The notes: generated by a model not told the origin, from the sequence alone. A stretch of DNA of 64,000 nucleotides from Planctomycetota bacterium (GCA_024276605.1 JAJRWX010000085.1:1-64000), one strand, 5' to 3'; numbered from the stretch's first letter, positions 1 through 64,000 are shown. Program-made: numbers and translations.

Positions 1-137
1 AGTCCCGATGTATCCCGACGTAAAGTCGGGATACATCGGGACTTACCCGTGTAGTTCCGGAGGCCGACACGGGCAAAAAAAACGTTGCCCATGCCACCCT
101 GGATGAACCCGAAAAATAAGCTGTGACACAGCACTAG
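1..137. repeat. Family A palindromic repeat (copy 1, cut by window edge)
   Basis: The copy starts inside the element. It shows the CCCGATGTATCCCGAC tip palindrome, the ACCCGTGT/ACACGGG arm, the A-tract followed by CGTTGCCCATGCCACCC, and the right end CTGTGACACAGCACTA. Similar copies lie at 6663-6769, 23121-23296 and 45390-45545. No coding capacity was seen, and it folds as one long hairpin. Confidence 0.8.
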
Positions 138-667
138 ACTTCACTGGCAAACACTCAAGTAATTGAACACCCAAGGCAAGGGCGGGAGTTTTGGTTTCGG
201 GTTGTGGACCCGCCACTCATCGAACGCACGAGCGCACGCTTTACTTTGGTTCGCTTGACGAACCCCCCGTAGTTACATTCGGATACTACCCCGTCCGTGT
301 AACGAATAGCCCATATATTATTATCTTTTTCGTTTACTCACTAGAGAATCAGTTTCGTGAGCTTGGGTAGAACAAATAGTGTGGTCCGAATAATAGCCTT
401 CATCACACGATATGAACTATACCATAATAGGTGTAGGTGTCAGTAAACGCCATATAGCATCGTCCGATATTATATAAGAAATAAATTGCGCATACTTTGC
501 GCCCCATAACTACAATTCAATCGTTGGAATCTTGTCGCATTGTTTCTACAATGGAACCCCTACAGTGCAGGCGCTTAGGGCCGCTATGGTTTATTTCCCC
601 GGCAGGATGCTGTCGCGCTAATGGCACTGTATTGATAAATGAACCGTTCCCTTACGAGGTTATCATT
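138..667. other. Intergenic region without a recognised gene
   Basis: No convincing reading frame was found here. The right half is AT-rich. A recombinase frame can be extended upstream to a TTG at 497, but the added residues do not look like recombinase sequence. An SD-like ACGAGG precedes the ATG at 668. Confidence 0.6.
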
Positions 668-1591
668 ATGCTTGTCGCGATGCGACCTTCCAAGCCCAAA
701 AGTAAACCTGCGCCGCTTGTGAAGCGCTTTCTGGATTACGTGTTCCTGGAATGCGGACTATCCGGAGAGACCGTGACAGCCTACCAGCACGACTTGCGCG
801 AATTTTGGAATTCTCTCGTAGACGCAGACGTCGAAGCCAGTGAAATTACCATCGAAGAAGTGCAGCGACACCTCATGCACTTACACGAGCGCGGACTTAA
901 GTTGTCTTCCATCGTTCGCCACTTCAATTCGATCAAGGTATTCCTGCGCTTTCTTAATAACGAACGCATACTACGACGCGACATTACCACCATCATGGAA
1001 TCGCCCAGGCGCTGGCAAACCATCCCACATACCATACGCTACGATCAGGTAGAGTCGCTCCTGCAAGCCCCCGATCCACGCGACGAATTCTATCTGCGCG
1101 ATCGCGCATTACTCGAACTCATGTACGCCACCGGAATGCGCGTGAGCGAAATCGTTTCTCTTACTATGGACAATATCAATCTCAAGCTAGCCTACCTCCG
1201 ATGTATGGGAAAAGGTCGCAAGGAACGCATCATTCCCATCGGTCGTCATGCCATCGATGCCATTGAACAATACGACGAAGGTCTTCGACCACGTCTCCTC
1301 GGCGAAAAACACACTACGGCTATCTTCCTCTCCAGAACCGGTCGGCCCCTTGATCGAACGAATATCTGGCGTCTGGTGCGAAAATACGCCGCTATAGCCG
1401 GGATTGAATATAACATTTCACCCCACACCCTAAGACATTGTTTTGCCACCCATCTACTCCACGGCGGTGCGGACTTGCGGGTAGTGCAAGAATTACTTGG
1501 CCATGCCGATGTCGTGACCACGCAGATTTATACCCACGTAAACGAAACCCAACTCCAACGCGTTCACGAAAAGTGTCATCCCCGACCATAG
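668..1591 (+). CDS. Tyrosine recombinase, XerC/XerD type
   Basis: 307-aa site-specific recombinase. The N-terminal half is a SAM-like core-binding domain (a helix near VKRFLDYVFLECGLS). The C-terminal half is the phage-integrase catalytic domain. The catalytic set is visible: Arg in ATGMRVSEI, Lys in GKGRKERIIPI, HxxR in PHTLRHCFATHL, His in LLGHADVVTT and the nucleophile Tyr in TQIYTHV. Length fits the Xer family, which resolves chromosome dimers, but XerC and XerD cannot be told apart here and no dif site was recognised. The ATG at 668 is preceded by ACGAGG at good spacing. Palindromic repeats begin about 50 bp downstream. Confidence 0.9.
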   Translation: MLVAMRPSKPKSKPAPLVKRFLDYVFLECGLSGETVTAYQHDLREFWNSLVDADVEASEITIEEVQRHLMHLHERGLKLSSIVRHFNSIKVFLRFLNNERILRRDITTIMESPRRWQTIPHTIRYDQVESLLQAPDPRDEFYLRDRALLELMYATGMRVSEIVSLTMDNINLKLAYLRCMGKGRKERIIPIGRHAIDAIEQYDEGLRPRLLGEKHTTAIFLSRTGRPLDRTNIWRLVRKYAAIAGIEYNISPHTLRHCFATHLLHGGADLRVVQELLGHADVVTTQIYTHVNETQLQRVHEKCHPRP

Positions 1592-1635
1592 GCGACCGGG
1601 TTGTGGTCGCGTACCATGCCAAAACGTGTGCTAGG

Positions 1636-1795
1636 CTCAAAAGTGTGCCATGCCCATCGGGTGCCTTACTCAAATGGGTACCTTACCCAAGTGGGTGCCA
1701 TGCCCAAGCCGAAGGCGCGGGCATGTATCATGCGTAAAACCGAAAGATTTTGGACATGGTCGCGCTTGACTTGACCATGCCACCCACCGCATGGC
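1636..1795. repeat. Family B repeat copy upstream of queF
   Basis: Contains several GGGTGCC/GGTACC-like units, the hairpin ATGCCCAAGCC-GAA-GGCGCGGGCATG, and a right end reading TGACCATGCCACCCA. A related copy in the same orientation lies at 2318-2465, so queF sits between two direct repeats. Single hairpins of this family recur near 7833, 47219, 47305 and 53048. Confidence 0.7.
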
Positions 1796-1932
1796 CGGCT
1801 GTTCATTATTTGAGGACCAATATTTATATTGCAGCTAGCCGTAGACGGAATACAATACCGATTGATCCAGCGCACGTGCGGGTGTCCAAACGCCATAGTC
1901 ATGACACAACAATGATGAAGGAAACGCAGGTC

Positions 1933-2307
1933 ATGAAAAATGATATGCTCATCGAAACATTCCCCAACCCGCACCCACTTAGGCCATATATCATCGAACA
2001 CGTAGTTCACGAGTTTACCAGCATGTGCCCCAAAACAGGTCAGCCCGACTTCGCACAACTGCGCATTCGATATATCGCCGGTGATTCATGTATCGAGTTG
2101 AAAAGCCTCAAACTCTATTTGCAACAATTCCGTTCGAAAGGCATTTTCTACGAAGACATTACCAACGTCATCCTCGACGACTTGGTCACCTCCATGAATC
2201 CGTCTTGGCTACAAATTCAATCCACCTGGAGCGTCCGAGGCGGAATCCATAGCGTCATTACCGCCCAGCACGGCCAAGCAGATCCCCTATCCGAACCGCG
2301 CCTGTAA
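1933..2307 (+). CDS. queF: NADPH-dependent 7-cyano-7-deazaguanine (preQ0) reductase QueF
   Basis: 124-aa short (unimodular, Bacillus-type) QueF, which reduces preQ0 to preQ1 in queuosine biosynthesis in the cytosol. The catalytic pair appears in CPKTGQPDF: the thioimide-forming Cys followed seven residues later by Asp. The family motif CIELKSLKLY follows, then the conserved FRSKGIFYED segment. The frame runs further upstream, but the extra residues come from a repeat. The ATG at 1933 is preceded by a GAAGGA ribosome-binding site, and MKNDMLIETF matches a normal QueF start. No other queuosine gene lies nearby. It is flanked by two family B repeats. Confidence 0.93.
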   Translation: MKNDMLIETFPNPHPLRPYIIEHVVHEFTSMCPKTGQPDFAQLRIRYIAGDSCIELKSLKLYLQQFRSKGIFYEDITNVILDDLVTSMNPSWLQIQSTWSVRGGIHSVITAQHGQADPLSEPRL

Positions 2308-2317
2308 AGAAGCGTTG

Positions 2318-2465
2318 GGTGTCATGCCGTCGAGTGTCATACTCAATCTGGTGCTTTGCCCAAGCCGTCGGGTGCCATGCCCAAAACGAAGGCGCGGGCA
2401 TGTATCATGTATGAATGCAATCGACTAAGACATGGCCGGGCTACGCTTGACCATACCACCCACCC
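2318..2465. repeat. Family B repeat copy downstream of queF
   Basis: Same order of blocks as the copy at 1636-1795: short GGTGC units, the hairpin TGCCCAAAACGAAGGCGCGGGCA, GTATCATG, then GACATGG...CTTGACCATACCACCC. It has diverged by scattered substitutions. Confidence 0.65.
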
Positions 2466-2468
2466 GCC

Positions 2469-2513
2469 GGGTGCCCCATGTCCTTTTGTTTGGACATGGG
2501 GAAGCCGATGATG
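2469..2513 (+). repeat. Family C single hairpin unit
   Basis: Hairpin CCCATGTCC/GGACATGGGG with the conserved tail (A)GCCGATGATG, matching one half of the two-unit elements at 29066-29186 and 47365-47483. Confidence 0.7.
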
Positions 2514-2576
2514 TACTGCAGTACCATTCCACGGGCAACACTTGTCATGACCACGACGACCCAAGACAAACCCAAC

Positions 2577-4448
2577 TCATAAATCATCTAACACTATTTT
2601 CAGTCGCTCAACTGCAGTCCTGGCTACATCATCATCAGGCGTCAGCATTAGCGCACGCTCAAACGCAGCCAGCGACTCCTTCACTCGACCCACATGCTCC
2701 AACGCCACCCCATAATTATATTCCATCTCCGCTCGAACCTGCGGCTCAATTGAATCACCTTTCTCCAATGCCAACGCTGCCTCATATTCAGCCACCGCCT
2801 CACCATACCGACCCTGCAAACTTAGCGCCTGCGCCAAATTATTTTGCGCCTCCATCGACGACGGATTCACTTCCACCGCATAAGCCAGGTATGGCGTCGC
2901 CTCCGCCAGATCACCCGCCTTCGCCGCAGCTACCCCCGCATTCATATAGGCCAGTGCATTCAAGCGAGCTTCATCATGCAATGGTAAGTGACAAACACCA
3001 GCCACCACCACACCCGCAAGCCCCGCCCCCCACAAACGCTTCGCACGTCCCGCTCGAACCCCTCGCACAACCCCCATCAGCCCCGCAGCCGCAAACGGAA
3101 TCATCAGTGGCACAAATGCATAACGGTATCGCGCTAAAACAAAAAACGCCGCCACAGCTACGATCATCACACCCATCAAAACGTAATAAATCCACAACTC
3201 ACGCCATCTCGATCTCGTCAACACGACTCCCATAGCCGCCAACGGCGCAAGTACCCCAAATTGCCACACGGTCCCTATCACCGCCAGCCCTGGTGAAACC
3301 CCCGCATGTACATACAAACTCTCAACATCCGCTACTTCATACCAGTTGACCACCATCAACAACTTCCGCCCCATGATCTTTAGCCATCGACCTGGATTCT
3401 CCCCAATCTCAGACCAAGCCCGCGACATCCAATACCTCGACACTTCCCGCATCGACAACGCTCGACCCTTCGCCCGCTCTGCGAGCAGCGTCGCATCGGC
3501 CCGCTCAAACTGCGGTGTTTCATGGCCACGAACCAACGGCTTATAGTAACCGTCCGCGTTAAGGCTATTACCAATATAGAAATTAGGCCCCGCCTGAAAT
3601 GTACTCAACGACCACGCACCACCCACCAAACGATTTCTCAAAGCCACCGGCCCCAATACCAGCATCATCCCCAATATAAAACAAGCTACCAGTACGCCGA
3701 CACGCAAGTAATGATGGTTGGCATAGCCATGATGGGTGGCATGGCCAAGCGCATCGCGGCCATGTGCGTACCGCTGCTTTCGACCACCCACCTCCGCACG
3801 CGCGACAACGAGTAACCAAACCAAGATAAAAGGCCACCAGGCAAACGCATTCTCTCGCGTTAAACACAACAACCCCAATACCAAACCCAGTGAAATTGAT
3901 CTGGCATAACTGATATAGCTATTTCGCAAGGACAAGAACCATACCAGCGCGCACACTAACACCCCAGCGAGTGATGTCTTTTGCATGATGGAGTCAAAGA
4001 AAATAGCCGGAGGGTAAAACGCCAACATCACACCGGCTATACATGCCGTCTTCACATCAAACAACCGCGCAGTAGCCAGATAAAGCAATAACACAGCCAG
4101 TGATCCCCAAAACGCTTGAACATATAGCATCCGATGCGGGTCAGGCCCCACGACTTTGGATATAACAGCCAAGGCGTACGGGTAGAGGGGTGCCTGATAA
4201 AACGGTTCGTTCCCCACCCAATCACCAGCCGCGATCATCCGCGACCAATCATGATAGCCTATAGCATCACCAACTAAGTGTCGTGATGTTGGCACTATTT
4301 TTGTCTTTTCGATGTGATATGTACGTACCAGTATCGCTAGGGTGCACACCAGCAATCCTACCCATAGCCTGGTTTGCGAACCCGTCGGTCGCGTACTGTT
4401 TATCGCGCCGCGTTTCGTATCTTGTTGATCTCCTGCTATTTCACGCAC
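2577..4448 (-). CDS. GT39-like membrane glycosyltransferase with C-terminal TPRs
   Basis: 623 aa. The N-terminal ~430 residues are a multi-pass membrane domain with about ten hydrophobic helices. The first periplasmic loop (GDAIGYHDWSRMI, then FYQAPLYPYALA) has the acidic and tyrosine pattern of ArnT/PMT-type GT-C glycosyltransferases, which transfer sugars from polyprenyl carriers at the outer face of the membrane. The C-terminal ~150 residues hold three or four TPR units (for example NNLAQALSLQGRYGEAVAEYEAALA). The substrate cannot be inferred. A His/Tyr-rich loop around residues 230-245 is encoded by DNA resembling the GGGTGGCATGG repeat arm. The gene stands alone. Confidence 0.8.
   Translation of the reverse strand: MREIAGDQQDTKRGAINSTRPTGSQTRLWVGLLVCTLAILVRTYHIEKTKIVPTSRHLVGDAIGYHDWSRMIAAGDWVGNEPFYQAPLYPYALAVISKVVGPDPHRMLYVQAFWGSLAVLLLYLATARLFDVKTACIAGVMLAFYPPAIFFDSIMQKTSLAGVLVCALVWFLSLRNSYISYARSISLGLVLGLLCLTRENAFAWWPFILVWLLVVARAEVGGRKQRYAHGRDALGHATHHGYANHHYLRVGVLVACFILGMMLVLGPVALRNRLVGGAWSLSTFQAGPNFYIGNSLNADGYYKPLVRGHETPQFERADATLLAERAKGRALSMREVSRYWMSRAWSEIGENPGRWLKIMGRKLLMVVNWYEVADVESLYVHAGVSPGLAVIGTVWQFGVLAPLAAMGVVLTRSRWRELWIYYVLMGVMIVAVAAFFVLARYRYAFVPLMIPFAAAGLMGVVRGVRAGRAKRLWGAGLAGVVVAGVCHLPLHDEARLNALAYMNAGVAAAKAGDLAEATPYLAYAVEVNPSSMEAQNNLAQALSLQGRYGEAVAEYEAALALEKGDSIEPQVRAEMEYNYGVALEHVGRVKESLAAFERALMLTPDDDVARTAVERLKIVLDDL
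3734..3765. repeat. Possible family D repeat remnant inside the GT39-like gene
   Basis: GGGTGGCATGGCCAAGCG followed by CGCGGCCATG resembles the start of the family D elements at 5317 and 33738 (GGGTGGCATGGGCAAGCG). It lies in frame within the coding region and encodes a His/Tyr-rich cytoplasmic or periplasmic loop. Confidence 0.4.
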
Positions 4449-4913
4449 AACCCCATTATTAGGGCAAGCTCTATTTTAATGTAGTTATCAGATAAACAGA
4501 ATTGCCAAGCGGCTCGATACGCATGTCGATTCAATGCCCTATAGATAAAAGCACAATCAATCACTACCGAGACCCCGAACGGCGTCTGAAGTCATATACA
4601 CATTTTATAATAATATAATATCATATATAGTAATACTTATGAACGTGAAGTTGCGACTTAGATAACTGATCCCTCAATCTTCACAGTACGATGGAGTGTA
4701 AGTTGTTTTCAAACTTAAATTGCCGAGCCAAAGTCAGAGCCGCATGGCGCCAGCCTGCGGTCATTTGGTGTCCGTCATGAAGTATGAGGAGCAGACAAAG
4801 TATGCCCAGAATTTTGAATCCATATCCTTCGTCGATTCCAAATCATCATCGCACTAAGAGAAACTCAACACATTATCCCGTCAACATGGCTATTTGACTA
4901 CGCGACCAGCGGA

Positions 4914-4929
4914 TGTTTCACGTGAAACA
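4914..4929. promoter_or_regulatory. parS: parS centromere site (perfect)
   Basis: TGTTTCACGTGAAACA is an exact 16-bp match to the widely conserved bacterial chromosomal parS, the ParB loading site. It lies 0.77 kb upstream of parB. Confidence 0.95.
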
Positions 4930-5236
4930 TTCATAGTGCTCTATCATTGCCTATATGAAGAGTGACACAGTCAAGGTTGTTACCCGTGTCGCCCCAATTA
5001 TTAGCTGCGACACAGCACCGCCAAGTGTTAATGTTGGATATGTGATCATTTGATTGAACAGCAAGATCCGTCATAGCCGTGATATTGTCATCATTGCTGG
5101 ATAGGGATTGAGTGGGTTATGCCCACCTCCTCGTGTGCGCCGAATTTGAGGCGTGTTGAAAACACCAGACAAGCTGGCTATGTGCGACCGAAGAAGATCA
5201 TTATTCTAGCGGACTCTTATCTTCTCAACACATGCA

Positions 5237-5252
5237 AGTTTCACGTGAAACA
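5237..5252. promoter_or_regulatory. parS: parS centromere site (one mismatch)
   Basis: AGTTTCACGTGAAACA matches the parS consensus at 15 of 16 positions and keeps the 14-bp core palindrome. It lies 308 bp downstream of the first site and 0.43 kb upstream of parB. Confidence 0.92.
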
Positions 5253-5316
5253 AAAATATCTATCGTGATTGTTGGCGCGTTTGCCGAGTGCAAGACAGAT
5301 TAGGCGGGCTTGAGTT

Positions 5317-5482
5317 GGGTGGCATGGACAAGCGTCGCGTTGAGGGGAGCGCGGATAAAACGAGGCGTAGGGGCGACGCTTGCCCGTGCTTTTCCTCGGT
5401 TGCGTCTTCACGGGCAAACGCCGCGCGTAGCATCCATTGGACATTCGACAGCCCGATTCCGCGTCGTTTGTCCATGCCACCC
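5317..5482. repeat. Family D palindromic repeat (copy 1)
   Basis: 166 bp with ends GGGTGGCATGG and CCATGCCACCC, plus internal arms GCGACGCTTGCCCGTGC and ACGGGCAAACGCCGCG. It is closely similar to 33738-33903, and the similarity extends outward into CAGATT(A/T)GGCGGG. It lies between the second parS and parB. Overlapping frames on both strands are repeat translations. Confidence 0.85.
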
Positions 5483-5684
5483 ACCCGCCAATTCTGTTTT
5501 GCACCCGGGTTTACACGAGTACGCGAGAGGCCAGCGTGTGGAATCCGCACTACCATGATACACTTGTGCGGAATATTCTCAAAAAAACATTTGCACAAAT
5601 CGCTAGTCTTAGGGTATGCTTTGCACGATCAGATGCTTGTAGTTCTGAGATCTAATAGAGTCATATCTACTCAAGGAGGAGGCT

Positions 5685-6665
5685 ATGTCCAAAGCTGCCA
5701 GAAGGCTCGGTCGAGGTATTCGTACCCTTATTTCTCCAACAGATCCGAATAGCCAAGTTCCTGAAAGCGTCGCCAATGCACCCGCATCATCCGACGTCGA
5801 TACACACAAGAGCGCTGATTCAGCGACATCCCATGAAGTTTCAGAAAAAGTATATTCTAGTCCGATAACTATTGATGTCACGTCCATACTCCCCAATCCT
5901 CATCAGCCACGTAGCACGATTCTACCAGATTCAGTATCCAATCTAGCTGTTTCGATTAAGACCAATGGGCTACTTCAGCCTATCACGGTTCGACCGGTCG
6001 ATGACAATCGGTTTGAGATCATCGCGGGTGAACGGCGATGGTCAGCTATCAAATCTCTCGGTTGGGAACAAGTGCCGGTCATTATTCGCCAGGCTAGCGA
6101 CCAGGAAATGCTCGAGTTAGCCCTGATCGAAAACATACATCGCGAAGACCTTAATGCCATCGAACGTGCTCGCGCCTACCGCGAATTTCGCGATCAATTC
6201 AATCTCAACGCCGAATCCGTCGCGCAGCGATTGGGTGAAGATCGAACCACCGTAACCAACTACCTTCGTTTACTCGATCTGCCCGACACTATTCAATCCA
6301 TGGTCGCTCAAGGTCAGCTATCCATGGGGCATGCGCGGTGCCTGTTGGGTGTTGCGGATGCCGAACATCGCCAACAATTAGCCGAGTCCGTCATCAATAA
6401 TCAATTATCCGTACGCGCGTTGGAGGAAATCGTTCGACGCGAGAAAACCCGGAGCCAGGATCAATCGACCGCGAGCGAGACTACGCCGCCGCCGGCATCA
6501 CCCCATCTCGAAGATGTGCAGCGACGATTCGAGGAGTCTCTCAAAACCAAAGTGCGCATTAAAGAGAGCAACAAGAAGGGCACGGGACGCATTACCATCG
6601 ACTATTTTTCGTTGGACGACTTCGATCGCATTGCCGGCAAACTCGGCGTTAGCCTAGATACCTAG
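5685..6665 (+). CDS. parB: Chromosome partitioning protein ParB
   Basis: 326-aa ParB/Spo0J, a CTP-dependent DNA clamp that loads at parS and organises the origin region. Visible features: the N-terminal basic start (KAARRLGRGIRTLI), the ParB/Srx domain with GERRW in the CTP-binding region (about residues 105-115), ENIHREDLNAIERA, the helix-turn-helix around VAQRLGEDRTTVTNYLRLLDLP, and a C-terminal dimerisation segment. A strong AAGGAGGAGG precedes the ATG. No parA/soj lies beside it, which is unusual. The TAG stop is the first three bases of a family A repeat end, so the repeat may have set the present C-terminus. Confidence 0.95.
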   Translation: MSKAARRLGRGIRTLISPTDPNSQVPESVANAPASSDVDTHKSADSATSHEVSEKVYSSPITIDVTSILPNPHQPRSTILPDSVSNLAVSIKTNGLLQPITVRPVDDNRFEIIAGERRWSAIKSLGWEQVPVIIRQASDQEMLELALIENIHREDLNAIERARAYREFRDQFNLNAESVAQRLGEDRTTVTNYLRLLDLPDTIQSMVAQGQLSMGHARCLLGVADAEHRQQLAESVINNQLSVRALEEIVRREKTRSQDQSTASETTPPPASPHLEDVQRRFEESLKTKVRIKESNKKGTGRITIDYFSLDDFDRIAGKLGVSLDT

Positions 6666-6769
6666 TGCTGTGTCACAGTTAAGAATTCGGGTGGCATGGG
6701 TAATCCCGTGTAGTTCCGGAGGTCGACACGGGCAAAAAAAACGTTGCCCATGCCACCCTATCAGCACTA
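6663..6769. repeat. Family A palindromic repeat (short copy) overlapping the parB stop
   Basis: Bounded by TAGTGCTG (6663-6670) and CAGCACTA (6762-6769), a perfect 8-bp inverted repeat. Inside are GGGTGGCATGGG and CCCATGCCACCC arms and the ACACGGGC block. The ATGTATCCCGAC tip palindrome of the longer copies is absent. Confidence 0.85.
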
Positions 6770-6825
6770 CGGTGACATGCACATGTCACTTAAAAATACG
6801 GGCTATGATGAGAAGGTGTAGACCA

Positions 6826-7443
6826 TCATGCACGATTGGCTATGGTTTGTATGTCCTGCCAATCTGCAGGTGTGTTGACATTTTTAAGTGATATATCGCA
6901 GGCTTCTTTTGGTGTCATAGAAGTGGCATCTAAAATCCTTGCTCCGCATGCGTGCACGAAGTCCATCGCGCGAAAATTGCCACGTGCCAACTGCGCCATA
7001 AGAATAGCCAGCGTACTCATGCGATAGACGGCTAAGAGAGGGTACACGTTATCTTCATATTGCGGGACGACAGCCGGCGCGTCACCTAGTGTATCAATCA
7101 GGGATTCCAAGAAGCTCGCTTGGACTAAGGGATGATCACAGGCGGCTACGACCACAACGTCACAAGTAGGCGATAGCAAAGTCATACCAGCAGCTATCCC
7201 GGCCAGGGGACCGGCATGTTGTGGGTTGTCGAAGCTATATCGAACTGACGTGGATAGGGTGGGTAGCGCAACACCGCGTCGCGTAGCCACCACGATGTCC
7301 GAAGTGACGCAGAAAACCGTATCGACGACGCGCTCAAGAATCGTTTGCCCACTTAGCTCTAGCCATACCTTGGACTGCCCCATTCGCCGACTATCGCCAC
7401 CACACAATACCAGCCCGCCAATGTTGAGAGTGGTCGTTTTCAT
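6826..7443 (-). CDS. mobA: Molybdenum cofactor guanylyltransferase MobA
   Basis: 205 aa. MobA attaches GMP to molybdopterin to make the bis-MGD cofactor in the cytosol. The signature LVLCGGDSRRMGQSK near residues 12-25 is the GTP-binding nucleotidyltransferase motif (LxGGxSxRMGxxK). It is followed by PLAGIAAGM and the metal-binding region VVAACDHPLV, where the usual CDMP motif is replaced by ACDHP. Length is normal. It is convergent with parB, separated by the family A repeat, and no other molybdenum cofactor gene is present. Confidence 0.9.
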   Translation of the reverse strand: MKTTTLNIGGLVLCGGDSRRMGQSKVWLELSGQTILERVVDTVFCVTSDIVVATRRGVALPTLSTSVRYSFDNPQHAGPLAGIAAGMTLLSPTCDVVVVAACDHPLVQASFLESLIDTLGDAPAVVPQYEDNVYPLLAVYRMSTLAILMAQLARGNFRAMDFVHACGARILDATSMTPKEACDISLKNVNTPADWQDIQTIANRA

Positions 7444-7565
7444 ATTTCACCGTGCTGCATGGTAGTCGTAATTAGCCAAGTTGACATGCGTATAATCGTT
7501 ACTCAAGCCGCTTTTCGGACGCTCCGATAAACCCGTAGCGAAATGATTCTCTTATGGAGCTAACA

Positions 7566-7736
7566 ATGAAAACTCATCACACACGAACATTGAGCGTAGC
7601 CATTGTCGCCCTGATGGCGATATCGATGACCGGATGCACGTCTCGTATTATCAGCAATGCCGCCCTACGCAGCGTAAGCACGTTCTTTACCGGCGTGGTA
7701 AATGACAGCGTCAATGCGGTGATCAACACCGGCTGA
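7566..7736 (+). CDS. Small predicted lipoprotein
   Basis: 56 aa. MKTHHTRTLSVAIVALMAISMTGC is a short basic region, a hydrophobic helix and a lipobox-like SMTGC, so the mature protein should be an acylated peptide of about 35 residues. The mature part (TSRIISNAALRSVSTFF...) is not recognised. TGGAG precedes the ATG at 7566 at suitable spacing. A second small lipoprotein of similar design lies at 40362. Confidence 0.65.
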   Translation: MKTHHTRTLSVAIVALMAISMTGCTSRIISNAALRSVSTFFTGVVNDSVNAVINTG

Positions 7737-7832
7737 TCACACCTTGCATCAGCGCCTACCGCAATAGATGTTAGCATACCCCAGCGCGATGTGTGCACTG
7801 CCTAAGTGCCATAACATTGCATCTTTGTTCTA

Positions 7833-7866
7833 ACATGCCCGCGCCTAGGGGTTTGGGCATGCCACC
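7833..7866. repeat. Family B hairpin, interrupted by a 325-bp element
   Basis: CATGCCCGCGCC-TAGGGG-TTTGGGCATG hairpin followed by CCACC, at which point the element at 7867 begins. The interrupted sequence resumes at 8192 with a duplicated CATGCCACC. Confidence 0.7.
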
Positions 7867-8191
7867 CAACGCCGTTAACTAAATTGGAGCTTCTTGCGTT
7901 CCAAACGCTGCATTTACCGCTATTTTGCGACGTAGTTAGGTTGCGCAAGTTGCCGACAATCGGAATCGAAAACCCTGTTTTTTCAGGGGTTTCGTTGGCT
8001 CCTCTACACGAATTCCTGACGATCTGGGTCGAGAATCTCCAAGTTTGTTCGCAGGAACAAGCGAGTTTCCACATAATTCTGCAATCTTCTACTGACTCTA
8101 TGCTCGAAAATGCGCAGGCTATCTTCATCCATAAGTCGTTGTACAAAAAATAGTTACATCAGTATTAATCACCATATAGTTCACGGCGTTG
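7867..8191. mobile_element. MITE-like element with 15-bp inverted ends and 9-bp target duplication
   Basis: The left end CAACGCCGTTAACTA (7867-7881) and the right end TAGTTCACGGCGTTG (8177-8191) are inverted repeats matching at 14 of 15 positions. The element is flanked immediately by the identical 9-bp CATGCCACC at 7858-7866 and 8192-8200, the pattern left by a DDE transposase. The interior holds hairpins at 7969-7992 (CCCTG/CAGGG) and 8044-8060 (TTGTTC/GAACAA). Weak frames exist on both strands (89 and 114 codons), but neither resembles a transposase, so it is called non-autonomous. Confidence 0.85.
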
Positions 8192-8243
8192 CATGCCACC
8201 CTCCATCCACGCGCGTAGTGTCTTGGATTTGGCACTTAGAGTA

Positions 8244-8288
8244 CATCATCGGCTCCCCCATGTCCAAAAAGAAGGACATGGGCCATCC
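8244..8288 (-). repeat. Family C single hairpin unit
   Basis: ATCATCGGCTCCCCC followed by the hairpin CCATGTCC/GGACATGG and GGCCATCC. This is the inverse orientation of the unit at 2469 and matches the right half of the element at 47365-47483. Confidence 0.75.
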
Positions 8289-8301
8289 GTCTACCAATTT
8301 G

Positions 8302-11300
8302 TTACGAATCAATCAACACGGCTTTGGCTAACGATATAGAAATTGTTTGGCCGTCTAGTTTTACGTCTACTTGCCCGGTTGGGGATTCTAGTGGGGTGGT
8401 TTGGATGTTGGTGGCTAGGGTTTCGCTGGCTATGTAGTCGGTAAAGGTTTTGATCGCTTCGCCTAGTTGGGCGTTGTCGCTACATAGGCTCAGGGTTATG
8501 CGGTCGGCAATGTCGAGGCCGGCGTCTTTGCGCAGGTTTTGGACGTTTCTTATGATGTCGCGGGCGATACCTTCATTTTTTAGGGCGGGGGTTAAGCGTT
8601 TGTCTATCATGACAATCGTAGCCCCGTCGCACGCTCCGGCCCAGTCGTCGCCATATGATTTAGTGAGGACCACATCCTGGGCTTCTAACTCGATCGTGCC
8701 TTCGTCTGAATCTGCGTCGAGGGTTAACGAAATCGTTTCGCCGTTTCTTAATGCTAACTCGACCTGGGCAGGGTCTAACTCGGCTACCATCTTTCGACCG
8801 ACGGATGCGTATCGGCCTAGCTTGGGGCCTAGCGTTTTCATATTGGGTTTGAGCGTGGTGCTCACGGTGTCTGATGCATCTTCCCGCGTGTTGACTTTCT
8901 TCACGTTTAACTCTTCCAAGAAGTGATCTTCGAAGCGCTCCATAGCTTTGCGTTCCACATCATTAGCCGGGACCACGACAAGCTCAGCTAGAGGTTGCCT
9001 GACTTTTAATTTTGAATCCTTGCGAGCAGAGCGGGCTAAGGATACCAAGCGCAGCGTCGCCGCTACCTGAGAAGACAACGCCTCGTCGATCAGCGCAGTG
9101 TTGGACTGTGGGAAAGGCGTATGGTGAACGCTTTCCGGGGCGTCGTCGTCTTGGTTGGCTACGAGGTTCCGGTAAATCGACTCAGCCATAAATGGTACGA
9201 TTGGCGCGATGATACGGTTGAAAGTGGTGAGCACTTCGTAGAGCGTGGTATAGGCAGCTCGTTTATCCTGAATCCACTCCGGCCCATAGAACCGGCGGCG
9301 CGAGCGGCGCACGTACCAGGTGCTAAGCACTTCGATAAAACGTCGCGACTCGTTACAGAGTTTAGCTACATCGAATTGACTGTAGGCTTCGTGGGCAACG
9401 GCGATGAGCTTGTTCAGGTCTGAGAGAATCCATCGATCGAGCAGGCTGCGGTCCTGATCGCTTGTGGTGTGTTCGCGCGGGTCGAAGTTGTCCACGCGGG
9501 CGAGGTTGCAGAAGAAGGAGTAAATGTTCCACCAGGGAAGAATCATCTCGCGGCGCACTTCATCGCAGTGGTGCGGGCCGAACAACACATTTCGCTCGGG
9601 CGACGTTTTGGCATAGAGCCAACGCATAGCATCGACGCCGATTTCTTCGGCTGCTTCGTCAAACCAGATGGCGTTACCATCAGATTTGTGCATGGGCTTG
9701 CCTTGGTCATCGAGCACTAGCCCATGCCCTTTGAGCACTTTGAACGGCGGCTTATCGACCATCACGGTGCTCACGGTTAGCAAAGCGTAGAACCAGTTAC
9801 GGAATTGGCCGGGCAATGCCTCAACCACAAAATCAGCAGGGAACCACTCTTTCCAATACTCAGGATCGGAGAAATAACCCATAGTAGAAAACGGTACGAT
9901 GCTGGCATCTAGCCAGGGATTGCCGACTTCTTTGACGCGCGAGACGTTGTTATCGCCGCATTGAGCGCAGCAGATTTTAACTTCGTCTACCCAGGGACGG
10001 TGAGGCGAGTTACCGTCGAACGCTTCCCATCCAGAGGTCGCACGTGAGCTGAGTTCGTCACGACTGCCGAGGACTTCAAAGTGTCCGCAGGCGTGGCATT
10101 CCCAGATGGGCAGTGCTAGACCCCAATAGCGTTTTTTTGAGATCATCCAGTCGCCCATGTTGTGCAGCCAATCCAGTTCGCGATCCAGACCCCATGATGG
10201 AATCCAACTCGCCTGCTTGGCTGAGTTCATGATCTTCTCACGCCAATCCATTTTGATAAACCACTCATCGACCAGTCGGTAGACGAGTTCGTCCTTGCAG
10301 CGCCAGCAGTGAGGATAGCGGTGGATGTATTGCTCCTTGGCAAACAGCATGCCGCGCTTTTTTAAGTCCGCCACGACTTCGTCAGCTACCTCGTCGAAAC
10401 GTTGTCCGGCTAAGTAACCGAACTCAGGGCGGAATCGACCGTCTTCAAAAAGAGGGGCAATTTGCGGTAGGCCTAGTTGTTTACCCAGATGATAGTCTTC
10501 ACTACCACAGCCCGGCGCGATATGGACGATACCTGCACCTTCGGTAGAAGTGACGTCTTCCCAGGCGATGACGCGATGTACGTTGACGGCTTCGGTTGCG
10601 CCGTCGAGCATGTCGAAAGGTCCGTCGTAAGTTAATCCAACCAGGGTTTCACCGAGCACTTCCTCGACAATCTCGAAGTCGCCCTTGTTTTTGAACAGGG
10701 CTACAATAGCCATCAAGCTGGGATGGTTGGATTTGTTCGATCCTTCCACCGGCTGAGTGCGGGCGCTTTCAAAGTTTTCCTTGCCGACATAGAAGTATTC
10801 ATCACCTTGTTTCACCTTCACATAGGTCATGCCGGGTTTAACAGCGGCTGCGACGTTGGAGGAAAGCGTCCAAGGGGTGGTTGTCCAGACCAGCAGATTT
10901 TCGCCGGAGCGCTGGCGCAGTGGGAACTTCACGAAGACGGACGTATGGCCTACTTCGCGGTAGCCTTCGTTCATCTCCATTTGAGAAATGCCGGTGCCAC
11001 ATCGCGGGCACCAAGGCATGACATCCACACCTTTGTAGATCAGTCCTTTCTCGAAGCATTTTTTGAGGAATGCCCAGATACCGTAATTGTTTTCATCGGA
11101 CATGGTGAAATACGAATTGTCCCAGTCCATCCAATAGCCCAGTCGTTTGGATTGCTCCGATTGGATAGCCGCGTAGTGATTGGCCCGCTCTTTGCATTCC
11201 TGCACAAATTTTCCGATGCCGAATGTTTCGATATCTTTCTTGGTGGCAAAGCCGTGTGCTTTTTCGACTTCCACCTCGACCCAAAGACCCTGACAGTCGA

Positions 11301-11556
11301 AGCCGTTTTGATAGCGCAACTCGCGCCCTAGCGAGGCGTGATAGCGCTGGTAGAGGTCTTTGTAGGTTCGTCCCCAAGCATGGTGGACACCCATGGGGTT
11401 GTTAGCTGTGATCGGCCCATCCAGGAATGACCATTTAGGCTTACCCCGGTTACGCTCCCGCAACTTGTCGAAAGCATGCGACTTTTCCCAGAAGGCGAGG
11501 ATGTCGCGTTCCATCGCGGGGAAATCAACTTTGGGATCAACCTTCTCGAAGGCCAT
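8302..11556 (-). CDS. ileS: Isoleucyl-tRNA synthetase
   Basis: 1084-aa class I synthetase that charges tRNA-Ile in the cytosol. Order of parts: Rossmann core with the HIGH-equivalent PMGVHHAWGRT near residue 55, the CP1 editing domain (TTTPWTLSSNVAAAV), zinc-knuckle-like pairs (WRCKDELVYR, WECHACGHFE, ICCAQCGD), the KMSKS-equivalent PMHKSDGNAIWFDEA, the anticodon-binding domain (LDRWILSDLNKLIA) and a long C-terminal tail. Both signature motifs are variants of the usual HxGH and KMSKS. The ATG at 11556 is chosen over the TTG at 11568 because GGAG lies six bases upstream. No T-box was recognised upstream. Confidence 0.95.
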   Translation of the reverse strand: MAFEKVDPKVDFPAMERDILAFWEKSHAFDKLRERNRGKPKWSFLDGPITANNPMGVHHAWGRTYKDLYQRYHASLGRELRYQNGFDCQGLWVEVEVEKAHGFATKKDIETFGIGKFVQECKERANHYAAIQSEQSKRLGYWMDWDNSYFTMSDENNYGIWAFLKKCFEKGLIYKGVDVMPWCPRCGTGISQMEMNEGYREVGHTSVFVKFPLRQRSGENLLVWTTTPWTLSSNVAAAVKPGMTYVKVKQGDEYFYVGKENFESARTQPVEGSNKSNHPSLMAIVALFKNKGDFEIVEEVLGETLVGLTYDGPFDMLDGATEAVNVHRVIAWEDVTSTEGAGIVHIAPGCGSEDYHLGKQLGLPQIAPLFEDGRFRPEFGYLAGQRFDEVADEVVADLKKRGMLFAKEQYIHRYPHCWRCKDELVYRLVDEWFIKMDWREKIMNSAKQASWIPSWGLDRELDWLHNMGDWMISKKRYWGLALPIWECHACGHFEVLGSRDELSSRATSGWEAFDGNSPHRPWVDEVKICCAQCGDNNVSRVKEVGNPWLDASIVPFSTMGYFSDPEYWKEWFPADFVVEALPGQFRNWFYALLTVSTVMVDKPPFKVLKGHGLVLDDQGKPMHKSDGNAIWFDEAAEEIGVDAMRWLYAKTSPERNVLFGPHHCDEVRREMILPWWNIYSFFCNLARVDNFDPREHTTSDQDRSLLDRWILSDLNKLIAVAHEAYSQFDVAKLCNESRRFIEVLSTWYVRRSRRRFYGPEWIQDKRAAYTTLYEVLTTFNRIIAPIVPFMAESIYRNLVANQDDDAPESVHHTPFPQSNTALIDEALSSQVAATLRLVSLARSARKDSKLKVRQPLAELVVVPANDVERKAMERFEDHFLEELNVKKVNTREDASDTVSTTLKPNMKTLGPKLGRYASVGRKMVAELDPAQVELALRNGETISLTLDADSDEGTIELEAQDVVLTKSYGDDWAGACDGATIVMIDKRLTPALKNEGIARDIIRNVQNLRKDAGLDIADRITLSLCSDNAQLGEAIKTFTDYIASETLATNIQTTPLESPTGQVDVKLDGQTISISLAKAVLIDS

Positions 11557-11659
11557 GAATGTCTCCAACGAACAAACGGTACGGATTTTATAGCTAACCG
11601 GGGTGCAACTATAACCGGCTATGGTGTTGACGTGAATCAGCCAAGATTAGTGTGGCGGG

Positions 11660-11826
11660 TTCATGCACCAGCGTTCAACATCTTTCAGAGAGTCATTAGT
11701 CTGTTTCTTCAGTAGCGCCCTTGGTCCGTCGATAGGGCTAATAGGCTGTAGGTCTCCACCCGAAAGGGTGTACAGCTCGAAAAGGGAATCCGGGTTTCGG
11801 CGAACTCGGATTTCCTTTTCTTTTTT
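11660..11826 (+). ncRNA. Candidate small structured RNA ending in an intrinsic terminator
   Basis: Three consecutive hairpins on the plus strand: GCCCT/AGGGC (11717-11738); GCTGTA(...)CACCC-GAAA-GGGTG-TACAGC (11745-11776) with a six-base bulge; and a terminator, AATCCG...CGGATT within AAAAGG/CCTTTT, ending in TTTTCTTTTTT (11780-11826). Both neighbouring genes are on the minus strand, so this is not their leader. A weak TTGACG/TAGTGT promoter with 15-bp spacing lies at 11627-11653. The start coordinate is a guess and no known RNA family was recognised. Confidence 0.5.
11780..11826 (+). terminator. Rho-independent terminator of the candidate RNA
   Basis: Long stem AAAGG-AATCCG...CGGATT-CCTTT around a GTTTCGGCGAAC tip, followed by a T-rich tract. 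Confidence 0.8.
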
Positions 11827-11974
11827 GCGCCCATATCATTCATGCCCACAAACAATGAACCGGGTAGATGGGGATGAATATTCTGTAGGCCGGGTAATGC
11901 CCAACGTCATGATCCGCCATGACAATTCGTCGGCCAGTGCCCAACCTACAAGCTTGAGCGGGTAAGACGGTGTA

Positions 11975-12586
11975 TTACACAGACAGCTTGCCGGCTTTGG
12001 TGAGCATCGCGCAAAGTTCTACCGTAGCTTCTTGCGGCGAAAGCTTAGAGGTATCGATGACATGCTCGGGCTTTTCCGGCGCTTCATAGGGGTCGTCGAT
12101 GCCGGTGAAGCCTTTGATTTCGCCGGCTCGGGCTTTCTTATACAAGCCCTTAGGATCGCGTTCTTCGCAGACGGACAAGGGCGTATCGCAGAAGACCTCA
12201 AAAAAGTTACCCTCGCCGACGGTTTCGCGGGCGATTTGGCGGTCAGCTAAATAAGGGCTGATGAAGGCGGTAATGGTGATGATACCGGCGTCGACGAATA
12301 GCTTACCGACTTCACCGATGCGACGGATGTTTTCCGTGCGATCCTCGGCAGAGAATCCGAGGTTTTTATTCAAACCGTGGCGGACGTTGTCGCCATCGAG
12401 GACGTAGGCCAATCGTCCTTGCTGGACCAGGGCATGCTCCAGGGTGTAGGCTATGGTACTCTTGCCTGAGCCGCTGAGGCCTGTCATCCAAATGAGGGCA
12501 CCTTTTTGTTTGAGTAGCTTTTCACGCTCATCCCGGCTGACATGCCCCTCGTGCCAGGTGATATTCGTTGCTTTGATTTCGGTCAC
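11975..12586 (-). CDS. cysC: Adenylylsulfate (APS) kinase CysC
   Basis: 203 aa. It phosphorylates APS to PAPS using ATP in sulfate activation. The P-loop GLSGSGKST is at residues 36-44, followed by [11 protein letters not shown], the APS-binding region [12 protein letters not shown], and ITAFISPY with the kinase lid. The GTG start at 12586 is chosen because an AAAGGAG lies at ideal spacing; a longer frame from 12616 would place that site inside the gene. No sulfurylase (cysD/cysN/sat) is adjacent, so it is a stand-alone CysC here. Confidence 0.93.
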
Positions 12587-12742
12587 GCCATGCTCCTTTG
12601 CAGTTTTTGTGAACAAGATGAATTCTTCAGTCTACAATGCTGTGAATTTTGGCCGCGAGTATAGGGTTAGTAACTACCGCCCACAAGCGATGATCCGATG
12701 GGTCGATAAGAAAAATGGGAATTCTTTAATGCTCCAGAATGG

Positions 12743-14209
12743 ATGATCGTGATACATACGCTCAATTTTAGATTATTGTGGCCTGCCGCGGGCATGTTAA
12801 TGTCGCTACTGAGCCTGATTATGGTCGGTTGTGGCTCGTTGCCTGGGGTGTTTCTACCGAACGAGTCCACACAGCCGTTGGATACGGGTTCATTTCAGTT
12901 AATCGCCAGGTTAGCTCATATTTCCGATGCCCAGATCACGGACGAGGAGTCACCGGGGCGTCTGACCGCAGCGGCTGAGCTGAATACAAGTGCTTGGCGT
13001 CCTCATGAGGCGTACTCGACGCAATTGTTGGATGGATTTGTTCGTACGGTCAATAAGATTCACGCATCCGGCACGCCCATCGATTTTCTGATCCACACCG
13101 GGGACGGAATGGATAATGCCCAGTTGAATGAACTGGGTTGGTTCATGTCGGTGCTTGATGGCGGGACTATTGATCCGCGTAGCGGCCCGGATGATCGGGA
13201 AGTGGCTAGTTTGCCCGACCCGTTGCTCGATCCGCATCATCCATTCCAGGCCCAGGGATTGTACCAGCAGGGTAAACATGGCCCGTTAGCTACGATCGCC
13301 TGGTACAACGTGATTGGTAATCACGATCATTTTGCAGTGGGTGTATTCCCAATTGTGACTGATCTGTTCGGGCTGCGGACCAGTCCACTACCGTTTGATC
13401 AGCGCCTTGGTCTTTTTTTCCCGGTGAGACTAAACCCAACGGGGTTCACAGCTTGGGCACCGATCACACCGGCTCATCCAGGCCCACCGGCTGAGTTGAA
13501 TTTTCCGGTGATGATCCAAGCCAACCCAACGAGACGCTACATCACCAACCAAGAGATGATCGCAGCGCATCTAGCAAGCCCTACGCAACCGGCGGGTCAT
13601 GGTTTTTCAGCTGATTGTGCTACGTGTGGTTGGTATAGCGTATCGCCGATGCCGGGGTTGCGGCTCATCGGGTTGAACTCGGCTTCGCCGCTTATTGAAC
13701 AGCGTGCGGTCAATCATTCGGAAGGTGCGCTTTCCCCATCGCAGGGTGGTTTTCTTGTAGATGCACTTTCATCGGCTTGTGCGCAAGACGAAGTGGTTAT
13801 CGTAGCTACGCATCATCCGGCTGATTCGTTGCGGCTTTCCGCTGGGACAGCCATAACCGGGTTTGAGTTTGTTGCCTTGTTGAATCGCTTCCCTTGTGTT
13901 GCGCTTCATGTGACTGGTCATTGGCATCAAGATATGATGATTGATCGCGGCGGGTACGTGGAAATGGTTACCTCATCCACGCTGGATGCACCACAGACAG
14001 GGCGTATCGTCGAGATATGGCGATCTCTAGAGATGCCTGATGTCGTTGAGTTGCGATATCGATTTTTCTCGCATCTTGATGATATTCAATCAGTTGATGA
14101 TACGCACGCAGCTATGTTTGACGATCCGCTCATGCCCATACGCCGCGTGGCCCACGATATAGCTCACGATTTCTTCTTTGAAGATATTCCATCCGAACCG
14201 CGACCGTGA
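12743..14209 (+). CDS. Metallophosphoesterase-family lipoprotein
   Basis: 488 aa. The N-terminus (residues 1-30) is a signal peptide ending in a lipobox-like MVGC, so it is probably lipid-anchored. Calcineurin-like motifs appear in order: AHISDAQ (usually DxH), HTGDGMDN, VIGNHDHF, ATHHPAD and the terminal VTGHWHQD. These are the ligands of a dinuclear metal centre. An insert of about 200 residues separates GNHD from the last His motifs. It is probably a surface or periplasmic phosphohydrolase of unknown substrate. The stand-alone gene faces away from cysC. Confidence 0.8.
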   Translation: MIVIHTLNFRLLWPAAGMLMSLLSLIMVGCGSLPGVFLPNESTQPLDTGSFQLIARLAHISDAQITDEESPGRLTAAAELNTSAWRPHEAYSTQLLDGFVRTVNKIHASGTPIDFLIHTGDGMDNAQLNELGWFMSVLDGGTIDPRSGPDDREVASLPDPLLDPHHPFQAQGLYQQGKHGPLATIAWYNVIGNHDHFAVGVFPIVTDLFGLRTSPLPFDQRLGLFFPVRLNPTGFTAWAPITPAHPGPPAELNFPVMIQANPTRRYITNQEMIAAHLASPTQPAGHGFSADCATCGWYSVSPMPGLRLIGLNSASPLIEQRAVNHSEGALSPSQGGFLVDALSSACAQDEVVIVATHHPADSLRLSAGTAITGFEFVALLNRFPCVALHVTGHWHQDMMIDRGGYVEMVTSSTLDAPQTGRIVEIWRSLEMPDVVELRYRFFSHLDDIQSVDDTHAAMFDDPLMPIRRVAHDIAHDFFFEDIPSEPRP

Positions 14210-14587
14210 AGAAGTGGTTATGGCACGACTGACGAAGGGCCACTTCCTGACACCTTTTAGTTTTTACGTTCCGATAATTTAGGGCTTTTCATGTAAACAA
14301 TTATCCTTGACCATGCTCTATACGCTTATATTGTAGTATTTATTCAAGTCAGTGTGCGCTGTGAAGTTGTGCAGATCATGTAAACGAGACGATGCGCGTG
14401 CCTACGCTGCGCAATCCCTCGACGCGTGGTCCATCGATCTGTCAGTGGCTAGCACGGATGACAATCGGGTGTAGCGTCAATGTATTTCGATATGTTGCAT
14501 TAACATCGATGCGCCGCGTAAGCTAAAGCTTGTGGCTCGTTAGATTTGATTGTGCAGTACGCTTTGGTATGGGGGGTAGTCGGTTAA
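14210..14587. other. Intergenic region; possible promoter for the GGDEF gene
   Basis: No gene was seen. TTGACC, a 16-bp gap and TATTGT at about 14308-14335 on the plus strand form a plausible sigma-70-type promoter about 250 bp upstream of the GGDEF gene. Confidence 0.35.
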
Positions 14588-15907
14588 GTGGCGATAGCAT
14601 CACATAACCTATCATTGAGTCGAATGCTTCGAAAGCGTACCTATCGCCATGCCATGCGCGCGACGCTGGTGACGATAATCATCTTTGGCGTATGTAGCTA
14701 TTTTTTTCAACGCCATGAGCAACGACAACATGCCCGATCCCTCGCTGCGGTGACCGCGATCAGTTTGACACCATCGGCGAATGGAGACCTTAGCGATTCC
14801 ATCCTACGTTTGTTGCAGGAATGGGACCGATTGCGGGCTGTGGTTGCGCTAGATTCTGACAATCGTGTGCTGGCCGTCTTACCGAATGATCCGGCCTATC
14901 GCCAGGTAGTGCAACAGGCAGTGGATGCCGGTCGGGATTGGTCCGAATTGGCGACCATAAGAGCCGATGTTCACGAGTATATTCTCGCCGTGGTGGTGCC
15001 ATTGCAGCGTGTAAACCCCGCATACGCGCGTCGCGTAGCCGTTGTTTTCGAACATAACTTCGACTGGTCTCATTGGTTTACGTTGAACCTTATTTTCATG
15101 ACTATTGTTACCTTCGTTAACGCGGCTTATGGCCTATCATTGTCCGGCTGGTTGTTGCGAAAAGTGAGTCGCCCTGTTCGAGAGCTAGTCAACGTGGCGA
15201 CATCTTGCGAGGAAGTAACCGAGCTTCCTGCCCATGTTCGGTCAGATCGCTGGCAAGAATACACGATGCTTTATGATGCGTTTTGGCGGATCAACCAGGA
15301 GTTGGCTAGTCATGATACCAACTTACGTCGCCTTAAACGAGAATCGGAGTGGAAGCTGCGTGATCGAGAATTGGGGCTTGGTCGTCAACTTCGCCGTGCC
15401 CAAGAGCAAGCCATGTACGATCCCTTAACCAAACTACTCAATCGGCGATTTCTAGATGTCGAATTAGAGCGGCTTTTTGCAGCTCAACAGGCCAGGGATG
15501 AGGATCTTTCGATTGTCATGGTCGATGTGGATCATTTTAAGGAACACAATGATACGCAGGGCCACGCCAGCGGCGACTCGGTGTTGGTCTTTGTTGGTGA
15601 ATTGTTACGCGGTGCCATTCGTCCCACGGATCACGCTGTGCGGTATGGTGGCGATGAGTTTGTCCTACTGCTTCCCGGTATTGACGATAAAGACGCCACC
15701 GCTGTCGCCGATCGCATAGTGAAGCTCTTTTCGCAGTACATATCCACAAAAAACTATCCGTCCAACCCACCTCTATCGCTCAGTGCCGGTATCGTCTCTC
15801 TGATTGGTTCACAGGATCAGCGTGGGGCGGATTTACTCGCTCGGGCGGATAAAGCGATGTATGCCGCCAAGAAAAAAGGCAAGAATACCATCTCCACTGG
15901 CGTGTGA
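14588..15907 (+). CDS. Membrane-bound GGDEF diguanylate cyclase
   Basis: 439 aa. It makes cyclic di-GMP from two GTP. Two membrane helices (about residues 24-40 and 165-185) bracket a periplasmic sensor of about 125 residues. A HAMP-like linker and a short coiled coil follow, then the GGDEF domain from about residue 280. The intact active site RYGGDEFVLLLPG is near residue 355. An RxxD inhibitory-site motif (RPTD) sits exactly five residues upstream of GGDEF, so product inhibition is expected. The start is GTG, with an ATG in frame 36 bases later as the alternative. Confidence 0.93.
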   Translation: MAIASHNLSLSRMLRKRTYRHAMRATLVTIIIFGVCSYFFQRHEQRQHARSLAAVTAISLTPSANGDLSDSILRLLQEWDRLRAVVALDSDNRVLAVLPNDPAYRQVVQQAVDAGRDWSELATIRADVHEYILAVVVPLQRVNPAYARRVAVVFEHNFDWSHWFTLNLIFMTIVTFVNAAYGLSLSGWLLRKVSRPVRELVNVATSCEEVTELPAHVRSDRWQEYTMLYDAFWRINQELASHDTNLRRLKRESEWKLRDRELGLGRQLRRAQEQAMYDPLTKLLNRRFLDVELERLFAAQQARDEDLSIVMVDVDHFKEHNDTQGHASGDSVLVFVGELLRGAIRPTDHAVRYGGDEFVLLLPGIDDKDATAVADRIVKLFSQYISTKNYPSNPPLSLSAGIVSLIGSQDQRGADLLARADKAMYAAKKKGKNTISTGV

Positions 15908-16055
15908 CGTCACGGCTCGTCATACTTTCCCATCTTAGTTGAATGAACACCCTTGGCATGTTACTTTGGCGCATGACCTGATGCGCGCGGCGTGGCAAAG
16001 GGGTGAGTTGGATATTCGTTCACCGTGATAGATTAAAACACAAGGAGCTTACGTA

Positions 16056-16775
16056 TTGAATCGGCGACCGCCTCTAGCTCCGCTTTCGATCAGTGTGTTC
16101 TACCCCTGCTACAACGAAGAAGCCAACGTCGAGAACACGACGCAGGCGGCTTTGAAGACCTTGCGACGCATCAGTGACGACTTCGAGATCATTATCGTCA
16201 ACGACGGGAGTAAGGATCGCACGGGAGAGATCGCGGATCGCCTCGCCAAGGAACATGAGGAAGTGCGGGCAGTTCACAATCAGCCTAACTTAGGGTATGG
16301 CGGCGCCTTGCAGCGGGGATTTCGTGAATCAAAAAAGACTTGGGTGTTCTATACCGATGGGGACGGTCAATTCGATTTTGAAGAAATTGATAAGCTCATT
16401 CCCCTTTTGGATCAATACGACATCATCAGCGCCTATCGCATTGATCGTAAAGATTCGTTACTGCGAAAACTCAATGGCTTTTGCTGGACGACCCTGGTCA
16501 ACCTTTTGTTTTGGCAATGGCTACGTGATATTGACTGCGCCTTTAAGATTTTCCCACGGCAATTATTTGAAGAAATTGAGATGAAATCGTCCGGCGCACT
16601 CATCGATGCCGAGATCATGGCACGGGCTAAGCGCCGCGGTTATAGCGTAGGCCAGGTGGGCGTACACCACTATCCCCGCACCGCCGGTGAGCAAACCGGT
16701 GCTAATCTCGGCGTGATCCTTCGCGCGTTCAAAGAATTATTCAAACTATGGTGGGAAATACAAAGATCGAAATAA
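16056..16775 (+). CDS. GT2 family glycosyltransferase (DPM1-like)
   Basis: 239 aa. GT-A fold enzyme that moves a sugar from a nucleotide donor, probably to a polyprenyl phosphate. Visible: FYPCYNEEANVE at the N-terminus, IIVNDGSKDRT (nucleotide binding), NLGYGGALQRG, and the metal-binding DGDGQF. The later DCAFKIFPR and HHYPRTAGEQTG match the dolichol-phosphate-mannose synthase subgroup. There is no C-terminal membrane segment. The start is TTG, supported by AAGGAG nine bases upstream. Its product could feed a GT-C enzyme such as the one at 2577, but that link is speculative. Confidence 0.88.
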   Translation: MNRRPPLAPLSISVFYPCYNEEANVENTTQAALKTLRRISDDFEIIIVNDGSKDRTGEIADRLAKEHEEVRAVHNQPNLGYGGALQRGFRESKKTWVFYTDGDGQFDFEEIDKLIPLLDQYDIISAYRIDRKDSLLRKLNGFCWTTLVNLLFWQWLRDIDCAFKIFPRQLFEEIEMKSSGALIDAEIMARAKRRGYSVGQVGVHHYPRTAGEQTGANLGVILRAFKELFKLWWEIQRSK

Positions 16776-17485
16776 GCGCTATAGATTCATCTAGATACCA
16801 CCATACTTGCGATAGGCTGATTTTTTAACCAATTCCCCACTTTTTTCGTGCTGGTGCCCCATCCTTTGCCTACCGGAAAAGGGTGGGGGAAGGATGATCC
16901 GTGCCATTTTAGTGACACTTGATATGCCTTTCGAAACAAAATCCATCCCTCACCCTTCGGGGGAGTACCCATAAGGATTGGGTACCAGCCAAGTCTTGAA
17001 AAATAACTTCCATCGTTCTGTGATTGTGTCCGCAGGCTTGCGCCAGCGGCTCTGACTGGGTGTACCATGTAACCGGAAGTGTCACGGACCGAGTTGCTTG
17101 TGGTGCATTGATTGGGACCGTAGGAACGGTCATTTGATACCTCTCCATGTATGATTGTCGTAAAATCGGCTGTTTTATGATGAGAATATGCTTGCATTTT
17201 GAGGGTACGTTTTGGTAGTATACGCTTGGAGCTTGACGTTAGCGTAGGCTCTCATTTTTATGTAGCGGCATAATGGACCGGGATAATTCCGACGGTTTTC
17301 GAGGTTTTTTACGCTATATGAAAAACGGGGATGATATGCAAACATCCTATGATCGGTGATATAGGGCCAACCTTAACGCTTATGGGTAGGGTTCATTACC
17401 GATTGTTAATATACCGGTCGGCCACATATATATGGCCTGGGGTATAGGTGGTGTGTGATCGAATAAGAGGAGGAGGAAGATCAGT
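16776..17485. other. Gene-free region upstream of the 955-aa secreted protein
   Basis: No supported gene. A short palindrome CCCCATCC...GGGTGGGG lies near 16857-16888. GGCCA-catatata-TGGCC lies at 17420-17437 just upstream of the next gene and could be a protein-binding site. A 136-codon minus-strand frame has no recognisable protein character. Confidence 0.5.
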
Positions 17486-20353
17486 ATGCGGATTTCAGTT
17501 TCGATGAAGGATGTGCAGAAAATATGTATGATGGTGTGTTTATGCGCGCTGCCACTTCTTGGTGGCCTCGCCGGTGCTTATGCACTGGAAACATCTGACG
17601 GCCTACGGTCACCAGTTGCGGCAGAACAGGCTATGCCATCGCAAATCCAGTCCGATATGGCGAAATCAACCAGCGATGCGAGCCATCTCCATCAAGACTG
17701 CGGATATATTTCCAGAGATACCTGGCTTCAGGATATAGCCGACGCTGTCGCTCGGGGCGAAATTCCCGATCCTAAAAAGCGAACGCTACCACAACTTCCT
17801 CTCATGAATGGCCCACGGGCCGGGCAGGGTTGTGCCCCAACGGTGACGCGCGATGATCTGTTTTTGTATGAAGATACCAGTCAGTTGCTGTTAACCAATT
17901 TTTCTGATGGAGCGCTATTTAATTTAATGACCGATGCAGCCAATGCATTGATAGCCGCACGTGGAGATAGTTACGATTTTATTGGGTTTTGGGTGAATTT
18001 TACGCCGAATCATACGCTCGGTGCAGCCTTCTACCTCGGCCTGGAGAATGATGTCACGGGTATTGGTCAGGGGCTTTACAACGACAGACCTTCCATGGGC
18101 TTGGGTGGCAACAATGTCGAGGGCTATGTGATGATGTGGGACATCAACGACGGATCCTGGGACGCGGGAACGGTGGGTGATCCCGCCAACTTTACACGTC
18201 TGGTTCTCGCGCAAGAATTTGAACATCGTTTCGGTATGTTTCTGCCTAATCTTTTGGACGGACGAAGTCTTCAGGGTACCAGTGGTTGCGGGCGTGGTGC
18301 CCATTGGAATTTCAAGGTAGATGGACAAGGCGGCGGGATGGAGATTCGTGAATGGGTGGGTTCGTCGCCAGCTTCGTATGATACGACCAATTGCGTGGGG
18401 TTTGCTAGTAATCTTTGTTTTAATACGGACATTGGCGGCGTGTTTAGTTATACCGATCTGTATTTGATGGGTTACGTATCTCCTGCTGAAATGGACGCAG
18501 GCAATAGTGAATTGCGTTACATGGATAACAGTTGCTCGTCGCCTTATAGCGGACCCATTTCGACTTTTTCATCGGCGGATATTATCGCTTCCGCCGGCGT
18601 GCGTTCGCCCGATTCTACTACGGCCCAGAAGGATTTTCATACCGGTTGGATTATGATTCATCTACCCGGTGCCCCACCGTCTACAACTGAGCTAGATAAG
18701 GCTGTCGGCATTCTTAACCAATGGAGTACGGATTGGGCATCCAGTACGCTAGGTTTGGGAAAGATGAATAATACGCTGCGCGGTTGTTCGCCGGAGATTT
18801 CGCTTCGCCCGGTATCAGCCGATGTGCTCCATGTTGTGCAAGGTAACGAAATTGTGGTTACGCCCGGTGGCGGGCAGGTGACATTGGAATTCTTCACCAA
18901 CGATTGGGATTTTGCCGCCGCAGGTATACTATTGGGCGAAGTACAGGCGCAGGTAGACGCGACAGGATATACGTCAGGGACAACTGGCAGCCTTAGCCCG
19001 GTTATCTCCCCAAGTCCATCAGCCGGGGCTTTTATCGATACGGCCCGCCCAGACTACGTATACCAGTCGATTACCTCTACAGAAACTGTCGATACCTTGA
19101 CACTTGATTATACATGGACGGCGGCTGCCCAGCCACCCAATGGAGCCACCGATACGAGCACCGTGGCGTATTTTGGTACGCTTAAACTAGATATATCTCC
19201 AGACGCTAGCGGCACCTTTACAATTGACTTTTTACCGAGCGGTTCACAGTTGCTCGATGAGACTGGAGCTGCGATTCCTTCGGTCGCGCTCAACCCGGCC
19301 AAGATTACGATCGACGGTGGCAATGGGCCGTGCGATGCAGCGCAAACCGTCGCATGTAATACCACAGTGCCTATAGACAACTCGGTCATTTCATTGGCAC
19401 CGTTTCCCAGGTATGCATGTGGTGTTTCGGGTGGCCCGCATGACGGTACGATGTGGTTGAAGTTTATCTCGACCGGCGACACGGTGTCATTATCCACTTG
19501 TGGCAGCGTGGATCAGGACTCGACGTTTGCCTTGTATAGCATGCCTTGCGGAACAACCTTGATGAGCGAATTAGGTTGTTCAGAGGATGATTGCGGTCCA
19601 AGTACTTACTTGGGTGATTTAACGGTTGGTGGTCTCACGCCCGGCGAAGAATATCTTATCCAGTTTTCTGCTTGGAGCCCGACAGATCGAGGCTCGTACG
19701 AATTAGTCGTCTCGTGTACCGGGATACCATTATCACCCCCGGCTTTGCCTGCATCTCCTCACGAGATCACGAAAGACCGCTACTTGTCAATTGATCCTAG
19801 CGTAAACCCCGGCATGACGACGGCGATACGGGTGACGCGCGTTGGTTCCACCACGCCTTGGTACGTGAGTTGTACACTACAAGATGCCGGTGCGGATGGT
19901 ATGCTTAGCGAATTGGTGCCGACCGCGGAATTTTGCGAGTGGACGGACTCGGTGATCCACGTTCGTGGTTGCGAGATCGTACCGGGTAATGAGTATTTGG
20001 TTGAAACGACGATTGACGATGTCGTGTTCTCCCCGTCGCTTTCGATACTTACGACGCCACCTCAGTTTAGTGCCAACCGACAATTCGGTGATCTGGTCGG
20101 CACCCTAGTAGCCAACGCATGGACGCCGCCGGAGGGGATAGTCACCACCAACGACGTTGTCGCCGTATTACAGAAATTCCAATTACTCTCATCGGCACCG
20201 CATCTATCGCGCGTGGATAATGACGGCAAGACGCCCAATGGACTTGTCGCAAGTAACGACATTTTGAGGATTGTTATCGCCTTTGCCGGCGGCAATTTTG
20301 ATTTTGGTGTCACGGACTGTCTCACCGGAACGTGCGTACCGAATTGTCCGTAG
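17486..20353 (+). CDS. Large secreted protein with degenerate metalloprotease-like domain and dockerin-like C-terminus
   Basis: 955 aa. The signal peptide spans about residues 1-32 (cleavage near AYA). Residues ~110-420 resemble secreted zinc metalloprotease-like domains, but the expected HExxH reads QEFEHRFG, so the first zinc ligand is Gln. A downstream YTDLYLMGYVSP segment fits that family. Residues ~440-600 look like a cohesin-like beta domain (LDISPDASGTFTIDF). A Cys-rich beta domain follows, and the end (from about residue 870) is a dockerin-like repeat pair with N-rich loops (VTTNDVVAVLQKF, VASNDILRIVIAF). GAGGAGGAGG precedes the ATG. It is likely cell-surface or extracellular; activity is doubtful because of the altered motif. 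Confidence 0.7.
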   Translation: MRISVSMKDVQKICMMVCLCALPLLGGLAGAYALETSDGLRSPVAAEQAMPSQIQSDMAKSTSDASHLHQDCGYISRDTWLQDIADAVARGEIPDPKKRTLPQLPLMNGPRAGQGCAPTVTRDDLFLYEDTSQLLLTNFSDGALFNLMTDAANALIAARGDSYDFIGFWVNFTPNHTLGAAFYLGLENDVTGIGQGLYNDRPSMGLGGNNVEGYVMMWDINDGSWDAGTVGDPANFTRLVLAQEFEHRFGMFLPNLLDGRSLQGTSGCGRGAHWNFKVDGQGGGMEIREWVGSSPASYDTTNCVGFASNLCFNTDIGGVFSYTDLYLMGYVSPAEMDAGNSELRYMDNSCSSPYSGPISTFSSADIIASAGVRSPDSTTAQKDFHTGWIMIHLPGAPPSTTELDKAVGILNQWSTDWASSTLGLGKMNNTLRGCSPEISLRPVSADVLHVVQGNEIVVTPGGGQVTLEFFTNDWDFAAAGILLGEVQAQVDATGYTSGTTGSLSPVISPSPSAGAFIDTARPDYVYQSITSTETVDTLTLDYTWTAAAQPPNGATDTSTVAYFGTLKLDISPDASGTFTIDFLPSGSQLLDETGAAIPSVALNPAKITIDGGNGPCDAAQTVACNTTVPIDNSVISLAPFPRYACGVSGGPHDGTMWLKFISTGDTVSLSTCGSVDQDSTFALYSMPCGTTLMSELGCSEDDCGPSTYLGDLTVGGLTPGEEYLIQFSAWSPTDRGSYELVVSCTGIPLSPPALPASPHEITKDRYLSIDPSVNPGMTTAIRVTRVGSTTPWYVSCTLQDAGADGMLSELVPTAEFCEWTDSVIHVRGCEIVPGNEYLVETTIDDVVFSPSLSILTTPPQFSANRQFGDLVGTLVANAWTPPEGIVTTNDVVAVLQKFQLLSSAPHLSRVDNDGKTPNGLVASNDILRIVIAFAGGNFDFGVTDCLTGTCVPNCP

Positions 20354-20465
20354 AAGGTGCGACTCAACATCGTGGCTATGGGGCTTGACCATCGATGGTT
20401 GGATGTGCTTCATACGATTGACGACCTGATAGAGTTGGGGTTGAAGAAGATCGGTCTTCTCTACG

Positions 20466-21659
20466 TTAGTTGGTGGGCAAGCGCTGCTCAGATGCCGGTT
20501 GTTTCAGTGCATCACCGGGTTGACGATGCAACTGCTCGGCAGAGGCAATCAGGGGGATAGCTGGTCGTAGGCGCAATACGGTGCGTGACGGCTGAGGGAA
20601 TCGCTCTGTCAGAAGTTCGGAAATCTTTTCATCGCACCAAGTGCGTGAACGACTTTGCGCCGGCTTAGATAGATGCTCACGCCAAAGACTCAGCACCTCT
20701 ATTTGCACTACACTGATAGCGCGCAGCGCGTCGGCCCGATCCACATCGCTGGTAAACCATCCTTCACACCGATCTTCCAGCTTGGTTAGAAGTGCCAAAG
20801 ATGCGGCATAACGAGCGTGGTCTGCCAATACCACGCATCGCAATAAGCGAGAGAAAAAAGCAAATGGCTGATTGCGGCGTTGCAGTTCCTCGGTCGCCAG
20901 CGGCAAGACCTGCATAGCCGGGGTCAGCCTGGATTCATGACCGCGCAGTGCAGCGTGCCATAACACCGCCGCGGCTGCAATCTGTACATCATCGTCTTCC
21001 ATCCAGATGGCGAGGTCTGAGGCGGCAGACCGCATCGCACGTGTGACATCTTCGATTTCATCGAACAGCAATATGGCCCGAAGCGCAGCCGCAAATGCTT
21101 TGAGCACTTGCACCTTGCGCGCTGTCTTAGCCAACCAATCCGCATCGCCCCCTGGCTCTTTGCCCTTCACCTTAGATAACATGTTCGATGCGTTACGCAG
21201 ATATTCATCAGCCGCATCGAGCATCTGCGACACGGACTTATCAACCTCAACCTGACGGTTGACGGGTAAGCGAAGCAACTGACGCGTGCAGGCAGGTTCC
21301 AAGCTGTGCGCTAACGTGAGGTTGGCCGCCAAGAGCCACAACTCCGCCTGCTTGGTGGGGTTGTCGGATTGTTGAGCTTGTTCAGCCAATTCATGGGTAA
21401 ATCTTAGCTGCGACTGCTGATACGCAGCCTCATCCGTATAACCCTCGACCGGAGCGAGTGCTATATCAGACAGTTGTGCCACTGGTTGAACTTCGTGCTT
21501 TAGGGGCGCTTTCGCAGCAGTCATATCTGTTGACGGTTTATGTGCTTCATCTGCCAACGCCAACCTATCGGCTGGTGCCGCACTAACCACCGCAGAAAGT
21601 AATATTAACCAAACGGCATGTGACAGCGATGTGTGAGAATGTACCATAATATTCACCAT
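20466..21659 (-). CDS. Exported protein of unknown function
   Basis: 397 aa. A hydrophobic signal segment (HAVWLILLSAVVSAAPA) lies near residues 14-30. The rest is predicted helical, with alternating Ala/Leu-rich pairs reminiscent of TPR or HEAT-like repeats (for example AELWLLAANLTLAHS and ALRAISVVQIEVLSLWREH). No catalytic motif was seen and the family was not recognised. An ATG 12 bases downstream (21647) is an equally possible start. It converges with the 955-aa protein gene. Confidence 0.65.
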   Translation of the reverse strand: MVNIMVHSHTSLSHAVWLILLSAVVSAAPADRLALADEAHKPSTDMTAAKAPLKHEVQPVAQLSDIALAPVEGYTDEAAYQQSQLRFTHELAEQAQQSDNPTKQAELWLLAANLTLAHSLEPACTRQLLRLPVNRQVEVDKSVSQMLDAADEYLRNASNMLSKVKGKEPGGDADWLAKTARKVQVLKAFAAALRAILLFDEIEDVTRAMRSAASDLAIWMEDDDVQIAAAAVLWHAALRGHESRLTPAMQVLPLATEELQRRNQPFAFFSRLLRCVVLADHARYAASLALLTKLEDRCEGWFTSDVDRADALRAISVVQIEVLSLWREHLSKPAQSRSRTWCDEKISELLTERFPQPSRTVLRLRPAIPLIASAEQLHRQPGDALKQPASEQRLPTN

Positions 21660-22005
21660 TCAAAGATTGAATCGGATACGCGTAAGCGATCGCTTAACCA
21701 TCTCTGCATCAGTTACCTACGCATGACACCGTCTCATGAACGGTGTTACAACTCCCTATCATTGTATATCGACTATGGCGAATCGGATATGCGCCGCTCA
21801 TTCCATCCCATGAACACATGATCCCGGCTTAGTCCATGACCTCAAGCAGAATGTGATTTGTTTACGTTGACGCGGCATAGGTAGGAGCCTACACTTACTG
21901 TAGGGTGCGTGTCGCGATTTTGGGGACAGTGAGACGAAGCGCGTACTCTTTCCTTATTCCGCGCTAACGACACCTGCCTGTACCGCGTAGCCGGGGATCA
22001 AGCAG
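21660..22005. other. Divergent intergenic region with a short inverted repeat
   Basis: Lies between the minus-strand exported-protein gene and the VWA operon. ACACCGT-ctcatga-ACGGTGT at about 21726-21746 is a 7-bp inverted repeat that could be an operator for either gene. No open reading frame is supported. Confidence 0.35.
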
Positions 22006-22950
22006 ATGGAACAAGCAACATCCATGCCTCCGTCCAACAAAGCCCTATCGCCTTTGGGTCGCACGACGGCTTCCACCCAACTTAGCGGGTCCGCAGTGAT
22101 TTTAACGTGGGTTTTGTCTATTGTATTGCACATCATCTTGTTGGGTATCATGTTGTGGGTTGTTTTTCCATTTTCCTCACCCACCGAAGAAGCGCTGCCG
22201 GTTGCCTTGACGGAATATATCGGGACAGTCAACCAAGCGACTTTTCAACCATCACCAATGCCCCATCAAGCAGACGCATCACAGCCGACGCCGGCTATGG
22301 AGCAACATGTTGCACCGGAGATTCCCGCTACACTAGCTGATTTGGGTATCACTAAAACGGTGGATGTGCCCATCATCGGCCTGGTGACGGGCAAGGCGGA
22401 TATGGATAGTTATGGACTATCCGGCGGGGCTAAAGCACCGAATTTTTTTGGATTGGGGAGTAGTGCCAAAGCCGCGAAACGTATCGTCTATGTCGTCGAT
22501 CGAAGCGGTTCGATGACCGATACCTTTCAACACGTACGCGCCGAGTTGCAACGATCCATATCTTCACTTCGTCGTAGTCAAAAGTTTCACGTCATTTTTT
22601 TCAATGCCGGTGCGCCGCTTACCAACACGCCGGGCCGTATGGTTAGTGCCATCGCAGCGCAAAAGAAGGAATTTTTTGATTTCCTGCAAAGTGTAAGACC
22701 GGAAGGTAGCACGCACCCCGAAGCAGCCATGCGACACGCGCTGGCGCTCGAGCCTGACATGATTTACTTTCTGACGGATGGCGAATTTGATTCCGGTCTG
22801 GTGAAAAAACTGGATCGCTGGAACAGTGAACGAAAAGTACAGATATTTACCATTGCGTACTTTGATCCCGGAGGCGCGAAACTACTCGAACTTATCGCTC
22901 GTGAACATCATGGGGCCTTCAAATTTATTACCGAACTCGATTTACCATAA
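22006..22950 (+). CDS. Membrane-anchored VWA-domain protein with TonB-like SxxxH helix
   Basis: 314 aa. A single N-terminal membrane helix (about residues 30-54) contains SIVLH, that is Ser38 and His42 with the SxxxH spacing conserved in the TonB transmembrane helix. A Pro-rich linker follows to about residue 120, then a C-terminal VWA domain (from about 158). It has a complete MIDAS metal site: DRSGS at 165-169, Thr in GSTHPEAAM, and Asp in FLTDGEFD. The topology is that of TonB or TolA with the C-terminal domain replaced by a VWA fold. ExbB and two ExbD genes follow in the same transcription unit, so it may be driven by the proton motive force. Function is inferred. Confidence 0.8.
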   Translation: MEQATSMPPSNKALSPLGRTTASTQLSGSAVILTWVLSIVLHIILLGIMLWVVFPFSSPTEEALPVALTEYIGTVNQATFQPSPMPHQADASQPTPAMEQHVAPEIPATLADLGITKTVDVPIIGLVTGKADMDSYGLSGGAKAPNFFGLGSSAKAAKRIVYVVDRSGSMTDTFQHVRAELQRSISSLRRSQKFHVIFFNAGAPLTNTPGRMVSAIAAQKKEFFDFLQSVRPEGSTHPEAAMRHALALEPDMIYFLTDGEFDSGLVKKLDRWNSERKVQIFTIAYFDPGGAKLLELIAREHHGAFKFITELDLP

Positions 22951-23120
22951 GGAAATGAATAGCCGGCGCCGTTGCCGGTATTGTGATCTATACTGCAACG
23001 CAGAAACCCAAGTGATGTACTTGGTTCCTTGGCCTTTCAAGAACGTTTTACAAATGAACGCCCTACGTATGAAGGATAGACTCTTCCACCCGTGTAAGCC
23101 CTCGGCCTTCTATTATGCCC

Positions 23121-23296
23121 TGGTGCTTTGTCGTGGCTTATTATTCGGGTTCATCGAGGGTGGCATGGGCAAGGCTTTTTTTGCCCGTGGCGACGTCCGG
23201 AGCAACACGGGTAAGTCCCGATGTACCCCGAAACTAATTCGGGGTACATCGGGACTTACCCATGCCACCCGAATGCTTAGCTGTGACAAAGCACTA
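23121..23296. repeat. Family A palindromic repeat running into the TPR gene
   Basis: 176 bp with ends TGGTGCTTTG and CAAAGCACTA. Both ends carry the same change (CTTTG instead of the CTGTG of other copies). Inside are GGGTGGCATGGGC and CCATGCCACCC arms and a CCCGATGTACCCCG tip palindrome. It contains no in-frame stop relative to the downstream TPR gene. Confidence 0.85.
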
Positions 23297-24334
23297 GTAT
23301 GGTGTATCTTGGCGTTTCCTGGTTTCGCAGTAGGTGATCAGGTGACGGTTGGCGCAGAGGTATATCTCAACGTCTCGATCGTATCATTCCAGCAAGGCAA
23401 ACTCATCTTTCGAACACCCAGAGGACAGGATATAGAGTCGTTCATCCGCGATGTCGATTTTATCATGGTATCGCGCGGTCGACGTTTCACCGACTTCAAT
23501 CAAGCGGAGCAATATCTGCACGACGATGAACCGGCACGGGCTATACCACGATACCAGCGGGCTTTCCGTACTGCGGATTCTTTTTGGCAAGACCTATTTT
23601 TTGCACGGGCGATCATAGCTAGTGATCGTGCCGGTCGAATTGAACAGGCTATTCGATTCTGGATTATCCTTGCAGAATCCGACCAATCAGGTGTCGCGGC
23701 TGCTGTTCAACTATTACCCAGCCATTTTCAGGACAACCGACGTCAAGACATGGATCGTGCGATCCTGCAGCTCACCAAAGCAGCCGCGAAACAGCGTAAG
23801 CCGGACTTGGCTATGCTCTTTCAATTACTGCAATACCGCTTGCTCGACGCTATCAGCGACAATCGAATGGATGAAGTTGCCCATACGGTTCTCGTGTCTG
23901 ATTGGTCGGACAATCTGAACTACACGGAAGTCTATGACATGCTTATCGATGTACTAAATCACACCATGCGATCTGAGGTGACGCAGGAATCGTTGGCCAG
24001 GCTCGATCAAGCTTTGGCGGTTGCTCCCACGGATATCCTGTCTCGATTGTTACTACTCAAGGGATATGCGTTATTAAGGATTCAAGAAGAGCCGGGCAGT
24101 GAAGTGTCAGCCGGGTGGGCGTTTATGCGTGTGGTGGCGCACATGCCGGATTCGCCCGACGCAGCGGAAGGTCTTTACGGCGCGGCGTTGGCTATGGAAA
24201 AGCTGGGGCGGGTGGATAAATCTGTGTCGCTGTTGCAGGAGTGCCGGGATCATCAATATGCATCAGCGGCTATTAAGGCGCAGGCCGAGAAAATGTTGCG
24301 GCGCTTGCAATCCGTCCGGGAAACGGCAGGATAA
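23273..24334 (+). CDS. Exported TPR-like protein of the VWA-ExbBD operon
   Basis: 353 aa from the ATG at 23273. That start gives a credible signal peptide: MLSCDK, the hydrophobic stretch ALVWCILAFPGF, then AVG before DQVTVGAEVYL. The start codon and first residues lie inside a family A repeat, and no Shine-Dalgarno sequence is evident. The frame stays open upstream into the VWA gene, so ATGs at 23054 or 23069 are alternatives. The mature part is helical with TPR-like units (EPARAIPRYQRAF, AAEGLYGAALAMEKLGRVDKSVSLL). It lies between the VWA and exbB genes and probably serves as a periplasmic partner. No catalytic motif was seen. Confidence 0.65.
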   Translation: MLSCDKALVWCILAFPGFAVGDQVTVGAEVYLNVSIVSFQQGKLIFRTPRGQDIESFIRDVDFIMVSRGRRFTDFNQAEQYLHDDEPARAIPRYQRAFRTADSFWQDLFFARAIIASDRAGRIEQAIRFWIILAESDQSGVAAAVQLLPSHFQDNRRQDMDRAILQLTKAAAKQRKPDLAMLFQLLQYRLLDAISDNRMDEVAHTVLVSDWSDNLNYTEVYDMLIDVLNHTMRSEVTQESLARLDQALAVAPTDILSRLLLLKGYALLRIQEEPGSEVSAGWAFMRVVAHMPDSPDAAEGLYGAALAMEKLGRVDKSVSLLQECRDHQYASAAIKAQAEKMLRRLQSVRETAG

Positions 24335-24380
24335 AAAAACGTAGATCACTACAACCGCTCTTGCGAAGGAGGATAATGAA

Positions 24381-25181
24381 TTGGTGGTACGGATTATATT
24401 CATGACCGCGCTGTTGGCTGCTATGGTGGGTCTTATGTTGGTCGTGCCCGCATCCGCACAGACGGATGGTGTGATTGACGCAAACGCAGCGGCGCCGGCT
24501 AATGTTTCGATCAAATATTTCGACTTTTTTGTTGTCAAAGGAGGCTATATTGCTTTTGGCCTCATTGCACTATCGATCGTGACCATCGCCCTGGCTATTG
24601 ATTATGGCGTCTCGATTCGACGGGCTACCATCGTATCTCCCGACTCAGCACGAGAGACTAAATCGCTGATCGACCAACACAAATACGTCGAAGCCGTGAA
24701 ATATACATCTGAGGATCCGAGCATGATGGGTTGCGTGCTCAACGCTGCGTTGCTTGAATCACATAACGGTTTTGCGGCTATGGAACGGGCCATCGAAGAA
24801 TCTCTCGACGATCGATCTGCACGACTATTTCGAAAAATCGAGTACGTGAGCATCATCGGTAATGTCTCCCCCATGATTGGACTACTGGGAACTGTGATGG
24901 GTATGATTCTACTCTTTGCGGAAATCCACGCCGCGGATGCGTTTCCCGGTGCGCGAATCGTCGCTGACCGAATCTCCATCGCCCTGATTACGACATTCTG
25001 GGGGTTGGCGGTGGCTATTCCCGCGCTCAGCATTTACGCGGTCTTTCGCAATCGCATTGATGTACTGACCGCGGAATGTGCATTAGCTGCGGAGCAAATC
25101 CTCGGCGTGTTCAAACCGGGCGAATCGCCTACCAGTGCAGCCCCAACAGCCGTGCCGAATCAACCGGCGCAAAAAACATAG
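24381..25181 (+). CDS. exbB: MotA/TolQ/ExbB proton channel family protein
   Basis: 266 aa. Proton-conducting subunit of an ExbB/ExbD- or TolQ/TolR-type motor in the inner membrane. It has an N-terminal signal-like helix ending in PASAQ, then three membrane helices: near GYIAFGLIALSIVTIALAID, SPMIGLLGTVMGMILLF, and ISIALITTFWGLAVAIPAL. The last two carry the conserved Thr/Gly/Pro pattern of the channel. AAGGAGG precedes a TTG at 24381, and a GTG follows at 24384. The overlapping ATG at 24376 is in a dead frame. It is followed closely by two exbD genes, so the complex may have two ExbD types. Confidence 0.9.
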   Translation: MVVRIIFMTALLAAMVGLMLVVPASAQTDGVIDANAAAPANVSIKYFDFFVVKGGYIAFGLIALSIVTIALAIDYGVSIRRATIVSPDSARETKSLIDQHKYVEAVKYTSEDPSMMGCVLNAALLESHNGFAAMERAIEESLDDRSARLFRKIEYVSIIGNVSPMIGLLGTVMGMILLFAEIHAADAFPGARIVADRISIALITTFWGLAVAIPALSIYAVFRNRIDVLTAECALAAEQILGVFKPGESPTSAAPTAVPNQPAQKT

Positions 25182-25188
25182 GTGCAGG

Positions 25189-25644
25189 ATGCGTCACGAA
25201 AGAAGGCAACGTCAAACATCATCCGGTATCAGCTTTAATGCGGTGCCTATGGTCGATGTGATTTTCATGCTCACCATTTTCTTCATGTTGGTAAGCCGAT
25301 TTTCATCCGCCGAGCAGATTCCGATGGAGTTACCCAAACCTGAACACTCGCAAGCAAGCGTCGTGAAGATTCCCGAGCGCGTCATTATTAACTGCCGCGT
25401 CAACGGTTTACTACCCGCAGAGTCGCCACAAGCGGTGTTTAGTATAGGGCCGAATCAGCCCGAACCATTAGATGTGATTGCACGACGGTTGGTGGCCATG
25501 CGCCAAAAATCTCCTAACCTCAAAGTGGTCGTGCGTGCGGATCGGCGACTACCCTACGCCCAGGTGCGTGAGGTCATGCGTATGTTAGCTAATCATAACA
25601 TTGGCATGCTCAATGTCGTGGCCCATGTGGATGAGAAGAACTGA
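25189..25644 (+). CDS. exbD: ExbD/TolR family protein (first)
   Basis: 151 aa. Single-helix stator-type partner of ExbB. A basic N-terminus (MRHERRQRQ) is followed by the membrane helix VPMVDVIFMLTIFFMLVS. This carries the conserved membrane Asp (PMVD) needed for proton transfer in ExbD and TolR. The periplasmic domain follows and ends with DRRLPYAQVREVMRMLANHNI, typical of the family. The start at 25189 lies 7 bp after exbB; the longer frame reaching into exbB is unlikely. It ends one base before the next exbD. Confidence 0.9.
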   Translation: MRHERRQRQTSSGISFNAVPMVDVIFMLTIFFMLVSRFSSAEQIPMELPKPEHSQASVVKIPERVIINCRVNGLLPAESPQAVFSIGPNQPEPLDVIARRLVAMRQKSPNLKVVVRADRRLPYAQVREVMRMLANHNIGMLNVVAHVDEKN

Positions 25645-25645
25645 C

Positions 25646-26158
25646 ATGCGCAGCCGCACCGATCATCGATCAACTTCACAGCGTCAAGACAGTGTCATCG
25701 CCAGAGTGCGCGAGCGACGACTGCGCCGTAGCCGATTGCGCCAAGGCTCAGCGATTACTATGAATTTTGCTCCGATGATTGATATGACGTTTCTATTACT
25801 CATTTTCTTTCTCGTCACAACAACCTTTGAACGGGCGGAAGGTATTCTGGCTTCCAAGCTACCGCAACATACCGGGAAGCACCAGGCTAGCCTTCCCATC
25901 GTGCCTATCGTCGTACGTGTGCAACCGGACGGTACTGATCACAACGCTTTCACCATCTCCATTGACGGATTCGATGCGCAACCAACCACCTTCGCTGCGC
26001 TGACGTCAGTCTTGTTGGATATTCAACAGCAACCCGGCTTTGATAACGAAACGCCCGTCGTGATCGTCGCCAGTCATGATTTATTGTGGGATCATGTCGT
26101 CGCCAGTTGGAATGCTGCACTACATGCCGATTGCCGGCGCGTCGCGTTTGGAGACTAA
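25646..26158 (+). CDS. exbD: ExbD/TolR family protein (second)
   Basis: 170 aa. A long Arg-rich N-terminus (about 35 residues, RERRLRRSRLRQ) precedes the membrane helix APMIDMTFLLLIFFLVTTTF with the conserved Asp. The periplasmic domain is diverged from the first ExbD. The ATG at 25646 follows the previous stop by one base, which suggests translational coupling. Two unlike ExbD copies after one ExbB are common in planctomycetes and bacteroidetes. The domain ends with VVASWNAALHADCRRVAFG. Confidence 0.88.
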   Translation: MRSRTDHRSTSQRQDSVIARVRERRLRRSRLRQGSAITMNFAPMIDMTFLLLIFFLVTTTFERAEGILASKLPQHTGKHQASLPIVPIVVRVQPDGTDHNAFTISIDGFDAQPTTFAALTSVLLDIQQQPGFDNETPVVIVASHDLLWDHVVASWNAALHADCRRVAFGD

Positions 26159-26163
26159 GGCGA

Positions 26164-28938
26164 ATGGTCAATACGCAAGTGTATCGACGTAGCCACCTTA
26201 CCCTCTACTCAGGAATTATTGTTCCACTCACGGCTAGCTTTGTATGCCTGGTTGGTCTGTCCTCCTCCGTATATGCACAATCAGGTGCGACGGATAGCTC
26301 CGAGCAGACGCGCTTTTCCACGAAGGTTTTTCGTAGAGCGTTGCAACAGCGCGGGTTAACGGAACTGCTCGAACATCATTTAGATCGATACCCGTCGCGC
26401 GACCCCATTGAAAAACTCTTGCAGGTGCGTGAGCTTCGTTTGGCGCAGGCAGCCGATGAGTATCTGACGAAAAAACGACGACGCAAAGCCATCGTTCAAG
26501 CCAATCAAATCCTGAAGAAACTCATCAAACAACATCCCGACGATCAGCGGCACTTTCAGTGGCGTTTCGCGCTGGCCTATTCGTTGATATACGATGAAGC
26601 AGAGCCTTACTTTACGCGCATACTTTACGAACAAAGCCATCCGACGGATGCGAAGAGGCTGGGCGCGATCACCAACCGGGCCATCGATGAGTTGGTTACA
26701 TTGCAATCTCAACTTAATGTTGAATATGAGAAACTAGATAAACTTTCGGTCAAAGAGTTCGAGCGTCTAGAACGCAGCGGTTATATTGACAGCATCGATC
26801 AGTTGGAACCCAAAGCCGAGTACCTGCTCCTTTGGACCTGGTTTTATGACGCTTTGTCGCGACCTGAAAACGATCGGATTAGACTTCAACGTCTGCGTCA
26901 CCTGAAAGAGACAGTTTCAAAAAACCGACGTCTGTTGGACACACCACACCGGGCGTCGCGCGTGCAGGTGCAGATGTTATTGTTGGTCGGTATGACGCAT
27001 CGATTATTGTATCGACACGTCATTGCGCGTGACCTTTTAGCTCAGGCTATTCAAATCGCCGACCGTATTAGCGATCCTGATATTCGCCAAAACGCAGCCT
27101 GGGCGAAAGCGCTGGCCCAGGTGGAGCAAATTCGCAATGAACGCGATGTGGGTCGATTTGACAAAGCCGTTAAGTTCGCCCGTAAGCTCGACGCACAAGC
27201 CGCCGCCCAACATCCCGAAGACTTTGGGTTGCGTATGGTCGCTGCCCTGTTACAACAGTCGATTTACCGGGCTGCTGCAAAACAATCCGATCAAACCGGC
27301 GAATTGGCCCAAGCCCGGCAATATCGACGCCGATCATGGGAAGCGCTGACCCAGTTGATTAGCAGGCGCCCTCAACGACGCGATGAAATCTACGCCCTGC
27401 TGTATAGTCGTCTTGAATCCAATGTTGACCCGGCCAGGCTGGACCCTGTCGAACAAGCGGCACTCATCGCCGGATTGCTTATTGAAACATCTCAAAAAGA
27501 CAAAGACCAACAATTAGCCAGAGCGCTTCGCGTCGGCAACTATTTTCTGGAAAATTCCGCGCATGCAAGGTCACTGCTGCCGGAAGTGTTGTACAACATG
27601 GGTGTTGCGCACTATCGGTTACACCAGGCAGCAGACGCAGCCACTTTTTTCATACGCCTGGCTAAACAACACCCTGCTTTCGAGCATAGTCAACAAGCAG
27701 CCGTCTATGCCGTGCAGCTCGCAGCTGGATTGTATGAAGACCCCCAATGGCGAGATCAGCCGGCTGTGCAGACGCTGTATTTGGATGCGCTTCACCTACT
27801 TGTCACGACTTTTGCCGACACGCGCGAGGGACGCTACTGGCAGTTTCAGTATGCCCAACTTCTTGAATCGCTTCAGCACTATCAAAGCGCCGCTAACGAA
27901 TATGCACAGGTTCTCAGTAGTCATGCAAACTATACCGAGGCTCGTTTTTTCCAGCTTCGATGCCTGGTGAAAGAATTGGATAATACTTCCACAACGACTA
28001 ACCAAGCCGACGCACGACAACAGGCGAGTGAATTTTTCGATGCCCAGCGCACCTTTATGGCCTGGATCACAAGTTACATGACACTTGCCAAGAATGAAGC
28101 GCAATCGCTGCGGCTTAGACAATACTTAGCCCAGAGTAAGCTCCTCGCGGCTGAGGTGCAGATGTTTGATCCGATCAACCGCCCTTCGCTTGCACTGGAT
28201 ACACTGGCAAGTATCGAAAACAACCTCGACGAATTCCCCAACCTTTCTAGTCGAGTATGGCGACTCAGGCTCACTGCTTTTGAGCAGCTTGGCCGACTCG
28301 ATGAAGCGGCTGCGTTGATCCCAGTCTTTATGAAAACCGATCCCCAAGGCGCAGGGCCTATGCTCCAATCGTTGTATCAAGCCATAAGTGCTCAGGTAAC
28401 GTACCTACGCACCACCGGTGAAGACATAGCCGCCCAAACCAAAGCCGAAACTGCGCTCATGCTAGCCGAGCAGATAGCCCAATCGAATCAACGTGACCAA
28501 ACCAACCTATCAGTTGACAACCAGTTTGCAGCGCAAATGCAACTCGGTGAAGCCAACCTCCAGGCACAACGGTTTGATCAGGCACGGCAACTTTTTCAAC
28601 CATTCGCGCCACCGAAAGAAAGCATCAACACAGCCGAGTCTATCATGGCCAGGGCGGTGATGGGATATGGCCAGGCGCTGTATGGATTGAAGTTGTACGA
28701 CGACGCCCTGCCTTACTTCAACCGTTTAGCCACCGCCCTTCCGGATGATCATCCGCTCAAATGGCCCGCACTACTGCGCGATCTTGAGTGCCGCACTGCT
28801 CTAGCTGAACCACCCGTAGATATTATCAAAGTCATTCGTCAACACCAATTTCTTCACCCCGACGCCGACGACGAAACGCTCGTGAAACGGTTCGACGTAT
28901 TGCTACGCGAAAACCAACGACGACTCGATCAACCCTGA
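26164..28938 (+). CDS. Large exported TPR protein
   Basis: 924 aa. The signal peptide runs to about residue 38 (SSSVYAQ). The rest is almost entirely helical repeat sequence with clear TPR units in the middle and end (LPEVLYNMGVAHYRLHQAADAATFFIRLAKQHP; AVMGYGQALYGLKLYDDALPYFNRLATALP). The ATG at 26164 lies 5 bp after exbD2 with TAAGG upstream, making it the last gene of the operon. Long periplasmic TPR proteins usually act as scaffolds, so a role linking the ExbBD-VWA motor to envelope partners is an inference. No enzyme motif was seen. Confidence 0.8.
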   Translation: MVNTQVYRRSHLTLYSGIIVPLTASFVCLVGLSSSVYAQSGATDSSEQTRFSTKVFRRALQQRGLTELLEHHLDRYPSRDPIEKLLQVRELRLAQAADEYLTKKRRRKAIVQANQILKKLIKQHPDDQRHFQWRFALAYSLIYDEAEPYFTRILYEQSHPTDAKRLGAITNRAIDELVTLQSQLNVEYEKLDKLSVKEFERLERSGYIDSIDQLEPKAEYLLLWTWFYDALSRPENDRIRLQRLRHLKETVSKNRRLLDTPHRASRVQVQMLLLVGMTHRLLYRHVIARDLLAQAIQIADRISDPDIRQNAAWAKALAQVEQIRNERDVGRFDKAVKFARKLDAQAAAQHPEDFGLRMVAALLQQSIYRAAAKQSDQTGELAQARQYRRRSWEALTQLISRRPQRRDEIYALLYSRLESNVDPARLDPVEQAALIAGLLIETSQKDKDQQLARALRVGNYFLENSAHARSLLPEVLYNMGVAHYRLHQAADAATFFIRLAKQHPAFEHSQQAAVYAVQLAAGLYEDPQWRDQPAVQTLYLDALHLLVTTFADTREGRYWQFQYAQLLESLQHYQSAANEYAQVLSSHANYTEARFFQLRCLVKELDNTSTTTNQADARQQASEFFDAQRTFMAWITSYMTLAKNEAQSLRLRQYLAQSKLLAAEVQMFDPINRPSLALDTLASIENNLDEFPNLSSRVWRLRLTAFEQLGRLDEAAALIPVFMKTDPQGAGPMLQSLYQAISAQVTYLRTTGEDIAAQTKAETALMLAEQIAQSNQRDQTNLSVDNQFAAQMQLGEANLQAQRFDQARQLFQPFAPPKESINTAESIMARAVMGYGQALYGLKLYDDALPYFNRLATALPDDHPLKWPALLRDLECRTALAEPPVDIIKVIRQHQFLHPDADDETLVKRFDVLLRENQRRLDQP

Positions 28939-29020
28939 TCTCACAACATACAATCATAGATCGCTCCACACCGCACCGCCTCTCGTTGACCATCCACACC
29001 GTGCTCTTTACACTGCGATG

Positions 29021-29212
29021 CAAACAGTTGGAGACGTAGAGCAGGCTTTGTTATATGTAGCGATTGGGTGGCCCAGGTCCTTCTTTTTGGACCTGGGGGA
29101 GTCGATGATGGTGATTCACTTTCTTTCATGATGTGATTCGTTCGCGATCATCGACTCCCCCATCTCGGAAACGAGATGGGCCACCCAACTTGCGCTTCAA
29201 ACAGTTGGAGAC
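29021..29212. repeat. 15-bp direct repeat flanking a family C element
   Basis: CAAACAGTTGGAGAC occurs at 29021-29035 and again at 29198-29212, on either side of the palindromic element. The downstream copy supplies the GGAG ribosome-binding site of the isochorismatase-family gene. The repeats do not abut the element, so they are not a clean target duplication. Confidence 0.7.
29066..29186. repeat. Family C two-unit palindromic element
   Basis: Ends GGGTGGCCCA and TGGGCCACCC. Left unit: hairpin AGGTCC/GGACCT then GGGGGAGTCGATGATG. Right unit: ATCATCGACTCCCCC then hairpin ATCTCG/CGAGAT. The arrangement (hairpin plus conserved tail, two units inverted) resembles the BIMEs formed by REP sequences. 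Confidence 0.85.
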
Positions 29213-29222
29213 CTTAATCTTT

Positions 29223-29801
29223 ATGTTACGAGCCAACCAACTACAAGCGGATCGAGCTTTTGTTCTCGTCGTGGATATTCAGGAAAAACTGCTTCCCGCT
29301 ATTGACCACCATCAGCGCGTGGTGTCATCCAGTTGTAAACTCCTCCAGGGCACAAGCGTGTTCAACTTGCCAGTCATCGCCACCGAGCAATACCCCAAAG
29401 GCCTGGGCACAACCGAAGCGACCATTGCAGCTTGTCTGGAGCAAAGTCATGCACAAACTTTCGAGAAGATGACCTTCAGCGTGTGTGATGAACCCACGGT
29501 GCGCACGGCTGTCAATAACCTCGATCGCCCACAGGCTATTGTCATTGGCATCGAAGCGCATGTGTGCGTACAGCAAACCACGCTGGACTTGCTTGCCCAG
29601 GATTTCGACGTTTTCGTCTGCGCCGATGCTATCGGATCACGAGGCCAAACCGATTACCAATGCGCCCTAGATCGCATGAGACAGGAAGGTGCTTTTGTCA
29701 CTACCGTGGAAAGTGTGCTGTTTGAAATATGCAACCGCTGCGACACGGCACAGTTCAAGGACATGTTAAACGTAATTAAAGCCATGCCTCCTGCTGGGTA
29801 A
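29223..29801 (+). CDS. Isochorismatase-family cysteine hydrolase
   Basis: 192 aa. Cytosolic hydrolase with the family's Asp-Lys-Cys triad: Asp18 in VVDIQEKLL, Lys in FEKMTFS (about residue 83), and Cys in IEAHVCVQQT (about residue 115). This subgroup (with TEQYPKGLG and an RG-x-TDYQ segment) contains many uncharacterised amidohydrolases, so the substrate is unknown. The ATG at 29223 is supported by GGAG upstream. The longer frame to 29133 is read from a palindromic repeat and rejected. It lies 5 bp upstream of a small zinc-ribbon gene. Confidence 0.88.
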   Translation: MLRANQLQADRAFVLVVDIQEKLLPAIDHHQRVVSSSCKLLQGTSVFNLPVIATEQYPKGLGTTEATIAACLEQSHAQTFEKMTFSVCDEPTVRTAVNNLDRPQAIVIGIEAHVCVQQTTLDLLAQDFDVFVCADAIGSRGQTDYQCALDRMRQEGAFVTTVESVLFEICNRCDTAQFKDMLNVIKAMPPAG

Positions 29802-29806
29802 CGACT

Positions 29807-30037
29807 ATGGATGTCGATTTTGAAGACGATGAGTGGATCGAGGACGAAGGTGACGAGGATGATGTTTATTTGTCCTGCCCTGCCTGCGGTGAAGATGTAC
29901 ACGAGGATACCCAGCAGTGCCCCTATTGCGGTGATTGGATCATTCCCATTGACCCGCGCGAACGCTCACGAAAATGGATATGGACCATCGCAGCGATGTT
30001 CGTCATCGTCGGCTTGTTGATCTTCGTCGTGTTTTAG
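29807..30037 (+). CDS. Small zinc-ribbon membrane protein
   Basis: 76 aa. The N-terminus is very acidic (DFEDDEWIEDEGDEDD). Then CPACGEDVHEDTQQCPYCG forms a four-cysteine zinc ribbon (CxxC-x11-CxxC). A C-terminal membrane helix (WTIAAMFVIVGLLIFVVF) follows, so the ribbon faces the cytosol if tail-anchored. It starts 5 bp after the isochorismatase gene and is probably co-transcribed. Function unknown, but the architecture is complete and convincing. Confidence 0.8.
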   Translation: MDVDFEDDEWIEDEGDEDDVYLSCPACGEDVHEDTQQCPYCGDWIIPIDPRERSRKWIWTIAAMFVIVGLLIFVVF

Positions 30038-30155
30038 CGCAGTGTCACTTTTAGCAAGATGAGCCACATGCTTTAAGCTTGCGCGGCGCCAAGAAGTTAA
30101 TGCCGCATTGAGTGAATCAGACGCTACACTTTATTGCTATAGCGCAAAGTTTCAT

Positions 30156-30217
30156 GTAGCGCAGGCTTCCAGCCTGCACGAACCGCGATTACGATGCAGG
30201 CAAGTTGCCTGCGCTAC
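30156..30217. repeat. Palindromic repeat with GTAGCGCAGGC ends
   Basis: GTAGCGCAGGC ... GCCTGCGCTAC inverted ends with two inner hairpins, CAGGCTTCCAGCCTG and GCAGGCAAGTTGCCTGC. It lies upstream of the Nudix-like gene; the reading frame extending through it is not part of that gene. Confidence 0.75.
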
Positions 30218-30311
30218 GAGTTCACGAAGACTGTGCACTTTAGGATTAACAGTTAGATTTTTATTCATACGCGCACAACGATCAGCCATGCGCATAATAA
30301 GGATGATTGGC

Positions 30312-31847
30312 ATGTCAACTGCTATATTCCAGCCGCCAAACAATCCACCAAAGCACATCCCGACTAACACCACGCCCGACATGGACATCGAACTTCATTG
30401 CCCCGATTGCCATTACAACTTGATCGGCACCACCAGCGATAGGTGTCCTTCATGCGGTTGGGAAATCGACGCCGATGAATTAGCGGATTTTTTCACCGCG
30501 ACCAGCGCCGGATCACCCAAGCGGTGGGCACTGGTAGCCGGTAACCTCGCGTGCATAGCCGTAACACTTCTAGGAACGTATGCAATGCTTTCAGCGGGCA
30601 ACAAGTTGTCATTGCTGGACGCTTGTATGCTGCTCTCTGTCATGTTAGCTGTAGCCGGTCATTTATGGTTGGGTGTTTCCGCCGCAGCCAGTCGATCATA
30701 TTGGCCCATGAGGCAGGGAGAAGCTAGCGCCATTATTACATTCATGGCCGGTGTTTCCATCGTACTGGGCATCGTCGGCGCCACACAGGGTCTGGGCTTT
30801 GCACCCACGCCATTGATTAACGACGAAGGATTGCAGGTCAACGGTCCGCTGGAATTCGTATTGATTGCAATATTTTGTACACTGCCAGCCTGGACGTTAT
30901 TGATCCTGCGCTTCATCGCCTATCGCCCCGCGCGCCGTTCGATGAGCCATCGTTTGGTGAAAAAACCAATCGTCCCAACAAATATTCTAACTGGATCGAG
31001 CGCACCCTTTACCATCGCCCTGCTCGGAAATTACGCTCCAGCACAAATCAAGTGCCATTGGCAGGACGCTCCACCAATCTTTCCATCTTCAACAGTCGAA
31101 CATATCACTAGCGCATGGGATGCAGCGCAGCGGCAAGCGCATAATAACCAGCGACAACTTTTCAACGGCGATTTAATTCGTCTTATCGCTGCGAAGGTGC
31201 ACTGTGACGCGCTTCACCTGACGCTTAGCCCCACATGTTATCGTGATTTTGTCGGCACGAATCTTAATCGCACATACCACGATTTACCGATTGAGCAAAA
31301 AGTATTCGCAAACGCGCTCGGCATGAGTGTTGTTCCTGTTACGACGGATGGGTTTATCGTCCTCGGCCTGCGAAACGATACCGTCATCTATCACGCAGGG
31401 TGGATTCACACTATCGGCGGTATGCTCGAAGACATCGACCGAACGGAAAAGCAAGTGGCCATTGTCGGATGTGCACTACGCGAACTTAGCGAAGAACTGC
31501 TCGTCAAGGAAAATGAATGTCAACCACTCGACATGATTGCCTTAGCCTGCGACACGTCCCTCTTACAACCGGAACTCATCCTGACTACCCAACTCTCACT
31601 CACTCGACGAGAGTTGGAAAATCGTTTCGACGCTAGTTTAGTCGGGCAAGAGCATAGCCAACTTGTCTTCGTCCACGACAGTCCCGATGAGATCATCCCC
31701 TTTATTAGCCGCTCACCACAACTCACCCCCTTAGCTCAAGCCGCCCTACTGACACTAGGCTATCACGACTGGGGGCAAGAGTGGTACGAACAAACCAGCC
31801 TGCTACTTTACGATAGTCTGCCCCAGCGCGTAGATTGGCGGGAGTGA
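30312..31847 (+). CDS. Zinc-ribbon, four-helix membrane protein with C-terminal Nudix-like domain
   Basis: 511 aa. Near the N-terminus is a zinc ribbon (CPDCHYNLIGTTSDRCPSCG, about residues 28-47). Four membrane helices follow up to about residue 205, then a soluble part. Residues ~345-430 resemble a Nudix domain: TDGFIVLGLR, then GGMLEDI, then RELSEEL matching the REUxEE half of the Nudix box. An insertion separates the Gly part from the REL part, and the GX5E glutamate is missing, so catalysis is uncertain. The ATG at 30312 is chosen because AAGGA precedes it. The fusion of zinc ribbon, membrane domain and Nudix-like fold is unusual. Function unknown. Confidence 0.65.
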   Translation: MSTAIFQPPNNPPKHIPTNTTPDMDIELHCPDCHYNLIGTTSDRCPSCGWEIDADELADFFTATSAGSPKRWALVAGNLACIAVTLLGTYAMLSAGNKLSLLDACMLLSVMLAVAGHLWLGVSAAASRSYWPMRQGEASAIITFMAGVSIVLGIVGATQGLGFAPTPLINDEGLQVNGPLEFVLIAIFCTLPAWTLLILRFIAYRPARRSMSHRLVKKPIVPTNILTGSSAPFTIALLGNYAPAQIKCHWQDAPPIFPSSTVEHITSAWDAAQRQAHNNQRQLFNGDLIRLIAAKVHCDALHLTLSPTCYRDFVGTNLNRTYHDLPIEQKVFANALGMSVVPVTTDGFIVLGLRNDTVIYHAGWIHTIGGMLEDIDRTEKQVAIVGCALRELSEELLVKENECQPLDMIALACDTSLLQPELILTTQLSLTRRELENRFDASLVGQEHSQLVFVHDSPDEIIPFISRSPQLTPLAQAALLTLGYHDWGQEWYEQTSLLLYDSLPQRVDWRE

Positions 31848-31877
31848 TACAACACTCATAAACCCTACGATCCTTCG

Positions 31878-32657
31878 CTACACGGCAAGCAGTTTCACCA
31901 TATCTCCCGGTGAGGCTTGGACTTTGGCTATGACGGCTGCGTAGACCTTAGCTGCGCCGTGGCGACGAAGCACGCGGGCGCATTCGTCCAGCGTAGCCCC
32001 GGTTGTTTTTACATCGTCAATCAATAGGATGCGGGCCTTGTTCAGGCGCACGCGGCTACGCAGGGCAAAGGCGCCGTGTACATTTTGAAAACGCGCCGTA
32101 TAACTTAGCCCGATTTGATGTGGCCCGCAGCGCGTACGCCGCAGGATCGATACCAATGGTAAGTGACACGTTTCAGACACATACTCAGCCAAGACAGCCG
32201 GGGCATAATACGGTTTACGCATGAGCCGCCGCCAATGCGTCGGTACGATCGCAATGGCTTCCACCTGATCAAACCACGGCGATTTAGATATTTCATCCAC
32301 CAATCGCGGACCGAAAAACTGTAGCAGGTCTTCCTGCCCTTGATACTTAAACGCCTTCACCAGCGGTGCCGTCAATGTCGTATAAGGCCCCACGCGCACC
32401 GTACCATCCACGCGCGGCTTTTTATGTCGACATTCACCACACAACCCGTCGCTTACCTCATAGGCAGCCACACTTTGCCCGCAAGTTGGACAAGCCGGTT
32501 CACGACACAACGCGGTAATCACTTCGTTACAACCCCGGCACATGCCGTGCGTCAGTGCGGACGCATCACATCCACATACCAAACACTGCGTAGGAAACAG
32601 GGTATCAACAACAGCGGCGTAGGACGCAACAAGATGTCTCACAGATATGTCAGCCAT
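31878..32657 (-). CDS. comF: ComF family phosphoribosyltransferase-like protein
   Basis: 259 aa. The N-terminal part has several Cys pairs forming a zinc finger (CLVCGCDAS, CRGCNE, CPTCGQ, CGECRHK). The C-terminal half is a type I PRTase fold with the PRPP-binding motif ILLIDDVKTTGATLDE (about residues 210-225) and the family motif RTRCGPHQIGLSYTARFQNV. ComF proteins act in competence DNA uptake, and many homologues are annotated simply as amidophosphoribosyltransferase-like. No other competence gene lies nearby. Confidence 0.92.
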   Translation of the reverse strand: MADISVRHLVASYAAVVDTLFPTQCLVCGCDASALTHGMCRGCNEVITALCREPACPTCGQSVAAYEVSDGLCGECRHKKPRVDGTVRVGPYTTLTAPLVKAFKYQGQEDLLQFFGPRLVDEISKSPWFDQVEAIAIVPTHWRRLMRKPYYAPAVLAEYVSETCHLPLVSILRRTRCGPHQIGLSYTARFQNVHGAFALRSRVRLNKARILLIDDVKTTGATLDECARVLRRHGAAKVYAAVIAKVQASPGDMVKLLAV

Positions 32658-32768
32658 GCTAGGCGATAGTCTAACTGTTGTTTCTCGAATTACGTGACTG
32701 ATGGGTAGAAACCTTTGACCAGCGCATGTTCCGATAACTAAACTACGCCCCTATACACCACTTGTTTA

Positions 32769-32797
32769 TTGACAAAGGTGTGTCTATGATATATTAT
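32769..32797 (+). promoter_or_regulatory. Promoter of the ArsR gene
   Basis: TTGACA (32769-32774), exactly 17 bp, TATTAT (32792-32797). The expected transcription start is at 32803-32806, on or next to the ATG, so the mRNA should be leaderless. Confidence 0.8.
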
Positions 32798-32814
32798 TTA
32801 ACCTTATGGTTAAA
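32797..32814. promoter_or_regulatory. Inverted repeat over the ArsR start codon (operator candidate)
   Basis: TTTAACC-ttat-GGTTAAA is a perfect 7-bp inverted repeat that overlaps the end of the -10 box, the transcription start and the ATG. The position would suit autorepression by the dimeric ArsR regulator. Confidence 0.65.
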
Positions 32815-33174
32815 TATGATAACCAACTTGATCTGACCTTCTCAGCGTTGGCTCATCCTACTCGGCGGGCAATCTTAGGTAGGCTTGCTACGGGGGAAAC
32901 CTCCGTGGGGGAATTGGCTAAGCCTTTCGATATGTCCTGGCCGGCGGTGAGCAAACATCTTCGGGTGTTGGAGCGTGCCGGTTTGGTTAGTCAGGACAAA
33001 CAGGGGCGGGTGCGACGTTGTATGCTTCAGGCTGGTGACATGCGTCAAGCAGCCGAGTGGATTGACACTTACAGAAAGTTCTGGACCGATCAACTGGACG
33101 CTTTGGCTGATTTTCTAGAGCAGCCCGAGCACGGCTCAATTGAGGATAATAACCCTATAAAACAAGGAGAATAA
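32806..33174 (+). CDS. ArsR-family transcriptional regulator
   Basis: 122 aa. Winged-helix DNA-binding protein, with LTFSALAHPTRRAILGRLA at the start and the recognition helix in MSWPAVSKHLRVLERAGLV (about residues 42-60). It lacks an obvious metal-binding Cys motif. It pairs with an AHSA1-family gene 3 bp downstream. This ArsR/AHSA1 gene pair is widespread, and the regulator usually represses its own operon. Predicted to be translated from a leaderless mRNA because the promoter lies directly on the start codon and no ribosome-binding site fits. Confidence 0.92.
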   Translation: MVKYDNQLDLTFSALAHPTRRAILGRLATGETSVGELAKPFDMSWPAVSKHLRVLERAGLVSQDKQGRVRRCMLQAGDMRQAAEWIDTYRKFWTDQLDALADFLEQPEHGSIEDNNPIKQGE

Positions 33175-33177
33175 CGC

Positions 33178-33666
33178 ATGAATCGCACATCACCTCAATC
33201 ATCCAACACGCTGAATCTGAGTGTTACCAAGCTCATCCGCGCCCCGCGCGAGCGTGTGTACGAGGCTTGGTTGAAGCCTGAATTACGTCGAAAATGGTGG
33301 ATGGACCAAGGTGAAGAGGTGCTCACGCATTGCGAAATCGACGCACGGGTGGGCGGACGATATTGCATGAAACAAATAGGTAGCGGCTGCGAATCGCTCG
33401 ATAATCAATATCCACCGAATTACGAATGGGTGATGGAGGGTGAGTTTGTCGAGTTAGTCCCTCATGAGCGGATTGTATTCACCTGGAACGTAAACCACAC
33501 CACCGAGCCTGTCGTGAATCAGCAGGTGACGATCGATCTGGTGGATGTAGATGGCCATACTGAAGTCACGCTGACGCACGTGGGTAGCATCTCCGAGAAA
33601 ATGCGCGATGACCATCAGGGTGGCTGGACCCAGGCGCTGGACTGTTTGGCGGGGTATTTGGAATAG
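33178..33666 (+). CDS. AHSA1/SRPBCC-family protein
   Basis: 162 aa. START-like lipid or ligand-binding fold of the AHSA1 (activator of Hsp90 ATPase homologue 1-like) family. Visible family features: IRAPRERVYEAWLKPELRRKWW at the start, VGGRYCMKQIG, ERIVFTWN in the middle, and DHQGGWTQALDCLAGYL at the C-terminus. The ligand is unknown. AAGGAG is located upstream of the ATG, and the gene is co-transcribed with the ArsR regulator. Confidence 0.9.
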   Translation: MNRTSPQSSNTLNLSVTKLIRAPRERVYEAWLKPELRRKWWMDQGEEVLTHCEIDARVGGRYCMKQIGSGCESLDNQYPPNYEWVMEGEFVELVPHERIVFTWNVNHTTEPVVNQQVTIDLVDVDGHTEVTLTHVGSISEKMRDDHQGGWTQALDCLAGYLE

Positions 33667-33737
33667 ACGTATCGGGCATGGCCGGTATACCACCCGGCTT
33701 TGCCGAGGGTATAAGGCAGATTTGGCGGGCTTGAGTA

Positions 33738-33903
33738 GGGTGGCATGGGCAAGCGTCGCGTTGAAGTAATCACCGATAAAAAGAGGCGTAGGGGCGACGC
33801 TTGCCCGTGCCTTTTCCTCGGTTGCGCCGCACGGGCAAACGCCGCGAGTAGCATCCATTGGACATTCGACAGCCCGATTCAGCGGCGTTTGTCCATGCCA
33901 CCC
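33738..33903. repeat. Family D palindromic repeat (copy 2)
   Basis: Ends GGGTGGCATGG/CCATGCCACCC with internal arms GCGACGCTTGCCCGTGC and CACGGGCAAACGCCGCG. It is strongly similar to 5317-5482 over its full length and into the flanks. It fills most of the gap between the AHSA1 gene and the efflux genes. Confidence 0.85.
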
Positions 33904-34076
33904 ATCCGCCGATGCATATGGGTGGTTTAATAGGTAGATCAGCTCGCAAGAGCACTTACCTTCGTGACAAGTTGTGACAGAAGCGACAACAAAATCAGCT
34001 TCCGATTTAGTTGATCGATGATTATAATATACGGCTGATAACGATTTTATTCGACTATGATTGAAAAGCCGTCAAC

Positions 34077-35387
34077 ATGTCACAACCCATTCGACAACTT
34101 ATGAGTCGCCTTTGCATGATCGCCGGCGCGTTATGTTGGGCATCTATAGCCTTCGCACAACCCGGCCCCAAAAATGTTGTGGTTGTACGGGCTAAGTTGA
34201 TCGATGCTCCAGCTACGATCACACTGGTTGGTACGGTAGATGCGATTCGTAATAGTCAGGTGAGTTCAGAAATCGCGGGGTTGGTGGCATCTATGCCGGC
34301 ACGCGAAGGGGATCGTATCGAATCCGGTGGCGTCATCTGTGTGCTTAGGGATGAATCGCTACGTCACGAAGTGGATGAAGCGAGAGCCAATCTGCAAGCC
34401 AAACAAGCTTCACACGCCGAGTTGGTCGCCGGTTCACGTAAAGAAGAAATTGTCCAGTCGCTGGCATTGCTTGAAGAAGCCCAAGCTGACTATGAGCGTT
34501 GGCAACACGAATGGACACGTGTTACAACCTTATACGAAGGACACGAGTCGAACGCTAAGGAATATCACGAAACGCGTGCGGAGTACTTACGCGCCAAAGG
34601 GCGCATGATGGCCGCCCAGGCTAATCACGACATGATCGTAGCCGGACCTCGCAAAGAAGTCATTGCACGAGCTGCCCATGAAGTCAGCAGATATAGGGCT
34701 GTGGTGAAACGTCTGGAAAGTGATCTTGAAAAACTAACCATCAAAGCGCCGTTCGGTGGTTATGTGGTTCAGCGCTTAGCTGAGGTGGGAGAGTGGATCT
34801 CCGCCGGCAATCCCGTCGTCGCATTAGCTGATTTGTCTTCCGTCTACGTGCGCGTTGACGTGCCGGAATCCGCCTTCCCCTTTCAAAAACTGGGTGACTT
34901 GGTGCATGTCAAAGTGGACGCGTTGAAGCGATCCTTCGAGGGGACTATCAAGCACATTACGCCGCAAGCAGATCGCTCAGCCAGAACCTTCCCAGTCGAT
35001 ATCGAAATCGACAACAGCGATGGACTTCTTGGCAGTGGTATGTTCGCCAGAGCCGTGTTAGCTGCAGGGCCGAAGGAGTCGATCATCGCCGTCCCCAAAG
35101 ATGCCATCATCCAGCGCAACGGCGTGGACCACGTAGCTATTGTTCACCCTGGGAAAAAAGGCATGAAAGGTATGCTTATGGGGGTTACCGTCGGCGCGGA
35201 GGTTGGCGACTGGATAGCGATTACATCCGGCAATGTACGACCGGATACGCAGGTTATTACCCGTGGGACTGAGAGTATCATGCCGTTTCCAACCACTGTC
35301 ATACTGGTAGATGAAAAGGGTACACCCATAGCGGCTGGGTCTGACAATCAACACATTTCGCACTCATCAACAAGTCATACGCCCTAG
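34077..35387 (+). CDS. RND efflux periplasmic adaptor (HlyD/MFP family)
   Basis: 436 aa. The N-terminal signal peptide ends near AFAQP (about residue 28). Then come a split biotinyl/lipoyl-like domain (AREGDRIESGGVICVL ... IKAPFGGYVVQRLAEVGEWISAGNPV) and a long coiled-coil hairpin between them (residues ~100-215, Ala/Glu/Lys-rich). A beta-barrel domain (VRVDVPESAFPF) and a membrane-proximal domain follow. It links the inner-membrane pump to an outer-membrane channel. The RND pump gene follows 14 bp later; no TolC-type gene is in the window. Confidence 0.93.
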   Translation: MSQPIRQLMSRLCMIAGALCWASIAFAQPGPKNVVVVRAKLIDAPATITLVGTVDAIRNSQVSSEIAGLVASMPAREGDRIESGGVICVLRDESLRHEVDEARANLQAKQASHAELVAGSRKEEIVQSLALLEEAQADYERWQHEWTRVTTLYEGHESNAKEYHETRAEYLRAKGRMMAAQANHDMIVAGPRKEVIARAAHEVSRYRAVVKRLESDLEKLTIKAPFGGYVVQRLAEVGEWISAGNPVVALADLSSVYVRVDVPESAFPFQKLGDLVHVKVDALKRSFEGTIKHITPQADRSARTFPVDIEIDNSDGLLGSGMFARAVLAAGPKESIIAVPKDAIIQRNGVDHVAIVHPGKKGMKGMLMGVTVGAEVGDWIAITSGNVRPDTQVITRGTESIMPFPTTVILVDEKGTPIAAGSDNQHISHSSTSHTP

Positions 35388-35401
35388 GAGTTTAGCCGCA
35401 C

Positions 35402-38400
35402 GTGGACCCCATTCATTTTGCCATAAATTCGCCTGTCAAAATAGCTGTCGGCGTGATTCTCATAGTCATGTTTGGTCTGCTCAGCATTTTAGAAGTACCT
35501 GTGCAGCTCACGCCCGATGTGGACAAGCCGGTTATTACCGTCCAAACCAATTGGTCAGGTGCTAGTCCCCAGGAAATTGAAAGTGAAATCATCGATCGAC
35601 AGGAGGACAAGCTTAAAAGCGTATCCAATCTGTGGAAGATGACATCCGAATCGTCACAGGGCCAAGGAAAAATCAAGCTGGAGTTTCCGGTTTCCGTCAA
35701 CAAAGATATTGCCTATCGTGACGTCTCCGACAAACTCCGCCAGGTATCGGGTTATCCGGATGAAGTTGATGAGCCGGTCATGTCAGCCACCGACAACGAC
35801 ATGGCTAACACCATTGCCTGGATCATGCTCTATTCATCCAAGAACGAGGACATCACCCGATTAAAAACTTTCATCACCGACAACGTCAAGCCCCAATTAG
35901 AAAGGGCGGATGGCATCAGTGAGGTCGATGTCTACGGCGGTCGTGATCGAGAAATACAAGTTGTCGTCGATGCCCACCTCATCGCGGCCCGTGGTATTAC
36001 GTTACGTGAGGTAGAACAGGCCTTACGTGGTCAAAATAAAAATATATCAGCCGGTGTTATCGAGCAGGGTAAACGAGACTACACCTATCGAACCATCGGC
36101 GAGTACAAACAAATCGAAGATATTGCTGACACGGTTATTGCCTACAAGCAAGGTGGCCCGGTGCGCGTACGCGACGTCGCCGAAGTAGTAGACGGTTTCA
36201 AAAGGCCGGTCTCTTTTGTACGGAGTAAAGGTCGTCCCGTCTTGGCTATCCCCGCGCGCCGTGAAACAGGTGCGAACATCATCGAAGCGATGAATAACCT
36301 GAAAGAGCGCATCGAAGCCGTCAACCGCGAGATACTCCATCCGCGCGGATTGGGTTTGGAATTAACGCAGGTTTACGACGAAACCACGTATATCTGGAGC
36401 GCTATTTGGCTGGTGCTCAAGAACATGGTCATCGGTGGCGCCTTGGCCGTGGCCGTGCTATTGCTTTTTCTACGCAGCGGTAGTGCCACGGGTATCATCG
36501 CGGTGGCGATTCCCATTTCCGTCATCGGCACTTTTTTCATTATTGGCATGTTGGGGCGATCGCTGAACGTCGTCTTGCTTGCCGGTATGGCCTTCGCCGT
36601 AGGGATGGTCGTAGATAACGCTATCGTTGTTCTGGAAAACATCTATCGCCATCGGTCGATGGGTAAAACGCGCGCGGAAGCCGCTTTTGATGGTGCTAGC
36701 GAAGTGTGGGGTGCTATCCTCGCAAGTACGCTCACCACCATCGCCGTTTTTCTACCCGTCGTGTTTATCGAAGAAGAAGCCGGACAGTTGTTCAAAGACA
36801 TCGCCATAGCGATTTCTTCTGCTGTGGGACTATCTTTGCTTGTTTCGGTATTGGTTATCCCGCCGCTCGCGGCACGCTTTTTTCGTGCTTCCAAAGTTAA
36901 TACGCTATTGGCGAACAAACCTTGGAAACCTGCGCAATTAGCCGGCCATCTGGTCACGATCATCAATCGTCACACTTGGTTTCGCCTGGCCATTGTGATT
37001 GGTATACCTGCGCTGTCCTTACTCGGCAGTTGGAAGCTCATGCCTGCGGCTGAGTATCTTCCGGCGGGAAATAAAAACCTCGTTTTTGGTTTTTTGCTAT
37101 CGCCACCCGGTTATTCCATCGAAGAGTTTCGTCGCATGGCTATGATCGTTGAGGATGGCGACCCGAATGACCCGGCGGACGGTATTCGACCATCTTTTGA
37201 AGCCGCCCTGGGGAGTCAAGCTGCGGCCCAGTTGCCGAAAGTTCATCTTCGACTCGGCGAAGGCGGAAAAACTGTCAAGTCAGTGACACCACCACCGATC
37301 GACAACTTCTTTTTTGTATCCTTTTCCGGCGGCGCATTTATGGGTTGCACGTCAAAAGTCACCACCAACGTCAAACCGCTTGAAACGGTGATGCGTAACG
37401 CCGGATCACGCATTCCCGGCGTGTTTTCCGTGTTTCAGCAGACCTCACTTTTTGGTGGTGGCGCCTCCGGGGGCAACAGTGTCGACGTTGAAGTTCGCAG
37501 TGACAATCGCCAAGCGGTCGTTGCTGCGGCTCAGGCGATTCAGCGCGAAGTCATGAACAAAGGGTATGGTTATCCGCGTCCGTCCCCAGCTAATTTTGAC
37601 CTGGGCAAACCGGAGATTCAGATCATTCCCGACAGGGCCAAAGCTGCAGACTTAGGCCTCGACGTGCGCGACATCGGGTTTATCGTGGAAGCCGGCGTGG
37701 ACGGTGCGTTCGTCGGCGAGTTCAACGACCACGGCGATAAGATTGACATGGTGATCAAGATCGCCGGTACGCAAACGGCTACTATGGAGCAGATAGGACA
37801 GTTGCCCATCGCGACACCCTCCAATCATGTCGTACCAATTGCTTCAGCGGTTTCATTCAAACGTACGACAGCCCCACAACAAATCAACCATATTGAAGAA
37901 ATGAAATCGGTTTCTCTAGCGGTCGTACCCAAGACGGGCGTGCCGTTACAGACAACCATGGAAGAAATAGAAAACGACATCATTGCTCCGTTACGCCAGC
38001 GCGGCATCATTCCCAAGCATGTGTTCACCAGCTTAGCCGGTACCGCCAGCAAATTGACACAAACGAAAAAGGCTTTGATCGGAGACTTTGAAGGCGTTGT
38101 CCAGCAACCACGACTTTTCGGTTGGTCCGTCACGAAAACCGTAGGCGCGATCATTCTCGGGGCCTTAGCTCTGATTCTGCTTACCAGAATCGCTGCCGGG
38201 TACAGACCGGCGAAGATCGTGACGATCACGCTTGGCATCACGTTGGTCATAGGCTTTTTAGCGGTTAATCCTCAGCTAGCTGTCACAATCATGACATCAC
38301 GTGCCATCCTCGCATTATTTATAACTTACTTGCTCATGGCTGCCTTATTCGAATCATTTGCTTACCCTTTTGTCATTATGTTCTCGGTGCCGCTCGCAGC

Positions 38401-38905
38401 CGTAGGCGGATTTGCGGCGTTGCGTATTGTTCATCAGGTAAGCTTGTTTGATGTCAGCGCCCCCATTCAGCAGCTTGACGTTCTCACGATGCTTGGATTT
38501 GTCATCTTGGTCGGCATCGTGGTGAACAACGCCATTCTTATCGTCCACCAGGCGTTAACCTACCAGCGTCGTGATGGCATCGAACCCAGAGCAGCCATTG
38601 CCCTGTCCGTGCAGACCCGTACCCGCCCTATTGTGATGAGTTCGATGACCTCCATCTTTGGCATGGCTCCACTTGTCATCATGCCGGGCGCAGGCAGTGA
38701 ATTGTATAGAGGTTTAGGGAGCGTGATTTTGGGTGGTTTGCTGGTGTCTACGCTATTTACCCTGATTGTGGTTCCGGCTATCTATACACTTTTTCTAGAT
38801 ATACATGGCTGGACGGGTGATGTGAGGCGTGCCGGTGCATCAAGTCGCCTACCATTACCTTCCGTAACCAGCGCCCCGGTAGTCTCTCACAGCCCGGATG
38901 TCTAA
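35402..38905 (+). CDS. RND efflux transporter, AcrB/HAE-like permease
   Basis: 1167 aa, somewhat longer than the usual 1030-1050. Two homologous halves each have a first helix followed by a large periplasmic loop, then a helix bundle. The family motif near residue 400, GMVVDNAIVVLENIYRHR, is present with VDN where AcrB has DD, so one of the two usual proton-relay acids is Asn here. The second half repeats VGIVVNNAILIVHQALTY. A hydrophobic segment near VGAIILGALALILL before the second bundle adds length. GTG start. It forms an operon with the adaptor. Substrate not predictable. Confidence 0.93.
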   Translation: MDPIHFAINSPVKIAVGVILIVMFGLLSILEVPVQLTPDVDKPVITVQTNWSGASPQEIESEIIDRQEDKLKSVSNLWKMTSESSQGQGKIKLEFPVSVNKDIAYRDVSDKLRQVSGYPDEVDEPVMSATDNDMANTIAWIMLYSSKNEDITRLKTFITDNVKPQLERADGISEVDVYGGRDREIQVVVDAHLIAARGITLREVEQALRGQNKNISAGVIEQGKRDYTYRTIGEYKQIEDIADTVIAYKQGGPVRVRDVAEVVDGFKRPVSFVRSKGRPVLAIPARRETGANIIEAMNNLKERIEAVNREILHPRGLGLELTQVYDETTYIWSAIWLVLKNMVIGGALAVAVLLLFLRSGSATGIIAVAIPISVIGTFFIIGMLGRSLNVVLLAGMAFAVGMVVDNAIVVLENIYRHRSMGKTRAEAAFDGASEVWGAILASTLTTIAVFLPVVFIEEEAGQLFKDIAIAISSAVGLSLLVSVLVIPPLAARFFRASKVNTLLANKPWKPAQLAGHLVTIINRHTWFRLAIVIGIPALSLLGSWKLMPAAEYLPAGNKNLVFGFLLSPPGYSIEEFRRMAMIVEDGDPNDPADGIRPSFEAALGSQAAAQLPKVHLRLGEGGKTVKSVTPPPIDNFFFVSFSGGAFMGCTSKVTTNVKPLETVMRNAGSRIPGVFSVFQQTSLFGGGASGGNSVDVEVRSDNRQAVVAAAQAIQREVMNKGYGYPRPSPANFDLGKPEIQIIPDRAKAADLGLDVRDIGFIVEAGVDGAFVGEFNDHGDKIDMVIKIAGTQTATMEQIGQLPIATPSNHVVPIASAVSFKRTTAPQQINHIEEMKSVSLAVVPKTGVPLQTTMEEIENDIIAPLRQRGIIPKHVFTSLAGTASKLTQTKKALIGDFEGVVQQPRLFGWSVTKTVGAIILGALALILLTRIAAGYRPAKIVTITLGITLVIGFLAVNPQLAVTIMTSRAILALFITYLLMAALFESFAYPFVIMFSVPLAAVGGFAALRIVHQVSLFDVSAPIQQLDVLTMLGFVILVGIVVNNAILIVHQALTYQRRDGIEPRAAIALSVQTRTRPIVMSSMTSIFGMAPLVIMPGAGSELYRGLGSVILGGLLVSTLFTLIVVPAIYTLFLDIHGWTGDVRRAGASSRLPLPSVTSAPVVSHSPDV

Positions 38906-39050
38906 CAATACACCTCTTTTTTGCAATTGCACTACTGGACGCGATGAATGGCACGATTTATGCTGGGATAGTGTGGAGGGTGTATGCCTTGCACGATGGT
39001 AGTGCTGGGAACCAATTAATTTTACACCGAAATAGCGAGGCTAGAAAATC

Positions 39051-40181
39051 ATGGCACACGAACTCATACCAGGTCTTGAAGGCATCCCGATTGCGGAGTC
39101 CCAAGTAAGCTTTGTGGACGGTCAGCGAGGCCGGTTGGAATACCGTGGCATTAGTGTGGAAGACCTCGCAGAAAATAGTACGTTTGAAGAGACGGCCTTC
39201 TTGCTCATGTATGGGCACTTGCCCTCACAAAGTGAATTCGATGAGTTCAATAATGATTTCACACAGGTATTTCGACTTAAATACCAGGTGGTTGACCTGA
39301 TCAAATGTCTGCCGGAGACTGGTCATCCGATGGATGCACTACAAGCAGCCATCGCAGCGATAGGCATGTTTTATCAGCCGCGAAGTAACCTTACGGAAGC
39401 ACAGCGGCGCCAGGCGTGTCTGCGTATCATAGCGAAAACGCCATGTGTCGTTGCCGCGTTTGAAAGATTGCGCCACGGCGAAGACTGGCCTGTACCTCTC
39501 AAGCACCTCGGTTTAGCTGCTAATTTCCTATATATGATGAAGCATCAAGAGCCTGATCCTCTGGATGCGCGCATTTTGGATGTATGCCTCATTCTTCATG
39601 CCGACCACACGATGAACGCTTCGACGTTTGCAGGGCGGGTGGTTGGTTCGACTTTAGCTGACCCTTATTGTGTGGCAAGCTCCGCGCTTGGTGCTTTGTC
39701 CGGACCGCTGCACGGTGGTGCTAACGAAGATGCCATGGCGCTTTTTGAAACCATTGGTACGCCTGAAAACGCCCGGCCTTACATCGAGGATATGATCAAA
39801 AACAAGAAAAAAATTCCTGGCTTTGGCCACCGTGTCTATAAGACCATCGATCCTCGGGCAAAAATTCTCAAAAAACATGCTGAAGCGTTGGCCAACAAGA
39901 GTGGTAATCCCATCTATCAAATCGCCGTTGAAGCCGAAAAAGTTGTATCTGAACATTATGCCGAAAAAGGGATTTGGCCAAACGTCGATTTCTTCTCCGG
40001 CATTGTCTATTCAGAATTGGGCATCCCGCGGGATTGTTTTACCCCGGTTTTCGCCATCGCCCGCGTAGCTGGATGGTTGGCCCACCTGCTCGAACAACTG
40101 CAAGATAACCGCATCTTCAGGCCTACGCAAAAATACACCGGGCCGCACGATCAGCCTTATGTTGCGGTGAATGAGCGATAA
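39051..40181 (+). CDS. gltA: Citrate synthase
   Basis: 376 aa. Condenses acetyl-CoA and oxaloacetate at the head of the TCA cycle in the cytosol. Catalytic and substrate-binding segments are visible: LILHADHTMNAS (first catalytic His region), GPLHGGANEDAM (oxaloacetate His), GFGHRVYKTIDPRA, and VDFFSGIVYSELGIP with the catalytic Asp. The short length matches the Gram-positive/archaeal-type dimeric enzyme more than the 430-aa enterobacterial hexamer. 2-methylcitrate synthase is a close relative and cannot be excluded, but no prpB/prpD genes are adjacent. Confidence 0.92.
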   Translation: MAHELIPGLEGIPIAESQVSFVDGQRGRLEYRGISVEDLAENSTFEETAFLLMYGHLPSQSEFDEFNNDFTQVFRLKYQVVDLIKCLPETGHPMDALQAAIAAIGMFYQPRSNLTEAQRRQACLRIIAKTPCVVAAFERLRHGEDWPVPLKHLGLAANFLYMMKHQEPDPLDARILDVCLILHADHTMNASTFAGRVVGSTLADPYCVASSALGALSGPLHGGANEDAMALFETIGTPENARPYIEDMIKNKKKIPGFGHRVYKTIDPRAKILKKHAEALANKSGNPIYQIAVEAEKVVSEHYAEKGIWPNVDFFSGIVYSELGIPRDCFTPVFAIARVAGWLAHLLEQLQDNRIFRPTQKYTGPHDQPYVAVNER

Positions 40182-40361
40182 TAGATTCTTAACCGGACGA
40201 CATAAACCTACAATTTCACTGTATGTTTTTGCCTAACCTCTTTCTTTGCGCTTGGTCTATACAAGTACATCGGTAGACAGTAGCCATGTTGGCTGCACTG
40301 ATGTCTAGTGGGCTTGAAGCAAATACTAAAAAAGCCTAAATAACCAAGAAGGAGCGAAGTG

Positions 40362-40595
40362 ATGCGTCGATTTGTAGCACTCGGAGTTGTGATGGGTATT
40401 AGTTTGCTAAGCACCGGTTGCCTGGCTGTAGTATCCTCGAAAACGATTCGCGCAAAACAGCGCCAAGCAGTTGTCGTTGACGGCGAAGTGTATATTGTTG
40501 ATCTGTCGGGACGTCGAGCTGTAAAGGTCGATCCGAATATCATGGCTAGCGCGGAAATCGTCAATCAAACAGATGATACGAGCGTGCGAGATTAA
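40362..40595 (+). CDS. Small predicted lipoprotein
   Basis: 77 aa. MRRFVALGVVMGISLLSTGC is a signal peptide with lipobox LSTGC. The mature part is polar (SSKTIRAKQRQAVVVDGEVYIVDLSG), with no recognised domain. GAAGGAG stands at ideal distance from the ATG at 40362; an overlapping GTG at 40359 is possible. The gene is flanked by citrate synthase and the GarR-type dehydrogenase on the same strand, but separate transcription is likely. Confidence 0.75.
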   Translation: MRRFVALGVVMGISLLSTGCLAVVSSKTIRAKQRQAVVVDGEVYIVDLSGRRAVKVDPNIMASAEIVNQTDDTSVRD

Positions 40596-40640
40596 TGCCC
40601 GATTGTGAAATAGTCGGGTTGCGAAAAGAGAATATTCTGC

Positions 40641-41531
40641 ATGAATAACTGTCGAATCGGTGTCATTGGAACAGGTATCATGGGGGCACCCATAGCCTCG
40701 AATCTTTTGGCGGCAGGTTATACGCTAACCGTATACACACGTACCAAGTCTAAGGCTGACAAGTTATTGAAGCATGGCGCTTCTTGGGCGACTTCACCGG
40801 CCCAGGTTGCGGCTGAAGTGGATGTCATCTTGTCGGTTGTGAGCGACTCTCCCGATGTTGAAGCTGTTTATCTTGGTCCGGATGGTGTATGTAGCCAGCT
40901 CAAACAGGATACCCTCTGTATCGATATGTCTACCATCGATCCGGAAACAGCGAAACGTGTAGGGCAACAGGTACGTAGCCAAGGTGGTGCTTTTCTCGAT
41001 GCTCCGGTCTCCGGTGGTAAGAACGGTGCAGAAGCCGGTACGCTGTCGATCATGGTTGGTGGTGAAGCAGCCGATGTCGCACGGGCTAAACCCATCTTCG
41101 ATGTGATCGGTAAGTCGGTCGTTCATTGTGGTCCGGTGGGGTATGGACAACTGACCAAGTTGTGCAATCAGATACTCTGCGGGTTAAATCTTTTGGCTGT
41201 TAGCGAAGCTATGGTCTTTGCTAGCAAGGCGGGATTGGATGTTCATGTCATGCTCGAAGCCGTTTCCAAAGGTGCAGCGGGTTCATGGGCTGTTGACAAT
41301 CTAGGAACCCGGATGGCAAACCGTGATTTCGCACCCATGTTTATGATCGATCTCCAACAGAAAGATTTGCGTCATGCCCTCGACACAGCACGAAGTCTGA
41401 CATTACCATTACCCGGTGCTTCGCTGGTCCATCAATTACTCGCCGCGAACCAATCAGCCGGGGAAGGATGTGAGGGTACGCAAGCCCTTGTAAAAACGAT
41501 CGAACGTCTGGCTGGTATCTGTAAAGAATAG
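40641..41531 (+). CDS. NAD(P)-dependent beta-hydroxyacid dehydrogenase (GarR/HIBADH family)
   Basis: 296 aa. The N-terminal Rossmann domain has GVIGTGIMGAPIASNL. The substrate-binding signature DAPVSGGKNGAEAGTLSIMVGG and the catalytic Lys region in YGQLTKLCNQIL (about residue 170) follow. The helical C-terminal domain includes SKGAAGSWAVDN and LQQKDLRHALD. These fit tartronate semialdehyde reductase (GarR) or 3-hydroxyisobutyrate dehydrogenase. The substrate cannot be chosen from sequence alone. Confidence 0.9.
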   Translation: MNNCRIGVIGTGIMGAPIASNLLAAGYTLTVYTRTKSKADKLLKHGASWATSPAQVAAEVDVILSVVSDSPDVEAVYLGPDGVCSQLKQDTLCIDMSTIDPETAKRVGQQVRSQGGAFLDAPVSGGKNGAEAGTLSIMVGGEAADVARAKPIFDVIGKSVVHCGPVGYGQLTKLCNQILCGLNLLAVSEAMVFASKAGLDVHVMLEAVSKGAAGSWAVDNLGTRMANRDFAPMFMIDLQQKDLRHALDTARSLTLPLPGASLVHQLLAANQSAGEGCEGTQALVKTIERLAGICKE

Positions 41532-41568
41532 CCTCAGGCTATGTCGCATGCCCGGCACACATGCGCAT

Positions 41569-41616
41569 AAAAAAACACCCGGTTCGGTACCCGCTTTCGC
41601 GGCTACGTCGCCGGAT
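41569..41616 (-). terminator. Rho-independent terminator of the candidate RNA
   Basis: On the minus strand, ACATCCGG pairs with CCGGGTGT (one mismatch) around the inner stem CCGCGAAAGCGG, followed by TTTTTTT. Confidence 0.7.
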
Positions 41617-41838
41617 GTTTCTCCCCCCTCCACAAGAGAGATTCACATTATCTAAGATAACGAATCCGAATTACTACAGCATAACCAGACCGTTTAGTAT
41701 ACAAAGCACCCTGCTACGCGCATAGCATAGCCACAAAAAATACCTAAGTCACCCATGTCCCCCAATAGTTTAGTAAGCAGACAGCCATCAAGCATAAGGT
41801 AGGTGCCTGAACCCAATCACCCTGTCTCACTCGTTGCA
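41569..41838 (-). ncRNA. Candidate small RNA with near-consensus promoter and terminator
   Basis: A minus-strand transcription unit of about 270 nt. It has the promoter at 41845-41873, several internal hairpins (TGCTATGCGCGTAGCA; GATTC-TTATC...GATAA-GAATC near 41640-41668), and a 3' end with ACATCCGG ... CCGGGTGT around an inner CCGC-GAAA-GCGG, followed by seven Ts. The RNA holds a 20-codon frame (41694-41756, ATG after GGGGG), which might be a leader peptide but is not supported as a gene. No tmRNA, SRP RNA, RNase P or clear 6S signature was recognised. Confidence 0.6.
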
Positions 41839-41844
41839 ATTGTA

Positions 41845-41873
41845 AGTATACTGAATACCTATAGGTATGTCAA
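41845..41873 (-). promoter_or_regulatory. Strong sigma-70-type promoter, minus strand
   Basis: TTGACA (complement of 41868-41873), 17-bp spacer, TATACT (complement of 41845-41850). It drives the candidate RNA ending at 41569. The match is among the best promoters in the window. Confidence 0.8.
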
Positions 41874-41881
41874 CCAAAAAC

Positions 41882-41890
41882 TTATCCACA
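41882..41890 (+). promoter_or_regulatory. DnaA-box-like site
   Basis: TTATCCACA is an exact DnaA box, located directly upstream of the minus-strand promoter. It is a single site, so it is more plausibly regulatory or chance than an origin. Confidence 0.4.
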
Positions 41891-42058
41891 TTATCATTAT
41901 CTTAGCATCGCAGTGTGAAGTGTGGACTCGTGATCCTATATATTTTACAGATTTGTCATTGGACGACTTTGAGGCAGCTCTAGACAGCTTGTAGCGTACC
42001 GGCGTAGATTATCACCTGGGGTTTTGTTTGACGATTCGACGCTGCACGTGATTTGAGA

Positions 42059-42610
42059 ATGCCTTATGATATGACTATGAATACCAAACCGGAGCCAAGT
42101 CTCGGTCGAGATGTTTATCTCGCCCCATCCTCCGTCATTTGTGGCGATCTGGTGCTTGGTGATCTTGTGACCATCATGCCCTACGTGGTGATACGGGCAG
42201 ATATAGCCCCGATCCGCGTCGGTAACAGGGTTAATTTTCAGGATAGCGTTATCGTCCACACGCCGATGGGTGTTCCATTGGAGATTGGTGATGATGTCGG
42301 CATAGGGCACCGTGCGATCATTCATTGCCGGCGCATCGATAGTCACTGTTTGATAGGTATGGGATCGATTTTGCTGGATGGTTGCGAAATCGGTAGGGAT
42401 TGCGTGATTGCCGCCGGTGCAGTGCTTGCGCCAGGGACGTGCGTGCCTGCCGGTTCGATAGTCATGGGTGTACCCGGTAAAGTAGTTCGAGAGGTTACAG
42501 AAAAAGACATGCAGGCTATCGATCATGTTGTGCAAAGTTATATCGACTTAGGTCGTCTACATGCATCTGGCGCATTCCCCAATATTACCCCTTCAAAACC
42601 GAATGCTTAG
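42059..42610 (+). CDS. Gamma-carbonic anhydrase family protein
   Basis: 183 aa. Left-handed beta-helix of hexapeptide repeats (for example SSVICGDLVLGDLVTIMPYVVIRAD). The trimeric gamma-class enzyme interconverts CO2 and bicarbonate with a metal bound by three His from two subunits. Here these are His in VIVHTP, GHRAI and IIHCRR, with the usual spacing. The C-terminal helix (TEKDMQAIDHVVQSYIDLGR) is also family-like. The start is uncertain: ATG at 42059, 42071 or 42077. No ribosome-binding site decides it. Some homologues are catalytically inactive. Confidence 0.88.
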   Translation: MPYDMTMNTKPEPSLGRDVYLAPSSVICGDLVLGDLVTIMPYVVIRADIAPIRVGNRVNFQDSVIVHTPMGVPLEIGDDVGIGHRAIIHCRRIDSHCLIGMGSILLDGCEIGRDCVIAAGAVLAPGTCVPAGSIVMGVPGKVVREVTEKDMQAIDHVVQSYIDLGRLHASGAFPNITPSKPNA

Positions 42611-43078
42611 TACAAGCCCTGCGTTTTTTGGCGCCGATAGCGTTGCAGGGATGACTCGACCACACTGTTGATAGGTCAAGGGGGTTAGGCGGAGCGTTTC
42701 AATACGCTTATAAACAAGCTTAATGATTACAATTGCCTTATGCGAGAAAGATGGCTAGAAATAAGTACGTGGAAAATGCGCCAATGTAGCACGAATGTCT
42801 AGCGAGCCTATAATCGCTGTAACTTATTACATCATAATTGCTTATGGAAAAAATCGTCTTATGTTCTTTGACTGTTCAGTCATTACGACCGCATCGCAAG
42901 GGAACGGAACTGATGTGACTGGTGAAGGTGTTTGTGGCTATTCGTCGTCAAGTAGGTCGAAAACATAAAATAATGGCCACCTCCCGTGCGTCATAGTCGT
43001 ATGTATTCAGGCATTCTCTGCTGCCGGGGAGGTCAGCAGCGGTGGCCCATTCGCTTCGAAGTCTAAGGAATTGCATTC
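42611..43078. other. Gene-free region upstream of the kinase gene
   Basis: No supported coding region or clear structured element. The kinase GTG is preceded by AAGGA about nine bases upstream. Confidence 0.5.
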
Positions 43079-45388
43079 GTGCCTGACCCGGCAGACAAAT
43101 TGGGGAAAACCCCGCCCGCATCACCTACACAATGTGTGGAGGATGGGTCTACACCTCAGCCGATGCAGCGACTTGGGGCATTTGACATTCGTCACGAGAT
43201 TGGTCGTGGGGGCATGGGGACGGTGTTTGAAGCGTGGTGTCCGGCTCGTCAAACACGGGTAGCTGTGAAAGTGCTTAGTCAGCATATCGGCACTTCCGAA
43301 AAAGCCGTGATACGCTTTCAGCGCGAGTCAAAAGCGGCTGCCGGTTTACACCATCCGCATATCACGCCCATCTACGAACAGGGTGAACAGCACGGTGTGC
43401 ATTATTATGCCATGGAATTGCTTGAAGGCCCGTCTTTGCACGAGATCATTAGCGATACCATCACGGAACTTGCGGCGCAACCTGTGGTGACGGATCCGAC
43501 GGAGACTGTGGCACTCGAGAGAAGTCATGCGCGTTCAGGGGGCAACGCGCTGCGAGATACGGCACCCTCAAGAACTTCTCAACCTGAGTTTGGTACGCGT
43601 GATTATTATCAGTTTGTCGTTAAGCATATAGCCGCGGTGGCTGATGCGTTGGACTATGCCCACCGGCATGGTGTAGTCCACCGGGACATCAAACCGCATA
43701 ACCTGATGTTTGGTCATGATCAGCGACTGCGAATTACGGACTTTGGCCTTGCCCGTATATCGGAAGAACCCGGCGTGACGGTCACGGGTGAGATCATCGG
43801 GTCGCCGTTATACATGTCACCTGAGCAAGTTACGACCAAGCCTGATGAATTGGATCATCGCACCGACATTTATTCGCTTGGGGCGACGATGTACGAGTGG
43901 CTGACACTCAAACCGCCGTATCCCGGAGAAACGCGTGAGCGTGTGATTACGATGATCATGAACTCCGAGCCGATGCTGTTGCGTATTCATTGTTCAAATA
44001 TTCCGGTCGATCTCGAGACGATTTGCATGAAGTCCATCGCGCGGGATCGTGATAAACGATATCGTCATGCGGCGGATATGCGTGATGATTTACTACGCTT
44101 CATGGACCATCGTCCCATCAAGGCCCGTCGTGCGAATCTCGGCGAAAGGCTAATCAAGTATTGGCAGCGTCATCAGCTGGCGGTCATATCCTCGGCTGCG
44201 GTTTTCATTGCGTTGATCTCAACGGCTATCATCTGGCAGATGCGTGGCAAAGTTCAAACAGGGGCACAAGCCGTTCAGCAAGCTAACGCCCAAGCAGACG
44301 AAGCCCAGAAGAGAGAAGATACGGCCTTCAACGTACTCAACAGTTTAATTGCCAATCTACCGGCTGAGATACGATACCCCGCAGCTGCTGTAGGCGCTGC
44401 GGTGCAGGAAGTACAGGGGATCGTTGAAGAGTCAGAGCCGACCTCGGGTATCGATCCAGCGCAGGAAGTGACTATACCCGGCATAGCGCGGCGTATCGAT
44501 CGAGATTTTTATGATGACACAAGTCTGGAATCCTTCAATGGTAACATCGGCGCGGACGATCTATTAGCTTCTGCGCGCGACCTGCGTATTAGTCGACCGG
44601 CAGAGGCATTGGTTGCCATCGACACCGTCTTGACGGGAAAAAAAGATCATATGGACGCCTTAATGCTGCGTTGTGTGGTCTATGCGGAACTTGGGCAATT
44701 TCAGGCTATGTTAGATGATGCCACACATCTGACACGATTGCTCGGTAAGGATGCGCGTGGCCACCTCTGGAGTGCGCTCGCATGTATTCTCACCAACCAA
44801 TTTGAGCGCGCCCTCGAACACGCCAATCGTGCGCAGCAACTTGGTCAGCGACCTATATGGACTGCGGTCATCAGTGCGCTGGCGCAACTTGGGGGTGGAC
44901 AGCCTGCCGCGGCCCTTTCAACCATTGAAGTTGTGCTAGCTAGTGCGCCGGATCTCGTTTCCGGCTTATTGGTGCGGGCAGCTACGGATGCTGCCAATGG
45001 AGATTTTCACCGGGCAGTTGATGATATTAGTAAGGTGATTAACGCTGAACCGGATCATGCCGGTGCGTTAGTCGCGCGTGGACAATACTATGGCGGGCTT
45101 GGGGACTTCGCAGCATCGGCTGCCGATTTTGAACGGGCGATGGCTATGGTTGGCATGGCGCCTTCGATTGTGGCCCTATGGATTTACGCAAAAAACGCTC
45201 AACGACAACTTGAGTCTCAAATCGCAACGGCTAACAAGGATGGTGACCAACAGGATGAATCGATCAAGGAGCCATCCGAGTCAGAACAAACTCTTGAGCA
45301 GGTTCAGGAATGGTTCCAACGCAACATTTGGCCCGGCTCACCAACCGGTAAACCGAGTCCGCCGTTCCCGCAAACATTGCCTAAGTAA
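43079..45388 (+). CDS. Membrane-anchored Ser/Thr protein kinase with C-terminal TPR region
   Basis: 769 aa. Hanks-type kinase domain, about residues 35-345: GRGGMGTVFEAW (Gly loop), AVKVLSQHI (Lys), VVHRDIKPHNLMF (catalytic loop), ITDFGLARI (DFG) and YMSPEQ. All catalytic residues are intact. One membrane helix follows near residues 363-383 (AVISSAAVFIALISTAIIW). The extracytoplasmic half has TPR-like repeats from about residue 490 (ALVAIDTVLTGKKDHMDALMLRC). This architecture is typical of planctomycete kinases. GTG start. A family A repeat starts one base after the stop. Confidence 0.92.
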   Translation: MPDPADKLGKTPPASPTQCVEDGSTPQPMQRLGAFDIRHEIGRGGMGTVFEAWCPARQTRVAVKVLSQHIGTSEKAVIRFQRESKAAAGLHHPHITPIYEQGEQHGVHYYAMELLEGPSLHEIISDTITELAAQPVVTDPTETVALERSHARSGGNALRDTAPSRTSQPEFGTRDYYQFVVKHIAAVADALDYAHRHGVVHRDIKPHNLMFGHDQRLRITDFGLARISEEPGVTVTGEIIGSPLYMSPEQVTTKPDELDHRTDIYSLGATMYEWLTLKPPYPGETRERVITMIMNSEPMLLRIHCSNIPVDLETICMKSIARDRDKRYRHAADMRDDLLRFMDHRPIKARRANLGERLIKYWQRHQLAVISSAAVFIALISTAIIWQMRGKVQTGAQAVQQANAQADEAQKREDTAFNVLNSLIANLPAEIRYPAAAVGAAVQEVQGIVEESEPTSGIDPAQEVTIPGIARRIDRDFYDDTSLESFNGNIGADDLLASARDLRISRPAEALVAIDTVLTGKKDHMDALMLRCVVYAELGQFQAMLDDATHLTRLLGKDARGHLWSALACILTNQFERALEHANRAQQLGQRPIWTAVISALAQLGGGQPAAALSTIEVVLASAPDLVSGLLVRAATDAANGDFHRAVDDISKVINAEPDHAGALVARGQYYGGLGDFAASAADFERAMAMVGMAPSIVALWIYAKNAQRQLESQIATANKDGDQQDESIKEPSESEQTLEQVQEWFQRNIWPGSPTGKPSPPFPQTLPK

Positions 45389-45389
45389 C

Positions 45390-45545
45390 TTGTGCTGTGT
45401 CACACCTTATTTTTCGGGTTCATCCAGGGTGGCATGGGCAACGTTTTTTTTGCCCGTGTCGGCCTCCGGAACTACACGGGTAAGTCCCGATGTATCCCGA
45501 CTTTACGTCGGGATACATCGGGACTTACCCATGCCACCCGACGAT
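45390..45545. repeat. Family A palindromic repeat (long copy)
   Basis: Left end TTGTGCTGTGTCAC directly after the kinase stop. GGGTGGCATGGGC and CCATGCCACCC arms enclose an ACACGGG arm and the perfect tip palindrome CCCGATGTATCCCGAC. The right inverted end has decayed. Confidence 0.85.
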
Positions 45546-45547
45546 TA

Positions 45548-45655
45548 GGCAGGCTTGCGTAGTGTTGAAGGGATTACGGATGAATAAGGGCGACGCTTGT
45601 CCGTGCTTTTCCTCGGTTGCGCCAGCATGGGCAAACGCTGCGACCTGCCTTTAAC
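45548..45655. repeat. Family D palindromic repeat (copy 3, different outer arms)
   Basis: The core GCGACGCTTG(T/C)CCGTGC ... GGGCAAACGCTGCG matches copies 1 and 2. The outer arms are AGGCAGG/CCTGCCT instead of GGGTGGCATGG/CCATGCCACCC, yet they are still complementary. Confidence 0.7.
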
Positions 45656-45942
45656 TATTACACCTCGGTTTGTTTTTGGGTTGCGATGTAAGGTTGCGCG
45701 ACGAATCAGAGCACTCCCGATGTACATCGGGACGAGCCTGGTGACACGATAACAGGCTGGCATGGTGGTCTTGTTGACGTACGCCAGTCTGCAGGCTGGT
45801 GCCGTGCGGCTCTGATCGATTATCCTGGTGGTTGCGTGTGCCGATGGCTTCAGGCAGGTCAACCTTTCGCCAATTTGGGATTGGCGAAAGAACGACCTGC
45901 CCTACCACTGGTTCACACACCGCCCACGGTTCGTTGAGAAAA
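45656..45942. repeat. Repeat-rich intergenic tract
   Basis: Contains TCCCGATGTACATCGGGA (45715-45732), which resembles the family A tip. It also contains pairs of CAGCCTG/CAGGCTG blocks near 45738-45798, and the long palindrome GGCAGGTC ... CTTTCGCCAAT / ATTGGCGAAAG ... GACCTGCC at 45853-45901. No gene was seen. Confidence 0.65.
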
Positions 45943-46212
45943 TTATCGTGCGTTGTTTTGTTTGCATTGGTCGATGCGTTCGCGCAGGGGTGGCGGTAAG
46001 AAAATGAGGTCTATACCCGGCCAATGGGCAAGCGCGGTGGCACATTGATTGGCCTGGGTGGCTATATCAGCGTCGGTATCTACAAATAGGACGTGCTTAT
46101 CGCGGAGTTGGCAAAGTCCGCCACCGGATCCGCCCAGGCCAATACAACGCACTTCGATGCCAAGCTGCCTGGCTATCTCGATCATATGTTCGAGCTGGGT
46201 GTTGATGTCCAA
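45943..46212 (-). CDS. Small conserved-looking protein of unknown function
   Basis: 89 aa. TTG start at 46212 with AAAGGA seven bases upstream. The sequence MDINTQLEHMIEIARQLGIEVRC...GGGLCQLRDKHVLFVDTDAD...FLPPPLRERI has the balanced hydrophobic pattern of a folded protein with a Gly-rich turn (GLGGSGGGLC). The family was not recognised. It starts 20 bp from the divergent histidine kinase gene and may share its regulation. Confidence 0.65.
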   Translation of the reverse strand: MDINTQLEHMIEIARQLGIEVRCIGLGGSGGGLCQLRDKHVLFVDTDADIATQANQCATALAHWPGIDLIFLPPPLRERIDQCKQNNAR

Positions 46213-46232
46213 CGAGGCATCCTTTCAAGCTA

Positions 46233-47129
46233 GTGATGCAACAGAGCCGATACGTGGAACTCAGTAGTCCTAAATCGACGCGAGCACAAGACTATGCAAC
46301 TATGGTAAGAACACCACCGACGAAAAGACAACACATGCCCCCCCTCAAGCCTGCTGACGAGTCTCGTTCAGTTGAGTCGTATTTGCACAACCTGGAAGAG
46401 CAGCTTAACCGGCTTCGTGCACAAGTCAGGCAGGCCCAACAGCTATCCAGCCTGGGAACCGCTGCAGCGATGATTGCCCATGAGGTGAATAATTTATTGA
46501 CACCGATTGTGTCTTATGCCCAGTTTGCCCTACAAGACGACGACCCCAAGCTCAAAGAGAAGGCCCTGCAGGTGACGATCAACAATGCCAAGTTGCTCGT
46601 AGCTATGTCTGATCGCGTGTTGGAAATCAGCGCAGCTAAGCGCTGCGAGCCGGTGATGGTATCCGTATACGATGTGGTCGTTGAAGCGGAAGCCAGCCAA
46701 TGTCGAGATTTGAGTAAGGATGGCATCACGCTACGCAATATGGTTGACCCGGCCATCAAAGTTTTCGCAGATCCGCTTCAGTTGCAGCAGGTTTTTTTCA
46801 ATCTTTTATTGAACGCTCGCAAAGCTATGAAGGATGGTCATTCCGGCAGTATTACGATCACGGCTACGCAACAAGCGAGTAGTACGGTGATCGACGTGCG
46901 CGATACGGGGCCTGGGATTGATCAAGCGATGTTAGGGCATATTTTTGAACCGCTGCAAACTTCCAAACCAATCGGCGCTAGTGGTGAAAACGGACGGCAG
47001 CGCTGCGCCGGTTTGGGGCTTGCGCTGTGTCGAGATTTGATAGTAGAAAACGGTGGTACCATTAGCGTGACCAGCGAAAACAATCAGGGGACGACATTTA
47101 CGATACAGCTCCCCAACCAAGCATGCTAG
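46233..47129 (+). CDS. Soluble histidine kinase
   Basis: Up to 298 aa. A coiled coil (LEEQLNRLRAQVRQAQQLSSLG) leads into the HisKA domain with the phospho-acceptor His in MIAHEVNNLLTPI (about residue 83). The HATPase domain shows the N box (FFNLLLNARKAM), the G1 box (VRDTGPGI) and the G2 box (CAGLGLALC). No membrane helix and no sensor domain were seen, so it is cytosolic and may receive its signal through a partner. The start is uncertain (46233 GTG, 46236 ATG or later). No response regulator gene is adjacent. Confidence 0.9.
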   Translation: MMQQSRYVELSSPKSTRAQDYATMVRTPPTKRQHMPPLKPADESRSVESYLHNLEEQLNRLRAQVRQAQQLSSLGTAAAMIAHEVNNLLTPIVSYAQFALQDDDPKLKEKALQVTINNAKLLVAMSDRVLEISAAKRCEPVMVSVYDVVVEAEASQCRDLSKDGITLRNMVDPAIKVFADPLQLQQVFFNLLLNARKAMKDGHSGSITITATQQASSTVIDVRDTGPGIDQAMLGHIFEPLQTSKPIGASGENGRQRCAGLGLALCRDLIVENGGTISVTSENNQGTTFTIQLPNQAC

Positions 47130-47215
47130 CGTTTAAGTTTTACAACATACATTTCCATGGCGTATAACGCACGATTCGCGAAGTCTTAATTTACCAATGG
47201 CCACGGGTACCATGG

Positions 47216-47340
47216 GTTTCATGCCCAAGCCCTTAGGCGCGGGCATGTTGGAACGAAAATGGCGCTGACGCCGTGCTTGGGTATGATACTCGTTGACGCC
47301 CAATCCATGCCCGCGCTTTCAGCTTGGGCATGCCACACGC
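47216..47340. repeat. Pair of inverted family B hairpins
   Basis: TCATGCCCAAGCCC-TTAG-GCGCGGGCATG near 47219-47247, followed by the inverse-orientation CATGCCCGCGC...AGCTTGGGCATG near 47305-47333 and CCAC. Confidence 0.7.
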
Positions 47341-47364
47341 CTGGGCTTGTATTGGGGTTACGTC

Positions 47365-47483
47365 GGGTGTCCCACCTCGTTTCGAGGTGGGGGAGTCGAT
47401 GATCGCGTGTGAATCACGTCATGAAGGAATGAGAGACGCCGTCATCGACTCCCCCATGTCCAAAAAGAAGGACATGGGGCACC
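47365..47483. repeat. Family C two-unit palindromic element
   Basis: GGGTGTCCC end, hairpin ACCTCG/CGAGGT, GGGGGAGTCGATGAT, a variable middle, CATCGACTCCCCC, hairpin ATGTCC/GGACAT, and GGGGCACC end. The hairpin arms differ from the 29066 copy, but each stays self-complementary. Confidence 0.85.
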
Positions 47484-47500
47484 TATTCGGGGATTACCTT

Positions 47501-47686
47501 CTACTTTGAGGGTTGAGATTTGTTCAGGCGATCGCGCATGGTTAGTGCCTGGGCGTGGTTGGGGTCTTTCGTTAGGACTTCTTGTAGCCGTTGCAAGGCG
47601 TCGTCGGGTCGATCTAAATTTTCGAGCATAACGGCAGATTCGTAAGCGATGTCAGCCCATGTGTCATCCTCAGCTGATGGCATCAT
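47501..47686 (-). CDS. Small TPR-like protein
   Basis: 61 aa. It contains a single TPR-like pair of helices (DTWADIAYESAVMLENLDRPDDALQRLQEVLTKDPNHAQALT). The ATG lies 3 bp after the stop of the upstream TPR gene in another frame, so it is probably translationally coupled. It could also be the detached C-terminus of that protein after a frameshift, since it starts with a complete helix and continues the same repeat type. Confidence 0.6.
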   Translation of the reverse strand: MMPSAEDDTWADIAYESAVMLENLDRPDDALQRLQEVLTKDPNHAQALTMRDRLNKSQPSK

Positions 47687-47689
47687 TTC

Positions 47690-48580
47690 TTACAGGCTTT
47701 TTAGGCCGTCGTATAGGATTATTTTACGTATTAGCTCAGCCCGCTGACGGTATAGCGCAGCCAACTGTAAGGCATCTTCGCGGTTGGTTGCTGATAGCTC
47801 TTGGAATTTGGTTTGCAAAATATCGATTACATGTTTTAGCTGCGCTTCAATAACTATGAGCGACGACTGAGTGTTTTTTTCTTTGATTGCGTTTTCTTGC
47901 GCAAGTTTAAGTGCCTTTGTTGAGGCACTGATTGCCTGATCCCATTGTTTTTCACCGGCTGTTAGCGTGGCGAGGTTTGTCCAGCACTTTACGGTAGACT
48001 TTGCAGCCGCGGCGCGCTGCGCATAATCTATCGCTTCGGTGCGGCGACCCAACTTAGCGGCACACAGCGAAAGACCATATAGAACCGACGATTCATTAGC
48101 CGTTAGTTGAGCAGCTTTTTCATAGCTGGCCTTGGCGAGTTGTGGGAACTCCGCTACGAATAAGTCCCCTAAATCGCGATGGGCCTGCCAGGCGGTTTGG
48201 CCCTCTCGGGTTTGTATGAACCGCCGTAATTGAGTAATCGCATCGCCTCGCTGCCCCGTTAGCGTGAGTAGCTGTGCGTTGAGGTATAACAACCAAGGAT
48301 CGTCGGGTGTTTTGATTTGTAGGTCGATAAGGTGAGAGCGCAGTTGCTCAAGCATGTCTGTAGCGATATCGGGGTCAGTCTCATCAGCGATACCTTCTGC
48401 CAACGCGAGCGCATCTTGCATACTTATGGCAGCGTCGTCATTCGCAGTGTGCGAGACCTTTTCTTTTTCACTCTGAGATGGTGGATTATCTTGTACAGCG
48501 CAAACTAAGGATGAACTCATTGACCATAAGCAAAGCGTAGAAAACAAGATGGCTATGGGTTTCATCGTTGTTTTCCGCAT
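47690..48580 (-). CDS. Exported TPR protein
   Basis: 296 aa. The ATG at 48580 is preceded by GGAGG and opens a signal peptide (MRKTTMKPIAILFSTLCLWSMSSSLVCA). The mature protein has several TPR-like repeats (LPQ/AKASYEKAAQLTANESSVLYGLSLCAAKLGRRTEAIDYAQRA). It lies downstream of fliS on the same strand, but a gap of about 240 bp suggests an independent unit. No enzymatic motif was seen. Confidence 0.8.
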   Translation of the reverse strand: MRKTTMKPIAILFSTLCLWSMSSSLVCAVQDNPPSQSEKEKVSHTANDDAAISMQDALALAEGIADETDPDIATDMLEQLRSHLIDLQIKTPDDPWLLYLNAQLLTLTGQRGDAITQLRRFIQTREGQTAWQAHRDLGDLFVAEFPQLAKASYEKAAQLTANESSVLYGLSLCAAKLGRRTEAIDYAQRAAAAKSTVKCWTNLATLTAGEKQWDQAISASTKALKLAQENAIKEKNTQSSLIVIEAQLKHVIDILQTKFQELSATNREDALQLAALYRQRAELIRKIILYDGLKSL

Positions 48581-48819
48581 TAGCTCGACCTCCATCGCAA
48601 GGTACTTCGACACATGCGAATCGATAGGTGTGCTATGTTCCGATGCATTAATATTGAACCTCAGGTTACCACTGAACATCACGGGTAAGCTATCGCTTAC
48701 CCGCCACCCACCGCGCAGGCTCCCGACTAGTCGGGATTACATTCCGCCCTCGGCTCGTGTTGATGACTATATGCGTGTGGTGCGCATGAAACAAGCTTTG
48801 GCTGAGCTTGGAGGGCGTT

Positions 48820-49323
48820 TCAACCTTCGACGGAGAAACCGGAGGTCAGGGTGTCGGCGCTTTCAGCTTGTGTACTGTCGAGGGTATCGACGGCGGCGTC
48901 GGCTTCACGTGCTTTGGTGACCTTATCAACGAGCATCTGCCAAGTCTGTCGTTCAATCGCGAGCACTCTAAGCGCATCGTCGATGGCAGATACATCACGA
49001 TGCAGATTGGCGTCGATTAGTTTGCGATATAAAAAATCGTATATGGCAGCCACCTGTCGGCATAACGATGGATTTACTTCGTGATTCAGGCCTTGGTTCA
49101 TCTCGAGGATGATGTTTTGTGCTTTGGTTAGCTTTTCGAAGGAGGTTTCAAAATCTTTGGCTTCGATCGCATCACGGGCTTGCCGCGCATAGCGAATCGC
49201 CCCGTCGTACAGCATCAATTGAAGCTGTTCCGGGGATGCCGTCATGACGGCGTCGCGCAAATAGGCATTATCGTTAGAGTCAGCCATAACGCCCGATCTA
49301 TCGGAAGAATGGGAAGGGTCCAT
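48820..49323 (-). CDS. fliS: Flagellar export chaperone FliS
   Basis: 167 aa. FliS binds the C-terminus of flagellin in the cytosol and prevents early polymerisation. The core AYLRDAVMTASPEQLQLMLYDGAIRYARQARDAIE matches the family, followed by helices with NHEVNPSLCRQVAAIYDFLYRKLIDANL. A Ser/Thr/Asp-rich tail of about 30 residues extends the protein beyond typical length. The start may be 49287 (MADSNDNAYL), which is closer to the family norm. It lies downstream of fliD. Confidence 0.92.
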   Translation of the reverse strand: MDPSHSSDRSGVMADSNDNAYLRDAVMTASPEQLQLMLYDGAIRYARQARDAIEAKDFETSFEKLTKAQNIILEMNQGLNHEVNPSLCRQVAAIYDFLYRKLIDANLHRDVSAIDDALRVLAIERQTWQMLVDKVTKAREADAAVDTLDSTQAESADTLTSGFSVEG

Positions 49324-49482
49324 AACTTAGATTCAGCGCCGAAGCGCAAATTTTGCGCATCGCATATGATGATTGCGTGTATAACTAACGATAAAGGCTC
49401 AGGTGCTGCCGTTCACCTCCTATTGGCCAATGCTACCTGTCGGAGTTTAGACGGTACAACTCGTAAGTACTCTTTGCCTGGA

Positions 49483-52400
49483 CTAACCGGCGGCTGATGA
49501 CAGTTGCGCGAGTGCCGTTTGTTGGCCCTGCAAGCCGGCCAGTGCCGATTCTAATCCCGCAAACTGTGCCTCCAGGCGTATACGCTTGGCATCGAGTATG
49601 GCGTTTAACTGCTCAATACGATCGTCGATCAACTCGCTTTGTTGTCCGAGTAGATTATCTTTTCGCGCTAACACGCCGTCGAAGTCTCTTGTTAATTGCT
49701 CGATGGTGTCGGTGACCACCGCACCGAACCCGGTGTCGTCGGTGGTGAAAAAGAATTCCACCTGATCGGGGGATTCTTCATAGACTTCTCGGAATCGTTC
49801 CGCATCCAATTCGAGCTTACCTCCTGAGCCGAGGCGTAAGCCGATGTTGAATAGTCGATTGATAGTACTATTCGTGCCCTCGAAGGGCCGTGTCATGAGA
49901 CGTTGGAGCCGGGTTCGTATTAATGACACGGTCGAGTCGCCTAGTAAGATACCGCGTTCGAATGTTTCGGAGTCGAAGCTGGTGGCATCGTCTATGCTGC
50001 TAATAGCCCCGTTATAAGCATCGACGAATGATTGGACACTATCCACAATACCATCAACGTCCTGGTCCACGGTGATGGTGATATCCTCATCGCCTGCGGC
50101 TAACAAGTTGACGGTGACTCCTCTAATGACGTTGTCCAGACTGTTTGTCGAGCTGGATACCACAATGGGATTTGTAGCATCGGCACCGCCAATGGTAACC
50201 ACTGCGTCTTGGGCACGTGTGAGGGTGTTTAATCCTAAATCCAGACCCCGCACATCAACGGTCAACTCGCCGGCTAAGCCGCTGATTTCTGAATTGATGG
50301 TCAGCGCAAATGGATTCGTGGTACCGCCGTCATCAACGAACGAAGCCCTGAAATCTCCCCCGGCCTCGTTGAGTTTTTGAACCAGATCGGTAAGCGTGTC
50401 GCGTGCACCAATTTCGACACGGACTTCGAGCGTACCGTCAATGAAATTTTCGCCGGTACGTGACTGACCGGCCATGCGTAGGTCCGAGGCGGTTCTGTTG
50501 TTTTCAGTGTCAGCGATGATGAGTGGTTTGGTACCGCCTGCAGTATCTTCGATAAGCAGTCCATCACCGGTATCATTGATACGGGCTTGAAAAGCGCCAA
50601 CCGCGATGAGATTGATCGCATCGATCACATTACCCAGCGTTTTGGCTGTGGTGGGTAAGTCTATGACATGAATTTTCCCGGTGGAATCGGTCACCTGAAA
50701 CGCACCGATGGTTACGCCCTTACCGTTGTTGAAATCTTCGAGCGATGTTTGCCGCGATACATACTGTATTTGTAGGTTTTGGCCATTGACGACCGGCGAC
50801 ACAGCGATGTCATACGTTCCGGCAAGTCCTAACTGGGCTGCAAAAGTCGAACCTGCGGCATCGGTCACGATGAGTGAACCGGTTCCACCTGACTCGTCAC
50901 GCAAAGCAATACCGTTTCCGGCTGCGTTGATCGAAGCGGTAATGTTTGTCTTGTCGTTGGCATTGATTAAATCAATGACGTCCTGCAAGGTGCGAGCCTG
51001 AGAAAAATCTATCGATGCTGCGGTAGTTAGCCCCGTCGCATCCGTCAGCGTAAACTGGCCGGGCGTGATACCTCGACCGCCGTTAAGGCTATTTAACGAT
51101 ACGGTGTTGATCCCAGCTACAAGCTGTCGAGTTTGTAGGGACGAGTTGATATCGAACGTAGCGTCAAGAATGCCAAGGTCTTGGGCAGTGGTAGCACCTT
51201 CACCGGTGCCTACGGTGACTGTTTCCAACCCTACAGCTTCAAGCACAATACGATTGCCGTCATCTGAAATACGCGCTCGCACGATGGACTCATTGTTGCC
51301 CGGTGCGTAGTTAATGGCGTTGATGAGATCACCTACAGTTTCAACGCGGTAGATATCGCCACCGACAATGCTGGCATCATCGTTGGCTTGGTCAATACCG
51401 AGGTCGGTAGCCGTAAAACCGCTGACGTCTTCGATGGTAAATGGCTTAGCCAGTTCTTCCGCGACGACGGATTGATCTGTAACAATGAATTCCGAGTTGA
51501 CGGCTGACACGCTAATATCAAGACCCCCGGCTTTGGTGTCGTCGAGGATGCGCTGGCGAATATCCGCACCCGTGCGCACTGGGGGACGCGTGTTATCGGT
51601 AAAATCCACTTCAGCGGAATTACCGGCGCGATCGGTGATACGCATGATGCCCAGACGTACGCCATTGCCACTGTTAAACGCTCGAATGTCCGTATCCATG
51701 TGGTCGGCGAGGAAACTCGAAAGGGAGACCGAAAAAGTGCGTTGCGGCGAGGTAAACGTCAAATCCGCTTCTTTCGAGCCTTGCGGTAATTTTCCTATAC
51801 CGTTGCCATCATTAAGTGTGGATAGCAACGTAGACGTAGATAGTCGGATCAGATCACGTCCATCGAGCCGGTCGCCCGCGATAGAGCCTACGATACCCAG
51901 ATCGAGCGCGGTTGATCCGTCTTGTTTGTCGGCGACGATTAAGTTGCCAAGTGTTGTACCGATGGGAAGCATTGTCGGGTCGTTGACATCCTCAATCACA
52001 ATGCGATCGCCGCTCGCATTCAAATCCGTGATGCCTGTAACTCGGGCACGCACGTTGATCGTCTCGTTGAGATTGATCGCATCCAAGACATCATCCACTG
52101 AAACGGCTTTTGTCAGGTCTATCTCTGCTGTGGCACCGGCTCGATCTGTGATTGTGATGATGCCACGTCTAATACCCGTTCCGCCGTTGAGTTCACTCAG
52201 ATTCGTACTTTGATTGACCCGACCTTGTCCAACTTCCAACGTGATGCTGCCGACGCCTACTGGTGTCGCATCGGCATCGGCGAAACCCCGACTTAGCAGG
52301 CTGTTGTTACTGACTAAAGAGTGTACGCGTATGGTCTGACTTGTGGGTATCGCACGTGGTCCGGCATTGGCAATCACGAGTTTGTCGTTACTACTTGCGG

Positions 52401-52626
52401 CATTAAACCGATCGAAAAAGGTTGGCTTGTCGAATTGACCGGCGGCATTTTGCATGGCCAATAGTTGGGCGGATAGTGCGAGAAAAGCCGTGCGCTGTAA
52501 GTCTATATTTTCCTTGCGTGATTCAAGTATGCTGACGGGCCGAGAGTCCAGCGAGATAAGCTGGTCGATAAGAGAGGCTGAGTCGATACCTGAAATAAGT
52601 CCTATGCCACTGGAAATGCCACTCAT
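49483..52626 (-). CDS. fliD: Flagellar hook-associated protein 2 (filament cap) FliD, expanded
   Basis: 1047 aa, more than twice the typical 450. The N-terminal FliD domain (GIGLISGIDSASLIDQLISLDSRPVSILESRK) and the C-terminal FliD domain with coiled coil (VESVDAYN-like region, then DDRIEQLNAILDAKRIRLEAQFAGLESALAGL) are intact. The middle holds at least four units of the flagellin-hook IN type, each like GxxxGxxxITDxxGxxxxIDL...TVDDVLDAIN. It caps the growing filament and assists flagellin folding outside the cell. It is followed by fliS and preceded by the two flagellin genes. Confidence 0.92.
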   Translation of the reverse strand: MSGISSGIGLISGIDSASLIDQLISLDSRPVSILESRKENIDLQRTAFLALSAQLLAMQNAAGQFDKPTFFDRFNAASSNDKLVIANAGPRAIPTSQTIRVHSLVSNNSLLSRGFADADATPVGVGSITLEVGQGRVNQSTNLSELNGGTGIRRGIITITDRAGATAEIDLTKAVSVDDVLDAINLNETINVRARVTGITDLNASGDRIVIEDVNDPTMLPIGTTLGNLIVADKQDGSTALDLGIVGSIAGDRLDGRDLIRLSTSTLLSTLNDGNGIGKLPQGSKEADLTFTSPQRTFSVSLSSFLADHMDTDIRAFNSGNGVRLGIMRITDRAGNSAEVDFTDNTRPPVRTGADIRQRILDDTKAGGLDISVSAVNSEFIVTDQSVVAEELAKPFTIEDVSGFTATDLGIDQANDDASIVGGDIYRVETVGDLINAINYAPGNNESIVRARISDDGNRIVLEAVGLETVTVGTGEGATTAQDLGILDATFDINSSLQTRQLVAGINTVSLNSLNGGRGITPGQFTLTDATGLTTAASIDFSQARTLQDVIDLINANDKTNITASINAAGNGIALRDESGGTGSLIVTDAAGSTFAAQLGLAGTYDIAVSPVVNGQNLQIQYVSRQTSLEDFNNGKGVTIGAFQVTDSTGKIHVIDLPTTAKTLGNVIDAINLIAVGAFQARINDTGDGLLIEDTAGGTKPLIIADTENNRTASDLRMAGQSRTGENFIDGTLEVRVEIGARDTLTDLVQKLNEAGGDFRASFVDDGGTTNPFALTINSEISGLAGELTVDVRGLDLGLNTLTRAQDAVVTIGGADATNPIVVSSSTNSLDNVIRGVTVNLLAAGDEDITITVDQDVDGIVDSVQSFVDAYNGAISSIDDATSFDSETFERGILLGDSTVSLIRTRLQRLMTRPFEGTNSTINRLFNIGLRLGSGGKLELDAERFREVYEESPDQVEFFFTTDDTGFGAVVTDTIEQLTRDFDGVLARKDNLLGQQSELIDDRIEQLNAILDAKRIRLEAQFAGLESALAGLQGQQTALAQLSSAAG

Positions 52627-53134
52627 AGTTTACGCATCCTACATGTAGAGTATGGTCAATCCGAAAGAGATAGATTCCCAGGCGCTACAGCTACATAGAA
52701 CCAGCTCTAACTCACGATGATGACCAGCGCGTGCATGCGCGCAATCAGGTTACCTCATGGTTTATCGGCGGACACAACGATTCGTCTGGAAAGACCATGA
52801 CCATGCAGAAGCGCATTGCCTGCGCAGTCTTCGAAGAAAATGCGCAACATATAGCTAGTATGCATTTGCATGGTCAAGTTAGACGCTAGTATCGTGGTTT
52901 GTCCAGCGTAACTTCGCGCAATAATCATACAGGAATGTTTGTTAATTTCAGCAATGACGATCCGAGACGGTGCAGAGTTTATGCTCAGTCGCTGATCATT
53001 TGATGCACAACCCTGTCTTAGATAGACGTTCTCGTTTGTACATGACACATGCCCGCGCCTTCGGCTTGGGCATGGCACCCAATTGGGCATGGCGCGCGGC
53101 ACCCATCATTCCATGTGTGACAAAGAACGATATG
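52627..53134. other. Gap between flagellin 2 and fliD with a family B hairpin
   Basis: No gene was seen. A family B hairpin CATGCCCGCGCC-TTCGG-CTTGGGCATG lies near 53048-53076, followed by GGCACCC. The palindrome TGTTAC-T-GTAACA (53131-53143) overlaps the flagellin stop. Confidence 0.55.
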
Positions 53135-54586
53135 TTACTGTAACAGTGAAAGGACGAAACTTGGAATGGAATTGGCGATTTGCAGGGCGGATTGTGTGCT
53201 CTGCACGAGAATCTGCGATCGTGACAGTTCGGAAACTTCCTCAGCCATGTCTGCATCTCGAATAACTGACTCCGAGGAAATCAAATTTTCAGCGGCGATC
53301 GTTTGGCTTTGTATATTGGGATCAATATGGTTTCGTTGAATGTTGCCCAGTCGACCACGATAAAAGGCTACCTGTTGAATGGCCTCGTCCACGATGTTTT
53401 GGGCGGTTTCAAAATTTTTCCCCTGAAAATCATTCGCTTCACCCGAGCGTATGGAGTACAAAAGACCGGCGACGCTATTCCCCAGACTGGTCGAGGAAAT
53501 TCGCTGAAAACCGAAATACAATTGGCCGTTGGGGTTGACGTCGGGCGTTAGTTGAAAGACAGCGCCGCCGTCTACTACGGTAAAAGTTGTCGTTGATAGC
53601 GATTGCGCAAAAGCGGTGGTTAGGTTCAACTGTGCTTCCAACACATCGGAACGTATGTTCGCACGTAGTCCATCCGTTTGCGCGAGTGCCCCGTCGATGA
53701 GTATGGTCGGCTCTCGTCCGGTCACGCGTGTAGGAATCCCGGCGTTGCCGGCCGTTACGAAATTACCCGCGAAAGGTTGAATGGAAACAAAGGCGTCATT
53801 ACCTACGGTGGTGCTGGTAAGCACCAGCGCGGAAGCCACTGCCCCAACGGAAGCGGCGGAAACAATGGCCGAGACTCCCGTCGCAGCGGTCACGTCGTTA
53901 ATGGCTACGCGCACTTGTGACAAGGTCGTACCGGATGCGAAGGACAGCAATTGTGATCCTAGCGTACCACGCAATTCAACGGTTGACGCTGCAGTGGTGG
54001 ACGGTGCGCCCACGGTGGTGCCAACGAGATTGAGTCGAGCGGTGAGAGCCGATTGCGTGACTTGGACACGTACCTGGCGTGATCCATTGGGTTGTTTGAG
54101 TACGGAAAAAACAGAGACCGATGCCAGAGAAGTCGGTGTTACTCCGGACAGATTGTAACCTCGTGAACCATCCAACAGTTTTTCGCCGGCAAAGCGAGTC
54201 GTATTACCGATGCGATCAATACTGTCGAGAATGGAGTCCACTTCAAGCTGGTTGGCACGCACTTCTTCGCGGCTTAGTCCCGCTTCGTTGGCGGTGGCAA
54301 CGACAAACGCCTGAAGGTCCAGCAATAGCGCAGAGACTTCATTCAACGCACCTTCCGTGGTGGAGATGACGTTGGATGCGCGGATCGAGTTTTTGATCGC
54401 CTGTTGCGTCGATTTGATTTCAGATCGTAAAATTTCCGATACGATCAAACCAGCGGGGTCATCTCGTCCTCGGTTAATGCGCAAACCAGTGGACAGCCTC
54501 TCTAGATGGCGACCTAGATCAGCTTGGTTCCTTTGTATTTGCCGTAGCGCTCGCAGAGAGGCTACGTTGCTATTGATACGACTCAT
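53135..54586 (-). CDS. Flagellin (second copy)
   Basis: 483 aa. The N-terminal D0/D1 segment MSRINSNVASLRALRQIQRN...LERLSTGLRINRGRDDPAGLIVSE and the C-terminal D1/D0 segment ESVIRDADMAEEVSELSRSQILVQSTQSALQIANSIP are both intact. The central D2/D3 part (about residues 170-390) is Ser/Thr/Ala-rich and differs from the other flagellin. It ends in VLSLLQ rather than ALSLLG. AAGGAAGACGAG precedes the ATG. A sigma-28-like promoter lies upstream, so it is likely expressed independently of the first flagellin. Confidence 0.93.
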   Translation of the reverse strand: MSRINSNVASLRALRQIQRNQADLGRHLERLSTGLRINRGRDDPAGLIVSEILRSEIKSTQQAIKNSIRASNVISTTEGALNEVSALLLDLQAFVVATANEAGLSREEVRANQLEVDSILDSIDRIGNTTRFAGEKLLDGSRGYNLSGVTPTSLASVSVFSVLKQPNGSRQVRVQVTQSALTARLNLVGTTVGAPSTTAASTVELRGTLGSQLLSFASGTTLSQVRVAINDVTAATGVSAIVSAASVGAVASALVLTSTTVGNDAFVSIQPFAGNFVTAGNAGIPTRVTGREPTILIDGALAQTDGLRANIRSDVLEAQLNLTTAFAQSLSTTTFTVVDGGAVFQLTPDVNPNGQLYFGFQRISSTSLGNSVAGLLYSIRSGEANDFQGKNFETAQNIVDEAIQQVAFYRGRLGNIQRNHIDPNIQSQTIAAENLISSESVIRDADMAEEVSELSRSQILVQSTQSALQIANSIPSFVLSLLQ

Positions 54587-54683
54587 CTCGTCTTCCTTGA
54601 CGGTCGATGTCGCGCTGCCAATGCCTACGCGACGGCGGCACAGCCATGTGCCTCAGTAAGTACGTAAACGCGCACCCATAGGG

Positions 54684-54711
54684 TTGTCGGAGTCGTAGAG
54701 GCCCAACTTTA
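54684..54711 (-). promoter_or_regulatory. Sigma-28 (FliA)-like promoter of the second flagellin
   Basis: On the minus strand, TAAAGTTG, 12 bp, TCCGACAA. Compared with the flagellar sigma consensus TAAAGTTT-N11-GCCGATAA it matches 7 of 8 and 6 of 8 positions, with a spacer one base longer. It lies about 100 bp upstream of the ATG. Confidence 0.55.
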
Positions 54712-54762
54712 GCGGACGTTGATAGCCTCATGCGGATGAGTTACACGGTGGGTTTACCTACG

Positions 54763-54801
54763 AAAAAAGCCGGCGCCGATTGACATCAGCGCCGGCTTTG
54801 T
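54763..54801 (-). terminator. Terminator of the first flagellin
   Basis: AAAGCCGGCGC and GCGCCGGCTTT form an 11-bp stem around a 12-base loop, followed on the minus strand by a T-rich run. It would separate the two flagellin transcripts. Confidence 0.85.
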
Positions 54802-54842
54802 TGGTTATTTGCGTTACAGGAAACGACTCAAGATGCTTGATA

Positions 54843-56354
54843 TTACCCAAGCAGCGAAAGTGCGTTCTGTGTTAATGAATTCGCAATCTGTAGCGTCGTC
54901 GTGGATGCGTTCACTAGAATCTGTGCCCGTGTGAGATTTGAAGTCTCCACAGCGAAGTCCGCATCACGGATAGCGCTTTCTGCAGCAACGATGTTTTCTT
55001 TCGCCACTTGCAACGAATTTATAGTTGTAGACAACGTATCCTTTTGGAAACCACCCAGGCGTCCTCGCAGACTAGCCACGTCGTTTATCGCCGCACGCAC
55101 AATTCGTTGAGCGACTGTGAAGTTTTTGCTGGCTAAGTCATTGGCCAGACCCGAACCAAGTGTAGCTATGACGTTTTGCGTTGATTCGCCAAGCTTGGCC
55201 GTTGATACTTCGCTAATGCCCAACGCCTCCAAACCAGCTAGACCGACTGTCGGTGCAATGGCGAATCGTGCACCGCCACCGGTGACTTCAAAACTGGTCG
55301 AAGAAACCGCACTCGTTCCGTCGCCGAACGCCTGGGAGAAACCGAGGTCCAGCGAAATATCTCCGGCGCGGACCGAAGCTGTCAGGCCATCGACGATGGC
55401 GTTCGTACCGTTAATGGTGAATGTGCCGTCGGTTCCCTTGAGGCGGACATTACTGGTGCCGATGGCATCACCCGCGGCGTTGCCGGCATTTTCGAGTGCC
55501 GAAACGGAAACAAAAGCATTCGAGCCGAAGCTCGTACTGCTGAAGCTCACGGTGGCCGTCCCGGTCCCCGCCGTACCCAGGTAGGCAGAAGCTTGGACCC
55601 CAGTCAAATCAGTTCGGGCATTGACCGCCGTGACGATATCCGCTGCCGTCGTACCGGATGCAAAACTCAACAACTCGGCACCGAATTCACCACGAATTTG
55701 TATCGTGGTCGTATTACCGAGGGTTCCGTTACGCACCGTGGTGCTCGTCGCCGTTGTTCCACCGAGCACAGCGCTAACCAGGGCACGTTGCGAAGCCGTC
55801 ACGCGGTTGACAGTAACCTGACGGAAAGCACCGTTGGCGATTTTGGCTGCGTTGATTTTTACTGAAGACAAGTGATTTAGTGCCGCTCCGGTAGGCTCGT
55901 TCACATTGACACCGGACGTCGAAAAATCAAAGTTGCCGTTGAGCAGTTTTCTAGTACCAAAAGCGGTCTGTTCTGAGAGCCGGTTGATGGATGCGAGGAT
56001 GGAATCAATCTGCAACTGGTTTGCAGTGACCTCCTCCTTCGTCAAGCCGGCTTCATTGGCAGTCTGATCGATGAGATTTTCGAGATTGAGTAGCAAGGAG
56101 CTAATCTCCTGCAACCCGCCCTCAGCTACAGCCACAATCGTGTCTGCACGGTTGGCATTATCAATCGCCGTCGAAATCGCTCGTGTACTTGCTCGTAGCG
56201 TTTCCGATGCGATCAGGCCGGCGGGATCATCCCGCCCGCTGTTGATTCGCAAACCGGTACTTAAGCGATCGAGCGACTGTGTCAACGCGAAGTTGTTGTT
56301 GCCTAGGACGCGTTGGGCGACCAGCGACTGAACATTTGTATTTATCCGAGTCAT
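54843..56354 (-). CDS. Flagellin (first copy)
   Basis: 503 aa. D0/D1: MTRINTNVQSLVAQRVLGNNNF...LDRLSTGLRINSGRDDPAGLIASETL. C-terminal part: ESAIRDADFAVETSNLTRAQILVNASTTTLQIANSLTQNALSLLG. The central region, rich in Thr, Ala and Gly, forms the exposed surface domain. The ATG at 56354 with GGAGG upstream is preferred; the longer frame adds six residues not found in flagellins. It is the first gene of the minus-strand flagellar cluster. Confidence 0.94.
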   Translation of the reverse strand: MTRINTNVQSLVAQRVLGNNNFALTQSLDRLSTGLRINSGRDDPAGLIASETLRASTRAISTAIDNANRADTIVAVAEGGLQEISSLLLNLENLIDQTANEAGLTKEEVTANQLQIDSILASINRLSEQTAFGTRKLLNGNFDFSTSGVNVNEPTGAALNHLSSVKINAAKIANGAFRQVTVNRVTASQRALVSAVLGGTTATSTTVRNGTLGNTTTIQIRGEFGAELLSFASGTTAADIVTAVNARTDLTGVQASAYLGTAGTGTATVSFSSTSFGSNAFVSVSALENAGNAAGDAIGTSNVRLKGTDGTFTINGTNAIVDGLTASVRAGDISLDLGFSQAFGDGTSAVSSTSFEVTGGGARFAIAPTVGLAGLEALGISEVSTAKLGESTQNVIATLGSGLANDLASKNFTVAQRIVRAAINDVASLRGRLGGFQKDTLSTTINSLQVAKENIVAAESAIRDADFAVETSNLTRAQILVNASTTTLQIANSLTQNALSLLG

Positions 56355-57308
56355 ACCTGTTCGTGCCTCCAATCGTGCCGTGGTAATCGACTAGGCGTAC
56401 AACCTATCAAAGCTTCACGCCACTATTTCCACGGAACAAAGTCGCCTTTTCTTACCAGCGACGGGCTAGTGTTATTACACCGCAACATTCACACAAAAAA
56501 CCAAACGTGACGACCAACAAAACTGTCGGGGTTTTCGCATTACAGCATGGCGATCAATACGGCCCCAACCAAGCGTTTCCTATTCGACTTACCACACAAG
56601 GGTGTCGTCACAACCGAAACAATCGACTTGCCGATAAACGGTCTTTAGTACATTCGGACTACAGAAACCGGCTGATGTGACTGTGTACGAGTACTTTCAG
56701 CGTTCATTACATCCGATAACGGAAAATACCTGGGTTATTCCCGAAATAGCTAAGTTCTTACTGGACTATTCGTTAAAGGACGTTGAATAAAAAAGAAAAA
56801 AAATCTTTGACTATTTTGGTGTACATCGTATACCGGTCGGACGCCCCACTGATTCTCGCATCTCATCTATGCCCCGAATGCGGCTGATTCCTCCTACCTT
56901 CAGGCCTATGACTGACATTCGACCTATCATCAATGGCCAAAGGCGTAGCGACGTAGTGACGGCTATGACTTCCGTCGAGGTTCAGGTAAGTTGAGAATTA
57001 TTTCATGGGTAGTATCCGAGGAAGAATGCCTTTACCCAAATAGCATCGGCTCATCTATGTAAGGTGAGTGCATATAGGGGCGTGTCACGGTGGTTAAGGT
57101 GTACCGGGCTAGTGCTGTGATATTGCACCAGTATGACCAGGAGGCATGTAACCTGCGTATAAAGGTCTAGTATCATCGAGGGTGTGTCGGGCACTAGGAA
57201 ACCGCTCGAGCTACAGCGAGTTAGGAATCTCAGCCTTCCACGGCCCCATACGAGCAAGATGAACGTCAGTTAAGTGATCACACAATGAGGAGCGATGGTT
57301 ACACCAAA
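56355..57308. other. Long gap upstream of the flagellins
   Basis: About 950 bp without a confident gene. TTGACT, 16 bp, TATACC on the plus strand (about 56809-56836) is a promoter candidate. It is followed by a 28-codon frame at 56908-56994 whose start (MTDIRPIINGQRRSD) loosely resembles FlgM N-termini. Both are weak. Confidence 0.4.
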
Positions 57309-58226
57309 CTAAACTACTTGCTGGATTTGTTCCTGAACCGTCTTGGCGATGAGTGAATACACAGTACTAGGAATGACATCGATACGCAGGACATCGGCTA
57401 ACTCTTCGAGGTCTTGCTCTATGGTTGGCAGCAAATCAACCAATACACCAAGTTCAACCCCCACAAACGTTGTGGCATCTGTGCAGATAGCACCAATCTC
57501 CTCTTCGTTGGGTACTTCACAGAGTAGCTTTGAGATACGATCTGCGCCATTGATAATGCAAGCCATTTTCCCAGAATCGGTCGGACCGGGATTGGCAGAA
57601 TGATGGAGATTGACCGCCACAGCTACCTCATCAGGTAACGTCCAATACTTGAGAATCATGGCTGAAACCTGTGCGTGCGTGACCTCAATCGCCTCGATCT
57701 CCTCCTCGACGGACACCCGGCGTCCGCGCGGTGCGTACTCGTCGGCGATCTGTCCATACTGGTCTGCAAGAGCGTCTGCGAGTATCGGTATCCCGATGTC
57801 AGCCAATAGTGCGCCGATGAAAACCTCGTCTCTGAACTTGGGAAGCAACTTGTCTGCAAAACGTGAGGCTACCACTGAACAGGCGAGTGATCGCCGCCAG
57901 AAATAGCTCATATCTAATCCCGAGGCATTGGTTTTCGACATCGTATCGACGAGATATCGGCCCAATAGAAGCGATCTTGTCCGCTTAGGGCCAAGAAGTG
58001 TCAATGCTTGTTGAAGTGACACAATCTTCTGTCTGACACCGAACAGTGCCGAGTTGACCAGGCGAAGAATCTCGCTGACCGTGCCGGCATCGCTGGAAAG
58101 CACTTTGACAAGATCCTCATACTTATAGTTAGAATCTTGCATGATCTCTAGAAAACGCGTGACCACGGTAGGTACGGACGGAACTGCTGCCGATTTTTTA
58201 ATGGCTTCCAGTACGCGAGAGTTCAT
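57309..58226 (-). CDS. HDOD-domain protein
   Basis: 305 aa. HDOD domain, an HD-related fold usually without catalytic residues and common in signalling. Typical segments are PSVPTVVTRFLEIMQDSNYKYEDLVKVLSSDAGTVSEILRLVNSALFG, then IGALLADIGIPILA and the later NLHHSANP. The ATG at 58226 is chosen because GGAGG precedes it; the frame extends further upstream without family character. Its place beside the flagellar genes and the earlier diguanylate cyclase hints at motility signalling, but that is inference. Confidence 0.85.
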   Translation of the reverse strand: MNSRVLEAIKKSAAVPSVPTVVTRFLEIMQDSNYKYEDLVKVLSSDAGTVSEILRLVNSALFGVRQKIVSLQQALTLLGPKRTRSLLLGRYLVDTMSKTNASGLDMSYFWRRSLACSVVASRFADKLLPKFRDEVFIGALLADIGIPILADALADQYGQIADEYAPRGRRVSVEEEIEAIEVTHAQVSAMILKYWTLPDEVAVAVNLHHSANPGPTDSGKMACIINGADRISKLLCEVPNEEEIGAICTDATTFVGVELGVLVDLLPTIEQDLEELADVLRIDVIPSTVYSLIAKTVQEQIQQVV

Positions 58227-60601
<2,375 letters not shown>

Positions 60602-60682
60602 GCGTTTCAATACTTGCAATGTTAATAAGTTCGCCGACAATTACACCTCGATAGCGCTCTAGTTTCATTGGAACTGTCAAAC

Positions 60683-61774
60683 ATGTTTGAAACAATAAAA
60701 ATCGATGGATTCAGAGGGTTAGATGGCTTACAGGTCAATCCTCTTGGCAAGGTCAACTTAATTGTCGGGCCAGGCAATATCGGAAAAACCAATTTTCTCG
60801 AAAGCGTATTTCTTTTTTGCAGCAATGGAGACCCCTCTCTCTTGCTCGCACTGACTGGGATGCGACGAATTCCAATTTCTGAGGCCTCGGCACCGCAAGA
60901 ACTTATTGAGGTATTGGACTGGTTCTGGTCACATTCAAATCCCCACCCGTACTTCGCAATCAGTGGAAAAGACTTTGAACAATCCCGTTCTGTACGCATT
61001 AGTAGAAAACATAGCAAGAACTATATGCGCTTTTCCCCAACTGATGGAATTGGCGAAAGTGCGCAACAGGAGATTCGAGATACGTTGGCGACCTATGCTG
61101 TTGAAACAACAGCATCTGAGACCTGTAGCGGACATCTTCATGTCACCGTCAAGAATGTGGTTATTAAGTCCGCCGAAACCGACAACATTAGAGCTCGATT
61201 TGTGAATCCGCTAGATCAGGGAAATTCAAAACCGCTAGCAAAACTTTGGACGGAAGTCGAAGAACGTGGTGAGGAGGAGCAAGTAGTAACTTTGATGAAG
61301 GAGCTCGATCCAGAAATCGAGTCTATTCGTATCGTGTCTGATCGGTTGGGACGGGCAAGTCTACGTTTTAATCACAAGCGTTTTGGCCGCATGCCCATCG
61401 AAATGGAAGGTGCAGGTATTGGTAAAGCTATTTCGATGGCAAACGATGCCGTAAATGCTGCCCACGGCATTCTCCTGATAGACGAATTTGAAAACTCACT
61501 GCATGTTAGCGCGCTTCGACGTCTTTGCGAATTTGTTTTCGGTGTCGCCAACCGCCTACAGATACAGTTATTCATTACTACCCACAGTCTAGAGGCACTG
61601 GACGCATTCATCGATGCTTACGAATCACAAACAGACCTCTTTTCATCGCCGGCAGACTTTCGGATATTACAATTTCATCGCAAGAACGAAAAACTTCACG
61701 TTAACAATCTCGACGTCGACGAAGCACGCAATCTTCGCGAGGAAATCGGACTCGATCTCAGACGATCCAAATGA
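60683..61774 (+). CDS. OLD-like AAA ATPase, first gene of a two-gene pair
   Basis: 363 aa. ABC-type ATPase of the RecF/OLD (AAA_15/AAA_21) kind. It starts with MFETIKIDGFRGLDGL, Walker A GPGNIGKT (residues 29-36), and has a long middle insert. The signature-like region GAGIGKAISMANDAV, Walker B GILLIDEFENSLH (about 262-274) and the switch His in FITTHSLEALD follow. Such ATPases pair with TOPRIM nucleases in OLD, Gabija and PARIS-like systems. The stop overlaps the ATG of the next gene by four bases (ATGA), a sign of coupling. TTG at 60668 is an alternative start. Confidence 0.88.
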   Translation: MFETIKIDGFRGLDGLQVNPLGKVNLIVGPGNIGKTNFLESVFLFCSNGDPSLLLALTGMRRIPISEASAPQELIEVLDWFWSHSNPHPYFAISGKDFEQSRSVRISRKHSKNYMRFSPTDGIGESAQQEIRDTLATYAVETTASETCSGHLHVTVKNVVIKSAETDNIRARFVNPLDQGNSKPLAKLWTEVEERGEEEQVVTLMKELDPEIESIRIVSDRLGRASLRFNHKRFGRMPIEMEGAGIGKAISMANDAVNAAHGILLIDEFENSLHVSALRRLCEFVFGVANRLQIQLFITTHSLEALDAFIDAYESQTDLFSSPADFRILQFHRKNEKLHVNNLDVDEARNLREEIGLDLRRSK

Positions 61775-62523
61775 GTCAAACAACAGTCATCCTTTGCGAA
61801 GGTTCGCACGATCAAGCTGTCTTAACTTCACTTGCGGAAGTTACTGCCGGATGGCACCGCATCGCTGCCAAGGATGTACCGGATAAGCTGCATGGGATAA
61901 ACCCTAAAACTAAATTGAACAGGCATGGTGAAGACGTATACCAACCTCCCCCATCGTGCCTCAGCAACAAGGACGATTTCCTACTCATTCGCAGTCTAGA
62001 GGGAATCGATCGTATATTGGGAACGGTGACGCTACCTTTACTTGAATCTATTCCTTATGATGCGCTTGGCATTGTTGTCGACGCCAATGAAGTAGGTGTT
62101 GATCGAAGGCTCCAGAGTTTCCGTAAACATTTCACTTCTCTCAATGAGCAGGTCAAGCATTTGGCACCTGGGAAAGTCATTGATGGATCTCCCCGCATCG
62201 GTTTGTGGATAGCGCCAAATAACCAAGACGATGGATCCATGGATGATCTACTTATACAATGGATAGAACAAGACCGCAGGAAATTGGTATCTACCGGAAA
62301 AAGATTCATCGAATCATTGAAGAAGCTCGAAAGTGAAAGTTTCACAAAACATCAATCGAAGGCTATCCTTGGCGCAATCCACCAATGCGTAAAGCTAGGT
62401 GCCTCGCTCGCCGTTTCGTTATGGGAAAGTAAATGCTGGTTGAATACCGATGTTCAAACTTGCCAACCCCTCCACGCACTCCAAAAGTTCATCGAGGAAC
62501 TTTCATCACAGTCAAATGTATGA
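61771..62523 (+). CDS. TOPRIM-like protein (DUF3226-type), second gene of the pair
   Basis: 250 aa. The sequence has the order of a TOPRIM fold of the OLD or DUF3226 type: TVILCEGSHDQAVL with Glu10, LGIVVDANEVG with Asp104, and GLWIAPNNQDDGSMDDLLIQWI with Asp158/159. These are the acidic residues expected for metal binding in OLD-type nucleases. The second motif reads DAN where many have DxD. The gene overlaps the ATPase gene by four bases. A role as effector nuclease in a two-gene defence system is an inference from this context. Confidence 0.75.
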   Translation: MSQTTVILCEGSHDQAVLTSLAEVTAGWHRIAAKDVPDKLHGINPKTKLNRHGEDVYQPPPSCLSNKDDFLLIRSLEGIDRILGTVTLPLLESIPYDALGIVVDANEVGVDRRLQSFRKHFTSLNEQVKHLAPGKVIDGSPRIGLWIAPNNQDDGSMDDLLIQWIEQDRRKLVSTGKRFIESLKKLESESFTKHQSKAILGAIHQCVKLGASLAVSLWESKCWLNTDVQTCQPLHALQKFIEELSSQSNV

Positions 62524-62997
62524 ACATACTTTTTGCCGGGGAACCAGACAATGCCGCATTCACTACACTTGCCGTGGATTCAGAGTCCGGATCGCGAGCG
62601 TAGGGTTCTCCAAATCACCCCGCCACATACACTTGTAGCTCGGAATCCGCCTTCGGACTGCGAAACCCACAAGTTAGGACATATCCCCGCCCCGAAGTAC
62701 GCTGAATACGCTGAACATGTACGCGCTTCATAGCCCTAATACGTCATTTCAGCAGCTAAAGGCGTGCCATTGTCACGATAGGGCACTCAGACAAGCGATA
62801 ATGGCCACGAAGCTCAGACTACAAACTTGAACCGGATTGCTCACCCGGGTACGATCTCGGCCTGAGTATTGATTAATTAGGTAATCCCGGGTGAGGCGAG
62901 TCGCAAAGGCTACGCCCAACAACTAGACTTGTACGAGTTTTGCGACGCGCGAACTGCGGGAGCGTATGCTGGTTCGTTACAAGGAGGTATAAACCAC
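62524..62997 (+). promoter_or_regulatory. Leader of the radical SAM gene with switch-like hairpins
   Basis: No gene was seen. CTCACCCGGG (62840-62849) and CCCGGGTGAG (62886-62895) form a perfect 10-bp stem. Next, GGCG-a-GTC-gcaaa-GGC-ta-CGCC (62895-62916) can form a hairpin, while its GTCGCAAA can instead pair with TTTGCGAC at 62939-62946. The two pairings exclude each other and lie 50-100 nt upstream of an AAGGAGGT site. No known riboswitch consensus (including the B12 box) was recognised. Confidence 0.5.
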
Positions 62998-64000
62998 ATG
63001 AGCACAATCTCCATCCCGATTGCAAGTCATACAGCTATACATCCCACTCACCCCAAAGGGGTCAAAGCGCGCGTACTGCTGACAAGTGTGTTCGGGCCCT
63101 ACGCCCAAGATGATGAGTACGGGAGCCGGGTGCTCAATCCCATGGAATTATATCACAATCAGGTGACGCGTGTACAAGAAGCATTCTCACTCCGGATGTT
63201 CCATCGTTCGTGGGGCATCATGCTGATTCAGGCCAATATTTCTGCGCCTTGTACGTTGCTTGATTTCCCGACGCGCGATCGGTTCATCGAAGAGATATCG
63301 AGCAACCATTACGACGTCATCGGGATCACTTCGATCATTCCGAATATCCTCAAAGTGCAACATATGTGCGAACTGATTCGCCAACACCTGCCCGAGGCAG
63401 ACATCGTCATCGGTGGACACGTGGCCAACGTGCCCGACCTCGACCAGCGCATCGATGCGGACCATATTGTCCAAGGTGAAGGTATTCAGTGGATGCGCCG
63501 GTTCCTAGGCGATGATGAAAGTGCACCGGTCAACCATCCCGACATTATCTCGGGTATTGGTACACGATCCTTGGGCGTACTTGCTCGGGACAAACCGGGT
63601 GACGTAGCCGCTACGTTGATTCCCTCCGTCGGTTGTCCGATGGGATGCAACTTCTGCTCGACCTCAGCCATGTTTGGTGGAAAGGGTAAATTCTTCCACT
63701 TCTATGAGACGGGTGATGAGTTGTTTGACGTCATGTGCCGGCTCGAGAAAAACTTGCACGTCCGATCGTTTTTTGTGATGGACGAGAACTTCCTGCTCCA
63801 TCGCAAACGGGCGCTGCGGTTATTGGAACTGATGATTGAGAACAACAAGTCCTGGGCCTTGTACGTCTTCAGTTCGGTCAAAGTGCTACGTTCTTATACC
63901 ATGGACCAACTTGTGGGTCTGGGCATCTCTTGGGTTTGGATGGGCATCGAGGGTGAAGATTCGCAATACGATAAGGTTGGCAATACAGACACGCTTTCCC
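62998..64000 (+). CDS. B12-binding domain radical SAM protein (partial, runs off the window)
   Basis: 334 codons visible with no stop before the window end. The N-terminal part is a cobalamin-binding Rossmann-like domain (VLLTSVFGPY near the start; YDVIGITSIIPNILKVQHM and ADIVIGGHVAN). The radical SAM motif GCPMGCNFCST carries the CxxxCxxC cluster at about residue 215. VWMGIEGED near the end fits the SAM-binding barrel. It belongs to the BchE-like class of cobalamin-dependent radical SAM enzymes, often methyltransferases or cyclases; the substrate is unknown. AAGGAGGT gives a strong start at 62998. Confidence 0.9.
   Translation, partial: MSTISIPIASHTAIHPTHPKGVKARVLLTSVFGPYAQDDEYGSRVLNPMELYHNQVTRVQEAFSLRMFHRSWGIMLIQANISAPCTLLDFPTRDRFIEEISSNHYDVIGITSIIPNILKVQHMCELIRQHLPEADIVIGGHVANVPDLDQRIDADHIVQGEGIQWMRRFLGDDESAPVNHPDIISGIGTRSLGVLARDKPGDVAATLIPSVGCPMGCNFCSTSAMFGGKGKFFHFYETGDELFDVMCRLEKNLHVRSFFVMDENFLLHRKRALRLLELMIENNKSWALYVFSSVKVLRSYTMDQLVGLGISWVWMGIEGEDSQYDKVGNTDTLS

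Follow-up and report, generated by a model that had tools for sequence, protein, structure and literature searches.

Force transducers with a vWA domain were described in June 2025 from Planctomycetes and other phyla (Williams-Jones et al. 2025, Mol Biol Evol 42:msaf138, PMC12204202). They have a transmembrane helix with an SHLS motif, in which Ser and His are conserved, a motor-box strand after the helix, a disordered linker of ca. 100 residues and a C-terminal vWA domain, and the helix is predicted to dock at the edge of the motor via its His. Many of these proteins carry SHLS, and their genes lie beside TPR and tolQ-like genes and a pair of different tolR-like ones (PMC12204202). A literature search beyond this paper found no other description of a VWA transducer system. 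Here, we analyzed a contig stretch of 64,000 nucleotides from a Planctomycetota bacterium (GCA_024276605.1, JAJRWX010000085.1:1-64000; hereafter, the window), in which a gene for a membrane-anchored VWA protein opens an operon with ExbB/ExbD-type motor genes (Table 1). ORF calls and Pfam assignments agree with the order given in a preliminary description of the locus, i.e., VWA, TPR1, ExbB, ExbD, ExbD and TPR2. After a VWA-TPR1 gap of 322 bp, the genes are tightly packed, with 49 bp between TPR1 and ExbB, 7 bp between ExbB and ExbD1, 1 bp between the two ExbDs and 5 bp before TPR2. The first gap contains a 59-bp palindrome with 27-bp arms, of which the window has a further copy at 45478-45530 and a half copy at 25-48. 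Promoter and terminator scans gave matches no better than chance. The order VWA-(TPR1)-ExbB-ExbD-ExbD-TPR2 was found again across many families, with TPR1 absent from the operon in some relatives, and since the same order recurs in nearly all relatives, the arrangement is not due to chance. At several loci, two or three SxxxH VWA genes stand in tandem before a single motor operon (L103, L104, L105, L110, L112, L116, L135-L137 and L139), which suggests alternative or mixed arms sharing one motor.

Table 1. Features of the VWA-ExbB-ExbD locus, with positions counted from the first nucleotide of the window
Feature	Coordinates	Strand	Remarks
VWA force transducer (putative)	22006..22950	+	First operon gene; helix, linker, VWA domain; probably on the periplasmic side
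TPR1, likely periplasmic partner	23273..24334	+	Start ATG 23273; putative signal peptide, SH3-like beta-barrel (22-65), TPR-like alpha-solenoid
ExbB/TolQ-type motor subunit	24384..25181	+	Pfam MotA_ExbB 7.5e-27
ExbD1	25189..25644	+	Pfam ExbD 1.2e-18; membrane Asp (PMVDV)
ExbD2	25646..26158	+	Pfam ExbD 1.2e-15; membrane Asp (PMIDM)
TPR2, large TPR protein	26164..28938	+	Last operon gene; Pfam TPR families; N-terminal hydrophobic segment
Divergent conserved gene, 397 aa	20466..21659	-	Putative signal peptide; no Pfam family
Inverted-repeat element, VWA-TPR1 gap	23206..23264	.	Outside the conserved system

The first gene codes for a protein with a VWA_2/VWA match in the Pfam scan. In a single-chain structure model, a single membrane helix spans residues 28-56 and contains W35, S38 and H42, the VWA fold extends over about 146-312, and most of residues 65-140 in between, a stretch containing Pro, are modeled with pLDDT of <50 and appear disordered. 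The MIDAS site is complete (D165, S167, S169, T236 and D258) and invariant across 22 aligned homologues, as are W35, S38 and H42. These results bear out the anatomy first proposed for this protein, namely one N-terminal membrane helix with Ser38-x3-His42, a Pro-containing linker and a C-terminal VWA domain with a full MIDAS. C-terminal of the helix there is a conserved LP...G73 patch, and the single-chain model shows no strand for a motor box. The charge pattern flanking the helix gave no clear topology signal, many of the reading frames compared having uncertain starts. Searching with the VWA model retrieved generic VWA folds only, the closest being known VWA/I-domain folds, and no PDB entry matched the VWA protein by sequence. 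Its nearest named relatives, at 82% identity, come from metagenome-assembled Phycisphaerae/Planctomycetota.

Conservation of the SxxxH pair in homologues of the VWA protein, on which the preliminary description had staked its proposal in advance, was almost complete in those next to a motor. The comparison comprised 116 distinct VWA homologues, whose loci come from this class and from outside it. Among those that adjoin motor genes and reach the helix, the His is present in 77/77 and the Ser in 76/77, the only exception being a second VWA copy with AxxxH. A Trp is found at position -3 in 61/76, while the remaining flanking positions of the helix vary among hydrophobic residues. The second half of SHLS is not kept: in the 76 homologues, position +11 is Met in 24 and Leu in 19, position +15 is mostly Val, Thr or Tyr, and the second Ser is absent. 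This is not disqualifying, since Leu and the second Ser show weaker conservation in Ton, too (PMC12215075), and SHLS is ascribed only to 'many' of the published transducers. Most SxxxH homologues have exbB/exbD neighbors, and neither of the two outcomes named in the preliminary description as a refutation was observed; in uncensored loci, the motif and a nearby motor occurred together in 76 cases, the motif only in 15, the motor only in 2 and neither in 17 (Fisher p = 1.8e-9, to be taken as indicative only since the rows are related and were chosen by similarity to the query). In one of the two motor-only cases (L077), the adjacent ExbB was rejected as a spurious weak match (E 1e-4). Two other loci, L121 and L122, had been listed as motor-linked VWAs devoid of SxxxH and were discarded as such, given that both carry the motif. 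A profile built from the helix of the VWA family and its surroundings only was run against 10160 ORFs and found just two SxxxH matches at E <1 outside the family, namely the TonB of this genome (E 0.0076) and, at E 0.15, a protein encoded immediately ahead of a further ExbB-ExbD-ExbD set. The matches are weak, yet their direction is the one expected for kinship of the helices. An SxxxH-helix protein encoded upstream of a distant ExbB-ExbD-ExbD set (L154:3470-4669; ORF of 399 aa) is possibly another kind of transducer.

Thirteen of the 15 SxxxH VWAs with no motor nearby were examined, the other two belonging to Mariniblastus-type genomes, and in each of the 13 cases the genome encodes a VWA-type ExbB-ExbD-ExbD, either at another site or next to a further VWA copy. 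Six of these VWAs are additional to a motor-linked copy in their genome (G037, G001, G123, G073, G019 and G097). In G005 and four Mariniblastus-type genomes, ExbB-ExbD-ExbD is located elsewhere in the genome. One genome (G166) has VWA-TPR1-TPR2 on one contig and ExbB-ExbD-ExbD on another, and in a second one (G337, the genome of L052) VWA-TPR1 lies apart from ExbB-ExbD-ExbD-TPR2; the ExbBs of both nest among the close relatives of the window's ExbB in the ExbB tree. The operon is naturally split in at least two genomes. A VWA-type ExbB-ExbD-ExbD set was also seen in G171 (L088), where the VWA match is only marginal (E 4e-5) and the transducer may be missing, divergent or lost.

The ExbB of the window has the pore threonines (T170 and T204), which are invariant in the alignment of VWA-linked ExbBs, and S64 at the TonB-contact position, and the membrane Asp is present in all of the aligned ExbDs (136/136). 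Among VWA-linked ExbBs, the equivalent of Ser34 is kept in 62/65 and that of Pro190 in TM3 in 56/65; in E. coli, these ExbB Ser and Pro residues form a network with Ser16 and His20 of TonB (PMC12215075). On the other hand, Glu176 is found in 2/65 VWA-linked ExbBs versus 11/14 of the TonB type, and the window's protein has I199 where TonB-type ExbB has Glu. Nearly all ExbBs of both planctomycete lineages have an aliphatic residue in place of Trp38, a TonB partner. The tree places VWA-type ExbBs apart from the lineage that the same genomes carry in TPR-ExbB-single-ExbD sets, and the VWA-side clade has moderate support (94/70) and includes one other long-branch ExbB-ExbD-ExbD set. Like the anatomy, conservation and gene linkage of the VWA protein, these features are read directly from sequences and point to a motor lineage distinct from the TonB type with intact proton-pathway residues. 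The only other MotA/ExbB-family gene of the genome is the flagellar motA, located next to motB and other flagellar genes (96%-complete assembly), and the window's motor is the only ExbB/TolQ-type motor of the assembly. The genome also has a TonB with its own SxxxH helix, beside a TonB-dependent receptor (G000 contig C98, L081:8135-11376). The assembly of this genome yielded no TonB-type ExbB; a genome of the same genus (G222, L091) has one. Either the assembly has a gap here or TonB uses the VWA motor as well. A second recurrent set in this bacterial family is made up of a large TPR-like protein, ExbB and a single ExbD, with no adjacent SxxxH transducer (L142, L143, L146, L148, L149, L151, L153, L156, L157, L091 and L085).

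As for the remaining genes, TPR1 matches TPR families below the Pfam threshold only. Its model (mean pLDDT 92.7) combines an SH3-like barrel with an alpha-solenoid, and the structure search returned generic TPR folds only. The 397-aa gene is adjacent and divergent to VWA in nearly all family genomes with enough upstream DNA, and it stays beside VWA even where exbBDD has moved away (L051/L087); it was not found at loci from outside the bacterial family. Its product is a good partner candidate for the VWA transducer.

Since SxxxH is kept and linked to a motor whose key residues are intact, a VWA transducer driven by ExbBD is well supported by the comparative sequence data. We consider it very probable that the operon codes for a dedicated Ton/Tol-like envelope motor with a VWA-tipped arm that grips a periplasmic or outer-membrane partner. 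ExbB and the two different ExbDs would form a proton-driven motor in the inner membrane, at which the VWA protein would dock via its N-terminal SxxxH helix, in the place used by TonB and TolA. The flexible linker would carry the force of the proton-driven movement to a VWA domain on the presumed periplasmic side, where it may grip its partner, probably by metal-dependent binding through the MIDAS. This partner would most likely reside in the periplasm or the outer membrane, and the products of TPR1, TPR2 and the divergent 397-aa gene are the best candidates for partner or adaptor.

Because no convincing TolB was found in the family (the TolB_N matches, obtained with one model, are weak and lie only inside proteins of >1200 residues) and no Pal above the curated cut-off in 40 family genomes, it is a reasonable guess, if a tentative one, that the VWA system stands in for Tol-Pal, pulling an outer-membrane or peptidoglycan partner to hold the outer membrane or to constrict it at division. 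The occurrence of the operon in nearly all family members sampled fits this role, as do weak matches of TPR1 and TPR2 to CpoB/YbgF and the TolQ/TolR-like motor. However, there are OmpA-domain proteins, among which a distant Pal is possible; the absence of TolB comes from one model, and there is no physical link to division. The multiple VWA copies of several genomes also suit a housekeeping tether less well than a repertoire for binding. That the VWA-ExbBDD-TPR machine and the 397-aa protein are the main trans-envelope force system, replacing Tol-Pal in outer-membrane maintenance throughout the large part of Planctomycetota devoid of a recognizable Tol-Pal, appears doubtful.

Adhesion and nutrient uptake are less supported than a substitute for Tol-Pal. 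MIDAS-bearing VWA domains are well known as adhesion modules, and the best structural matches of the model are VWA/I-domain folds, so the transducer might drive a surface adhesin, in line with the adhesive domain of the preliminary description, or a gliding-type process, the latter having been suggested for vWA transducers by analogy with myxobacterial gliding (PMC12204202). This seems unlikely for a VWA domain that is predicted to be periplasmic, in an operon where no gene resembles a surface adhesin or gliding protein, and such domains have many non-adhesive roles. It is also quite unlikely that the system feeds nutrient uptake in the manner of TonB, by opening outer-membrane receptors. TonB-dependent receptor plugs are indeed found in 25 of the 40 family genomes and TonB_C proteins in only 10, but in this genome a genuine TonB is encoded next to a receptor on a different contig, the genome's receptors are on contigs other than that of the VWA operon, and its relatives hold separate TonB-type ExbB-ExbD sets. 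Finally, VWA proteins are abundant in Planctomycetota, and the linkage could be incidental, with an ordinary membrane-anchored VWA protein in which SxxxH plays no coupling role. However, paralogues devoid of SxxxH are almost never near a motor (2 versus 17) and nearly all motor-linked homologues keep the motif, which makes this very improbable. The independent sequence tests made here back the recently proposed third type of energized envelope arm, beside TonB and TolA, and show that it occurs widely within one class of planctomycetes. Handles toward the target that the VWA domain would pull are the divergent seventh gene, the splits of the operon and the missing Glu176 of ExbB.

Compared with TonB-ExbBD, the system shares the SxxxH helix, the key ExbB Thr and ExbD Asp residues and the ExbB Ser and Pro of the TonB contact network, but it has two different ExbDs, an ExbB devoid of Glu176 and an operon with no receptor; a TonB_C domain was not found in the VWA protein by Pfam. 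The VWA helix resembles that of TolA (weak tolA_full match, E 0.0053), and ExbB and the ExbDs score best against TolQ and TolR, whereas the TolA C-terminal domain, a convincing TolB and a Pal above the cut-off are all missing. TPH-vWA proteins with TolQ only, the second class of PMC12204202, likewise have a membrane-anchored VWA beside a TolQ-like gene, but here SxxxH is present, helix 28-56 has no Asp and there are two ExbD genes. The closest counterparts are the vWA transducers of the same study, whose prototype is from Tichowtungia and with which the locus shares the Ser/His transmembrane helix, the disordered linker and the C-terminal vWA domain, as well as the TPR, tolQ-like and two different tolR-like neighbors; this placement is by architecture and synteny. 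Of the preliminary proposal, a TonB-type helix joined to a VWA domain and coupled to ExbB/ExbD, the conserved SxxxH and the motor linkage stand, the TPR proteins may act as the scaffolds proposed there, and the claim of a new motor does not hold, its kind having been published in 2025 (PMC12204202). The published loci have their vWA gene after the motor genes; here it is the first gene, before TPR1, a second large TPR gene comes last, an extra conserved gene is divergent, and the second half of SHLS is not kept. To the published kind, this locus adds the divergent seventh gene, the natural splits of the operon and the loss of ExbB Glu176.
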